A stretch of DNA of 64,000 bases from NCBI RefSeq assembly GCF_900496995.4, contig NC_044012.1, positions 24,094,759 through 24,158,758 of the forward strand. Reading direction: 5' to 3'. A program made the translations under genes and the position numbers. The stretch comes from Aquila chrysaetos chrysaetos (taxonomy: Eukaryota; Chordata; Aves; Accipitriformes; Accipitridae). This document shows positions 1-64,000 of this stretch, piece after piece (within the stretch, counting starts at the first letter, position 1; every line of letters starts with the position of its first letter). The notes under the pieces were generated by a model. That model saw only the letters and a list, made by a program, of their open reading frames with translations. It ran no database searches and was not told the DNA's origin.

Positions 1-119
1 TCCAGGTCCTGGGAGTGGTGGGAGCATGAATATGAGGCTGCATCTGCAAGCAAGAGCCAAAGGGCTCTTTTTGCAAGGGAGCAGTAGTTCCACTGCCATG
101 GGTGTGAGGGCAGTGGAGA

Positions 120-845
120 CCCTGTGTCGTGTGAGGGGTGACAGATACACCGGGTCACACGTGTGAAGAGGGAGATGCTGTGGGATAAGCGCAAGGGGTG
201 ATGGAGACACCATCATGAGATGATGCATGCTGCGATGGGGCATGTCATGGTGTGGGAGGGTGCAGTGATGGTGCACCCATCATGATGCTGATGGAAGGTG
301 TGATGGGACACACCATGTTGTGAGCATGATGGAGAAACCACGTTGCAGGTTTGAGGCACTGATGAATAGATTATGTCATGGGTGTGAGGTGTGGTGGGAA
401 ATGCCATTTTGGGAGCCCAGGGGCATGGTGGGATATGCCATGTGTTGAGTCTTTTGGGGTGATGAATAACCGTGTCACAGGTGTGCAGAGGAACAGCAAC
501 ACAGCCATGAGTGGGGGCACGATGGGTGTCAGTCGTAAGCTGCACCACACCATGAGTGTGTTAGGGTGATGTGAGGCAGGGGTGATGGGGTGCACCCTGT
601 GTTAGGTCTGGGGCACGTCCTGTTGTACGTGTGCGCAGGACCGTGGCACACCAGGTCAGGGCTTGCAAGGGGGGTTGGGTACACCATGTCATAAGTACAA
701 GAGGTGATGTGGGTTGCATGAAGGGATGAGAAGCTACACCTTGATGCTAGCTAGCATGGGGGTGACACCACACACTGTCAATGGTACGGGGAGGCGGTGG
801 GGTACATGGTGTCACTGATGTGGCTGATGGTGTATGTGCTGCACT
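120..845. repeat. Degenerate GT-rich minisatellite
   Basis: Imperfect tandem repetition of short phrases such as GGGTGATG, ACACCATGTCATG and GGTGTGAGG, spaced roughly 40-60 bases apart, runs through most of this stretch. Copies are heavily diverged, so unit length and copy number are approximate. The small open frames here have repeat-like composition and no family resemblance. No gene is seen. Confidence 0.6.
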
Positions 846-1254
846 GCAGAGGGAAGAAGCGATGGGGCAGGTGTTGCTGCTGGGGCGGTGATATGAGGGA
901 CACTGTCACAGAGGAGTGGGGACACCAGGCTCCTGTCCCTCCCTGCCAGCACCCAGCAAAGCCAGGCAGTGTCACTGCATGGCTGGGAGAGTCCAGGGCA
1001 CCAGCCTCCTCCCTGGGCCTCGGTGGCCACTTCAGGAGCGGGGGGTCCTTGTTGGCCACATGAGCAGGGGACCTCCAGGCCCATGTCCACCCTGTGCCAC
1101 TATATTCACCTGTGCTGGGCCTGGGGCGTCCGAACCGGGATGTGGCCAGGGCTGGCACTGGGGGAGCGAGGAGGATTTGGGACCCTGTGGCCCTCGTTTG
1201 CAGCCAGGCCTGTTCACTCCCACTCACCGGCCCCGGCGAGGCTCCAGCCGCTTC

Positions 1255-1500
1255 CCAGCCGGCACTGAACTCTCAATAGACACGAAAGCCATATTTGTAG
1301 GGAGCTCTGGAGACGCCGTGGGGCGGCAGTGGGGCAGGGCAGAGGACGGTCTGTGTTGTGCTGTGTTCTTGTATGTACATAAAAGGGAGACAACGAATGT
1401 TGATGTGACTTTATAACCTTTCTAATATCCTGTGCTAATCTCGGAAAATAATCCTATAAATATATCTGGATTACACGTTACCTGCCTGTGCGTCTCTGCT
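1255..1500 (+). other. Possible 3' UTR end of an upstream gene (CADM3 expected)
   Basis: An AT-richer stretch follows GC-rich sequence and carries poly(A)-signal-like words (ACATAAA near 1379, CTATAAATATA near 1454), but no canonical AATAAA. No coding exon of any recognised gene is visible upstream in the window. In other vertebrates CADM3 lies directly upstream of ACKR1 on the same strand, so this could be the distal 3' UTR of CADM3. That identification is inference from gene order and from the CADM3-like Ig cassette at 8,306-8,764, not from this sequence. Confidence 0.25.
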
Positions 1501-2500
1501 TCTGCCTGCGTGTGCTGGATGCTGCCAGGGCCTGGGAGGTGTCATGGCTGTGACACCCCTCCAGGGTGACGGGGAGCTGGGGGCACCGAGGCCAGGGGAG
1601 GGGGCAGAGCTCAGCCTGGTGGGCGGACACGGCTCACCCTAGTGCACAGCATGGGAGGGGTGCAGCTCAGCCCATCGCACAGTCCATGGAGGCATAGCTC
1701 AGGCCTCCTCAAGCCTTGACCCTCAGCCCCCCAAACCATAGTCTCCATCAGCTGCCTGTCCCCAGACCCCCTGTGCAGGCCCCTAGCCCTTTCACCCCCA
1801 AATCCCCCCACCTAGTCCCCCAAACTCCCACTGCAGACACCCAGACCCTGACTCTCAGCTCCTCCCAAATTGCCAGCTCTGCCAAACAACAGTAACCCTC
1901 AATCCCAACCCCCTGAGTGCCCCCCAGCCCCACCGCTCTCCATGAATGCTCTCACCAGGCATGAGGGCCACCAAATGCCCCCGTCCCCTGCCAGGCCCCT
2001 GCCAAGCTGGTCTTGCTGCCTACTGCAGCCCAGGGAGCCCATGACTCAGTCCCAGTGCTGCAGGGTGACCTGACGGGATCTGGCCTCCCAGTGGGGCTTT
2101 CGGAGGAAGAGCTGCAAATTTCCTTGCTGTACGGGAGCTGGAAAGCACCGAGTGTCTGGGCTGCGCTGCCACGGGGTCCCCTTGGCAGCCGCCCGCATCC
2201 TGCACTGGCAACACCCACCCTATGCCCCAGAGCCGGGCTTGCACGCAGCTGGGATGAAACTCCGCACACGCCCGAGTCCTGGCCAGCAACAGAAGCATCC
2301 ACACAGGCAGGGTGCCTGTAAATACAATTCCTAATTAATTTAAGGTGTTCTGCCAAGAAGTGATTGTTTCCTGCTCGAGAAATTGCAGGCTTGCACTGGC
2401 GGCTCGCTGGCTTTACTGGCAGCAGTGACCCGCCTGTTTCCTTCAGGCCCTGGCAAAGGGGATTGCCAGGCCAGAAGGGCAGGGCTGCCTATTAACGAGG
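1501..2500. other. Intergenic, no gene seen
   Basis: GC-rich sequence between the possible upstream 3' UTR and the ACKR1 promoter region. Open frames on both strands show no recognisable domain, signal peptide or splice-supported continuation. A short AT-rich patch (AATTCCTAATTAATTTAAGG) lies at about 2327-2346. Confidence 0.5.
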
Positions 2501-2503
2501 CAG

Positions 2504-2512
2504 CTCTTATCT
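2504..2512 (-). promoter_or_regulatory. GATA-factor site upstream of ACKR1
   Basis: CTCTTATCT (reverse complement AGATAAGAG) lies 270 bases upstream of the ACKR1 start codon. The human ACKR1 erythroid promoter contains the same CTCTTATCT word; its T-to-C change in the core causes the Duffy-null erythroid phenotype. The conserved word and location suggest GATA1-driven erythroid expression, which would fit nucleated bird red cells. A single 9-base match can be chance, and no transcript start can be placed from sequence alone. Confidence 0.45.
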
Positions 2513-2781
2513 CCTTACTGCAGTCCTTCGCCTCCCTTTCGACCAGGAGGAGTGGAGCCCGAGGGAGAGCGAGCGGAGCAGGCACCAACTGTGCAACACG
2601 GGTCTTGGAGAGCGTGCACCGCTGTGCGTGGTGCCCATTGGAGAGCGTGCACCCCTGAGCATGCACCGCTGGGCGCAGTGCCCTGCCGTGAGCGCGCGTG
2701 GCTGAGCGTTGGCTGCCACGCACAGCGCCCACTGAAGACCCCGGAACACAGAGGAGCAGGTGCCATCCTGGGACACACATC

Positions 2782-4240
2782 ATGGGCAACTGTATCCCGG
2801 TGGTGAGTGCCTCTCCCATCCCCTGCCACTTCTCCTCAGCGACTTCCCATCCTGCTGGACGCGAGGGCTGGGGCCATGTGGGTGCACAGTGGTGAGCAGG
2901 GCCACGGCTCGCAGTGGGTGCTGCCAGCAAACACTGACTTGCAGATGACTCGGTGGGGTTTGCACCTACCTGCTGCAGGGCTTGCACCCACCCACTGGGG
3001 GTCTGCAGCCGTCCTTTGAGGCTGTAAGAAAATTTGTGCTTCCATGCACAGCGGGGCCAGCCCAGGACAATCCCATGCCCCCGAGGGCAGGCGGCCTCCC
3101 CTCTCGCCGCAGCGTGTCCCTGCCTGATAAATCGCCCTGCTCAACCTGCACCAGGGCTGTACGTGAATGCCCCATCACCAGCAGGGCAGCAGCTCCATGG
3201 CAGGGAGCAGCGGCCCATCAGAGGGGATCTCTCAAGCAATGCTGTGGGATGCAGGCACCTGCGGTCGGCTGGGTACATCCCTGCCTGACACCCACTGGTC
3301 TCATTCACAGAGCCCTAGAGTCCTGGAGAGCGAAAACTCCCTGGACCTGCTGGAGATCATGAGCAACTTCTCCTATGATGGCAGTAACGTGACCTTCCTG
3401 GACTACGACGCTGCGCCTTGCCACAACCAGTACTGTCCCCTCTTCCAGCGTGTAGCCCCCACCTTCCTGGCCATCACCTGTGCCACAGCCATCCTCGGCA
3501 CTGGGGCACTGCTGGTGGCACTGGCCAAGCGGCCTCATGCCTGGGGCTGGCCCCAGAGCCGAGCGCTGGTGGCCCAGCTGGCAGTGGGGACGGGTCTCTT
3601 TGCCGCCCTGCTGCCACCGGTGGCAGTAGGCATCAGGCAGGGCTGGCAACTGGGCACAGGGCTGTGCAGGCTCACCCACCTGCTGTGGTACTGGAGCCTC
3701 TTCGTGCAGGGGCTGCTGGTGGGCAGCGGCTCCTGCAGCACTGCCTGGTGTCGCTGGGACGCCCGGAGCCAGCGGCTGGCTGTGGCCGTGTGGGCCGGGG
3801 CACTGCTGCTGGCAACGCCAGCAGCTCTCGCCAGTGGCACGGTGGCAGCCCCGGAGACGAGCTGCCTCCGCCGGAGCGTGGACATCCTCTCCCCAGTGTA
3901 CCTGCTGCACCTCGCCCTCTGCCTCTGCCTCTTCCTGCTGCTGCCGGCAGCGCTGCTGGTGGCCACGCTGGCTGTGCCGTGGCTGAGGTCAGGGTGGAAG
4001 CCAGGCGTCAGCGCGAGCTGGCTCTTCTTTGGGCTCTGGGTGCCTTATGGCATGGGGCTGGCCGTGGATTTCCTCCTGCACGCCCAGCTGCTGCAGCCCA
4101 CCTGTGGCACCTTTGAGCACTTTGACTACGTGCTGGGGCTGAGCGAGGGGCTGGGGGTGCTGCACTGCTGCCTGGGGCCCGCAGCACTGCTCGCTGCCTG
4201 GCTCTGCCGCCGCGGGGCAGGTGCCAGTGGCAGCGGCTGA
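2782..4240 (+). CDS. ACKR1: Atypical chemokine receptor 1 (Duffy antigen receptor)
   Basis: Seven-transmembrane receptor that binds many chemokines without G-protein signalling, expected on red cells and venular endothelium. Two coding exons: 2782-2802 (seven codons, MGNCIPV, followed by donor GTGAGT) and 3311-4240 (after a CACAG acceptor), phase 0, giving 316 aa against 336 in human. The split with a seven-residue first exon beginning MGNC is the hallmark of the mammalian gene. The extracellular N-terminus has N-glycosylation sites N26 (NFS) and N33 (NVT) and an acidic Tyr motif, DYD at 38-40, comparable with the sulphated Tyr region of human ACKR1. Seven hydrophobic segments follow; the DRY motif needed for G-protein coupling is absent, as expected for the family. 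A longer in-frame start at 3167 exists but runs through the intron and is not used. Single gene with its own promoter; the next plus-strand gene starts 1.8 kb downstream. Confidence 0.93.
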
Positions 4241-5935
4241 GCTCCTGGAGCTGCAGCTGCGGGCCTCATGCTAGCCCCTGGCACCCCGGCCCCCAGCACC
4301 ATCCCCTCTCCCCACAGTGTCCCCACCAGCCCCGCAGCTTCTGCCACACAGGCAACGCTCCCCCAGGACCCAGGAGAGAGCAACACGGGCCCATTATGTG
4401 CCAGGCTTGGTGCCTTTCCTCCCTCCGTCCTCTTTCTTGGGGTCTCAGCCCCACTGTTTGGGGCCAGACACCCCAATTTGCTCACAGGAGAGAGACCTGG
4501 GTTGCCTCAAGCATCTCCCCAAGCCCCCAGGCGGTGTCAGCCCAGGCTCCTGCACACCTCTGGAGACCCCCGAGGTTCAACCCCAGCCCACCCAACTCCA
4601 CCGGGAGATTTCAGCAGGCAGAAAGGGCAGTGGTGATGTGAAGCGACAGGGGATTTTTCACTCCCTCCTGACAAGCCGAGTTAAGCATCATGTCTGAGAT
4701 CAGCCAGTGGGAATTACATACAATACATACGTCTGTTAGAGCCGCTCACCAAGCTCAGTTAATGGCAGGGGCTGGGAGGTGCGGGCGGGGGAGGGCACGG
4801 GGGCTGACATCTATCACCTCTGGCCAGGCTCCCGCAGGCCGAGGGATGGGAAGCGGGAGGTGTGTGCTCCTCATGCCTCCAAATTAGCAGGAAGTGTTCA
4901 TAATGAAGCTCTGCAATCTATGAGCGGGAAGTGGGGTGATTTATATCCAGCGCTGGAGGCGTCTGAGCCATGGTCCACGAGAGATGGCTGCGTGCAGTCA
5001 CAAGGCACACAGGATGCGAAATGGGTGTGGATGGAGAGCTGGAGGGGGGGCGATGAAGGGGCACAAGCCTGCGGCCAGGACCTGCCCCCCCGCGGGGTCC
5101 AGGGCCTGGCACGGCAGCGCACAAGGAGCTGCCCCAGCTGAGCCAAGCCCTGCGGGACGTGGAGGCTCATCCCCGGTAAATTCAGGGACAGACTCGGTGG
5201 GGAATGAGCCCACATTGTCTCCAAAAGGGGGGTGGCCACCCACAGCCGAGAGCATCTCGCTGTTGCCCTGCCACCCATCTCCCCCAGCATACCCACGCAA
5301 TGGCCCCACATCCCCAGCCCAGACCCCCTGACCAGCACCATCATTACAGAGCCCGGAGCAGACAAAATCCTCCCCCTTCCCAACCAGGCTGCACACGGGT
5401 GGGGGGCACAGCATGCTGTGCGCCAGCCCCATCTGCTCGCAGGACACACGGACGCTCTCAGAGGATGCCCAGACCGTGGACACCCTCGGAGGACACCAGA
5501 CCCTTGGCCACGCAGCTTTGCTGCGGTTTCTTCTGCCACCTGGTGCCCACGGCTCTGGCTTCAGGCTCCGTCCCTTTGGCCAGGACGGGGCAAGCAGAGC
5601 CCGGGGATGTGCCCAAGAGCCACGAGTCAGGGCAAGGGGGCAGGGGTCAGCTTTCCCTGTTCCTCTCAGACGAGCCAGGATCAAACCGGGTCGCTCCCAC
5701 AGGGGGTTTGCCCAGGGGAGGGTGACAGGAGAGGACCGAGGTGAAGCCACGTGGCCAGGGTGCCCTGCTGCCCCGGTGGGCACGCGCCTGGGGCACAGCT
5801 CCAAGGGGAGCCCCGTGCAGGCGGGTGACCTAGGGTCTTGCGACACGGCCCCGTGATGGCATGAAATCGCTCCTCCTGGGCATGCCAGGCTGCTGGGGAC
5901 GGGATTGGGGGGACGCGGGTCCCCTCCCACCCTTC
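4241..5935. other. Intergenic between ACKR1 and pentraxin 1
   Basis: No gene seen. 4640-4960 is a less GC-rich island with AT-containing words (GGGAATTACATACAATACAT near 4709, CATAATGAAGCTCTGCAATC near 4899), which could be conserved non-coding or enhancer sequence; this cannot be judged without alignment. The long open frames at 4998-5930 on the minus strand and 5204-5856 on the plus strand lack any recognisable family. Confidence 0.4.
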
Positions 5936-5939
5936 AGCC

Positions 5940-5945
5940 CATAAA
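5940..5945 (+). promoter_or_regulatory. TATA-like element of pentraxin 1
   Basis: CATAAA lies 72 bases upstream of the pentraxin start codon at 6012, a plausible position for a TATA-like box with a short 5' UTR. Acute-phase pentraxin genes in mammals have compact promoters of this kind. Weak on its own. Confidence 0.3.
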
Positions 5946-6011
5946 CCCGGCGGGCGGCAGCCCTGCACCGAGGCAGCTCCTCTCCCAGCATCAACCGCAG
6001 CGCCTGGAACC

Positions 6012-6960
6012 ATGGGCCAGCTGCAGCTCTGGCTTGCTGTCCTGGCCGTGCTCTCGGGGATCGTGGCCCAGGAAGGTAGGGGCAACGCCAGGGGACAGGA
6101 GCTGGCACGGGGTGGGGCAGGTCCAGGGGGGGATGCGGCAGCAGCTCTCAGAGCCCTCTGCTTTGTGCCAGAGCCCGGTCAGCAAGGCTGGAGGATGCTG
6201 GAGCAAGGCTGGGTTCAGCAGAGGGGATGTCAGGGATGCAGAGTCACCCGGGGCAGGGGGACAGAGGAAGGCTCAGAGGCAGTCACAGGGGGCTGCAGGA
6301 CTCCCCAGCCTCCCGCCACATCCCCTCTCTCATCCCCCAGACCTGTACCGAAAGGTGTTTGTCTTCCGGAAGGACCCCAGCAATGCCTATGTGGTGCTGA
6401 GGGCCAAGCTTGAGCAGCCGCTGCAGAACTTCACCGTGTGCCTGCGGTCCTACACCGATCTGACCCGGCCCTACAGCCTCTTCTCCTACGCCACCAAGGC
6501 GCAGGACAACGAGATCCTCCTCCTCAAGCCCAAGCCCGGCGAGTACCGGCTCTATGTGGGGGGCAAGTTCGTCACCTTTCGTGTCCCCGAGGGTGGCAGG
6601 GACTGGGAGCACGTCTGTGCTAGCTGGGAGTCTGCCACTGGCATCGCCGAGTTTTGGCTCAATGGGAAGCCCTGGCCCCGCAAGGGGCTGCAGAGGGGCT
6701 ACACGGTGGGGGTGGAGGCGGCCGTCCTGCTGGGGCAGGAGCAGGATGCCTTCGGGGGCGGCTTCGACGTCTACAACTCATTCTCGGGCGAGCTGGCTGA
6801 CGTCTACCTGTGGGATGTGGGGCTGTCCCCAGACAAGATGCGAGCCGCCTACCAGTCCCTGCGCCTGCCGCCTGCCGTCCTGGCCTGGAAGAGCCTAAGC
6901 TATGAAGTGAAGGGTGATGTGGTGGTGAAACCCCGACTCCGGGAGGTGCTGGGGCCATGA
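6012..6960 (+). CDS. CRP: Short pentraxin (C-reactive protein / serum amyloid P type)
   Basis: Secreted calcium-dependent pattern-recognition protein expected to form pentameric rings that bind microbial and damaged-cell surfaces. Two exons: 6012-6075 (signal peptide, ends phase 1 before GTAGGG) and 6341-6960, giving 227 aa (human CRP 224, SAP 223), the classic short-pentraxin structure. Signal peptide about residues 1-19. The pentraxin signature HVCASWES is at 112-119; calcium ligands D77-N78 and E155-Q156-D157 are present, followed by GGGFD, where Asp at the next ligand position is as in SAP. The GEYRLYVGG strand also resembles SAP more than CRP, and the Phe used by CRP to pack phosphocholine is Leu (DNEILLL). 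Orthology to CRP rather than APCS is therefore open; the symbol follows common avian usage. An in-frame extension upstream to 5905 lacks a signal peptide and is rejected. Confidence 0.9.
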
Positions 6961-7663
6961 AAGTCGGCTGGATCCGGGGCTGGGACAGTCTCAGCCCCCG
7001 CTCTCCCCTCCCCATCCTCATCACCCTTTTGCCTCTACAACCTGCCAAGAAGAAGGTGCCATCTGCATGCCCCAGCCAGGGAGCTCCATTCGGGACAGGG
7101 CTCGGATGGAGCTAGGGAGAGCTGAGGGCACCGCTCAGCCTGGCAGGGTCCCCCTGAGTGCCAGCACCTGCCACCAACCCATCACTGACGCCTGGGGTAC
7201 CCTTTCCCTTGCCCATACCCCCCCCCCCCAAGCTGCCCCCGCGGCCAGCTCCCACGTGGGCAGGATGCAGATCCACCAGCTCCAGAGCTGCCCGACCACA
7301 CACAAAACAGCAGAAGTGATTAGGGACAGGCAGGCAGGGGCTCGGCACAAGCCCTTGGGGCCATGGGACCTGTCCCCGATGCCCATCCCCATGCACACCC
7401 GCTGTCCCCAGGGCTCCCTGCCAGCCCGCTGGGTCTGCAGGCTTCCAGGCAGGCAAACCAGCCCCGGGCCCTTCACCAGATTGCCAAACAGCCCTGCAGG
7501 TCAGTGCCCCCAGACACGTGGGGACGAAGATCACAGGCGAACGTCACCATTGCGTAGCCACGCTCACCCCAGCACAGACCCTGAGCAGCCGTATGGCCGT
7601 GGCAGGGTGGGTCTGTTGTTCCCCCTCACCACGGAGGTGCCAGCAGCCGGGCTCAGCAGTGCC
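6961..7663. other. Spacer between the two pentraxin genes
   Basis: No gene seen. The only element worth naming is ACCATTGCGTAGCC near 7547, whose core ATTGCGTA resembles a C/EBP site about 115 bases upstream of the second pentraxin start; C/EBP factors drive CRP induction in mammals. A run of 10 C residues occurs near 7221. Confidence 0.4.
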
Positions 7664-9635
7664 ATGGGGCAGCTGTGGCTCTGCCTCCTCACCCTCACAG
7701 CACTTTTTGACCTTGCTGCCCCGAAAGGTAGGGGCGGAGGGACTGCTCTGGGACCCCCTCTGGGTCCCATGGAGGCAGCGGAACGTGCAGTGGGGAACAG
7801 TGGGGAGCAGCGGGTGCAGTGAGTATAGGGGGACATGCAGCAGTGGTGGCAGTGGGGAGCAGTGGGGCACCCTGAGCACTGCAAAGGGGTGCAGCAGGTG
7901 CAGTGAGGGGTGCAGTGGGTGCAGCGAGGGTGCAGCAAGGGTGCAGTGGGTGCAGGGGGAGGAGCGGGGGTCACACTGTAGCTGCGCAGTGGAGGAGGCA
8001 CCCAGAACAGAAGGGTGCAGTGGGCTCAGTGCAGTGTGCTGGGCGTGCAGGAGGGGTGCAGTAGGGGTGGGAGGAGGAGATGCAATGGCAGTGTAGCGAG
8101 AACCAAAAGGGGCAACCTGAGCACCACAACGGGGGCAGCAGTGAGGGGCAGCAGGGACACAACGCCAGGTACCACGAAGAGTGCTGCAGGGCTGCGGCAG
8201 GGACGGGGGGCTCCCACAGGCTGGTGCAGCTGGGCCCCATGGGTGGGGCAGGGGGGACAGGGAGACCCCCCTACCCAGCCTGGCCCTTCCCTCTGGGTGC
8301 TGCAGAAAAAGTGACCGCCCAGATCCAGGCTCACCCGCCAGCACCGACCCTGTACCACCAGCTGATGCTCTCCTGCAAGGTCACAGGGGACGCCAGGTAA
8401 GGCACTCCCTGCCCTTCCACAGCCTCTGGCACAGCACCAGCGTGGGGCAGGCAGCTCCAGTATCCCTGGCCCCATGAGCAGCTGGAGAAGAAGGGGCTGG
8501 GGAGGGAGCACCATGATCCCTCCGTGTCCCCCCACCGCATGGCATGGCCACCCCGGGGTGTCCACCCACCTGAGTGACACCTGGCCTGGCTCAGCCCCCA
8601 GGAGTTCCTGTGGGAGAAGGAAGGAAGCCACGACCCCCTGCAGAAAGGCCCCGACAGCATCCTTCTCTTCCCCTCCTTCAACAAGACCCACTTGGGCACC
8701 TACGTCTGCACAGCCACTGGCTCACTGGGCACTGCCGTGGCCACCTACAACCTGTGGATAGATGGTAGGGAGAGTACCAAGGGGATAGCTGGGGACAAAG
8801 GCTCTTCCCCTGCTTCCCACAGCTCATCCTCACCACCCTGTGCCCATGGCACCCCATACCACAGCCCACATGTGGCCGGTTTTAGTGGTGCAATCCACCT
8901 CCGGCCCTGGTGCTGGAGGCCACCTCCAGGGTGGTGGTGGCTTCCTCACTGGCACACTGCAATCCTGTTTCCTCTTGGGGGACTTGGCCAGATGCCTTCA
9001 CCGTGGCAGGAGAAACCACCTCTTTCTCACCTCTCCCAGACCTGCTGTACAACGTGTTCGTGTTTCCCCAAGAGACCAAAGACTCCCACGTGCTGGTGAG
9101 GGCGAAGCCAGAGCAGCCGCTGCAGAACTTCACCGTGTGCCTGTGGTCCTACACTGATCTGACCCGGCCCTACAGCCTCTTCTCCTACGCCACCAAGGCG
9201 CAGGACAATGAGATCCTCCTCCTCAAGCCCAAGCCTGGTGAGTACCGGCTCTACGTGGGGGGCAAGTTTGTGTCCTTCAGCGTCCCCAAGAGCATCGCGA
9301 TGAGCGAGCACGTCTGCGCCAGCTGGGAGTCCACCACCGGCATCGTGGGCTTTTGGTTCAACGGGAAGCCCTGGCCCCGCAAGGGGCTGCAGAAGGGCTA
9401 CACGGTGGGGGTGGAGGCGTCCATCGTGCTGGGGCAGGAGCAGGACGCCTTCGGGGGTGGCTTTGACGCCCAGCAGTCCTTTGTGGGGGAAATGTCAGTC
9501 GTGTACATGTGGGACGCGGGCATCTCCACCTCGGGGGTGATGGAGGCCATGAACAACAGACCTGACAAAGCCCCCATCTTCGGCTGGAGAAACTTCCCCT
9601 ACCAGATCGTGGGCGAAGTCTACCTGAAGCCCTGA
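7664..9635 (+). CDS. Ig-domain pentraxin fusion protein
   Basis: Secreted pentraxin with an extra N-terminal Ig domain. Exons: 7664-7727 (signal peptide, MGQLWLCLL..., 64 nt exactly as in the neighbouring pentraxin), 8306-8396, 8595-8764 (Ig domain) and 9040-9635 (pentraxin domain); junction phases 1, 2, 1, all GT/AG, total 306 aa. The Ig domain (residues 22-108) has Cys45, Trp58 in FLWEKEGS, a possible N-glycan at N81 (NKT) and GTYVCTAT with Cys90. The pentraxin domain has DN at 164-165, HVCASWES at 199-206 and EQD at 242-244, so calcium binding looks intact. The two Ig exons have no counterpart in the plain pentraxin upstream. The Ig sequence is closest, from memory, to the third Ig domain of CADM3. 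Because the cassette is phase 1-1, skipping it would leave a normal 219-aa pentraxin. No stop or broken splice site is seen, so the gene looks functional. Confidence 0.88.
7785..8135 (+). repeat. GTGCAG-rich microsatellite/minisatellite in intron 1 of the Ig-pentraxin
   Basis: Repeated GTGCAGTGGGGAGCAGTG, GGTGCAG and GTGCAGCGAGG words in loose tandem between the signal-peptide exon and the first Ig exon. The long open frames in this stretch, on both strands, come from this composition. Confidence 0.7.
8306..8764 (+). other. Inserted Ig-domain exon cassette (two exons)
   Basis: Exons 8306-8396 (91 nt) and 8595-8764 (170 nt) together add 261 nt, a multiple of three, between two phase-1 junctions. 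The internal intron splits the Ig domain between the GDA and SPQEFLWEK segments. The acceptor for the second exon is taken as CTCAG ending at 8594: using the nearer CCCCCAG would break the frame, while 8595 gives AG+C, then Pro, Gln, Glu, Phe. CADM-family Ig domain 3 is also encoded by split exons. The cassette lies wholly inside the position of the ancestral pentraxin intron. Confidence 0.85.
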
Positions 9636-9900
9636 CGCCTGGCGCTGGGCGTGGGGCTGGTGCACTCCTGCGCTCTCGCTCAGGGTGGCTGGCAAGCGCT
9701 GGGGGAGCCGTAATTGCTGTGCGGGCTGTGTCCCGGCTCCCTTCCCTGCTGTGTAACCCCCCGCAAAGCCACCTGGCATCACATAAACGAAGAAATGGTT
9801 TTGAAAAGCAGCAATGGTCTTTGCCGGACACACTGAAGCCCACCAAAGCTCAGCATGGCTCAGGCAATTAATCCAGGCTCAGAAAAGTCATTAGGGTGAG
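9636..9900 (+). other. Likely 3' UTR of the Ig-pentraxin
   Basis: Follows the stop codon. No AATAAA is present; the variant CATAAA at 9782-9787 is the best candidate poly(A) signal. The end of the transcript is inferred. Confidence 0.35.
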
Positions 9901-9954
9901 GGTCAGCGGGAGAGGAGGAAGGTGGAAGGGGCTGCTGCCAGCCCAGGGGCCCCA

Positions 9955-10791
9955 CTCCCGTCCTGGGGACACTGGGGCCGGGCGGGGGGACAGAAACAGG
10001 CACCCCCTTGCCCAGCGCTGGGGGACGTGCACCCCCGCCAGCCCCTGCGCACGGAGGGGGCCTGGGGCAGGGGCGAAACTCGGGGGGCCGGGGACAGGGA
10101 CGGGGCCGGGAGGGGCAGCCCCGGGGCAGCCCCGTGTCCCGGTGCCGCCGGGGGGGGAGGGTGCAGTCCCGGAGCCCCGCGGGGCGCGGCCCCGTGTCCC
10201 GGCGACCGGCGCGGCCCCGCCGCTGGCGGACGGTCCCTGCCCGCCCGCGCCGCCGCTCTTTGCAGACGCTCCCTGGGCCCCGCTCCGCCGCCGCGCGGCC
10301 TCCCCGGTACGGCGGGGCGGGAGGGGCGCGGAGGGGCCGGGGCCCGCTGGGGGCGGCCTGCGGGGATCGGCCGGGCCGGGCCGGGCCGGGCCGGGGCGGG
10401 GTCCCGCCCGGGGCAGGCCGCGGGGGCCGGGCCTGGGCGGTGCGGCCTACGGGGAGCTCTGGCCGGTACGGGGCTGCCGGGGGGGGCGGGGACGGGCCTG
10501 GTCGGGGGGACGGGCCCGGGGATCTCGGGCGGCCTGAACTGGGGGTCCTGGGGCCGGGCCAGGGGGTCCCGGGAGTCCCGACGTGGGAGGTCCTGGCCAG
10601 CGGGTGCTGGGGGGGGTCTGGCCACGGTCTCCCGGGGGGCCTGGCAGGGGATCCTGGGGGGCCCGAACTGGGGGGGTCCCAGGGGCCCTGGCAATGGTCT
10701 CGCAGGGGTCCGGCCCGGCCGGGGTCCCCAGAGCAGCCCTGTCCCCAGGGAACGCGGCGGCGCAGGCCCACGGTGCCGATCCCTGCAGGCG
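9955..10791. other. CpG island and G-rich repeats at the DUSP23 promoter
   Basis: Extremely GC- and CpG-rich sequence directly upstream of the DUSP23 start codon. It contains five tandem GGGCC units at about 10370-10396 and loose repeats of GGGGTCCTGGGG-type words at about 10440-10740. It probably holds the promoter and 5' untranslated exon of DUSP23. Long open frames on both strands (for example 9860-10933 minus) reflect lack of A/T and are not genes. Confidence 0.6.
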
Positions 10792-11472
10792 ATGGGGGCG
10801 TCCGAGCCCCCCAACTTCTCGTGGGTGGCAGAGGGGCGGCTGGCGGGCCTGGGCATGCCGCGGGAGCCGGGGCACTACCGGTTCCTGCTGGGCCAGGGCG
10901 TGCGGCACCTGGTGTCGCTGTCGGAGCGGGCACCCCCGCACCACGGCTGCTGCCCGGCCATCCGGCTCCACCGGCTCCGCGTGCCCGACTTCAGCCCTCC
11001 GACACCCGGGCAGATCCAGAGCTTCCTGCAGCTGGTGGAGGAGGCCAACGCCCGCGGTGAGGTATGGCCAGGGGCACATCACACCGGGGAGGCAGCGCTG
11101 AGGGGGTGACGCCGCAGCGGGGTGACACCTCGCACGGGAGGAGGTGGCACCCGGGGAGAGGTTATGCCAAGGGAGGCGACGCCTGTGACACCAAGGGGTG
11201 GTGCTGGGGAGCACGGGGGGGCTGCGGCAGGGACACTCGCATCCCTCCGTGCTGGTGCCAGCTGGCGGTGCGGCGCTGCCGGACAGGCTGTGGCGGTGCA
11301 CTGCATGCTGGGACACGGCCGGACGGGCACCATGCTGGCCTGCTACCTGGCGAAGGCACAGAAGATGAATGGCAGCGACGCCATCTGGGAGATCCGACGG
11401 CTGCGGCCCGGCTCCATCGAGACGCGGGAGCAGGAGCAAGCCGTGATCCAGTTCTGCCAGCACGTTCGGTAG
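10792..11472 (+). CDS. DUSP23: Dual-specificity phosphatase 23 (VHZ)
   Basis: Small cysteine-based protein phosphatase with a dual-specificity catalytic domain and little else. Exons 10792-11061 (90 codons, donor GTATGG) and 11287-11472, phase 0, giving 151 aa against 150 in human. The protein begins MGASEPPNFSWV, closely matching the human start. The catalytic P-loop HCMLGHGRTGT has nucleophile Cys96 and Arg102; the general acid is Asp66 in RVPDFSPP. The segment RRLRPGSIET is as in mammals. The start was chosen for its match to the human N-terminus; the open frame extends upstream through the CpG island without support. In human it also lies near ACKR1 and the CRP cluster, so gene order is conserved. 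ATTAAA at 11776-11781 is a likely poly(A) signal. Confidence 0.94.
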
Positions 11473-11775
11473 GTGCAGCCCTGCAGCAAGGAGTCCTGGC
11501 TCTATGTCACTCCCCTCCCTGGAGGGGCTCCCTGTGCCACGCCGGGGCCACAGCTGGTGGCGTGCTGGGCACAGCGAGCGGGAGGGGAGCTGCGGCTTCC
11601 AAAGCCCAGCTCGCCAGTGGGATCTGCCCTGCCACAGCGCTGGAGAGGACAGTGAGGATGCGTGAGCATGACCGTCTCCTCAGGGCAGCGTGTGCTGGAT
11701 GGGTTCGATGGAGACTATCGCTCCAAAATGGTGGGGGGCCTTTCCCAGCCCCGAGGTGCTGCTGTCAGTCCCTGC

Positions 11776-11781
11776 ATTAAA
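11776..11781 (+). terminator. Poly(A) signal candidate of DUSP23
   Basis: ATTAAA, the commonest variant signal, about 300 bases after the DUSP23 stop codon. No canonical AATAAA is nearer. Confidence 0.4.
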
Positions 11782-11799
11782 GGACTCTCCTGTGGCTTC

Positions 11800-13820
11800 T
11801 CTCCAGGTCTGTGTATGGGGAACCAGCAGGCAGCACACACGCTCGTGGCTCTGCCAGGCTCCCTGCCACCCCGCTGTGTCACCCAGCTCAGTCGGCAGCC
11901 ACGCCCCAGGCTGCAGGGGTCCTGGCTCTTGGGTCTCTGCCCAGCCTTGGCCCTTGGGGAGCGTGAGTGGCTGCATTTCGGCCACCAGCAAGCGGGCCTG
12001 AGAGCTGGTGGCCCGCCAAAGCAGTGATGCCACGCAGAGGGTGGCAGCTGCGTCAGCGCACGGGGGCCGGCCCAGGACATTGATGCTTAAAGTGTAGCTT
12101 AGATGGAATTTAGGCATCTCTGTCCAAAAGTCCAATCCTGAAAATCTCTTCTCAGCTGCTCCTAACCTTGGTGGCATTTAAATCCTAAGTGCAAGAAGTG
12201 TCACCGTCCCCATTCCGGGGTGTGCGGCACATGGCCGGGAGCGCCTGGCGCTCACTGGGCATGAGCGCCGTGTCCGCGCCCTGGGACATGAGCTATCGCC
12301 TCTGCGAGGCAACTCCCCAGGCCCCCAAACGTTGCTCTGAAACACCAAAATGTCGTCATCTTCCTTCAGGAACGAAGCACCAGGATGGTGGCACTGGGTA
12401 CCACTGACAAAATGGCTGTGCCCTGCTCAGAGACCTGTCTGGGGGCAACCAACTGCCTTGGGGTGGCTGTAGCACCCCAGTGTCCCCATCTCCTGGACCC
12501 CACTCCTCCCACAGGGCCTGGGGTGGGACCAGCAGGGACAGAGGAGGTGACCGAGGAGGGGTCTTCACCACAGGCTGTGGAGCACCCCAAAAAGCAGGGG
12601 GTAGAAAGCAGCCCCTTGCTCTGCCCGGTGCCCCATGGCCCTTCCCTGGTGGAGATTCGGGAAGTACCCATGATCCATGAGCGATGCCATGGCTCTGGTG
12701 GGCTGTGACACCATGTCAGGACATGGGGCCATCCATGGGTGCTCAACTCTGCCTGCACCCCTTACCTGGGGCACGAGTGGCTGGGAGGGGGCCCAGCCCT
12801 GTGTCGGGGGACAGGAACGGGGATGACGGGGACAGCGCAGTACCGTCCAGCCACAGCACTTAAGCCCATGGGAGCCGCAGGACTCACATGGGCCTGTGAG
12901 ATGCAGGAAAGCAGCTTAACCGCAGAATTATTTACTTTAACTCCTCTTACTTTAGCTCTGTCCTTAATAGTCTCCCAGGCTCAGGGGGCCGGGCCAGGCT
13001 GGGCTGACGGGGGGGACCGCGGACCCCCCTGTCCCAGGGAAGGGGGACCGGGACAGGGGCTTTGCCCCAGCATCCCCAACCCAGTGCTCAGTGCCGCACC
13101 TGGGACTTGGCAGTGCTGCAGAGCAGGGCCCGGCACGGCACACGCAGTCCAGCATGGCCATGCTGGACTCTCGATGCCACGCTCCATGGTGGCAACAGGA
13201 CGCGGGGGATGTCCCCTCCCCAGTCAGCCCCTGTCCCAGGAGGCTTTCCAGAGCCCCCAGCCTGGCGGACAGCCCAGCTCCGGCTCAGCCTGGCAGGATG
13301 GGGACACCGCACCGGTGGCCGTCCCCACGCCAGGGACACATTTAGGATGGGATTACAGAGGAGACAGCTGGGATAGGGAAGGGCAGGTGGGGAGCCCTGG
13401 CAAGACGGCGGTCACGGGGGTGCCCCATGCCCACACGTGCGCTGCCTCCCTGCCACGGAGCTGTGCGTGGTGTGGCACGGCACAGCTTGGCATGGCACGG
13501 CATGGCTTGGCGTGGTATGAAATGGTGCGGTATGGCAGGAAAGGGCTCGGCATGGTGTGGCACTGCACGGCATGGCATGGCTTGGCACAGCATGACTGGG
13601 CACAGCGCTGCAGGGCTCGGCACGGGAGGGTTCAGCCTGCAGTAGCCCCGGGTGGGCGCCGTGGGCAGCCGATGCTCCCAGCCAGACGGCGTGCAGGCAC
13701 ACTGGTGTCACACACCTGGTCACGCACACCTGTGTCACGCACACGCCCAGCGCCGTGTCCCACGGGTGTATCACACACCCATACTCCGCAGCAGTGTCCC
13801 ACCCGCGTCCCCTTCCCTTC
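11800..13820. other. Intergenic between DUSP23 and IGSF9
   Basis: No gene recognised. 12900-12975 is a short AT-rich patch (TTATTTACTTTAACTCC and following). 13460-13625 is a short tandem array of GGCATGGC / GGCACGGCATGGCTT words. The 443-codon plus-strand frame at 12739-14070 crosses the array and the IGSF9 promoter and has no family signature. Genes such as SLAMF8 or FCRL6, found nearby in mammals, were not seen. Confidence 0.45.
13460..13625. repeat. GGCATGGCAC simple tandem array
   Basis: About 10-base units (GGCATGGCAC, GGCATGGCTT, GGTATGGCAG) repeated with variation. It produces CHAMPS-like low-complexity peptides in several frames, none of them a gene. Confidence 0.7.
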
Positions 13821-13827
13821 CCGCCAG

Positions 13828-13990
13828 AACTACAACTCCCAGCAGCCCTCGCGGATCCCGCTGCCCCGCTCCACCATTGGCCGCCTCGGGGACGCCCGGC
13901 GACGAGCTCCCGATTGGCTGTCCCCGTGGCAACGGGCGGGGCGGGGGGCGAGGCCCGGGGCAGCCCCTCCCGGCACCGCGGGTTTGTTTG
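13828..13990 (+). promoter_or_regulatory. IGSF9 promoter: ZNF143-type site, inverted CCAAT boxes, GC boxes
   Basis: AACTACAACTCCCAGCAGCC at 13828-13847 closely matches the ZNF143/Staf consensus (ACTACAATTCCCAGCATGC-like). Two inverted CCAAT boxes follow (ATTGG at 13876-13880 and 13913-13917) and then GC boxes (GGGCGGGGCGGGG near 13934). This is the usual make-up of a TATA-less CpG-island promoter, 0.3-0.4 kb before the IGSF9 start codon. Motif recognition only. Confidence 0.6.
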
Positions 13991-14250
13991 CGGCCGCCCG
14001 GCGGCGGCGGTGGTGGCTGGAGCGTGGGGACCGAGCCGAGCCGAGCCGAGCCTCCGCGGGACGGGCATGAGGAGTGGCGGGACGCGGAGCCGCCAGCGCC
14101 CCCCGCCCGGGGCCGGTGCGCCGTGGCCAGCCCGGCGGAGCCCGCCGGTCCGTGGGCCCTGAGGCGCCGGCGATCCGCCGCCACCGCTCGGTCCCCCGCC
14201 GCCCGCCCGCCCGCCCCGTCCCGGGAGCCGCCTGAGGGGGGACCTGGGCT

Positions 14251-17200
14251 ATGCGGTGGTGGCTGCGCGCCGCCGTGCTCAGCCTGCTCGCCGGCGCCGG
14301 CGCTGAGGGTAAGGGGCCGGCGTCCCGCCCGCGGCGGAGGGGCCGAGCCGGGGCGGGAGCAGCCGCGCTGCCGGCGGGGCCGGTCTGGCCGGTGCCGGGC
14401 CCCCGGGACGCGGGTGGCGGCGGGGACAGCGCGCGTGGTGCCGCTCCCGACGCCGCGGGGGCGGGGGCGGCCGGTGCCGCCGGTTGGGAAGTGGTCCGCG
14501 GGCTGCGGGGCTCGGGGGAGGGCAGGGTCCCGTCCCGGTGGCGGGGCTCACCCCTCCCGCCTTGCTCCCGTCAGGCAGCGGCCAGAGCGAGTCCCAGGCC
14601 GTGGTGGGGCGAGTCGGGGAGAGCACGGTGCTGGGCTGCGACCTCCTGGACGCCCACGAGGCCCGTCCCCCTCTCTACGTGATCGAGTGGGTCCGCTTTG
14701 GCTTCGTCCTCCCCATCTTCATCAAGTTCGGGCTGTACTCGCCGCGGGTGGACCCGGAGTACATCGGTAAGTCCTGCGGCCGGAGTGCCGTGGTGGTGGG
14801 TGATTATGGGGTCCTGGGGGGGCCCTCCTGGCTCCAGCCTCTGGGCTGGGACTGGCCCGGGGGGTTACCCGAGGCTGGCCGGGCTGGCTCCGGTGTCCCA
14901 AGTCCCTGCTCTCCTTGGCTGGGCCCCAGCCGATGGCTGCTGCTGTCAGACAGCATTAATCACGCTCCCAGGGCGGTGGGGAAGCGCAGGGCTCTCACTC
15001 TGGCCCTGGGGCGGCAAGAGGGGACATTGTGGGACTGGGGAGGTCCCCAAGGCAGGGCAGAGTCCTATCCTTGTGCAGCAGTTCCAGGGATGGCTGGAGT
15101 ACGAGGCAGAAGGGATGTGAATACCTAGTTTGCAGGGGAGACTCAGACCCTGGCCCAGCTCGGCAGCAGGGAGGGATCCCCACCGCGGTGGAGGGTGGGA
15201 GAAGCTCCCCAGGCAGGAGGGTCCCAGCACACCAGCCATCGCTCCCATCACCTTGGCCTCTGGCTGCCGAGGCCTCCCCCAGCACCACCCGCTTGCAAAT
15301 GGGGACGGCTGAGCACCTGCCTGCATGCACCCGAGCTGCGGTGTTGTGGTACTGTCTGCCGCACTGCCCTGGCTCTCCTGTCCTGCCTGCTGCGCTGGAC
15401 TGGGGCCGGTGACAGTGGGATGCCCTGTGCCAGAGGCTGCGGGTGCCCAGGCACTGCCACGCCGCCGCCTTGGCCCATGCTTGAAGGTTGAGCCTGGGGA
15501 GGGGATTTTGGCGAAGCCACTAATTGGCGGTGCTGGGCTGGCTGGGATTTGGAGCAAAGCTGTGCTGGGAAAGGGCTGTGGCGTGGGAGGGGGATATTCT
15601 CTTTACGGGATATTTAAAGTGAAGCAGTGGCAGAGCAAGAGGGATCCCTGTGAGCATGGAGGTGGAGACAACGGAGCGTCTCTCAAGGATGAGGAAGCTA
15701 GGGAGGAGGGGAAGGGCTGAGCATTTTGGGCTGAGCCTGGCACCAAAAGCCTATGGCAGCAACACACCAAAATCCTCCCACGGGAAAGGATGGGGAGGGT
15801 TGGAGCACCAGATTGGATCATGCCTAGGTCAGGAGCCTGCCCCTGCTGCCAAAACAGGCCCTTGCCTAAAAGGTGCGCGGCAGGCTGAGGTTTGAGCCAA
15901 CCCCTGTCCTGCCTGACTGCAGGCAGAGAGATGCTGCCTCTTCCTGGGCTGCACAGGAGGAGAGTGATTCTGGGACACACCTAGGTCTCTCCCTGCTGCC
16001 AGCCTGTGCCCAGGGATGCTTTTGCTCCGTGGCCAGCCCTGAGCTGGCTCTGTGGGACCGGTGGTGACAACAAACCCTCTGGTGACGACAAGGCACCTGC
16101 TTTACTGGGAGGCCTGCTCTGGGCTCCTGTTACCTGAGCCTGCATCTCAGGGCCCCTTGGCTGCAGGAGCTCAGGTTACCCAGAAAGGACCTGCCAGCAT
16201 CCTGCCTGCGCCGCCCTCGGCCCCCCCTTGTCCCTGCTGCCAGTGAGGCCCTGGGGGTGGGGGGTGGGGGGAGCAGGTTGGGCTGCTCCGGGATCAGTGC
16301 TGGGGGGATGTGCTGGGGGAAGGGGTCTGGTGACTGTAATGAGGGCGAGGTGGGTGGGCAGGGGGGCTGGCGGCTGTCACCATGGCAGCGGGATGGCTTG
16401 TTTTCAATCCTCTGGGGAGCTGGGAAGGGATGGAGGGAAGGGCAGGGGCCGAGGGTGCAGGGTAAGGGCGAGGGCAGCCCCTTCTTCCAGCCCTTCCCAG
16501 GCAGAGCAGATCAGGTGTCACCCAGAGGGGCCAGGGAGCCCCTGCTGTCACCCACATCAGGCAATTTGGGGCATCCTGGGGACAAGGTGGGCTGTAGCCA
16601 CCTCTGTGAGAGCCCTTGGGCCACTTGGGGGAACAGGGTCAGCTCTCCCCCAGGTGCCACCATCCCCCATGGTGTCATGGGCCATCCCTTGCCATTGGCT
16701 GGCCTGGAGCAGGGCTGGTGGTCTCTGGCCTGGCCGCTTGCTTGGGCACCCCATCCCTGGCGGCAAGCATGGCGGCTGGGTCTGCAGCCCCCTTTGTGTC
16801 CCTCTGAATGACGGTTGCCAGGCACTGGGGGATGCTGGTCCAGAGGGCAGCAGCGGTTTTGTTATCAGCAGGGTGGTGGAAGAGGAGGAGGGGGCTGGGG
16901 CCGGCATGGGGGATTAGGGGGAGGCTGGGGGGCGTCCCCAGGGCACACTGATCCCTTCCAAAGGGACCTTTGTTCAGGAGCCTGCTGCTCCCGCCTGGCT
17001 CCTGGGACTGTGAGCTGGCAGCTGCAGGCAGGGATGCGGTTTCCCGGAGCTGCCCTGCTTCCCAGGGCTCAGCGTGGGACCCGGCTCTGGGGTGAGGCGT
17101 GGGAAGACCCCTTGTCCCACGGGTGTTTTGCCATGGCTCCCATCCCTCTCACCGCTTCTGCCACCCTCCTCGTGTTCGAGGTTTGCCTGGAGTGTTGCTT

Positions 17201-20200
17201 TGTGCTCTGAGCGAGGGGTGCTGCCAGAGGCACTCGGATACGTCCATCTGTCCCTGTGCCTCCTGTCGCAGGAGATTCTGTGGGTCTGGGTTGGAGCTGA
17301 CTGTGGGGAGACGCAGGAGGGGTGGGAGATGTGGCAGGTGGCTGCAGCGGCTGGAAGAAGTCCGGGCGCTGTTGGGAGGGGTTTGCACATGTCTGTGTGC
17401 TGGGTTTGCGCAGGGCTGCACGGCCCCAGCACTCTGCATGTGATCCTGTCCCTCAACCACCCAGCCTCCGTGCCCAAACCAGTCTGCCTGGGTCCCACCG
17501 CTCCTCTTCCTCCTTGCCAGGCTCATCTGGCGGGATGCGGCCTCCTGCTGCCGGTAGCACTCGTGCAGTGACCTGCCTGGGCGCCGGTGGGTTGGGCAGC
17601 GTGTGGGGACTGCCTGTGACACTGACCTCCTGGGTAGAGCTGACAACAGCGTTCGGCAAAGCTTGCTTTGTTGGAAACACTTCAGGAAGCTGCTGGGCCC
17701 GGCTAGCTCTGGGATGTCGATGGGGAGCGTCATGAGCCATTCCAGCGCCAAGAGCTGCGTGCTGTGCTGCCAGGACTGTGGCCATGGCCCTGATGTGGTG
17801 TGCTGGGAGCAAGGCAACCCCAGGCAGTGGCATGCCTGGGGCTAAACCTGCATCCCTAGCCTGGAGCAGTTCTCTGGGCCATGGATGCCTGCAGTGGGGT
17901 CGGGGGCAGGTAGCCTCGGGGGTGCCAGGGCAGTGGGTGCTGCTGGCTGCGCACCCCAGCCGGGGCTGAGCCAATTGCCTGCTGCACGCCTGAGCCGATT
18001 ATGGCTCTGATAATAGCCCAGGGGATTAAAGGGCTGTGCTCGCTGTCGCTTTGCGCCCTTATCCTCCTCCTCATCAAAGAGGCCGTGGGGCGCGGGGCTG
18101 CTGCCTGCTTGGGCCGAGGGCCCCATGGTCCAGGAGAGCACCCTGCTGCTCACCCTCAAGGGGTCTGTAGCACTCGTGCCTGTGAGGCAGGCGAGGGGTT
18201 CAGCCTCACCCCCTCCGTGCCACGGGGAGAGGGGACAGTGCGGGGGTGCCCGAGGCTTAGCAGGGCTCCTAAGGGTGAGACTGCCGGGGGGGGGCTCCTG
18301 GGGGAAAGGGCAGCTGAGGCTGCAGGAGAGGGGTCCCTGAAAGGCAAGGGGGAAGGGGGCAGGGAGGGATTTTGCAGGCAGGCTGGCAGCTCAAGGGGGA
18401 GGCAGAGGGGGCAGTGGGACCAGCTTTCTTGCCCAGCTGCTGAGAGCGATGCTCAAGGTGCAGGGACCCACCTTGTCAGGGGGGTCCCGGCCGAGGCCAC
18501 CCTACACGGGGGCAGGTGGCAGAGCCCACCTCCACGTCCTCTCCCATTTCCCCAACAGCGGCAGGAGGTGTAGTGCTAAATGTCGGTGTGACCAACCTCC
18601 ACCGTGGCACAGCCGCCCTGGCTTTTGTCCTGTGGCCATTCCCAGCCCCCTGTGGCACCAGCCGAGGTGGAAGAAGGCCGAGCGTGGCCTGGCCACGCTG
18701 GCAGACCCTGCCACTGCCAAGTGGGGCAGTCGGCCCCACTCCCCAGGGAAGCCACTGAGCCCGCAGTGGGGGCAAGTGCTGTGTGGGTGGGTGTCCCGGG
18801 GAGGCGGGTGGCCCAGTAATGCAGCTGTCCCTGAGCCGGCAGCACTGGCTGTGACGGCCGCTTCTGGGTGTGCAGGTCGCGTGCGGATCGAGGAAGGCGC
18901 CTCGCTGCGCATCGACCTCCTGCGTGCCGAGGACCAAGGCTGGTACGAGTGCCGCGTGCTCTTCCTTGACCGGCATAGCACCGACGCCGACTTCCAGAAC
19001 GGCACCTGGATCCACCTCACTGTCAACGGTACCAGTAGATCCCACCCTTGGTTACTGCTCTGCCCAGCACCAGCCAAGATCTCTCAGGGCTGCGACTGGA
19101 TCCACTGGTCTTGCAACACCAGTTGAGCTGGACCTGGGGGTAAGGGTCTGGACTTGTCTTTACAGCACCCCCCACTTTCCTGGAGACCCCCCCTGCATTT
19201 GTGGAGGTGAGGGACCAGGACGCACTGAGCCTTACCTGCACGGCTGTTGGCAACCCCCAGCCTGTTGTCATCTGGAAGAGGAGCGACCTGGCTGTGCAGA
19301 GTGGGGACACAGTGCAGGTGAGGACAGCAAACCACCCGTTACCCCTCTGTGGTGTGTCCCCCAGCTCAGCCAGGGTCTTGTGGGGCAGCCAGGCATGCAG
19401 AGCAATGCAACTCTGCTTGGCTGGAGAGCAGGCTCCCGTCCCCACCATGGTGGCACTCACCTACTGCCACCGGCCCTGCCACAGTGCCACATTCCTGAGA
19501 GTGTCCTGTCCCTTGGTGGCCATGCCACATGCCCGGTGCCATTGCAGGTGAGGAACGGGACGCTGAGTATTGCTGTTGTGGAGCGCGCCAGCGCAGGCAC
19601 TTATACCTGCCATGCTTCCAGCAAGGAGGGTACCATCACCCACACCACCCGTGTGCTTGTGCAGGGTAAGAGCAGGTGCTTTCCTGGCCCTGGCCATGTG
19701 GGCCACCCCACTGGGTGCTGCCACAGGCCACAGAGGGAGCCACATCAGAGGGGTTGGTTTTGGGGCAGGTGCGGGTATGATGGGCTTTGGGAGCAGCTGG
19801 GGCCATCCCCTGTCCCCAGTCCTCATTATCCCCTCTGCTTCACCCTGCAGGGCCACCTATCATCGTGGTGCCACCCCAGAACGTCACCGTCAACGTCTCC
19901 CAAGATGCCTTTCTGGCATGCCAGGCTGAGGCGTACCCAGGAAACCTCACCTACACCTGGTTCCAGGGCAGCAGCAATGTCTTCCATCTCAGGTACAGTG
20001 GGAACAGGGATGGCACCAAGGTGGCTGCGGGCTCCTGCTGGCAGTGCTGGGGCTGGCGGGGCTGCTGTGGCCCTGCGAAGCGTGGCTCAGAGTGATGGGC
20101 TGGGTGCGTGGCTGGGGGGTTCGCTCATCCCAGAGCAGTGGGGACGGTCCCAGCCACACTGCTCACCACTGCCCTCCCTTTCCCGTGCAGCCACCTCCAG

Positions 20201-23200
20201 GCTCGGGTCCGCGTCCTGGTGGACGGGAGTCTCTTGCTCCAGCGAACGACCCCAGACGATGCCGGCAAATACACCTGCATCCCCAGCAATGGGCTGTGGA
20301 AGCCGCCTTCTGCCTCAGCCTTCGTCACAGTGCTGTGTAAGAGCCCCACAGCCCCTCACGAGCCTGGGCCACGCTGTCAGCAGCTCCGCTCACGGAAAGG
20401 CCCTGCTGGGCCAGCCTGTGGAGGTCCCCACAGGCTGTGGTGGGAAGGAGGTACCCCTTCAGCTGCCACAGGGACCCTGGCCCCCTGCCGCCCTCATGCA
20501 GGCCCTGGCACCCTGTTTGTCCTCGCAGATCCAGCGCAGGTGACCACTATGCTCCCAGAGACCCACCTGCCCAAGGGGATGCAGGGTGTGATCCGCTGCC
20601 CCACCAGGGCCAACCCCCCTCTGCTCTCCGTCAGCTGGACGAGGGATGGGCGCCCACTGGAGCTGGACAAGGTACCACTGCTTGCACCCTCCCCTGCCTT
20701 CCCACCGCCCTGAGCCCCTCATCCTGACCCTGTGCCCCAATCTCCCAGCTCCCTGGCTGGTCCACAAGACCAGACGGCTCCATTGTCATTGCGATGGGGA
20801 ACGACGATGCGCTGGGAGTGTACACGTGTACCCCGTACAACAGCTATGGCACTGCTGGCGAGTCCCGGCCCACGCGTGTCCTGCTGAAGGTGAGGCTGGG
20901 CAGATGGGCACACTGCCCAAGTCCCTCGCCCAAGCTGCTCCCACCCTGCCGTGCTGAGCAGCCCAGGCACACTGCGTGCCTGCCGGCCTGCCTTGCTGCA
21001 GGTCTGCACCCTGTCCTGCCTGCCACCAAGCCCTTCACCATGTGTGCCTGTCTTCCAGGACCCCCCTGCCTTCACGGTGCGCCCTAAGGAGGAATACTTC
21101 CAGGAGGTGGGCCGGGAGCTGGTGATCCCCTGCGCCGCCCATGGGGATCCCCCCCCAACTGTCACCTGGCTGAAGGTAGGAGCCACCACTCTGGGGAAAC
21201 AGCTGAGACCTCCTGGGAGGCGGATGCTGCTTTTGGCCTCTGGGGCATCACTCTAGCACAGTCCCCATATCTGCGTCCCTGCAGATGCTACAGGGTCACC
21301 TCTCTCCTGGTTCCTGCAGTAGAAGGGGCTCAGGGCACTTTGCTTGTGTCGCCCCCTAAGAAACCAGGGAAAAAGTCCTGCCCCTCGGTTCCTAAACCAG
21401 CACCAGGGTGGTGGATCACGTTAGCTGTCCCAGCCCTGGGTGGGGTGGGTGGTTGCCCATGATCGGTGTGTCCATGCCTTGCCATGCAGGTGGGTAGCAT
21501 GGGGAAGAGTGGTGCCCAGGTGGATGGGAACAGCAGCCTCATCTTCCACCCGCTCGTCAAGGAGCAGCATGGTGTCTGGGAGTGCACGGCCACCAACCTG
21601 GTGGCCAGTGTCAGCACCACCACCTCTGTCCACGTGCTGGGTGAGTTGCTGGTCGCTGGTGGGCAGATGCTGTGGGTGCTGGGCTGCCCTGGGGTGGACA
21701 ACACCAGCCTCCCTGTGCTGGAAGGGATGGAAATGCCCCTGCATGACTGTTGTCTAAGCCACCCTGTCTGACAGGTCTTCTCTCTGCTTCTGCCACCAGG
21801 TACCAGTCCTCACGCTGTCACCAACGTCACTGTGCTCCCGCTCCTGCTGGCAGCCAATATCTCCTGGGAGCCGGGGTTTGACGGGGGTTATTTCCAGAGG
21901 TTCAGCGTCTGGTACACACCGCTGTGAGTCCCTGTGGGCAGCATCTGGTGTCCCACACCCCCTCTGCCCCACCAGGGGCCCTCAGTTCTGGACTCCCATT
22001 TCCCACATTTCCTCAGGGTGAAGCATCCACCCCGGGCCCATCATGACTGGGTGTCGCTCTCTGTGCCGGTGGGGGCTCAGCACCTCTTGGTGGAAAATCT
22101 GCAGCCAGACTTAAGCTACCAGTTCAGCGTCCTGGCCCAGAACAAGCTGGGCAGTGGCCCCTTCAGCCAGATTGTCACCTCTGTGCCCAGGGGTAAGAGG
22201 GGACCTGTGCGCTCCCCAAAGCAGCTCCTGTCCCCACAGAGCCCTCAAGCACTGAGGAGTCTCCTGTTTCTGCCCTGCTGTCCCCTCGCATTAGCTCCCA
22301 CACCATCGTCCCTTTTCTCCTCAGGCTTCCCAGTGACCACAGTGCCTCCAGAGCCGCCAGCCATGACCATGCGCGTCTTCCTGTCCCCGCCGCAGGCTCT
22401 GACTGCCAATGAGACTGTGCGTGGGGTCCTGCTGCAGTGGGAGCCCCCGGCTCAGTTCTCAGTGGCGCTGAGCGGCTATGCGCTGGAGCTGCGGCAGGGC
22501 AAGGGTGGCTGGGAGGTGCTGGACCGCTCCATCCCTAGCACGAAGACCCAGGTGCTGGTGCCAGGACTCATCAAGGTGGGAATTTCACCGGGTGCTCCCT
22601 GGCTGTGGGGCAGCTCAGGCGACGCAGCAAGGGAAGGGGATCAGATCTCCTGTGTCGCTGCTAGCCAGAGCTGGGGCCTCTGGCAGAGCCACTCGGCTCT
22701 GCAGCTGTGTGGGCTGAGGCTTGGCTGACCACTTGTACCAACAAGGCTAATGGCCCTCTGCTCCCCAGGACGCCTTCTATGAGTTCCGACTGGTGGCCTT
22801 TGCTGGCAGCTACATCAGCGATCCTAGCAACACGGTGAATGTCTCCACAGCAGGTAAGGCCTGGGCTGCTGCCCACTTGCTCTTCCTGCCCTGGGGATAG
22901 AAATCAGAGGTGTGAAGTGCCCGGCATGGTCTAGGATCTTCCCAAAGAGAAACCCCTTCACACTGCTCCCACCCCCAAGTGTCCCTGCTGCTAGACCAGG
23001 GTATACAGTGCCCAGAGCAGGACCCCCAAAGCTAACACCATGGGAACACCCATCTCCACATGTGGGTCTGGCATGACCTCAGTCTCACGGACCACGTAGC
23101 AGGAGAGCTCTGTGCAGAGCATCCCTGCTCCCAGTGCCTGGCACGGTGGAGGGCGTGGGTCCGCCTGAAGGCAGAGCAGCCCCAATGGGCAAGAGAGCTG

Positions 23201-26200
23201 AGGCTTTGCTGTTTATCTCTGTGGTGCCGGTAATGTGAGGGAGGCTGTGCCCACCATGCTGGTGTGCCCTGTGGGTAACTGAGCCTCTGATGGTGTCTCC
23301 TGTCTCACCCAGGCATGGAGGTGTATCCGTCTCGCACCCAGCTGCCAGAGCTCCTGCCGCAGCCAGTGCTGGCCGGGGTCGTCGGTGGGATCTGCTTCCT
23401 CAGCGTGGCCATCATCTTCAGCACAATGGCTGCCTGCATCATGAACCGCCGGCGTGCTGCCCGCATCCAGAAGCGAAGGCAAGGTAGGAGCTTGCTCCCC
23501 GGGTGCAGGTGCCTGGATGCCGGGGCTCCCGGAGAGCTCAAAGCGCCATGTGCAGGGCGGCAGGACCCGGTGCCCAGGGAGGGGACAGGCCAGCCTCAGG
23601 CTGGGTGGCTCCCCTGGGGCGGTAGCAGGGCTGAGCGGGTGCCCCAGTCTCCTCATCATCACTTTGAGTTGCTCGCCGTGTGATCCCCTTGTGTTCTCAT
23701 GACCTTCCAGATCCACCACTCGTCTTCTCCCCCAGCAAGAAGCTTCCACCTCCACAGTAAGTCATGCCATGCCATGCCATGCTCCCTCCCCATCCTGCTC
23801 CCTCCCCATCTCGCTGTGCTCCCTATCATTCACTCACTGCTGGCTGGGGGCAGAGGGACAGGCCAGGGGGCAGCCAGCCCCCCCCCCACCACCACCACCA
23901 CTGGCCGAGGGCTGGCCGCAGAGGGGGTGTTAGGAGAGGGGTGCCGGGGTCAGGGGTCCTGGGGTAGGGCTCCCCCGGGGTGCTGCCTCTGGGGAGTTTT
24001 GGCTGAAGGAAGGACCAGAAAGTGCAGGAGCAGGTCTGTCAAGCCCGCAGCAGCGGTGGCAGGGTCATGGTACCTGCTGCCAGATGCCTGGCACAAGCTC
24101 TCCTGGCACGGGGGGCAGCCGCACAAGCCCGGAGTCAGGATGGGGGTGCTATAGCAGCTCCCTTCTTCCTTACAGCAATTCTCATGGCTCTGGTAGCCCA
24201 GACAGCACCGTGAAGCTGAAGCTGCAGCCGTCTCCCTACCAGAGCCTGCGCCGGACGCTGCTGTGGGGCGAGAAAGCCGGCACCAGCCTGGGTCTCAGCA
24301 TCGCCGGGGCCGGCTCCCGGTACGCCATGTATGAGAGCCACGTCGGGGAGCATGTGCCCCTGGAGCGGATCTGCCGTGGCCCCGACGGGCGCTTTGTGGT
24401 GGAGACTGACACGCAGCCACAGGAGAGCAGCTTCGGGTCGCTGCCCTATGCTGAGCCAGAGCTGTACCCCCAGCAGGACCCCCAGGGCCCACAGCCCCAG
24501 CCCTACCTCCAGCTGCCCGCAGAGGAGGAGGAGGAGCACATCTGGCACAAGGGGGTCTCGCTGCGCCCCCGGTCCATGGGGCAGGCCCGCCGGGGAGCCC
24601 GGGCCGCCAGCTACCGCCGGGGCCGCTACTTCGGCTATGACAGCAGCAGCCCCGTGGATGAGGCCGCGCCATTGTGCATCATCAACATCAGCCCCGTGGC
24701 CTCCGCCGCGACTCTGCCTTACAGCGCCGTGGAGGAGCTGCGCGACAGCCCCAGCAGCACCGGGCCCTGCCAGAGCACCGCCAGCGCCCTGTGGGACTCG
24801 CTGCCCCTCGAGGGCTCCCCCCGGCTGCCCCTCAGCCCCCTGGCCTCCCCCAGCCCCAGCCTTGGGTGCAGCTGGCAGCCGGCTAGCCCCCCAGCCCAGA
24901 GCGGGATCCTCCAGTACCTGAGCCTGCCTTTCTTCAAGGAGATGTGTGTCGATGGTGACTGGCCGCCCCCGGAGGAGCCAGCAGAGCCCAGCCATGCCGG
25001 CGGCCAGCCAGAGCCCGCTGACAGCCCACCGCCTGCCCCGTCGGGGTCTGGGGGCTCCCTGCAGCACGTGGGGCGGACGCTGTGCCCGGACTGCATCGAC
25101 ACCTGTGCCAACGCCACCTCTCCCCCAGCTGCCACTTTCCTCAAACCCCCCAGGCTGCCGGTGGGTCCTGCCAAGGCCTCGCTGCCTGGCACTGCCGCCT
25201 GGCCCAGCTCCCCCAGCCCAGGGGCCAGCCTGCGGCCCCCCACCCAGCCGGCTCACCGCCTCCCCGTTGGTGGTGGCAGGACTGAGGCCATGCCCTCAGC
25301 TGGCACCATAGAGCCTGGCTGGGCACCGGGCAGGCCACCGGATCCTGCCCCCCTGGAGAAGCTGCCGCGGGGCAGTTTGACCAGCCAGAGCAGCGGCCGG
25401 GGCAGTGCCTCCTTCCTGCGGCCCCCCTCGCTGGCACCATCCCTGGGGGGAAACTGCCTGGGCACCCCGCTCGGGGACAGGGGCAGCTGGCACGGTGGAG
25501 GCTTGGCAGCGGAGGAGGGCAGGGCAAGGATGGATCCAGCCCTCAGTGGCACCGGAAAGAGGTGAGCCGCGGGCAGGACGCCGGGGACGAGCCGGCTCAT
25601 GCCGGGGCATCTCTCAGCCTGTCCCACAAGGCTTGGCCGGGGCATCCTGCTGTGGAGCCGCCCTGCTGCCTCCCAGCTCCTGTGGCACCCTGGCCACTGC
25701 TCCCTGGGGACACCCCCTACGGCATCCCCACCGTCCCTGCCCCTGGAGACCACCCCAGCTCTCCCCCCAGCATCCCTGCCTGCCCTCTCACCCACGGCCT
25801 GCTTCCCCCTGCGTCCCCACATCCCTTGGCGTGCCTGTGTGGGGACTGTCCTGATGCCCATCATCCCCACAGGAGGAACACCTCGGTGGATGAGAACTAT
25901 GAGTGGGATGCAGAGTTTGCCCTGGAGTCGGACATCCTCGAGGCGCTGCAGCTCTACCGCAGCGGGGACCCGGCGCGGCCTGTCTCCACCATTGTCCTGC
26001 GCGACCTGGAGCGGCAGAGTGAGTGCAGGACCCCCGCAACCCCCAACCGTCACGGCCCCGCGGGGCTGTCCACCACCCTTCTTCCCAGGGCGAGGCCATT
26101 GGGAAAAGGGGGTGGCAGGGCCCTTTGGCACCCACAGCCCTGGGGGTGGCCCCGCGGGTGGGTGGGTGGGTGACGCATCTGGGCCGGACGCTGCCTCTCT

Positions 26201-26402
26201 CCTCGCAGAGCCCAGCGGCGGTGGCTCCTCCCCGGTGAGCTCGGTGTCGGCGGAGGCGTTGGCGGCGGGCGGCCCCCCGGGGCGCAGCAGGGCCCTGCGC
26301 CAGGAGCTGGTAGCGTCCCGGCACCGCAGGGAGGTGGCCCGGCAGCGGCTGGGTCCCCGCGGGTGCTGTGCTGAGCGCTTTGAGCTGGCCACGCTGCTCT
26401 AG
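14251..26402 (+). CDS. IGSF9: Immunoglobulin superfamily member 9 (Turtle homolog)
   Basis: Neuronal type I membrane adhesion protein of the Turtle/Dasm family, involved in dendrites and inhibitory synapses. Twenty coding exons: 14251-14308, 14575-14766, 18876-19028, 19166-19317, 19548-19665, 19851-19992, 20191-20336, 20529-20671, 20749-20889, 21059-21175, 21490-21640, 21800-21923, 22017-22192, 22325-22575, 22769-22853, 23313-23483, 23711-23756, 24176-25561, 25873-26018, 26209-26402. All junctions are GT/AG with matching phase; product 1,363 aa (human 1,179). Signal peptide about 1-18, five Ig domains to about residue 504, two FN3 domains to about 716, TM about 734-760, then a long tail. Landmarks shared with human: EWVRFGFVLPIF, KEEYFQEVGRELVIPC, SLTSQSSGRGSASFLRPP, RRNTSVDENYEWD, and a C-terminal ATLL that can act as a PDZ ligand. 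The tail exon of 1,386 nt accounts for most of the extra length. Intron 2 is 4.1 kb, the others short. Confidence 0.95.
14767..18875 (+). other. IGSF9 intron 2, nothing else recognised
   Basis: 4.1 kb of GC-rich intron between the two exons of the first Ig domain. I saw no extra exon, RNA gene or transposon fragment. Open frames on both strands have no family signature. The large size relative to the other introns of the gene, at the domain-1 split, may leave room for regulatory sequence. Confidence 0.5.
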
Positions 26403-26448
26403 GGACCCCCGGGACCTCCTGGGCTGGGCAAGAAGGATGCTGGGGTGG

Positions 26449-26454
26449 AATAAA
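26449..26454 (+). terminator. Poly(A) signal of IGSF9
   Basis: Canonical AATAAA 47 bases after the IGSF9 stop codon, giving a very short 3' UTR. Confidence 0.8.
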
Positions 26455-26779
26455 GAGGCGTGAGAGCAGCACCCGCTCCTGTGTGGCAGGCAGGGGCACG
26501 GGTGCCCCCCCCCCCGGGCACTCCCCCCCACCCCGGGCACCCACCATCCCCTGCCCGAGGGCACCCTTGTCCCTTCAGGGTCCTGCCACTATCCCCCCCC
26601 CCAACCCATCCTTGTGCTCCCCGCATCCCTCACCGTGTCCCACCTCCTCCTACTCGCGCTGCGTGTGTCATGTCCGTCCGTCCGTCCCCTCCCCGTCCCT
26701 ATGCTTTGTGCAGGCTCCCCTCCTGGTGCCCCCCTGAAGGGTCTCCCACCCGCTCCCCGCAGCCCCCTCCCTGCCCCGT

Positions 26780-26960
26780 GCTCCCCCTCCTTCTCGGGCT
26801 GCGGGCGGGGCGGGGTCTGGCTGCAGCTCCACGCGGGGCGGGGCCTGCGCGCCTCGTTCCCTTATATGGCCATGCCACGGGAGCGCGTCACGGGGGCGGG
26901 GCCTAGAGCGCACTTCGTCACCCCCGGCCCTGGGGTGTTCCGGGTGTCGCTCGTGGGCTG
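26780..26960 (+). promoter_or_regulatory. Promoter-like cluster with a CArG box
   Basis: A perfect SRF site CCTTATATGG at 26860-26869 is surrounded by GC boxes (GGGCGGGGCGGGG, GGGGCGGGGCC), CGTCAC half-CRE words and an ETS-like TTCCGGG. This resembles promoters of serum-response or muscle genes. No coding exon starts nearby; the next gene, TAGLN2, belongs to an SRF-responsive family but its first exon is 2 kb further on. It may be a distal TAGLN2 promoter or enhancer. Confidence 0.4.
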
Positions 26961-28640
26961 TGCCACGGGTCACGTCGGGTCGCACCGGGCTGTGCCCCGG
27001 GTCCGCCCCGTCTCCCCCCCGGGTCCCGCCCATGTGTCACCCCCGTCTGCCCCGCCAAGTTGACCCGTGTCACCCCGTTCTGCCCATCAGGGTCGCCCCC
27101 AAACCTGCACTGCATCACATCGTGTCCCTGGTCCGGCCTTGTGTCCCCCTCATCCTGCCCCACGTCCCCGGCATCAGCCCTGCTCCCCTGATCCTCCCCC
27201 GTGTGCCCTAGGGGTCCTGCTTGGGCTGCTCCTGCATTGTCCCTGGCTGCAGTCCCTGAGCATCCTGCCCTGTACCCCCCCACCTCCGTGTCATCCCCAG
27301 CCCTGTCCCCCTGGGTCCTGCCCTGTGCCACCCTGTTCCACCCCCTGGGGTCCTGGCCCCTGCCACCCCCGCTCTGTGCCCTGGAGCTCCTGCCCCCTTT
27401 TGCCCCCACACTGCCCCCAGGGGTCCTGTCCCCAAAGCACCCTCTGTTACCCCCTGCCTTCCCTGGCCGAGTCCTTCCATGATCCTGCCCCCATGTCACC
27501 GTTTTCCTGATCTCTGTATCATCCCTATGGGACCTGCTCCCTGTATCACACCCCTCCTGCTCCACCTGTCACCCTGGGTCTCCCCCTCGCCCCGGGTGCT
27601 GTTCCCCAGGTCCTGCCACTGTGCCACCCCTATTCCTTCACCTCTATGTCACCCCCTGACCTTGTCACCCCTGTCCCATGGGTCACCCTGGTTCCCTATG
27701 TCATGTGCCACCCCCTGGTCCCCTTATCCATGTGTCCCTAAGCCATACATCCTGGTCACCGAAGCCATGGGAAACCCCACTGGAAATCCCCAGGGGACAC
27801 CCACAACGGGGGGGGGGCAGGTATGGGGTATGGGACAACATGCAACCTCCCATGTGGCACCCGTGGGTGCAGGATGCGCCCTGGCCACCGGGGGGGGGGG
27901 AACACTCCAAGGCTGCTCCTCACCATGATGGAGTCCTCACAACCGAGCTCCAGAAGACAGTGGCACCTTGGGCTGGCTCAGGAGGGTGGGTGCTGAGCCC
28001 AGGACAAATTTCGGGTGCTGAGGGGTGGGTGGGGTCATAGAGACGCCACAGCGGTGGCCTTGCCACCCGTTCCAGAGGCGGATGGTGGCTTCAGGCTGAG
28101 GTTTTGTTTGTTGTTTTGGTTGTGCTTCCCATGGAGACGGGACTTGTGCAAGGGCCATCACCCCTCCCTGTGCTGCCAGGGACACTGTGGGTGCTGGGGA
28201 GGCTGTGTTCCTGTGGGTCCTGCAGCCCCGAGCTGTCCCCCTGCCACCATGGCCAGGCCCTGGCGGTCCCCACCGCCACAGCAGGGCCCTGGCACCCACC
28301 ACGTCCCCTTCCACTGCAGTGACTGTATCCCCTGCTACTACAGCTGAGCCCTGTCCCCATCACAGCCTTGTCCCCTACTGCCACCGTGCCGGGCTCTTGT
28401 CTCCACCTTGGTCATCACAGCCCCCATATCCCCCTGCCACTACAGCCACCCTCTCCCCACCAAAACCCTGATGTCCCTCGAACGCTATGGCCAGCCTGCC
28501 CTCACCTTGGCTGCCACAGCCACCCTGTCCCCACCACAAGCCCTGTGTCACCCTGCCACCACGGCTGCCTCGTCCCCACACAGCCCCTCTGCCCCCATCA
28601 CGACCCCTCTATGCCCCCCACTACCACGGTCCCCTCCCCG
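26961..28640. repeat. C-rich degenerate minisatellite tract
   Basis: About 1.7 kb in which phrases such as GTCACCCCTGTCCC, CCTGCCACCCCCG, CCCCCTGCCACCA and GGGTCCTGCCC recur at irregular 30-60-base spacing, with homopolymer G runs near 27810 and 27890. Copies are too diverged for a clean unit. Frames on both strands give low-complexity Pro/Thr/His-rich peptides. No gene seen. Confidence 0.55.
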
Positions 28641-28852
28641 GCCCGGGCCGGAGCCCTCTCCCCGCGGGGCCGCCGGGCGGGGCGGGGCGGGGCTGCCCGG
28701 GGTGCGGTGGCGGCGCGGCCCCGGCCCGGCGGACCCGCCCCGGGAGCGGGCGGTACCGGGCCGCCCCCGGCCGCGCTGACATCAGCCGTGAAAAGGGCGC
28801 GGGCGGCGGCATCCGCCACTGCCGCACCGGGAGCGCGGGATAGGCGCCGCAG
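28640..28852 (+). promoter_or_regulatory. TAGLN2 promoter and 5' untranslated exon
   Basis: CpG-rich sequence with GC boxes (GGGCGGGGCGGGGC near 28675), a CRE/AP-1-like TGACATCA at 28777-28784, and a good donor, CGCAG|GTAGGG, at 28852/28853. Mammalian TAGLN2 has a non-coding first exon with the start codon in exon 2, and the coding exon here has an acceptor ending at 31275 just 19 bases before the ATG. The untranslated exon is therefore placed to end at 28852; its 5' end is unknown. Confidence 0.55.
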
Positions 28853-29269
28853 GTAGGGAGGGGCGCGGGCAGCGGGCAGCGCCCGCGGGCACCGGGCGGC
28901 AGGTGGGGACGGGGACCCGGGATCGGGATGGGGACCGGGATGGAGATGGAGATGGGGACCGGGACGGGACCGGCCGGTCTGCCCTAAAATGGCCGGGGCC
29001 GCGCTGCCCCGGGGTCCCGGAGCGGGACCGGTCCCCCGGGGTGCCCGCCCCGCTCCGCCCCGCCGGGGTAACGGCTCCGGGCAGTGCCGGGCGCCGCGCC
29101 CGCGGAGCCGCAAGGACACGCGGCCGCGCCCGGGAAGCGGGACCCGGGTGCGGCTTCCGGCCCCGCCGCTCCGGGCGCCCCGGGGGCGCGTCCGTCCTGC
29201 GGCTGCGGTCCCTCGGAGTCGGCGCGGCGACCCCGGCGGCCTCCTCGCGGCCCCCCGGGTGGCCGTGTC

Positions 29270-29830
29270 CCCGCCAGGCTGGGTCCAGTCCCCTCCCCGG
29301 TATCCCCCCGATGCCCCCCCCGGTGCCTGCGGGGTCCCCAGGGTGGCCCTGTCCTCCATACGGTCACCTCCCCGCCGACCCTGGGCTGGCTGCGGGGTCC
29401 CCAGGGCGGCTGTGTCCCAGCCGGGCGTTCCCTCCCCGCTGGCCTCGGGGGTCTATGGGGACCTCAGGGTGGCCGTGCCCTGGGTACAGTCCCCTCCCTG
29501 CTGCCCCTAGGGTATCTCGGGGGTCCCCAGGCTGGCCCTGTGCTGGCTGGAGTCCCCTCCCTGCTGGCACTGGGAGGGTCTGTGTGGTCCCCAGGGTGGC
29601 TTGGTCCCAGCTGGGCTGGTTATAGTCCCCTCCCTGCTGGTCCTCGGAGACCTATGGGGTCCCCAGGCTCTCTCTGGGGACACCCGGGTGGCTGTATCCC
29701 AGCTGGGATCCCCTCCACGCTGCCCCCGGGGCTGCGATGGGCTCCCTAGGGTGGCCGTGCCCCGGCCAGGCCGGGTGCAGCCCCCTCCTGCCGTGTCCGT
29801 GGGGTCCCCAGCGCAGCGGTGGCGCAGCTG
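29270..29830 (+). repeat. About 64-base minisatellite in TAGLN2 intron 1
   Basis: Roughly eight copies of a unit built from GGGGTCCCCAGGGTGGCC, a CCCAGCTGGGCTGG segment and AGTCCCCTCCCTGCTGGC. The GGTCCCCAGG phrase recurs near 29333, 29397, 29521, 29586, 29655 and 29802, with a divergent copy near 29455, giving a spacing of about 58-80 bases. Confidence 0.75.
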
Positions 29831-31255
29831 GGCTGGGTCCGGCCCTCCCCTCCGTCTGGGCAAGCCCCAGCTGTGTCGGGAAATCAGCCCTGTCTGCACC
29901 AATTTCAGCTCCTCTTTGTTTCCCAACTGGCTTGGCCCCCGGCCGGGCGCTCCCCGCGCTCCGGGAAAGCTGGCTCCCTCCCTGCAGGGGCTGCCCGCGC
30001 CCCAGCCCTCGCCCTGGGGAGCCCAACAGCGACCAATGGCTTTGGGGGGACACCCGGCTGGCCCGGGGCAGCCTGCGGTCACGGGGTGGCTGCGGTGCTG
30101 GGACTTCAGACGGCTGACCCGCTGCTCCCGCTGGCTTCCCCGGGGGCTTGGGGTTGATTTTCCTCCTGTCCCCATGAGCCAGGGTGGCTCATCCCCTGGC
30201 TGCTCCTGGTGTCAAGGAGCCCCAAGCCTGAAGCTAGGCATGGTACAGGGTCAAGCCTGAAGCCAGGCATGTGACAGGGTCGAGCTCTGTCCCAAACTGA
30301 GTCTGGTCCCCCCAGGTGTGGGCTGGGCTGCCCCAGGCCGACAGCTGTCACACGTCCCCAGCTGGGACACGGGCACCGGGGCTGCCAGGGGCACCTGCAC
30401 CCCTGGGGGCAGCAGCACATGCTCCCGCTTCTGCGTGCCAGGGTGCCCCCAAATGCCAGGAATGCAGGTCTGGGCATGGGGAGCAATGCACAGCCCGGGC
30501 AGCCTGGCGTACCCACTCTGTCACTGGTGGGCAGAGGGGCTTCAGACCACCCCAGGGCTTGGAGCACCCTGGCTGCATGGGCAGGGCAGCGCTGGTCCAC
30601 TCGCATCCCCCTGTGGGCACCTTGCACAACCTCCATCCTTCCCGGCACGGGTGGCACTGGTTCCGGTGCCACCTTGGCAAGGGCAATGCCTGGCCACAGG
30701 GCCTGCCAGGTCAGGTCCGGCTCCCCTGCCAGAGCGAGGGCATCGCTGCCGGCAGCCCCAGGCCCCGTGCTCCTGAGCCGGTCCCGGATCTGGCACCCGG
30801 CCCAAGCAAATGGGTGAGCTTCACAAACAAGCTTCGACCAGCAGCGAGCACCTGCCAAGTCTGCACGCGCTTGGCGGGGCTGAGCCGCGGGGACAGGGAT
30901 GCTTGGGGCGGAGGGTCCAGCCCCAGCACTGAGGGGCCATGGTGCTGCCCACCCTGCCCAGGGCCGAATTGCGCCATCACCCTTGGATGGGCACGGACCC
31001 ACTGCCCGCTCCTGGCCGGCTGGGCAGGAAGCAGGCAGGGCAGGGCAGAGCCCGGGCAGTGCCTGGCACGGGTGATAAGGCTCCATGCCGGACGTCCAGG
31101 CAGCCTGGCTGGGCAGGATGGGGCCCTGCCATGCTGCTTGGGGAGCAGCTACTGTGTCTGCTGTCACCCACTGTCCCTGAGGGGCTCCACCATGCTGCGG
31201 GCACAGGGCCATGCCTGTCTCATTCCGAATGCCCCAGTGCCACCAGAGCCGCTGA

Positions 31256-32123
<868 letters not shown>

Positions 32124-32453
32124 GCGCCCACGCTGCCCCCCGGCTGCTGCCGGCACGGCCCCCCCAGGCCCTGCCTGTGAGGGGCCCCCCGGGGCCAGCC
32201 CCCAAACTGCCTTAACCCCCCCCGCCCTTATGGACCAGCCAGCTGTTCCCCGGCCCGGGCGCCCACCCCCCTGCCAGTATTTCCAGGACCAAAGTCTTTT
32301 TTTATTATTATTATTTTGCTGGGCACATGTGAGGGAAGGGGGCTGCTGCACTCCCCCCCCCCCACCGCTGCACCTGCAACCCCCCAGTGCCTTGGGGGCC
32401 GTGGTGCCACCCCAGCCCTGCCACTGTGCTGGGGGGGCGACCCCCCCCACCCC

Positions 32454-32459
32454 AATAAA
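32454..32459 (+). terminator. Poly(A) signal of TAGLN2
   Basis: AATAAA about 330 bases after the stop codon. The 3' UTR upstream contains a T-rich (TTATTATTATTATTTT) patch near 32303. Confidence 0.8.
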
Positions 32460-32479
32460 CGGCTCCTCTTCTTTCCAGG

Positions 32480-32815
32480 CCTGAATAGTCATGATGGGGG
32501 GAGGGGGGGACACCTGGGCTGGAGTGGGGGGCACAAGACCCCTGGGTGAGGGGAGACCCCGGGGCAGAGGGGGGTGGGGGGACCCGGGCCCAGGGGTGGT
32601 TGAGGGGACCCCAGCCTGGGGGCGCAGGGACCCCACTGCCTCGCTCCACAGCATGGTGGCAGCCAGGCCACGCGGAGGGGCGGGGCAAGGGCCGAAGGGG
32701 CGGAGCTGATGGAGCAGGGCAAGGGCTGAGAGGTGGGGGCGAGAGGGGCGGGGCAAGTGCTGGTGGGCGGGGCTGGTTGGCGGGGGCGGGGCAGTGGCTG
32801 ACTAACCCGTGCCTG
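32480..32815. repeat. G-rich simple and tandem repeats before CFAP45
   Basis: GGGGGGACCCGGGCCCAGGGG-type words and GGCGGGGC(A)AGGGC units (GGGGCGGGGCAAGGGC, GGGGCGGGGCAAGTGC) recur before the CFAP45 promoter. No gene. Confidence 0.5.
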
Positions 32816-32929
32816 AGCACACACACCGCCCTCTCCACCACAGAGCGCGCCCTCCCACCGTCCAGCGCGGCCGTCCGGCCTCAGCCCCGCCCCCGTGCGC
32901 GCGCTCGGGAACGCCCCGCCCGCGCGCCG

Positions 32930-32977
32930 GTTGCCAGGGGAGCGGGGGGGGGGGGGGGGGCGCGTTGCCACGGCGAC
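32930..32977 (+). promoter_or_regulatory. RFX X-box sites in the CFAP45 promoter
   Basis: GTTGCCACGGCGAC at 32964-32977 differs at two positions from the palindromic RFX X-box GTTGCCATGGCAAC and ends 26 bases before the CFAP45 start codon. A second half site, GTTGCCAGGGG, begins at 32930. Between them is a run of 17 G residues (32944-32960). RFX factors drive motile- and primary-cilium genes. Confidence 0.6.
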
Positions 32978-33003
32978 GGTCAGCGGCTGCCGAGCGGAGC
33001 GGG

Positions 33004-36000
33004 ATGGTGAGCGCGGCCCGTGCCGGTGCGCCGGGCCCGGTTCCCCCCTCTCCGGGTCCGTCCCCCCCGCCGCAGCCCGTTCACGGCCCCTGTCCCCCCG
33101 CAGCCCGCCAGCGTCCCCGCACCCCCCGGCCGTGCCCCCAGCCAGCCCCGCAGCCGATACAGGAGGAGGGCCCGGAGCACCGCGGTGGATGAGCTGCTGT
33201 TCGGGGACAGCTGGGTAAGGGGGCCGGGATACCGGGGGGCACCACCGGCTGCCCGACCCCTCTGCACCGGGCAGTGCCACGGAGGGGTGGGTGTGGCTGG
33301 GACCTCACCAGGCCAGAGCCGGCCCCATTCCGCCCTGGGCACCGTGGTGCTGGGGTCCTGCCCGGGGTCCTCAGCCCGGCTCGGGCACCCCCCGGCCAGG
33401 GAGCGCTCAGTGCTTCAGCCCCTCGCACCTTATCTGCCGGCCCTCATCCCGCCCTGCTCGCCCCGGCTTGCTCGCGGGAGGCTCTTCACCATATTGCCTC
33501 CACGGTCCCTGTTTACCAAACCTCCCGGGTGAGGGACGCTGTTGCACCCTTTGCCAGCCCTCCCTGGGCCCTGCCACCTCTGTGCTCTTAATGCCTTGCC
33601 CGCTGTGGAAGCCCAACGTTCAGTTCCTTCTGGGAGAGCTCAAAATCCACCCCTGCCTCCTGGGAGAGTGCCAAGGCACCAGACCAGACCAGGGACTGCA
33701 TCTGCCTCTGTCCTCCTTGATGCACACTTCTACTTTTCACAGGGTAATTAGTTAATTAGTGAGATAAAGGAGGCTCAGGAGGTTAGACACCCTGGTAAAG
33801 GGGAGGAGCTGGCATTACCAGGTTTGTACGTTAGATAGCGGTTATTTCATGTGGGATATAGAGAGAGTCTTTGGAGCAGGGGCTGGAAGCTTCCAGAGCA
33901 GCTCGTTGCCAACATATTTAGACTTTCATCAGGGAGCTACGAAATCGGTCCCCTTGGAGACAAGGCAGAATTGCAGCAGGTCTCTGACCTCCTGGCCGGA
34001 TGCCCTGGCCATTGAGAGAGGAGATAAACAGAGAGCAACAGCTCTTTCCTCTCCAGTCTTGTAAGGAAAAGGCTGTCTTCCTCCACGCTCGTCCCTCAGC
34101 TGTCCCCGGCTCCTGCAGGAGAGCCCAGGGGAGACCTGCAGCCACTGTCACCGAGGTGGATGATGGCATTTTCCAGGCAAGGGTGATGCTTTGGATGTCC
34201 TCCTCCCACTACTACTTCCCCCACCTCCTTTGTCAACTCTCCCAGGTACTCTCCCCGTGGCAGGTTGGGTTTATGGCTGCAGCCGTCGGCTCACCCCACA
34301 CTTTGCGTCGTCTTTGACACAGATCGAGGTACAAAGGCCAGGCTGGACGCCACTGGAGTTTGGCCCATCTCACGCTTGCCATGTCTTCAGCTGTTAAAAC
34401 ATTGGAGGCATCTCCGCTGGGGCCGCGGCAGGCGGCTGGCTACCATGAGGGGACCACGCTGTGTTTGAGGCACTTGTCCCTCCTTGGGGGTGTGTGTTTG
34501 TGGCTGTAATTTCCTCTCCTGGGTCTTATTGTTTGAAGCAAATCTGTCCAAAAAGACTTGCCAAAACCCTTTGGCTTTTCAGAGGAGAGGAAGGAAGCGT
34601 GTAATGAAGATTGCCTCCGCTCCTAACTGGAGGCTGTATGGATGGTTTGCCTCGTGGGGCAGGAGGTTGGGAACACTCCTGGCAAGCAACCTGCTCCAAG
34701 GCTGCCGGGTCCGTGTGCCTCGGACACCCTACAAGCTGAGGAACCCCAGGCAGGTTTATGATCTGTTATCTCAGAAGCCTTCAAGGCAGTTAGATAAAAA
34801 TGTTGTAGCGCTCCTATGGGTGATAATTGAATTCCCTGAGATTAATCCAGGTCTAGTCCAAGGAGTTCTGGCTATGGGGACAATGTGCGGGCTGGCTGCA
34901 GTGATTAACACTATTATCTTTGTTTGCACGGGTGTTTCAGTGCCAAACCCTTTAATTCAACAGCTCCCACTTGGGGCCCCTGGTGGCCGGGAAGCTGCTC
35001 TGGTACCTGCCGTCCTGGACTGCGGGAGAGCCCGTGGTTCGGGGCCATCAGACCTGTAAAATGGAAATATTGCAGACCTGTAAAATGGAAATATTGCTGG
35101 CAGCAAGTTCCCAGAGAACTGCTCATTGCCCGGCCGGCTGTAGGATTTGTTCCAGCAGTTGCTTAGGATTTTAAAGCTGAACTAGTATATAGAAGTCTAG
35201 GGGAAACCACACATCTGTGTGTATCTTAGATTAGCTCTTGTGGTTCCCTGACCTGGGCAAGGATCTCGCTGGGACGCCTACGCCGTGGTTGGGCTCGGGG
35301 AAGCGACCCTGGCCTTGGGAAGTCAAACCTGCCCTGCTCAGCTCAGGTCTCCTGGCCAGGGACCATCCCGCTCGGCTGCTGGAGGTTTGCTCTGCAGACC
35401 AGTGCCTGCTCCGAAATCCTCCTTCCCGTGGGATTGTCGGCAGCCTGGGGGGCCTTCACCCCGAGCTGGACGAAGAGCCTGTTCCTGCCCATTGGAGACC
35501 CTGCGGCCTGATCGGAGCTTCCCGTGGGGCGGCCCCACGAGTCCTCGGGACACCCCTCGGCTTCTGCCGCCCCTCCGGGGGCACCCAGCGCCCACCCTGC
35601 CTGGGGGGTGCGGAGCGGGGTCCCCGAGTCACCCCGCAGCCGGGCGACGCTTCACTAGGTGGCAGTCTCGGCTCGAGCGAAGGGACCGGCACCGGTCCGG
35701 GATGGACTGGGAGGACGGGTTTCTGCCCAGGGCTGCCTGCCGCTTGATTGCCCTGCAAGGCCAGACCTCGAGCTGTCCCCGCTTCTCCCTCCCCAGGACC
35801 CCCCTGCCAGCTCCCAGCCAGTTTGGGGCAGTCTGGGCTGGTTTCCACCCAGTTTTTCCCGAGTTGTGGGGCTCAGCAGGACAGAGGTGCCGGTGGCCAC
35901 GGTGAGGAGTGGGGCAGGGGGCAGCCGCCATCAGCTCAAGGTAGCCGAGATGATGCTTGAGCATTTGTGAGGTCTTGCCCTGAGCAAGCAGCTACCAGCT

Positions 36001-39000
36001 CATCGTTTACTTCAGATTCGGGTGAGAGACTGACGCCCAGACTTTTATAGTAAAACCAGTGCTGTAGGGGTATTTTTGGTTCTCCCCGTGTCCTCATCAG
36101 GCCTTCGGAGCTGGGGCTGCTGAGGCAAAACACCCTTCTCATGCCCAGATGTCACTGGTCTTGGCAGTGTGAGAGGGTGTTCGTCAGAGCTCAGGGAACC
36201 TTGCGGCCTCTCGTGCCCAGAGCACCTCTGTGCCCAGGAGCGGGGGGCAGAGAGCTGTGTGTGGGCCAGTGGCAGGAAAGCCAGAGTAAACATCATCCTT
36301 TCTTGCAGAACCTGCAGCAGTCGTGCTCCGGCAGCCCTGTCGTGATCCTTCAGGATGCGCAGACTGCCCCAAAAGTGTCACCCACTGGCAGGCACAAGCC
36401 CGAGACCACCCATCTCATCACCAAGGACTTCATCCGTGACCTTGTGTAAGTCTGTGCCCGAGTGGCAGCTCTGAGGAGCTTTCGGGGCTCTGCATGTCTG
36501 TCACAGCACCGTCTCGGCATATGGAGCTTGTCCCACTGTTTGCCAGGACATCTCAGGGTAGGAGGGATGGGCAGCAGCACTCTGATACGCCTGGTTTGGG
36601 CAGCAATGCAGCCAGTGAGCACTGAGCACTGAGCATTTTACAGAGGCACTGAATCATCATAAGAACCAGTAAAAAGCAACATAAAACCTTCTCAGCAGCC
36701 AGAAAAGCTCCTTCTGGGCTGAACAGCCCCCCAGGGTAGCACCTGCCCCCCAGCACATATCAAACGCTGCCTCCCGTGCCCCGATACCAAAAAGCCCCAT
36801 GTGAGAAAGGCAGTGGAGTGTTGCCTGCAGCCCCTGCACACCAGGAGCTGTGTGTTTCTCTACAGGGATGTTTTATAAGCAAGACTGAACTGTAAGAACC
36901 CTGGCCCTAATTACTACACCTCATTAAAAGCCTGCAGCACATAGACAAGAATAGGGCCATTATCCCAGCCAGCTCCAATTTAGCCTCATTTTGACCTCCC
37001 TAAATATTCCTTGTAGTTGTCGTTCGGTGTGAGGTTCATCTTCTCTTCCTGTTTTGAACTTCTGTGTAATGCTCTTACACCCTGTAAAACGTGACACCCG
37101 CCCTGCGGAGGGTTCAGGTTTGGGTTTGGGTTTTGTGGAGAGTGAAATGGCATAGAGGCACAGGTGCAGGCTTTTGAGGCTAGTTCAGGCTTTCAAGGCT
37201 GGTACCTGGTTTTATACTTTCACATTCTTATTTGACCCTGCTGCTGAAGCTGAAGGCCAATTTGCAGATGTGTCGCACGGCCACAGCTCCAGCTGAAGCT
37301 AAGGGAAACTGTGCTGGTTTAATTCCTGAAAATCAGGCCCTAGACATCCCAGGCTGGTCACCCAAACACTGGGACGACTAAAGCAGTGGCCACTGTATCA
37401 TTACATTTATTAGTGCCGTTGTGACCATTAGCCATTCTTTAAAGCGTCCTGGAATCCGATGCTGTGATGCAGCTCTCGAATGATCATTATGCAGGTATCT
37501 GTTCATATTCACAAGGGTGGATGAAAGGTGACACACAATAATAATGAGTAAATTCTTAGTCCTGAACATCTTCAAAGTGCTCTATGCATTTGGTTAATAT
37601 ACGCTCCTACACCACACGCGTCACCATGGTATCTGAGTAATACAAAGAGTAATTAACTCCTTACAACTCCCCTGGAAAACAGCCCTGTGTTATTATCCAC
37701 ATTTTTACAAGTGGGGAAATGGGGGCACCAAGAGCTTCAGTGATTTCCTCTAAACCACAGCATGAGTCACGGGCAGAGTTTGTGGCTCTTCAGTGTCCTG
37801 CAGAGCCAGGGTGATGGCTGGAGGGACACCTGCCAGCACTGGGAGGGGAGAGGGTGCTCTGTGTTTGGGCAGCACGGCGTTTCCTCATCTCGTGCCGGGT
37901 GGATTCCCAGGGCAGCGGAGCCAAAGCTGAACTATGCTGTGCAGATCTGGAGTCTGAGCAGGCTGAGTGTCATTAAACAGAGTGAAAAGGCAGCTTCTGC
38001 TCCCCAAAATCTGTCTGCACGGAACAGAGGTTTCCATCCGGCATGCAGGAGCAGTGACAGTCAGTCTGGGGGACAGGGCTGAGCAGCTTGTCCTGCTGGA
38101 AAAGGGCTGAGGGCAGTGGTCAAAATTTTCCCAAATGAGAGCTGGGAAAGCCAAGTTGAACTGAAATACTTTCAGCATTTTTTTATTGGGGCTGACTAGG
38201 CCCATGCTGAAAGTTTTGGGGTTTTCCCAGGAGGCCCCTGGCCACCCCGCTGAGCATCCTGTCCCCCATGCATCACAGTGTGGTGCTGCTTTCACTGCAC
38301 TTTCTGTTTCTTCCTCCCCCTGACTGGGAGAGTCGGGTCCCCACAGCTCAGGCGCTTCCTGCATTGCTCTTGGGTGACTCCTGGTTGCAGAGCGGCTCCT
38401 GCTGCCCCTGGTGTGGGCAGGCCAGGCAGGTCCTATGGCCAGGCAGGGAGATCAGCGGGGTAGGGAATGGAGGGAGCCATCGGAGGCTCCATGCCACTGA
38501 CTGCTACTTCTCTGTGCCCCACTCCCGGTACCACCAGCATCCCTGCAGAGAACCCCGCAGCATCCCTCATTATCGGTCAGGAGGATTTCCAGCGCATTAA
38601 AGAAGCAGCTAGAGTCCTGACCAAGGAGGAGCGTGAGGCCAAGCAGACAGCCCTCAAAGTGGAGAAGGAAGCCATTCTCGTAGGCATTCCCCCCCCGCCC
38701 CTTCTTTCCTTGCTTGCTGACAGCTCTCGGGCTGTGGGTAGAGGTGGATGCACCCAGGTAGGGACAACCTTGTGGGTCGGAGATGTGCCAGCTGTGGCTG
38801 TCCCCAGAGCTCTGCTCAGGGGCCACCACCTTCATCCCCCTTTCACCCACATTTTGGTGTGCCCATGGCTACCAGGGCAGTGTGCAGGGGAGGCAGCACG
38901 GCAGTGTGTCTCGGGTCTCCTCTGATCCCCAGCCCAGGAGGGGCTGTGAAGGATCCCTGGGTTTGCCCGGTCCATGGGTGGGGAAGGAGTCCCACACTGA

Positions 39001-42000
39001 TTGCATCCAGCATTCCCACGCTGGTTGCTCCCCCAGCCCGTGGTGACCCTGGAGTCTGTGACAAAGCCTCTTGTACTGCATTTCTGCCACCCTGCAAAGG
39101 GAGTGGGGTGTCTTAATAGGAGTGTGGGAAGGGGCTACCCAGCCCCTGTGCCAGTGCTGGAGGAGCCTGCCATGCCCCTTGGCTCCATGCTGGGGATGTG
39201 TGTGGTGAAGCATGCCCCTTGTGAGCCAGGCTGCCCCACAGCACCCTTGGACAGGCTCAGCCTCACAGGGCTGCCCCGGGAGCGCATTCGGCTTTTGGCA
39301 GCCCTGCCTGTCCCCTCAGGAGGCAGTGAGTGAGCGCAAGAGTGCAGCAAAGCAAAAGGCCATCCTGCAGCAGCAGACGGGGAAGCTGAGCGAGCTGGAG
39401 GAGGAGGCGCGGGAGCGGGCCCAGTACCTCCTGCAGCGGGCGAACAGGATGCGCATGGAGCAGGAAGACGAGATCAAGGAGTTCAGCGAGGTAGGGCCAG
39501 GGGCTCCCCAGCATCACCTGGCACCACAGGGCCTTCTGCCAGCATTAAGACCTGCCTGAGCTGCCTGCTCGGACAGGCTGCTGAGAGCCCCCATGAGCTT
39601 CACCTTGGTGCTCTAGACCTAAACCCTGCTCTACTTGTTGCTACCCAGGGTCTTCCTCTCCTTCCCTTTTCCCCCTCCTCATCTGTGTGTCTGTCCCTGC
39701 TGCCACTGCCAAGTCTGACTCGGAGACCAGGGAGACCTGTTGTCCCCACAGCTGATCCTTGGTGCCAAATGCCACATGATCCGTGACATGCAGATCCTTG
39801 AGAAGCAGCTCATCGCAAAAGAGCTGGAGGAAGAAGAGAAGCGCCTGGCCAAGATGATGGAGGTAGAGAGGAAAAAGGCTGACGAGATGCAGGAGGAACT
39901 GGAGCGCAGGAGGAAGCAGGAGTTGATCAGGTTTGCAAAAAGTGCCTCTTCCCTGCAGAGGCATCCTTCCTCTTCCCAGGTCTTGTGCGAGAGCTGGGGT
40001 AGCCTCCAGCTGCCGGCTTCACACCACAGCACACCTCCCAGTGACTGCAGCTGGACCAGGCAGCATGACGCAGCAGACACACCACCTGATGTCCATGCCG
40101 GCATTTCTGCTTTTGGGAGTGGGACAGAGCTGGGGGAACCCTTCTACTCTCTTCTTTCCAGGGGGAGGCAGGAGCTTGTAAAGCAGATGGAGCATAATGC
40201 GGAGGAGCGGGCTCTGAGAGCTGAGCAACGGGACCAGGAGGCACAGGAGCTGCTGGAGTACCTGGAGCAGCTGAAGATGGAGGACCTGAAGGTGCGACTG
40301 GTGCCCCACTGGGGAGCAGGGGGGACTGGAGCTAGATTTTCACCTTGTTGGAAGGGTGAGCCAGTGCTGAGTAAGTCAGACTTGGTGTGTGGAGTCAACA
40401 GCCATCAGAATTAAAGCTCTGGTCTCTTGGGGAAGTTGAGGCATCCTCAGAAAGTAACCCAAGCTGCTAAGCACTCTCTTGCTGCGAGTGTGCTGCTGGG
40501 CCCTCAGGAAGGCACATGGGGAGGAGCGGAGGGAGCGCTTTGTTCTGCGGCGCTTGCCCTGTCGCCCTCGGACCCTCTGCACCGTTTTCAGGACTTGGAA
40601 CGGAGACGGGAGCAACAGAAGAAAGTCCAGGCTGAGATTAAACACATCAATGATGAGAACCAGAGGTGCAAGGAGGAGCAGCGGGAGCAGGAGAGAATGG
40701 CAGATGAGCAGGTGCTCGAGTACCAGAGGCAGAAAATGGTAATAGGACTGAGCATGTGTGGCAATGGCATAGGTTCAGCAGGCAGCAGAGGTGCTGCAAG
40801 AAGCTGCCACAAGGCTCTGTCCCACACAGGAGCGTGAGGCTGAGTTCGAAGCTGAGCAGGAGAGAATCCGTCGGGAGAAGGAGAAGGAGATGGCACGCTT
40901 GAGAGCCATGCAAGAGAGGGCCCGGGACCACCAGGCAGAGCAGGTGCGCGGCTTGCTGACACGCAATTTGCTCCTGTGCTGGCTCACTCACCACCTTCCT
41001 CATCACCACCCCAGCAAATTGGAAACTCCCCTGGATGTGGTGGGTCTACTGGGGCATTGCAGGTCTGGACCAGCACCTGGGGCAAGGTGATGTCCTGGAG
41101 CAGTGCTGGCCGTGGTGCTGGGAGAGAGGCAAAACCATGGTCAGGTGCTTCCATACCTCCCCCTGAGGGAAGCCCTCCATGACCCCTCCAGCGTTGCCAC
41201 TGTCCCCCTTTGTCAGGACGCACTGAGGGCCAAGCGCAGCCAGGAGGCTGCTGAGCGAGAGTGGCGGCGCAAGGAGAAGGAGGCGGTGCAGAGGAAGGCC
41301 GAGATGGAGCAGATGCTGAAGCGGAGCCGCCTGGAGCAGATTGCCCAGCGGGAGCACAGCATGGCCGTGCAAGTGCAGCAGGACCGCCATGAGTTTGAGA
41401 GGATTCTCAGGTGAGAGGGACAGTACTAGGAGCTCACTGGTGAGATGGCCGGCCCCTGCCTTGTGAAATGGGGCTGAGGGATGGGTGACACAGTGGCAGG
41501 GGGGCTGCCATGGGGGCTCCCAGCGAAAAGTCAGCAAAGCCGGTGGCTCTGGTGCTGGCCAAGGCCCTGCGGGCAGGTTATCAGCACGTGCAGGCTGGAG
41601 CAGGGCCTCTCATCTGCCCCGAGCTCTCCCGCAGGGCCCAGCAGGAACAGATGGAGAAGGAGAAGGCAGAGGAAGCGCGGAAGGCAGGTGTGCAGCTCGC
41701 CCATGCTAATGACGTCAGGCGCCAGATGCGGGAGCGTCAGCAGCAGCTGGCGCAGGAGCGGGTCGCCGCCTTCGAGGAGTGCCAGCGGCTGGAGGAGGAG
41801 GCCCGCCAGCGCAGCCAGCGCATTGCCCAGCTCAAGCAGCAGAAGATGCAGGAGCTCAGGTGATGTGCTGCCAGTGGCCACTTACTTGCCTGGTTCCCTG
41901 CATGTCCCTAAGTCCTCCCAGGCTTCCCACCATCTCCTGACCCCTGGGCCATATCACAGGTTCTTTTGCATACTTACCAAACAGGATCTGCTCCAGGCCC

Positions 42001-42161
42001 ATGGTCCTAAAGCTTGGCTCCAGTGTAGTACAGAATGCCTGATGATTTCTTTCCTCTGCAGATCCTCTGGCATCCCCGAGAAGTACTGCGCCCAAGTGGA
42101 GCGGAGGGCCCTGAGCCGAGCAAGCACAGCCCCTGGCCAGGCTCAGCCCCATGAGGAGTGA
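33004..42161 (+). CDS. CFAP45: Cilia- and flagella-associated protein 45
   Basis: Microtubule inner protein of motile-cilium axonemal doublets, an almost wholly coiled-coil protein. Twelve coding exons: 33004-33006 (the ATG alone), 33104-33214, 36309-36445, 38538-38679, 39320-39490, 39752-39930, 40162-40291, 40592-40738, 40830-40943, 41217-41410, 41635-41859 and 42062-42161. All junctions keep frame; product 550 aa against 551 in human. Landmarks: VDELLFGD, LITKDFIRDL, QEDFQRIK, EFEAEQERIRREKEKE (about residues 345-360), EREWRRKEKE and the final GIPEKYCAQVERRA, matching the human GLPEKYC motif. The first coding exon holds only the start codon before GTGAGC; the human gene also reads M then a small basic exon. 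Intron 2 is 3.1 kb. RFX sites lie directly upstream. No canonical AATAAA was found in the first 600 bases after the stop. Confidence 0.95.
33215..36308 (+). other. CFAP45 intron 2
   Basis: 3.1 kb, noticeably less GC-rich than the left half of the window. It contains an exact tandem duplication of a 24-base unit (GACCTGTAAAATGGAAATAT plus TGCA, at 35051-35074 and again, except for its last base, at 35075-35098). No exon with splice-supported similarity to CFAP45 was seen between the two flanking exons. Confidence 0.5.
36446..37560 (+). other. CFAP45 intron 3, left part
   Basis: AT-richer intron with no gene recognised. It leads into a MIR-like SINE fragment on its right. Confidence 0.4.
37565..37785 (-). 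mobile_element. Old MIR-like (CORE-SINE) fragment
   Basis: Read on the plus strand, TTATTATCCACATTTTTACA, then AGTGGGGAAATGGGGGCACC, AAGAGCTTCAGTGATTTCCT and GTCACGGGCAGAG, follows the reverse complement of the MIR core and central part (ATTATCCCCATTTTACAGAT, GAGGAAACTGAGGCACAGAG, GTGACTTGCCC, GGCAGAG). The flank with TAATTAACTCCTTACAAC matches the neighbouring MIR segment (TTTAATCCTCACAAC). The copy is highly diverged and very old, and lies in CFAP45 intron 3 in antisense orientation. The left limit is approximate. Confidence 0.6.
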
Positions 42162-44786
42162 AGCTCCGGTTCCCCAGCAACTTGGGGGTTTCCATTAGGC
42201 TGAGTTTTCAATGAACAGAGATGTTTATGGAGCAGACAGTGTCTTTCATCCTTCTCTCACTTTGGATTTATGGGCCGGGAGCTGCCCTTGGGGTTTGAGT
42301 AGCCCAAAGGCTCATTGTCCAACCTGCCCCACTCCCGGGACCAAGGTCACCCCTTGCCCATCTCCCCACATCCACTGGGCGAAAGCTGTCAGATGTGCCC
42401 CGTGTCCTTGGAGGAGCCGGGAGCATCCCCAGGCCCTCAGCATGGCTCAGTGTCACCACCAAAGCAGTGTGGGTGTTCCCAGCCCAAGCAGGGTAGCTCA
42501 GGTAGAGTCCCATGAGCCAGGCAGGCTCTTCATGCACACAGCCCTGGCCCTGGCTGCCCGCAGCTGCATCAGCCCTGGCAGTGCCACCTTCTTACCAATG
42601 TGTCACCTCTGGGCCCTGTGGCAGTGGCCTTCTGCAGGGGCAAAGCAAAGACACCGGAGCATGATGCAAACTTTTAAAATCCATTTGGATAGGGACTGGC
42701 AGCTTCAGAGCCAGGATCCCATAGGAGTGGCTCTGATTAATTGTCAGAGCTGCTGAAAAATAAGGAGAGCTGGCACAGGTGAGACTGCCCAGGGCACAGG
42801 GACAGCTCAGGACTCTGCTGTGAGCCTGAGCCTCCTCCAGGCTGGGTAAATAGGAAGGATGAAATGCCGTAGCCTCTTGTTATCTGTCTCTTCTCCAGCT
42901 GCTCTGTGTCCCTGTGGTGTGACATTCCTTCTGGGGCATGGGCTGAAATGCATTACTGGCTCTGCAGGGCATCTGCTGCCTCAGACCTAACCCTGAGCAA
43001 GCCCCTGCAGCCACCAAGCTCTCTGGGACCCTTGGGGCTTTGGCATCGGTGCCCAGCCCACAAAGCATCTGCAGTGCTCTGTGCCAGGGTCAGCTGTCCA
43101 TCCCCGGTCCCCAGCGGCCACATGCTGGTCGTGTCACTCTCAGTCACTGCCTCGGCCAGGCAGTCACAGCCTTGTTCTAGGCCAGGCTTAGCCCAGAGGG
43201 TTTCAAAGCCACCGCGCCGGCCACACCGAGGGGCCTGTGACCGCCGGCGGGTGGCCAGCTGGGGTGGAGCAGCTTCCCCACCCTTCCTGCGCGAGCAGGG
43301 CTCCCTACGCCAAGGAATGCAGGAGTCACTGGCAGGGGAGCCAGCGCCGCGCCGGCAAGGAGCCCCAAGCCACGGTGAGCCACGGGCCCGTCACGGCGGG
43401 AACGGCCACGTGGGAACAGCCCCGGCAGGCGGCACCCCTCGCCGCGTCGGTGCTGCCCCGGGGCCAGACCACGCACAGGGGCCCTGAAATCACAGACGCG
43501 GCAAAGCACGTGCTGGGTTCAACCCCAATTCCCAGCACAGGGCCGGTAAGGGTTAACTGGCAGCGGTGAGCTCAGCTTGGGGCCAGTAAATGGAGCAACT
43601 CTTGGCCTCAGGGAGTGTTTGGGACTGGCTGGGTGGTGCTGCCCAGCCAGCTGGGGCAGTCACGGTGTGGAAAGTACCAGCATCGACGAGCTGTGCCGCG
43701 GGGCAGTGCACAGGTGAGCTGGACATGGGGCCTGACCCTGGCCCACAGCACCAGAGCAGCCCAGCATGGGGGCTCAGCCCCGCCAAGGGACGTGGGCATG
43801 GAGAATGCCCAAGGCTGGGGCTTCCACAGGGCTGAGCATCCCCTGTGTGGCTCCCAAGACCTGCTGCAGAGCATCCCTGTCCCAGCTCCTCCATCCGCTG
43901 CTGAGCATCCCTGTCCCAACTCCTGCCCTCAGATCCCAGCAGGTTTCAGCCCCTCTCTTCCTCCCCTCCAGCTGTCCCAGTCTCCTCCAGCCACACTGCT
44001 TGTCTCCTCCGCTGTGCTGAGCATGACCCAGGGTGTGCTGCCCCTGTTGCTGCCGTGCCACAGTGTCCCCATGCAGTGAGCCATGGCCTGGAGCACGAGC
44101 CAGGTCTCTGCACTGAATTTCAGCAGTGCCACTGGCACCAGCGTGAGCTTGGTGGGTGCCATGGTCCCCACATGGCTGCATCCCTGTGCCCGCTTGCTGA
44201 GGGGGCAGGACCGGAGGAGGGATCTGCAGGAGCTTAAGCCCATGGACAAACCACACCTTTAAGCTCTTCCAATTGCCCTGAGTCCTGCCCCAAGACCCAA
44301 ATCCTTTCGGGACCTGCATGGGGCCAAGTTGGCACTTCCATGCAGCCATGGTGCTCAGCCATGTTCCTGCAGGGTCACAGGCAGCCTTTTCCCACCAGCC
44401 ACACTCATCCCGCCAGTGCCCACATCAGGGTGGCCACTGGGCACCATGGGGTCCACAGCCCCCCTGATCCCTGCTCTGCTGCTCCGGGTGCCCCAAGGGT
44501 GTGCTGGTGCCTCCTGCCCACGGTGCCTGCAGTGACCCCCCGGCCCGGGTCCGGCTGGATGGGAGGCCATACCATGGTGATGCTTAATTACCAGGTAGGG
44601 AGTGGAGCAGGGCGGCATCGCTCACGCACAGCTTGGAGCCACTCAGTCATCCCAAAGGCATCCGCCCCACAGGGAGGAGCACCCCAGCCCAGCATGTAAA
44701 AGCAGCCCCGCACGGCCGGCTGCCTTGTCGCCTCGGAGCCTCCTCTGCTCCCGCTCCTCCTCACCACCCGGCACGGCTGCAGCGTC
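42162..44786. other. Intergenic between CFAP45 and VSIG8
   Basis: No gene recognised. 43200-43560 is CpG-rich with two E-box CACGTG words (43408-43413 and 43507-43512) and may be a regulatory island. 43860-43925 contains a short duplicated phrase (GAGCATCCCTGTCCCA). A TATA-like ATGTAAAAG lies about 90 bases before the VSIG8 start. The open frames lack family features. Confidence 0.45.
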
Positions 44787-47700
44787 ATGGCAGGGCACGG
44801 CGCCAGCCTGCTCCTGCTCCTGGGTCTCATGCCAGGTAGGCACTGATGGATCCCTGCACTTGGACCTGCTCCTGCAGCAATGCCGCCGAGGATGGAGGGG
44901 GTCCCTGCCCAACCTTGCGGAACCCCAGGGTGCTGGATACGTCCCTGGTTCTGCCCTGACACGCACCTGTCTTGGCCAGAGCCAGGCGGGTGGCATTGAG
45001 CCCGCCCAGTCCCTTTGTCCCCAATGCAGCTTCACAGGACCCAGATGGTCCCAGCCCTGATGGGTACTCAACCCCACCAGGACACCCAGTCCCTGCAGGT
45101 GCCTGGCCCTGGGAGATGGCTTCCTGCCCCATTCCTGCTCCCCGCAGGTCAGGGTGCTGCCAGGTGTGGGGTTGGGGTGCATTGTGGCACAGGTTTGGGG
45201 TGTTCCCCAGCTGGTGCGATGGGTGCCGTTCTCTCCCCAGCTCTCCTCCTGGCTGTCAGGATCAACAGCAAGGGCCGGGAAGTGCTGTACCTGGCCAAGG
45301 GTGACTCGGTGAAGCTGGGCTGCCCCTATGTCCTCGAGCCTGAAGACAACGGTCCCCAGGGTGTGGGCATCGAGTGGATCCAGATCACGCCCGAGCGGCC
45401 CGGACCGGAGAATGTGGTGAGTGTCACTTGCCCCAGCAGCTGCCATCCCACCATGCAGGCAGGGCAGGCAGGGCTGGGATGGACCAGATGGAGCCCAGCC
45501 AACCAGGCAAGGACAGGCAGGACAGGCAAGGTCTGGCAGGGCAGGGAAGGACCGGGCAGGGAAGGACCAGGCAGGGCAGGGAAGAACCAGGCAGAGCAGG
45601 CAGGGCTTGGAAGGACCAGACAAAGCCCAGCAGAGCAGGCAGGACAGGCAAGGTCTGGCAGGGCAGGGAAGGACCAGGCAGGACAGGCAGAACAGGGAAG
45701 GACCAGGCAGGACAGGCAGAGTCTGGGAGTGCTGGGCTGGGAAGGGCCAGGCAGGGTAGGGAAGGACCAGGCAGGGTCTGGCAGGGCAGGGAAGGAACAG
45801 GCAGGGCAAGCAGGGGCGGGCAGGCACCGGGCAGCGCATTTCCTTCCCCAGCTGGCAGCCCCAGGTCCCCCGACCTGGACCTGCCCTGCCCAGTCTCCCC
45901 GCTTGCCCCCCCCAGTTCCTGTCTTACCACGACCACCACGTCAACTACGGCAGTGGCTCAGGGCTGCAGGACCGGGTAGCCTTCGTGCAGAACGACCCCA
46001 GCCAGTACGACGCCTCCATCCGCCTGGCCGACCTGCAGGTCTCCGACACTGGCACCTACCAGTGCCGGGTGAAGAAAAATACCGTGGCCGTGCACGAGGT
46101 CATCGTCACTGTGCAAGGTGAGCTCCCCCCTGCCCCATGCCCCCCTCCCAGGTGCTCCAGCTAGCCCCCAGTGGCCCCGGCGGTGACAGTGTCCCTCTCC
46201 CTGCAGAGAAGCCAGCCACCCCGCAGTGCTGGACCGAGGGGGAGGTGATAGAGGGGAGCAGCATCCTGCTGCGGTGCTACAGCCGGGGAGGCACCTCCCC
46301 GCTTGCCTACCAGTGGGCCAAGCTGGCTGATGGCTACGGCGGGGGACGCCTGCCCTCTGGCACCATCCAAGGTGGGTTCTGGCGGGGCTGCGCCCACCCA
46401 GGGCACTTCCCCGGGGGGCTCTGCTGGGTGCAGGGGATACTCATGGGTGGGGTGCCCCTGTCTGTGAGTGCATGTGTTGGTGGGTGCCCAGGGCTGTGTG
46501 CACCGAGATACACGGGTGTCTGTGTGCACCTGTGTTCATGGATGTCCGTGTCGGTATGTGCCTTGTCCCTGTGCACCCGTGTCCGACGGTGGGGCTGACG
46601 GGGCTGTCTCTCCCCACTGCAGGACGTGCTCCTGGCGACCTGTTAATCCGTAGCCTGTCGGAGGTGCACGCCGGCATCTACCAGTGCCGCGTCACCAACC
46701 GCGTGGGCTACTCTGTGTGCCAGCTCAACCTCAGTCTTGGGCCAAGTAAGTGCCACCACGGGCAGGACAGCACGGGCAGGGTGCTGCCGGGGGCTGGCTC
46801 TGAGTGCCAGCGTGCCACCGGTGGCATGGTGACCAGTGGGCAGCCGGTGGGGAGGCCGGCGGTGACAGGCTGTGCTCCCGCGGCAGGAGGAAGGCAGGCG
46901 GGCATCATCGTGGGCTCTATCCTGGGGTCCCTCCTGCTCCTCAGCCTGCTCGGGCTCCTCATCTGGGCGCTGATCTGCCGCTACCGCCGGAAGGAGTGCC
47001 AGCGAGCCTGCAGCGACTGCAGGTGAGGGGCATGGGATGGGTACAGGGCCAGTGGGCACCAGTGGGTGCTGCTGGGCACTGACGGGCATCAGTGGGTATT
47101 GCAGAGGACTGGTGGGCACCGCTGGGTACCACTAGGGGCTGGTGGGCACCGGTGGGTGTCACTGGGTGCTGACAGGCATCACTGGGCATTACTGGGGACT
47201 GATGGGCACCCACAGGCACTGCTGGGTACCACTGGGACCCAATGGGCACCCATGGGCACTGCTGGGTGTCACGAGGCGCTGATGGCCACCATGGGTCACC
47301 TATGGGTACCACAAGACAATGATGAGGACTAACAAGCACTGATGGGCACCAATGGGTGGCACTGGGTGCTGATAGGTACCACTGGGAACTGCCAGGTACC
47401 AATGGATCCCAGTGAGCACTGGTGGGTGCCATCAGGTAGGTACTAATGTGTGCCAGAGGGCACCGATGAGCTGATGAGTGCCACCAGGCACTGGCTGGCA
47501 ATGATAGAAACCAGTGGGGTGCCAATGGGTGCCACTGGGCACTGCCAGGCACTGCTGAGCATCCATGAACACCAAGGGGTGCCACCAGTCACTGATGGGT
47601 GCTGATGGGTGCCACTGGGCACCACTGAGCACTGACAGGTGCCGCTGCGGCTTCCCTCTGCCCACAGGAGCAGCACAGGTGGCACTATGACCCGCACCTG

Positions 47701-47839
47701 CAATGTCTGTGCCCACCACAGCTACTCACCCCACGGCATCAGCTACATGCAGTGCCAGCACAGCGACGGCGACGAGCGGGCAGCTGCCCTCATGTGCAAT
47801 GAGGGCATCCGGCACCAGGTCGCCTGCCCGGCGCTGTAA
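44787..47839 (+). CDS. VSIG8: V-set and immunoglobulin domain-containing protein 8
   Basis: Type I membrane protein with two Ig domains, linked to epithelium and hair/feather-type keratinising tissue and to VISTA binding in mammals. Seven coding exons: 44787-44835, 45241-45416, 45916-46117, 46207-46371, 46623-46745, 46887-47022 and 47668-47839, all in frame, 340 aa (human 414). Signal peptide about 1-20; first V-set domain to about residue 142, with VRINSKGREVLYLAKGDSV and GCPYVLEPED matching human VSIG8; second Ig to about 238, with CYSRGG, YQWAKL, IYQCRV and GYSVC; TM about 244-266. The tail differs from the Gly-rich human tail: it is short, Cys/His-rich (KECQRACSDC, TRTCNVCAHHSYSP) and ends VACPAL. 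Identification rests on both Ig domains and on conserved position after CFAP45. The start was chosen for the signal peptide and the GTAGGC donor. Confidence 0.9.
45440..45830 (+). repeat. GGCAGGGCAGG minisatellite in VSIG8 intron 2
   Basis: Tandem variants of GGCAGGACAGGCAG, GGGCAGGGAAGGACCA and GGCAAGGTCTGGCAGG fill most of the intron. On the reverse strand this yields a long CPAW/CLPCP-rich open frame (44643-45839) that is not a gene. Confidence 0.8.
47040..47645 (+). repeat. CACTGGGTGCTGATGGGCAC minisatellite in VSIG8 intron 6
   Basis: Nearly the whole intron consists of about 10- and 20-base units such as GGTGGGCACC, ACTGGGTGCT, GATGGGCACC and ACTGGGCACT in tandem with point changes, about 30 or more double units. 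It directly precedes the last coding exon. Confidence 0.85.
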
Positions 47840-48380
47840 CCCCCCACTGGCCCCGTGCCCACCCCCGATTCGGCTCCACAGGGGGAGTGACTGCGAGCCC
47901 AGAGCCAGCAGCACCGCCGGGATCCGGTGCCAAGCGGCGCAGGGCTGTGCTGCCGGGGCTCGCCGTGCAAATTGAAGTCAGGAATCCAGCTCCTTCCTCC
48001 CCCCTGAAACAGCCCCGGGCTTCCAGCAAACTTCGTTTGGGTTCATCAGTCTGTTTTGTTGGTTTTCTTTTTTTTTGGCCTCTTTTTTGTATGTCCCCCC
48101 CACCCCCAGCCACAGCCCGGCTCTCGGGGCGGCTCCCGGCCCCGCTCCTGGAGGCATCCTTCGCTAGTGCAGCAATATTTATTTCTCTCCGGCCTGTCCC
48201 CTCGGCGTCGAGCAGGGACGTGGCAGCCCCGAATTGCCCAAACTGGCTGCCGGGCAGCCTCCCGCCTCTGGCCCGGCGCCACCGGTGCCCCCACATTGAC
48301 TTTAGCAATTGGGTGTTATTCGAGACGAGATGCCATTGGCACCAGGATTTGCAGTTTGGAACAAGAAAAAAATGAAAAGA

Positions 48381-48386
48381 AATAAA
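48381..48386 (+). terminator. Poly(A) signal of VSIG8
   Basis: AATAAA about 540 bases after the stop codon, preceded by a T-rich stretch near 48066 and an A-rich run at 48363-48379. Confidence 0.65.
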
Positions 48387-48399
48387 CTAAAGTGAATTC

Positions 48400-48905
48400 A
48401 GCGCTGTCCTGTTGCGTCTCGCCCCTCCCCGGCTGGGCAGCCCAGGGACGAGGCAGCTGCCAGCCCCGGCACTGCATTCGGGAAGGTCCCGGGGAGTCGG
48501 CAGCACCGATTCACCGGAAAGGTGGAGGGAAGCTCATCCTGGGATGGGTCCCATAACGCCATGGCAGTGGCAGGGCACCCGGCACGTTCCTGGCAGCGCC
48601 CATCCCGGTGTCCCGGCGTGGACGCTGCTGACACAACCCCACAGCACCCGTGGGTGCTTTCTGGGGCTGCTGCCAGGGCATGCTGCCATGCAGCCCCGGG
48701 TGCTCCACGCCAGCCAGGACGCCAGGCGAGCTGGGACGTGTTGGGGAGCCGTCGCCTGGGGGCTGCTGTGACAACTGGCAGGGGATGGGGAGGCAGGACA
48801 CAGCCAGCTCAGACCCCGAGCACCCCCCCCACAGCAGATGGGAGGGAGAGCCTTGCAAAAGGAGCGAGGGCAGCCCCGTCGGCAAAGGTGCCCAGACCCG
48901 GGGTG
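48400..48905. other. Intergenic left of the telomere-like tract
   Basis: GC-rich sequence after the VSIG8 3' UTR. No gene recognised. Confidence 0.4.
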
Positions 48906-49190
48906 CCCTAACCCTAATCTTAATCCTAACCCTAATCCAGTGCTGCCTGTAACCCTAAACTTAATCCCCAGCCTGACTCACCCTAAACCTGACCCTGACA
49001 ATAACCATAACCCAACAATAACCCCTACCCTAACCCCAATACTAACGCTAACCTTAACTCTGACCCTAACCCGGACCCTGGCGCTAATCCTAAACCTCAT
49101 GTCAGTCCTAACCCTCACGTTAACCCCAACCCAGGTGCTAACCCCAATCCTAATCCAACTCCTAATGCTAAACCTAACCCTACCCCCACA
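48906..49190 (+). repeat. Degenerate interstitial telomeric (CCCTAA) tract
   Basis: CCCTAACCCTAATC at the left end, then continuous variants (TAATCCTAACCCTAATCC, TAACCATAACCC, CTACCCTAACCCC, CTCCTAATGCTAAACC) with six-base spacing over about 280 bases. The C-rich strand reads left to right. A more decayed, GC-richer continuation (CCCTAACCCG, CCCTTACCCGACCCCGACCC) reaches to about 49425. Exact CCCTAA hexamers are a minority, so the tract is old. It lies between VSIG8 and CFAP126. Confidence 0.8.
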
Positions 49191-49518
49191 CCGGCCCCAG
49201 GGCTGCGAGCGAGCAGGGGGGTTACACGGGGCCGGGGCTGCCCCCGCCGACCCCGGCCCCAAGGGTTCAGCCCTAACCCGACCCCCGCCCCGCAGACATC
49301 CCCCGGCCCGGCCGCAGCCGTAACTCCCGGCCCTGAGCCCGACCTCAGCCCTGGCTCAGCCAGAGCCTGAACCCGAACCCCGGCCCTTCGCTCCCTTACC
49401 CGACCCCGACCCCGACCCCGCCATCGCTCCAGCCCCAGCCCGGGCTCCTCCCGCCTGGTGGGCACCGGCACCGGGACCCGCCACATCGCCCCGGCCGCGG
49501 CGCGGAACAGCTGGCGCG

Positions 49519-49630
49519 GACGTCACGGGCCACGCCCCCGCCTGCCCGGCCACGCCCCGCCGGCAGCGCCCGTCGCGGCCGCCGGGGGGAGCGCGCGGCG
49601 CGACGTCACGCGGGGCTGTTGCCAGGAGAC
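49519..49630 (+). promoter_or_regulatory. CFAP126 promoter: two CREs and an RFX X-box
   Basis: GACGTCAC occurs at 49519-49526 and again at 49602-49609. GTTGCCAGGAGAC at 49618-49630 fits the RFX X-box (GTTGCC, spacer, purine-rich half) and ends 14 bases before the start codon. The region is CpG-rich. Confidence 0.6.
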
Positions 49631-49644
49631 GTCGCGCGCGGCGT

Positions 49645-51969
49645 ATGGCGGCCCGCTACGGCGCGGGGCAGGTGGGGGCGCGGAGCGGGCCCGGTGCCGA
49701 TGCCGGTGCCGGTCCAGGCTCTCACCGGCCCCGCTCTCCCCGCAGTACGAGGACGCCTTCAGCCCCCACCGCCTGCAGAACTGGAGCGTGCCCCGGACCG
49801 GCCGGCAGGTACTCCCGGACCGGCCCCCCCCCCGGGACGTCCGCCAGCCCCAGCCCGGATCCCTAGGACACCCCGGGACCCCTTCAGCCCCGGCCTGGAC
49901 CCCAAGGACCCCCTGGGACCCCCCTCAGACACAGCCCGGACCCCCGGGACCCCCCTTAGCTCTGGCCTGGATGTGCCCTGGGACTCCCAGGACCCCCTTC
50001 AGCCCTGGCCCGGACCCCCAGGACCACCCCAGAACTCCCTCCAGCCCTGGCCTGGACCACCAGGACCCCCCGGGACCCCTCTCAGCCCCAGCCCAGACCC
50101 CCGGGACCCCCCCTCAGCTCTGGCCCAGACCCTGCCTAGGACTCCCAGGACACCCCTCAGCCCCGGCCTGGACCCCCCTGAGACCCCTCAGCTCCAGCCT
50201 GGACCCCCAGGACTCCCTGGGATCCCCTCAGCTCTGGCCCAGTCCCCCCTGGGGCCCCCCTCAGCCCTGGCCCAGACCCCTGGGACCCTCCCAGCCCTGG
50301 CCTGGACCCCCCCCCAACCCCAGACTGGACCCCGCCTCCCCAGGACTCCTGGCCATAATTCCACCCCCTGCTCTCCCAGTGCCCCTTGCTGCGGGAGGGC
50401 TCCACGCTGATCATCGCGGATGACCGGGGGCACCTGCTCCCCACCGTGCCCCGCTCCCAGGTGAGCCAGATCCACGGGCACCTGTGGGGGTCTGGAGGTG
50501 ACGCCTCCTGCCCCTCAGCCTGCACTGGGGCTCCCCTGGAGCCCCAACACCCTCCCCTCCCCCTCTTCCTCTTAGGCCTCCCCATGGGGCACATTTGTGG
50601 GGACCTGGGACATGCCGCCGAGGATTCCCCCGGCCAGGCTGGACCTCACCTCCCGCTCGGCCACTGCTGCCGCGCAGCTCATGGACAGGATCCGCCAACC
50701 CACTTCCCTGACCCACGCCTGCAATGGCCTCCGGACAGAGATCACCGGGAAGGTAGGTGCCCCTCTCTGGGCGTCTGGCGACTGCGCCCGTTGGGGCTCC
50801 AATGTGGCCCACAGACATCTCCAAGGGTGGCTTCATGAGCTGGTGCAAATCATGGTGGTCCCTGCGCTGCAGGAGGCAAATGCTGGGAGAGGGTTTCTAG
50901 GGCTGGGGATGGCCCACAAGCGGATTTCAGGGGTGTTTTGTACAACGAGGCAGTGCCCAGTGCTTGGGCCACCACCTCCCCTTGCTCTCAGGATGGGGGT
51001 CCTCCGCTTCACCCCAAATCCAGGCTCCACTGCTGGCAGGGTGCCTGGGCCGCCGCGGCTGATGCAGCGCCGGCAGGAGGAGCTCACAAGCCACCGCTCT
51101 CCTCCCATAGAAAAGCATCCAAGAATAGGGACTGCCCTGATGTGGAGGGGTTCCCGGACCCCCCAGCACTCCTTTTCCACTCCCTGCTTTTCCCTGGGGA
51201 CTGCAGCAACAGCACCTTGTCCCCGGGCAGACCAGCCCCTGCCCCAAGTGCTTGGGTGAGCCCAGCACAGAGCCTGGCCCTGCAGCAAACCCCTCCATGG
51301 CAGCAGGGGCTGGCCCAGACCCACCTGCCCCAGCATTTCTGTCCGGTCCAGTCGCTGCCCCCTTCTCCCACTGCCCCCCATCCCCATCTTTGCACCACGA
51401 GCGTTGCACACGTCTCCCTTGCGCAGCCCCAGGAGCCTTGGTTGGACACACAAACAGCCAAGGAACCTTCCCGAAGGAGCAGTCAGGCATCCAGCGAGGG
51501 TATCCAGCCTGCTGGGCCCCCGCCCGGGGCACCACTAGAGGAGCCACCTGGCCCGGGAGCAGGAGCCGCAGCATTGCTCTCCCACAAGCCCAGCTGCACA
51601 GAGGTCCGGCTGAAGGCAGACACGTCCCCAGAACGCCCGGCTGCGCGCCAGCCTTGCTCCCGGCAGGCCAAGCATGAGGGACAGACCCCACACTCCCACC
51701 AGCCTGCTGTGCCAGACCTCCGACGCGGGGATGCCGGCTCGCCCAAAATCCCAGCCTTGATCCACCCTGCTCTGAGGGAGGCCAGCCCTCGGCAAGCCAC
51801 CCCACCGCAGGTCTGCGCTCCCAGCCAGGGGGTCTCTGCAGAAGCCGAGCCCCGGGGGGGCAGATCCCCCAGGCTCAGGGCATCACCTTGTGCGGGATGG
51901 GGAGAGGCCAGTCCTGGAGGAAGCACTGCAGATGCAAGAGCCAGGCAGCCATCTCGCACTGTGCTGTGA
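49645..51969 (+). CDS. CFAP126: Flattop (cilia- and flagella-associated protein 126)
   Basis: Cilium protein linked to basal-body docking, planar polarity and axonemal doublets. Five coding exons: 49645-49671, 49746-49808, 50380-50460, 50576-50752 and 51427-51969, all phase 0, 296 aa against 177 in human. The first four exons match Flattop closely: QYEDAFSPHRLQNWSVP, STLIIADDRGHLLPTVPRS, SPWGTFVGTWDMPPRIPPAR, LTSRSATAAAQL, and CNGLRTEITGK. The last exon is a long, Pro/Ser/Ala-rich, apparently disordered tail with no clear match to the shorter human tail, so its acceptor (GCGCAG ending at 51426) is the least certain junction. It ends RQPSRTVL. Poly(A) signals AATAAA occur at 52191-52196 and 52549-52554. 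It is convergent with SDHC, as in human. Confidence 0.88.
49830..50340 (+). repeat. C-rich minisatellite in CFAP126 intron 2
   Basis: Roughly a dozen copies of a 35-45-base unit made of CAGCCCTGGCCTGGACCCCC followed by GGACCCCC(TGGGACCCC)CT. It fills almost the whole intron between exons 2 and 3. Confidence 0.8.
50753..51426 (+). other. CFAP126 intron 4
   Basis: 674 bases with no extra exon recognised. The open frame used for exon 5 extends back to 50938 through this intron, so intron retention could add coding sequence, but Flattop homology stops at 50752. Confidence 0.4.
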
Positions 51970-52190
51970 TCTGGCTTTGCTCCCCTCCCTTCCCCTCCCC
52001 AGCTGCTCCCAGCCTCTCCTGCAAACCATCCACCCCTTTGGACGTGCATACCAACAGAAAACACCTTCCTACCCCCAAGAGTGAGGAAGGGGAATGCGCC
52101 AAAGAAGCCTGAGCGAGGCTGACACTGGGAGACCACATGGCCTGCACTTGTGCTTTCGTGGCAATTGGAAAAATAGAGGTTTAAAGAAAA

Positions 52191-52196
52191 AATAAA
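52191..52196 (+). terminator. Poly(A) signal of CFAP126
   Basis: AATAAA about 220 bases after the stop codon; a second AATAAA at 52549-52554 could give a longer 3' UTR. Confidence 0.65.
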
Positions 52197-52599
52197 TCCC
52201 TGTGTGTGGTTTCAGTAGCTCAGGGCAGAGCCCCAGACCAGTCCAGGTTGTGTGAGTCTGCACGGTGCTTCGGTGTTGGATGTGGTGCCCTCTCCAGTTG
52301 TATCTCAGCTCTTCCCATTTAATAGCATCTCATGCCGGAAGCATGGGACCAGCCAGAGGACTGGAGCCGCGCACGGCTCACCCAGCCTCTCCCCAAGCCG
52401 AGCAGCAGAAACCCTGCCATTGCAGGCTAGTTTCATCCGTTCCTTTACTGGTCTCTTGTGGCGGGGGCAGGCAGGTCTGGTGTCGTTTCCCATCTGCCCC
52501 AGCCATGGGGCAGTGCTGCCAGCCCCCTGCCACTGCTCACAAAAGGGAAATAAAGTCTGTGAAGCACAGCTGACAGATGCAGCAAAGTCTAACTTTGTT

Positions 52600-53560
52600 A
52601 GCAGCTGGCACACACCACAGAATAGCTCATTAGTGAGCAGAAGTGGGTTCCAAATAAAAGCCATTTCAGCAACTGCAGGAAGTAATTGGTTTAAAGCTAA
52701 AATACATTCATTTTCACCCAGGAGAAGCTCTCTCCTGCTGGGACGTGCGGCTGCACCAAACAGGATTCAGCAGCAAGTCTTCTCCCTCTGCCACACTGAC
52801 AGCAGACAGTTTTTCCTCCTTCGTGATTTCTCATCTCTGAGGTTCCACATCCCCTCAGGGCTGCAATGCCTTCTGCTAATTAAAGGAGTGGCAGATTTGT
52901 TAGGTCCAGCAGGCAAGAAGAGGAGCTGAGTGAGTGGGAAGGACGGGGCTTGGATCGGTGGTGGAAGTAAAAGCAGTCACGTGGAAACAAGCCTGGCCAG
53001 TGTGAGGGATGTTGCAGCACATTATTGCACCAGCTCCCCTCCTGCCACTTCAGGTCTCCATCAAAAGCCCAATGAGGAGAGCAGATGTTCCCCATAAAGC
53101 TGACGTTTTGCCAGCTGATGATGTGAGCGAGGATTCTTCCTGAAACAGAGCCAAGACCCTCGCTGGGGCAGGAAAGTGGGACAAAGCTCCTGATGGGGAC
53201 TGTCCTCTTTGCAAAGCTTTGCTCCCAGTTGAAAATGTTAAAAATTGGCCAATTTGAGCAAAAGCTCCTAGACCTCACGCAGGTGTTTGTACCAGCACAA
53301 ACAACCACAGTCCAGGTAGGAAATTCCTTTCTGCTGAGCTGGCAGCATTTCACAGACAAGTCAACCCTGCACCCCCAGCTCCAAAGGTCAGGCACTACAC
53401 CTGCCTCTAAATGCTGCCAAGAGTTTGTTTTTCCATCACCCAGCTCCTCTGGGAAGTGGCAACTCCTTGGCTCTCAGAGCAAAACACCCTTTCCCGGCCA
53501 ACTTTGCCTCAGTTAAGTGTCGAGCACAGACAACAAACTCAATGGTTCAGTGTGAAGGAT
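52600..53560. other. Convergent intergenic spacer CFAP126/SDHC
   Basis: AT-richer sequence between the convergent 3' ends. No gene or clear repeat seen. Confidence 0.4.
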
Positions 53561-53569
53561 CAAGGCTGC

Positions 53570-53575
53570 TTTATT
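53570..53575 (-). terminator. Poly(A) signal of SDHC
   Basis: TTTATT on the plus strand is AATAAA on the minus strand, about 860 bases beyond the SDHC stop codon. No nearer canonical signal was found. A run of 15 A (54389-54403; T on the coding strand) lies just after the stop in the 3' UTR. Confidence 0.6.
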
Positions 53576-54429
53576 GCAAAGGCAGACGAGTGACAAGTGC
53601 TGAAACGAGAGCTGGTGGCAACACACAACTGGAAAACCATGTCCCTCCCACTGTGCCAGAGACAGAGTAACTTCCTAACAGGGGAAAATTGGACATTTTT
53701 CACTGGCAGGGTCTCCAGAGCCCCAAAACTGGCTGAATTGTGACAGTCAAGGATAAGGAGTGGGGGGTTGAACCTTTGCAGGTCTGAGCACCCCATCCCA
53801 GCCAGCTCACGCTGCTGGGCTCAGAAAGTACAGAGTCCCATGGCCAATACAGCACCTGGACACCACTGATCACCCATTCCCCTCACGGGTGCTGGCGTTG
53901 GCAGCTCTGCCTGCTCTCCCTGCCCTGGCACAGGCTGCCTCAATGGAGATGCTTGTCCTGTGCTGGGCCTACACATGCACAACCAGCCATCCCCGAGCCC
54001 ACTCGGACCTGCGGGGACACAGATTCAGCATTGTCTCAAGTGTGGGGACAGAGCAGAGAAAAGAAACGCCCTGGAGTTTGCCTGGAAGAAGCTAGGCAGC
54101 TCTCTGCAAGCAACTGAACATGCCAGGACCGGCTCTTAATTTGTGCCTGGCTTTCTGTGGCTGCTCGGGTGTGTGGCACAGCAGGAGACAGCCTGCCCTC
54201 TACCCCCCACCACTAAGAGAGGGTTAGCACATCACCCAGGCTTATGAAAAGCAACTCTGATCATCCACGAGATTTGCAAGGAGGGAAAGCGCCACCTTCC
54301 CCAAAGATTTGTAGTTACTCAGGAGCCTATCCTCCCGCCTCCCTCTCCACGCACGTCTTGAGGTGGGCCAGGACGGAGCAAATCTTCCAAAAAAAAAAAA
54401 AAAGGGAGGCCATCAACCGGGAGGTACCT

Positions 54430-57400
54430 TCACATCGCTGCGAGGCCCGCGGAGGAAAGCAGGGTCAAGATCAGGACCAGCACCCCAGACTGGTTGACCT
54501 GGGGGATCTTGAACCCCTTCCCCATGTCCCATGCCTGCGGGAGAGAAGAGACACAGCAGGGTTAATTCAACAGGGCTGGGATGGTCCCTGATGGGGGATG
54601 TGCCGGACGCAGGCAGAAAAGCACCATCTTTCTGATAAAAGCTAGCAAGACCACCCCAAAAAACAACCTTTGGACCACCAGGTACAGACTGGAGGGAGGG
54701 CTACAAGTGTCCATCGCTGCAGGGCAATGGGCAGGGGTCTCCCTGGGTGCAGGCACACGTGCGCTGTGCCGGAGGAAGCTTATCCCCCACCAGGCCCTCG
54801 CACCTATCGGCAAAGCCGCCTGTGAGATCTCCCTAATGCCCAACAGCCGCAGCGCGCCAGGTTCACTTCAAAAGCAGCAGCTGCTCTCCGCTTGCTTCTC
54901 TCCTCCTGACAGAAATAGGTTATAAAGCACAGCGCAAGCTGCAGATCTGAGGCAGCACCAACATCCCCTTGGGCAGAACCGAGCGGGCGGGGATGAGCCT
55001 CAGCCCCCAGCCCCTCTGTGTATGCCCCTGGGTACGGTGTGAGCTGTGGAGGCCAGGCTGAGCCCGGATGGCAGGGAGGGATGCTGGAATGGTACCCTGG
55101 AGGTGGGTGTCCTCGGTTCCCTGGTATTGCAGGTGGGTTTGCACCTCTCACCTGACTTTGGCCAAGCGAAAGTGGGGTGGCTGAGGGCAGCCTGGGGAGC
55201 ACACGCCTCCTCCCAGCCTGCCACCAAGATCCAGGGCTTAAAGCAGAGAAGCATCTGGGGCAGAGGCACTAAACTGAACCTGCTCCCTGTTGACTCCCCT
55301 TCTGTCATTGATGGGCTGCGCTGCCGAGCACAGCCAGGGGCCAATGCTGCTGGTTTCCTTCTCAAGACAATTTAATTGGCATCCTAATATATACGTGCAG
55401 TCAGAGACTTCAGCACACATTCGACTCATGACGCTCTGAACAAGCAGCCAGCTATGACTGCTCCATTTGCCCAACAGCGTCTCCATGAGCGAGCAGGGCT
55501 TAGCCGGCTGCAGGCCCCATGCCCCGAGACCTTGTCCGACGCCGAGTACTTGAAAAGCAGGTAATGAGCGCTTGCAGCACTGCCGGCCAGTGAGCATCTG
55601 CCCCAAGGACCCACAGAGGGGGCTCCTCTCACAGCACATGGCTGTTGCTCACCACAACAGCTCAGCCAGCCGCCTCCCGGCGCTCTGACACGAGCACCTC
55701 GTTAATGGCTGCTCCCGGGTAGAGGATACAACATCCAACAGTGCTCGAGTCTCGTGTTTCCATGCTGGAAACACTGGGAGCCATCAGCGCCCGCAGCACG
55801 AGCCCATGTCTGCAGCACGGCTCCACACGTGATGCTCCCCCCACCCAGAGCAGAAGGATCATGTCACGCTCTGGGCCAGCTGCCTTTGCAATTTGCTCCC
55901 ATAAAACCTAACCTATTTGGAGCTACAGAAAACACAAAATCAACCTCAAAAAGCAGCACGTCTTGTACTGTTCCCAGCAAGAAACTCTCAGCTCTCTGGC
56001 TCCTTCATCAAACACAGGAAGCTCAGCTGAACGGAGCTGCTTGTTCCTCACTTCAGCCCAGCGCAAACATCACAGGTTACTCTCTGCGCTGGCAGTGCCA
56101 TCTCCAGTCCTCTGCCACACATCTGGGCTCATTAAATGTTATAAAGCATTGAAAGATCACAGCGCAAGGGCTGCATGATGAAGGTGAGATAACGAGCAAC
56201 GGGTGGCACCTCTGCAGGGCTCTGCAGACACATCTCCCGGCTGTAACACTGCTCCCGCCACCCCTCGTCCATCTCCTGCAGCCGAGCAGACACGGCGGGA
56301 TGCTTCAGCCAGCTGTGCCGCCCGGTGAAGTACCAGCGTAGCAATGCTCTTTGCAACTTAAATGTACCCAAAAATAGCACTGAGGTTCTGAAGCACTCAA
56401 GGTGACTAATTCCCATTTCCAAGGGCACCTTCCCAGACGCCGCACCCGGTGCTCCCGCAGCCATATGCTTCCCTTCCCTCACACCCTTGGCCCCTTGTGG
56501 AGGCTACTCACAAGGTGTCGGACTCCATTCCAGGTGTGGTAGGAGAAGGGGAAAGCCAGAGCGAACTTAGCAGAGTAGATGAGAGTGGGCCCCAGGCTCA
56601 GCGACTTCACCATGGCCAGGTAGTGGGGAAACTGTTCTGGGAGCAGCAGGGCAGCCAGACTGAAGAGGGAGACTCCTGAAGAACACAAAGCCCGCAGGTC
56701 AAGCCCACAGAAGCATTTCCAACCCCTCACTGCCCACAGAGCCCCAGGCCACCTCTACGTCTCTGGTTTGGTGACTTGGCCTGAACCACCATCAGCTCAT
56801 GGTGGCCTGCAGAAGAAGGAGGGAGAAGGGGTCTGCCCGTCTGGTGGCAGCGCCAGCTGCGCTGTGACAGTGTATCCTGGGGTGCTGAGGACTCAAACTG
56901 GGGCAGCAATGCTCTGAATCTGGGTCCTCCACTGGGGGCTGCATTACTCATACAACACCCAGAGACCAAACTGGTGTGACCGCATGCAGTTGCAGCCAAA
57001 CCAGCCCAAATTCAAGGATAAAGGAACAATGAAGTTCGGAAACGTAAGGTGGCAGCTCTTCAGCGAAGTCCCCAGATCGACATCTTGGGACAGAAACCCC
57101 TCCGCTGCCAGCCACTGACACAGGCAGCGATCTAGCGAGGCTGCCTCGGCGGAGACCAGCAAAGGAACCAGCAGACAAAGAGGTAGCCTGACACATGTGG
57201 CTGCGCTAGCTGCAGGAGCCGCGGCAGCTTCTCCTCCTCATCTCTAGGCCAAGAGGGTTCCTCCAGATGGTGCTGCCAGAAGAATGGGAACGACAGCAGC
57301 CAGCAGTCAGCCAAGTTGCGATTCAGCCTCTGCTCAATAGCGCCTGATTATACTGCAGCATGCTAACTCGAGCACCTCGGCTGAAGCCGGCGCTGGCAGC

Positions 57401-60400
57401 ACAAGTCAACCAGCTGCTTCCTCACTCAGCCACTTGTCTCCTCAATGGCCTTTGTGTTCACCCTGCAAGAAGCGCAGGAAGTCAGAGGCTCCTGTAATTA
57501 TAGGCCTTGACAGAGGAGTTGAACACTTCCCCCTCCTTCTCCCGGCTGCTGAGCTGTGGTCGGTAGAAGCGATGTTCCTTCATGCTCAATCGGCCTAGGA
57601 AGGGGACGATTTCCCCTCCAGCAGAGGCTGATAGCTCAGAGCAGAAAGGCAACAGTGAACCTACCAGCTCGGCCTGTCTGACAGCAAGCTGGATGGGGAC
57701 CACAGCAGGAGGACACATGGGTGCCCTTTTCTAGGAGCCCAACTCCCAAGCCCTCACGGGAGCCAGGCTGGGAAGGGCAGGCTGCAGCCCTCGCTGCTCC
57801 CTCTCACTCCGCCGAGTAAAGAACACAAGTCCTCAGTCCTGCACATCTTTTCTGAGTCCCTTCACTCTCTACCTTTCTGCAAACACCAACCCAGCTCCCC
57901 ACCCCTCAACAGGGAGCTACCAGAGAAGCACCTTCCTGCTGCCATGAGAGGGTATTAATGGAAATAAAACAGCCTTTCACAGTTAGATGTCCTTAGTCAA
58001 ACCATGCAAGTCAAATTGCTGGAGGGAGTTTATTGGTTTCAATGCTGGTGCCGCCTTCTCCCCCACTAGGATCTCTGGGAAAGCAGCGGCCACTCCCAGG
58101 AAGCTGAAAAACTCCACCTGTGCTAAGGAAAATCCACTATGCTCTGCCTGCCTGACAGTCTTTCCCTCGCATAGTGTCTCCTGTAAGGATAAACCAGCTA
58201 AAAATAGCCACAGAAGAAAAGGGCTGAGACCTAGAGCAGCTGATCAGCCTTTTCCAGGCTGGGCGAGGCCCAGAAGAAAGCAGCCAGGCCAAGCCAAGTG
58301 CTGCAAAGGCTTCGAAGGCTTTTACGTATGGGGGAGCATTGTTGCCTTTGCAGGACTGGAGCCACTCACAGCACAAGAGGACCCGGGGACAGAGAAATGG
58401 GGATAGGGAGATATTCAGGGGACAGAGAAAGACAGAGGACAAAGCACAGGTTTCCCAGGAGAAAACCCACTGCTGAAGCTGGGGACAGAGGGGAGAAAAC
58501 ATCTGCCTGGAGTCACGTCTCTGAATCAGTCACAGGGGTCTTCCCTCCTGCAGCCCCCGCCCTCCATCACCACAAGCACATGGGAGATGCACGCACCTAA
58601 GCTCAGAGCAACGCCGGTGCCCCGGTGTGTGATGGACATCGCCATGGGCAGGGACCACCTGCAAAACAACCAACCTCGTCAGCAAAACAGGGCACAACAC
58701 CAGGGAGGCCTCCAAGGCCGCAGGACAAAGCACAGCCCGTCTATTCCTAGACAGCTCCGTGTTGCTGGGCGGGTATTTCTGCACTCAGAGTTATTCAAGG
58801 AATCCAGCCAGAGCAAAAGGGGAGAGACACGGGAATTTGCAGAGGCAGCTTGGGAATGGCAAATGCCACTGGCACGAGTTTGGGAAGGGGAAGGGCGTCT
58901 GCTGAGAAAGCTTAAAGGGAGATGAAACAGGAGAAGACTGTAAAGCTCCTGCAGTTTAGGAAGAAAAGGGCAGCGTTTGGGCATCCAGGCTCATGGATAA
59001 ACAAGAGAACCTGGAAAACTGACGGAGGTGGCCCCAGAGAAGCAACCACCTCTCTGAGGAGGGAACACGAGACCCCTGAGTTGGCCTCCTGCCTCCACCC
59101 CCAAGGACCGCCAACTCTGCAACGAGACACGCCATTCTGTCCAACCACCCTCTGTGGAGGCGGCTGCCTTTCAACAAAATGCTGTCCTGCCCGAGCACCC
59201 TGAGGCGCAGCTCTGGGGGGACTGTACCCCTCTGCAACACCCCGTATGAAAACAGTGAGTGTCATCACTCTGGGGGGGAGACTGCAATTCCCCCACACAG
59301 CTCAGATGGTTCACAGCACAATGTAGAGGGTCTCCCCATCCTCTGCCTGAAGTGACAATGGGAACACGCACAGCCCTCCCACCCAAGGGTGCCTCCGGGG
59401 ACAGGGCTGTTGTGTGCCAGAGCCCAGAGGTGCCCCAGTGTGAAGCTGAGGAGGCCAAGAGGCTCTTACTTGTAAATGGTGATGTGAGGGGACAAGGGAC
59501 GATTGGACTTGGTGTTCTTCTCCCAGAAGCGGGCCATCTCCTCCTTGGCTGTCGTTCCCATCGGGACAACACTGCAAAAGAAGAGGGAGACAGGAGGTGC
59601 AGGGAGATGGTCAGCATTTTACCCCTGCCTGCTCCACCAGGCTTTGCTGCGGCAGCTTTCCATATCACAGGATGTGAGCTCCTGGCTGACCTTGACTACA
59701 GCAGCACAGAGAACGGCTCCAGCTGTGCGCGGACCTGGGTGAGGAAAGGATCGCTGCCAGTTCTCCCAAGTGAATAATAACATGCAGGATGGGAAGCTGC
59801 TGCGCTGGAATCCACTCAGCCAGCGGAGCCGAGCCACCCCCCCCAGCACCACCCAAATCAGGGTATAGGATATCAGATAACACATTATATAATACTGATA
59901 ACATGCAACCTGCTCTTTACTGCCACGGTAATTGCACACTGTACCAAATAAAGAGCTTGTAATTTAATGTTCCTGAGATTACACAGCAATTACACTTAGA
60001 GCCCAATTTAGCAGAAAATAACTATTTCTCCCTAAGCCTGGCAGCACGAAGCACAGGAACAAGAGGGCTTCTGCGGCTCCCAGCCCTCCTCAGGTGCAAA
60101 GATGTCACGCAGAGCGGCACAGAGGGGTGACAGGGGTACAGCCACCCCCACTAGAGACCCAGGCCCACCTCAGCAGCCAGCCAGGCTCTCCCTTCATTCC
60201 CGGCCACAAGCCCCAGCCCCTCTGTAAATAGGCCGTGCCTTCATGGTGGCATGAGGTGGTAAGTGCCCCGCCAAAACATAGCGTTGATCGATAAGAATTA
60301 CTAAGTGGATGGAGCACACACATGCCCCAAAGCCTTGGATGGGAACCCTCCAGGAAGAACTTAATCCCGTTACTCTCAATAAAACCTCGGACTCACTGTC

Positions 60401-60453
60401 GCACAGAAAGGCTGGGGCCAAGCCGAGCCAGCAGGCACCGCCGACCAACACAT
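54430..60453 (-). CDS. SDHC: Succinate dehydrogenase complex subunit C (cytochrome b560), exons 2-6
   Basis: Membrane anchor subunit of mitochondrial complex II, binding haem b and ubiquinone with SDHD. Exons on the minus strand, in order: 60397-60453 (57 nt, the same size as human exon 2), 59470-59571, 58597-58658, 56512-56675 and 54430-54534. All junctions are GT/AG with matching phase. Exon 2 reads [18 protein letters not shown] (end of the import presequence); then [43 protein letters not shown] (ubiquinone-site Ser and Arg), [33 protein letters not shown] (haem-ligand His) and a C-terminus ending SSAGLAAM. Three membrane segments as expected. Exon 2 begins with the last base of a codon; the start exon (human MAALLLR) was not found and should lie beyond 64,000. 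Convergent neighbour of CFAP126, as in human. Confidence 0.94.
54535..56511 (-). other. SDHC intron 5
   Basis: 2 kb with no exon, RNA gene or clear repeat seen. Open frames on both strands lack family features. Confidence 0.4.
56676..58596 (-). other. SDHC intron 4
   Basis: 1.9 kb intron, moderate GC, nothing recognised. Confidence 0.4.
58659..59469 (-). other. SDHC intron 3
   Basis: 0.8 kb intron, nothing recognised. Confidence 0.4.
59572..60396 (-). other. SDHC intron 2
   Basis: 0.8 kb intron containing an AT-rich part near 59860-60020. Nothing recognised. Confidence 0.4.
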
Positions 60454-61589
60454 CTGCAAGAGAGAAGATAGAAAGGCTTTGTGAGTGCCAAATAAATGCC
60501 TGAAGATGCCAGCAAGATGGGGCCAGGGAGGGGATTCGCCACTTCAGCAGTTCATATCTTAAAATAAATCTTAACTCAAGAGGTTCTGGACTGTTCCTCG
60601 ACAAATCTTCTCTCTCCTACACTGAGCTCTTAACTAGAGTCTCTAGACTCTGCCCAGGGGTTCATTCTTTACGACACCCTGTAATTAGTCTGCTCAGCTG
60701 TAATACCTCGTTTGTAAGACAGACATAAACAGCACTCTAAGCTCACAGCTACGCTGAGGCAGTCCATTTTTCACTTTCACTATGGCAATTATCAGGGCGG
60801 GTGGCACACATCCCCAGAAAGGCGCATCTGCCGAGCTCCGCAGAAAGGGCTGATTCAGGCCACTGCTCTCCGCGTGTCCGAGATGAAGACATCACCTCCC
60901 CCTCCTCCAAACACTTGTTTTCATTACAGCGTTTCACCGTCGCCACTCGTTAAGCTCCGAGCACCCATGAGATAGGAGTTCACTGCCACAGCCCAGAGCA
61001 CACAGCATTTCAGCCACACCAAGGCTCGGGGCAGGAGGTAAAAAGGGATTTTGTGGTGCCCAAAGGAGTGGGAGCCACTCTCTGCAGAGCGATTGTAGTA
61101 ACTGCGACTCTGACATTCAAGGGCATCTCTCCAGGAACGGGGAGGAACAGGCCCCCAGCCCAGTGCAGCTCGAGCGTTTGCAGATGTGGGCTGGAATCTC
61201 CGGCTCCCGCTCCTCTCCAGGACAAAGTGTAACAGGCAGCACTGCCTTTCCTGATGACACGATGAGAACAAGGTGTGTAATAACGTTTGGCACGCTCATC
61301 TGCAGCACAGCGACAAACACTAATTAATCTTCTCAAACACACAAGCATCTGTACCAGCATCTCCTGCTGTTTCATTAACAGCCGTAGATAAACGAAGCTC
61401 TGCTGCTCTTCAGTTGTCCCACAGCTGGTCTCAAGGATGCGGTAGGAAAAACATCTGGAGGTCAGCTCTTCACCAGGTGTAAATGCAAAACAAAAGTCAT
61501 TATTATTAACCACTCCGAGTTCCTGTGTAAATGATCTTTAGGATGTTTCCTTTCAAAATCCTCCCTTGTGTTCAAAGGCTGGACTTGAA

Positions 61590-61775
61590 ACACAGCAGGT
61601 TTTTAGGAAGGCATCCCACCTGGATGCATAAATTTTCGGCAATGCAGAATCCACCCCATGCTGCAGTGCAACATTTCTGATTGAAAACCCTTCTTTGAAC
61701 CATCTCTAGTTTATCAATGCCTTCCCTGAAGTGCAGCCTGACAGCTGGACCGAGAGCTTCACGAGGACACAGCAA
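61590..61775 (-). mobile_element. Old CR1/L3-like LINE fragment
   Basis: CTTCTTTGAACCATCTCTAG, then TTTATCAATGCCTTCCCTGA and AGTGCAGCCTGACAGCTGGACC, parallels the reverse strand of CR1-family LINEs (CCTTTGAGCCCTCTCCAG, TTTGTCAACATCCTTCTTGA, AGTG..CCAGAACTGGACAC). Diverged and short, in SDHC intron 1. Recognised from memory of the family. Confidence 0.5.
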
Positions 61776-62159
61776 TGGCTGAGCCCAGCCAAACCTCCAC
61801 CAAGCCCACCATCACGTCAGAGAGCAGCCAACAACAGATCCCCAGAGAAAAGTCTCAGGAAACACACGGGAGCACCCCCCACCATGTGCAGCTCACAGTA
61901 CTTCCTGAGCCAGAGGGTTTCATTCCGTAACAAAGGGCCTTTTCCACCATGAAATCACATTGTCACCTCCCAACCCCCCACCCAACTTTCAGCATGAATT
62001 CTCACGGCTTAACCAGATGCAGAGAACCAGCTTCCTGCTTGTCCTGGCCCCTGCAGACCAGCGCCGGCTGCCACCTCCCACTTCTTGGGCAGGGGAGAGG
62101 AGGTGAACGATAAATCTCTACACACAGACCATTAATGATTTACACCCCTCGCTCATGCC

Positions 62160-62665
62160 CCCTCAGTCCTCTTTTCCAGATTAAAAGGCCCAACCTACTT
62201 CATCTCTCCCTGTGCGGAAGCCAGTCAACACCTCTTCTGGGGGCCAGGGTGGTGGAAGAGGGAGGGCTGGCTCCAAATCACACACAATATTCAAAACAAG
62301 AATAAAATCCACAACGCATTTGCATTTTTTCAAAGCTAAACTCCCCAGCAAAAACTCCCTATCCTCTTGGCTCAATTTTAATATTTTTTTTTAAGACGCA
62401 AACCATTACATCTTGCTTCAGTATTACTATTGCTTGCAAAACACAGCCCTCCAGCTAAGCAATCAAGGTCACTCTGTACCAAGGACCTGTCCTCTTCATT
62501 ATTTATCATTTCCTAAATTGTTGCACCTTCTCCAGTTCTCCATCCATTAACTTGCACTTTCTTCCAGATCACTGACAAACATGTTTTTTTAAAAAGAATA
62601 AGCCCTAAAAGAGGATCCTCTGGACCCCTGCCGAGAGCTTCCCACAGCACCCCAGCCAATTCCCG
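62160..62665 (-). mobile_element. Old CR1/L3-like LINE fragment(s)
   Basis: TTTTCCAGATTAAAAGGCCC at 62175 resembles the reverse-strand CR1 phrase TTCTCCAGACTAAACAATCCC. AGCAATCAAGGTCACTCTGT near 62457, TTATTTATCATTTCCTAAATT near 62500, CCAGATCACTGACAAACATG near 62565 and GGATCCTCTGGACCCCTGC near 62613 follow in the order found in L3/CR1 antisense sequence (TCAAGATCCCTCTG, GTTATTAGC, CCAAGTCATTGATAAAGATG, CAGACCCCTG). Probably two degraded pieces. Same orientation as the fragment near 61.7 kb, so possibly one broken old copy. Confidence 0.5.
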
Positions 62666-64000
62666 CTCTGCCCCGCACCCGAGGACAGTCCAAAGACTCA
62701 GGGGACCCCCAGATAGTGTTAATTATTGGGGACTTCACAGACCACAGCCGCTCACGTGGGGCTGGAGAAGGACAAGTGTAAAGCGGCAGCTCAAATGAGA
62801 CGTCTACAAACACCTGGCAGTGGAACAGCACAGGCTGCGCACGCCCCACCACACAGCTCCATTAGCTCAGGAAGAGAATTTCGGGAGTCACGGGGGACAG
62901 CTCTGGAGCAGCATCAGCTCAGTGTCACGCCAATAGACATCATTAACGTTTATCCTGCAAGACAGGTCTATAAAAATCACTCAGATTTCGCCATGGAGGA
63001 GGCAAATGAGAAACGATTATATATGCTTTTTCATCTGACAAGCAGAAGCAGACAGGAGATGAAGTTATCAGGCGCAGGCTTCAAACCAGAGCGAGCAACT
63101 CCACTCTTGTTTTTCAAGCAGCAGCTGCTGGGCGCCCGCCCCAGCAGGTATCAGAGCCCCCCGCCTCTCCCGCTGCTGGCAGATCCTGCCTTTAAACAAA
63201 GCCGCACATGCAACAAAGAGCTTTCCACAAAAGCATGACGGCTCCGACTGCCGTTAGAACAGAATAAATTAAGAGAATGAAATCCCAAACACTGTCTCCA
63301 GGTTGATATCAAAGAGGAGAATAGAGGAGAATGTCAGAAACCGGGCCTGGGAGGGGGATGGTCACAGCCTCAAGGAGGCACAAAACTTTCCAGTGTGGGT
63401 GGCAGATGGGAAGAGGCACCTTCAGGCCAAGCACACACAACACCCTTCCCCACGGCTGCTCAGCGCCACAGGCACGGCGGGACATGCTCCTGCACAGGAC
63501 CGCTGAGCTCCCACAAAGCCATCAGCACCCTGTTGGGCGGCCCTGAGAGGTGGGGGACAGCCCCCCAGCACAGGCAGGGTGGTAAAATGGACGTTTGTCC
63601 ACCCAGAGCCCCAGGAGCGAGGGACGGGGAGCGGCTGCAGGCAGGGAGCGGGAAGGAGCAGGACTACCCTTCTCCGCAGCAATAAACCCCCAGCCCCGCC
63701 GAGTGACCCGGCCTCGGCTCCCCCCCCGCAGCCCAAGGGGGTCCTGGCTCCTGGCCCGGCTCCGCACTCCGCCGTTCACAGCCCGGGGCTCGCCGCGACG
63801 GGGGCAGCGCACGGTTCAGCCGCCCGAGGGGGGATGCCTCACCGGCTCCCTACAGTCGCTGGACCGGGCGCGGGGGGGTGGCGAGGGCAGGGACACGGGC
63901 CCCGTCCTCCGCCTTAACCGCACCAAGGGACGGGTCACAAAGCGTCGGCGCTTCCGAGCCCCTGGGAGCCGCAGCGAAACGGCCGTGCCCGAGGGCGCAG

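Follow-up and report, generated by a model that had tools for sequence, protein, structure and literature searches.

A four-exon gene, found within a window of 64,000 bases (the whole stretch of DNA analysed, at genome position C9:24094759-24158758), probably encodes a soluble Ig-pentraxin: a short pentraxin of the CRP/SAP type, which appears to have received, in its first intron, the third Ig domain (Ig3) module of the neighbouring gene CADM3, and which is predicted to assemble into a ring with Ig arms. The structure of the gene, the domains, the calcium-binding residues and the CADM3 origin of the Ig (for exon 2, by length and phase) can be read from the sequence. The fusion had been proposed in an initial annotation of this DNA; the origin of the Ig in CADM3 is new with respect to it.

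Gene structure

The Ig-pentraxin gene, as reconstructed by exon joining and translation, lies on the + strand, within positions 7664-9635 of the window; its exons, along with the other features discussed, are reported in Table 1. All three introns are GT-AG, with phases 1-2-1, and the joined frame, of 921 nt including the stop, is translated into 306 aa with no internal stops. The four exons, the splice junctions and the length of the product described in the initial annotation turned out to be exact: junctions are GT-AG, phases are consistent and the frame is open. Secretion of the 306-aa protein is predicted from its signal-peptide-like start, and the gene model predicts that the transcript retains the Ig exons.

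Skipping exons 2 and 3 together keeps the frame and joins exon 1 to exon 4, generating a 219-aa short pentraxin; skipping exon 2 (91 nt) or exon 3 (170 nt) singly breaks it. Since the pair may be lost in frame, a short form is possible, and alternative splicing, by which one gene would yield both the 306-aa Ig protein and the 219-aa short one, is a tentative alternative. It is compatible with the Ig-pentraxin explanation, which it would limit; beyond the phases, however, nothing was seen that marks the Ig exons as optional.

Table 1. Features of the pentraxin locus and of the related CADM3 exons. Positions refer to the window, unless a contig is indicated.
Feature	Position	Strand	Description
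ACKR1-like gene	3.3-4.2 kb		7tm_1, 29.7 bits, just under the cut-off of 30.5
CRPa exon 1	6012..6075	+	64 nt, phase 1; upstream tandem paralogue without Ig
CRPa exon 2	6341..6960	+	pentraxin domain, 259.7 bits
Ig-pentraxin exon 1	7664..7727	+	64 nt; start codon and signal-peptide-like sequence MGQLWLCLLTLTALFDLAAPK (by eye); ends in phase 1
Ig-pentraxin exon 2	8306..8396	+	91 nt; N-terminal half of the Ig, with the first Cys; starts in phase 1, ends in phase 2
Ig-pentraxin exon 3	8595..8764	+	170 nt; C-terminal half of the Ig, with Trp and the second Cys; starts in phase 2, ends in phase 1
Ig-pentraxin exon 4	9040..9635	+	complete pentraxin domain and stop codon
DUSP23-like gene	from 10,792		PTP-SAK phosphatase model, 37.4 bits, cut-off 27
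Ig-bearing exons of two further genes	20096-21768 and 46122-47023		IGSF9-like, VSIG8-like
Exon 2 counterpart	G000:C9:24086566-24086656	+	91 nt, first exon of CADM3 Ig3
Exon 3 counterpart	G000:C9:24087036-24087205	+	170 nt, second exon of CADM3 Ig3

Domains of the predicted product

The Pfam search on the 306-aa product, which the initial annotation had called for, placed both expected domains above cut-off. Pentaxin (PF00354) covers residues 113-306, along the whole profile (1-194 of 194), with 240.4 bits (cut-off 25); Ig_3 covers residues 28-93, with 32.6 bits (cut-off 30). The models ig, Ig_2 and I-set also match the full product, each below its own cut-off. When the Ig part is scored alone, Ig_3 (36.1 bits, cut-off 30) and ig (23.4, cut-off 21.8) lie above threshold, Ig_2 (22.6, cut-off 27) and I-set (21.9, cut-off 23.7) below. 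Exon 3 alone produces sub-threshold Ig matches, the best at 19.4 bits, and exon 2 alone gives no Pfam match.

The pentraxin part, compared to PDB, is closest to SAP (6.6e-58) and CRP (3.8e-57), followed by neuronal pentraxin-1 (2.4e-18) and PTX3 (best 4.2e-15); identical residues are 94 of 198 with SAP (1gyk) and 129 of 198 with CRPa, the tandem paralogue. The calcium ligands of SAP, which we take to be D58, N59, E136, Q137, D138 and Q148, are all present, six out of six; together with the coverage of the entire profile, this bears out the claim of a complete calcium-binding pentraxin domain. Both pentraxin cysteines (SAP 36 and 95) are found as well. At the places presumed to form the phosphocholine pocket of human CRP (F66, T76, E81), the alignment to PDB structures reads L, Y and F: the pocket of CRP proper appears to be missing, and for this reason the ligands are more likely to resemble those of SAP. 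The translation also contains HVCASWES, in agreement with the pentraxin signature, given as H/SxCxS/TWxS in an excerpt of PMC5446266.

The locus and the tandem paralogue

The window contains no N and is 63% GC. It holds two tandem pentraxin genes, both on the + strand, located between an ACKR1-like and a DUSP23-like gene. Names of these neighbours are assumed from gene order, ACKR1 and DUSP23 being found beside the CRP/SAP genes on human 1q23; the name ACKR1 depends on this order, because the 7tm_1 match falls just under cut-off. The locus is found at 24 Mb in the 45-Mb C9; as the pentraxin locus of chicken is presumably on a microchromosome, this position would be consistent with a bird lineage in which microchromosomes have fused. 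Avian CR1 repeats, searched for with three patterns of their 3' end in order to place the lineage, gave no match.

The upstream gene, CRPa, has a joined frame of 227 aa and a single intron, of 265 nt and phase 1, in which an Ig match was looked for and none found. Identity to SAP is 100 of 198 residues. Five of the six calcium ligands are present, with Asn, not Gln, at SAP 148 (in the presumed SAP numbering), and the second calcium site may be altered because of this replacement. When the whole genome is searched with the Pentaxin model, 12 matches are obtained: the window pair scores 259 and 242 bits, and the next match 131. This gap indicates that the window holds both CRP/SAP-type genes found in the genome, one of them with an Ig.

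Similarity between the two pentraxin exons (9096-9476 versus 6397-6777) is patchy. Ks is 0.29 for codons 18-80, 0.40 for 80-92 and 0.27 for 92-145, rising to 1.4 and 1.9 towards the ends. As far as may be judged from few sites, the pattern is what would be expected if the genes duplicated long ago and their central part later underwent gene conversion. Probes directed to the shared middle may not distinguish the two genes.

Origin of the Ig domain

Searches were performed on the whole genome that contains the window (1.23 Gb, 144 contigs). The best match of exon 3, after itself, is C9:24087037-24087198, with 67% amino acid identity and E 1.1e-17; the next other place scores E 0.42, among 11 matches in all. 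In the reverse search, where the second exon of CADM3 Ig3 was the query, the best other match is exon 3 of the window (E 1.3e-17), the next other place being at 0.00275, again among 11 matches. The two exons are therefore reciprocal best matches; CADM3 is located ~16 kb upstream, on the same strand.

The Ig3 of CADM3 is split into two exons, of 91 and 170 nt, equal in length and phase to exons 2 and 3. The Ig of the window fits this module in its Cys-Trp-Cys residues, in the phase-2 intron between the cysteines and in the phase-1 flanks. Exon 3 aligns to its counterpart over the full 170 nt, with no length change. For exon 2 the similarity is weak, 43 of 87 bases and, in whole codons, 11 of 29 residues being identical; it is weak also by tblastn, with E 0.006 in a search within 18 kb. 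The joined Ig shares about 47 of 86-87 residues with CADM3 Ig3, against 18 of 55 residues for each of two other Ig genes in this genome. No blastn alignment was found between the intron separating the Ig exons and its CADM3 counterpart (198 vs about 380 nt).

The name of the donor comes from Ig1-type exons found ~2 kb before the Ig3 exons, and taken to be part of the same gene: in PDB they match 5zo2_B, "Cell adhesion molecule 3", at 3.7e-52, 1z9m (labelled GAPA225) at 3.6e-52 and CADM2 at 1.2e-39. The donor Ig3 alone does not single out the family, with ROBO2 as best match (1.4e-27) and CADM4 at 1.5e-8. Ig1-, Ig2-, Ig3- and membrane-like exons were read by eye at the donor locus.

The two other Ig genes, used as outgroup loci (L015, L018), had been presumed to be CADM1- and CADM2-like. 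L015, the one compared to PDB, matches contactin-2 best (3.7e-21), with CADM4 at 1.4e-7 over residues 1-55/56, and the naming is left unconfirmed. Within the window, exons of the IGSF9-like and VSIG8-like genes (at about 20.7-21.8 kb and 46.6 kb), named by presumed gene order, had been considered as donors; their matches to the Ig are weak, with E values of 0.024, 0.03 and 0.19 by phmmer, and of 0.002 and 0.004 by tblastn, and they were dropped after the CADM3 match.

On this evidence, exon 3 is assigned to CADM3 Ig3 through its sequence, and exon 2 to the same source by length and phase, its protein similarity being weak; a separate donor for exon 2 is conceivable. The reciprocal best match and the equal exon lengths and phases lead to exon shuffling of a phase 1-1 module as the explanation for the Ig. 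Copying of this kind, which places a phase 1-1 module in a phase-1 intron, is the usual form of exon shuffling, and could have taken place by insertion of a smaller piece or by tandem duplication accompanied by deletion.

Proximity of the donor, only ~16 kb away, and the use of a single assembly might suggest an artefact, in which a piece of CADM3 was misassembled into the pentraxin intron, or two genes were wrongly joined. The copy, however, differs from CADM3, with 67% protein identity in exon 3 and no intron alignment by blastn, and for this reason is not a misplaced read. In addition, the window is free of N, exon 1 is identical to exon 1 of CRPa in length (64 nt) and phase (1), and reading past exon 3, by eye, no membrane segment is met before the next stop. 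An artefact is considered very improbable.

Coding character and constraint of the Ig exons

GC content at the three codon positions (GC1/GC2/GC3) is 0.575/0.448/0.816 in the joined Ig exons, similar to that of the pentraxin exon (0.548, 0.406, 0.893). As a control, 4722 overlapping stop-free segments of 261 nt were taken from seven stretches judged non-coding, which also provided the background codon counts; three pieces, one ACKR1-like, one from CRPa and one DUSP23-like, served to train the codon model. The GC3-GC2 difference of the Ig exons is reached by none of the 4722 segments and their codon score by 0.57% of them. Part of this coding periodicity could be inherited from CADM3. With respect to CADM3, the 261 nt feature neither stops nor length changes, and Cys-Trp-Cys is kept. 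Periodicity, along with the absence of stops and indels, suggests that the Ig exons are in use.

Divergence from CADM3 was evaluated separately for the two exons. For exon 3, Ka is 0.247 and Ks 0.457; the resulting Ka/Ks of 0.54 is about what is expected for a free copy of a fixed donor. For exon 2, Ka is 0.65, while Ks is saturated (NG86 3.2). Synonymous divergence of the two exons is thus sharply unequal (saturated vs 0.46), which might reflect conversion of exon 3 by CADM3, on the evidence of few sites. Changes that could be resolved fall on the copy rather than on CADM3 by 6 to 2, with 11 unresolved.

Neutral simulations, in which only the copy changes, and by base substitution alone, were run on the joined Ig exons. 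At d = 0.385, corresponding to half of the joined Ks of 0.77, 23.8% of 4000 runs are without stops, and 1.7% are without stops and keep Cys-Trp-Cys; median identity is 39/86, with a 95% bound of 46, and the observed value is 47. Stop-free runs keeping Cys-Trp-Cys amount to 3.7%, 6.3% and 28.6% at d = 0.3, 0.23 and 0.1, with median identities of 46/86, 52/86 and 69/86, respectively: the observed identity, 47/86, does not exceed the neutral 95% bound unless d is at least 0.385. When exons are simulated singly (3000 runs each), the 36/57 observed for exon 3 is reached in 7% of runs at d about 0.3, and the 11/29 observed for exon 2 in 16% at d = 0.7 and in 1% at d = 1.0.

The captured Ig scores below its donor with the Ig_3 model (36.1 vs 51.7 bits), and the Asp of the DxGxYxC motif is lost, the sequence at 8689-8709 reading HLGTYVC. 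The balance favours an Ig exon pair that is in use but altered; constraint is unproven, and relaxed evolution is possible.

These data also bear on the alternative that splicing mostly or invariably omits the CADM3 fragment of intron 1, and that the functional protein is the 219-aa short pentraxin. Joint phase neutrality of exons 2 and 3, by which exon 1 joins exon 4 in frame, is in its favour, as are the acceptor of exon 3, whose pyrimidine tract is weak by eye, the Ka/Ks of this exon with the 7% of matching neutral runs that reach its identity, and the drift of the Ig from the family profile. Such a fragment would nevertheless have remained free of stops and length changes despite strong divergence, with periodicity in both exons, Cys-Trp-Cys kept and the GT-AG ends of every intron preserved. 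Habitual skipping is regarded as unlikely.

Predicted product and its meaning

According to the preferred explanation, the two-exon Ig3 module of CADM3 would have been copied into the first intron of a CRP/SAP-type short pentraxin, to give a product composed of a signal peptide, an Ig domain and a calcium-binding pentraxin domain. The pentraxin domains, probably arranged in a ring, as a secreted pentraxin, would bind ligands in a calcium-dependent, SAP-like manner. Each subunit would bear an N-terminal Ig arm, acting as a spacer or as an added binding surface, and the protein would act in solution, in pattern recognition or as an opsonin, with added valency.

The term "adhesion-type Ig", used in the initial annotation, is supported by the descent of the domain from CADM3, an adhesion molecule. 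Tethering to cells, which had been proposed along with it, does not follow by way of the CADM adhesive contact: CADM trans-adhesive contacts are made by Ig1, while the captured Ig3 is, in CADM3, the membrane-proximal domain. For the same reason the Ig may serve as spacer or offer a new surface for binding, instead of being a ready-made adhesive.

A further-reaching possibility is that the fusion is old and selected, and defines a new class of molecules: a calcium-dependent ring, with a CADM3-derived Ig arm on each subunit, where the Ig would add a second function, in recognition or docking, that CRP and SAP lack. Candidate partners of the Ig would then be a host receptor, the matrix or a partner of the CADM/nectin family. 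This extension is doubtful.

Few proteins of innate immunity have been studied as thoroughly as CRP and SAP. The Ig-pentraxin, if true, would represent a clean case of exon shuffling creating a new immune protein, where the donor, the exon lengths and the phases are still readable; labels such as "CRP" or "SAP" in birds may mask a different molecule.

Comparison with known systems

In the open-licence literature, to which the search was confined, no Ig-pentraxin was found. Novelty is provisional, because of this scope and because the fusion may already be present among uncurated gene models of other birds.

Short pentraxins are described as composed of the pentraxin domain only (excerpt of PMC6367253), chicken CRP as having 206 residues (excerpt of PMC6503050), and the CRP/SAP genes of human, chicken and lizard as having two coding exons (excerpt of PMC5446266). 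The gene reported here departs from the layout of CRP/SAP, with two coding exons for signal peptide and pentraxin only, in having four coding exons and an Ig; the 219-aa form, if the Ig exons are skipped, would fit the short-pentraxin layout. Like CRP and SAP (APCS), it features a signal-peptide-like exon, a phase-1 intron, a pentraxin domain with the SAP calcium ligands and the Cys pair; unlike them, it has an Ig between signal peptide and pentraxin.

PTX3, PTX4 and the neuronal pentraxins share with it an N-terminal extension, followed by a C-terminal pentraxin domain. The pentraxin domain of the Ig-pentraxin, however, is much closer to SAP than to PTX3 or the neuronal pentraxins and, to our knowledge, the N-terminal parts of long pentraxins are not Ig domains.

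The amphibian pentraxin fusion protein, SVEP1 and the pentraxin-bearing adhesion GPCRs, in which a pentraxin domain is joined to other domains, are likewise multidomain, but their partner domains differ; we know of no multidomain pentraxin in which an Ig immediately precedes a domain of the CRP/SAP type. CADM3 (nectin-like 1, SynCAM3), finally, is a membrane protein with three Ig domains, of which the Ig-pentraxin has Ig3 only, placed ahead of the pentraxin domain.
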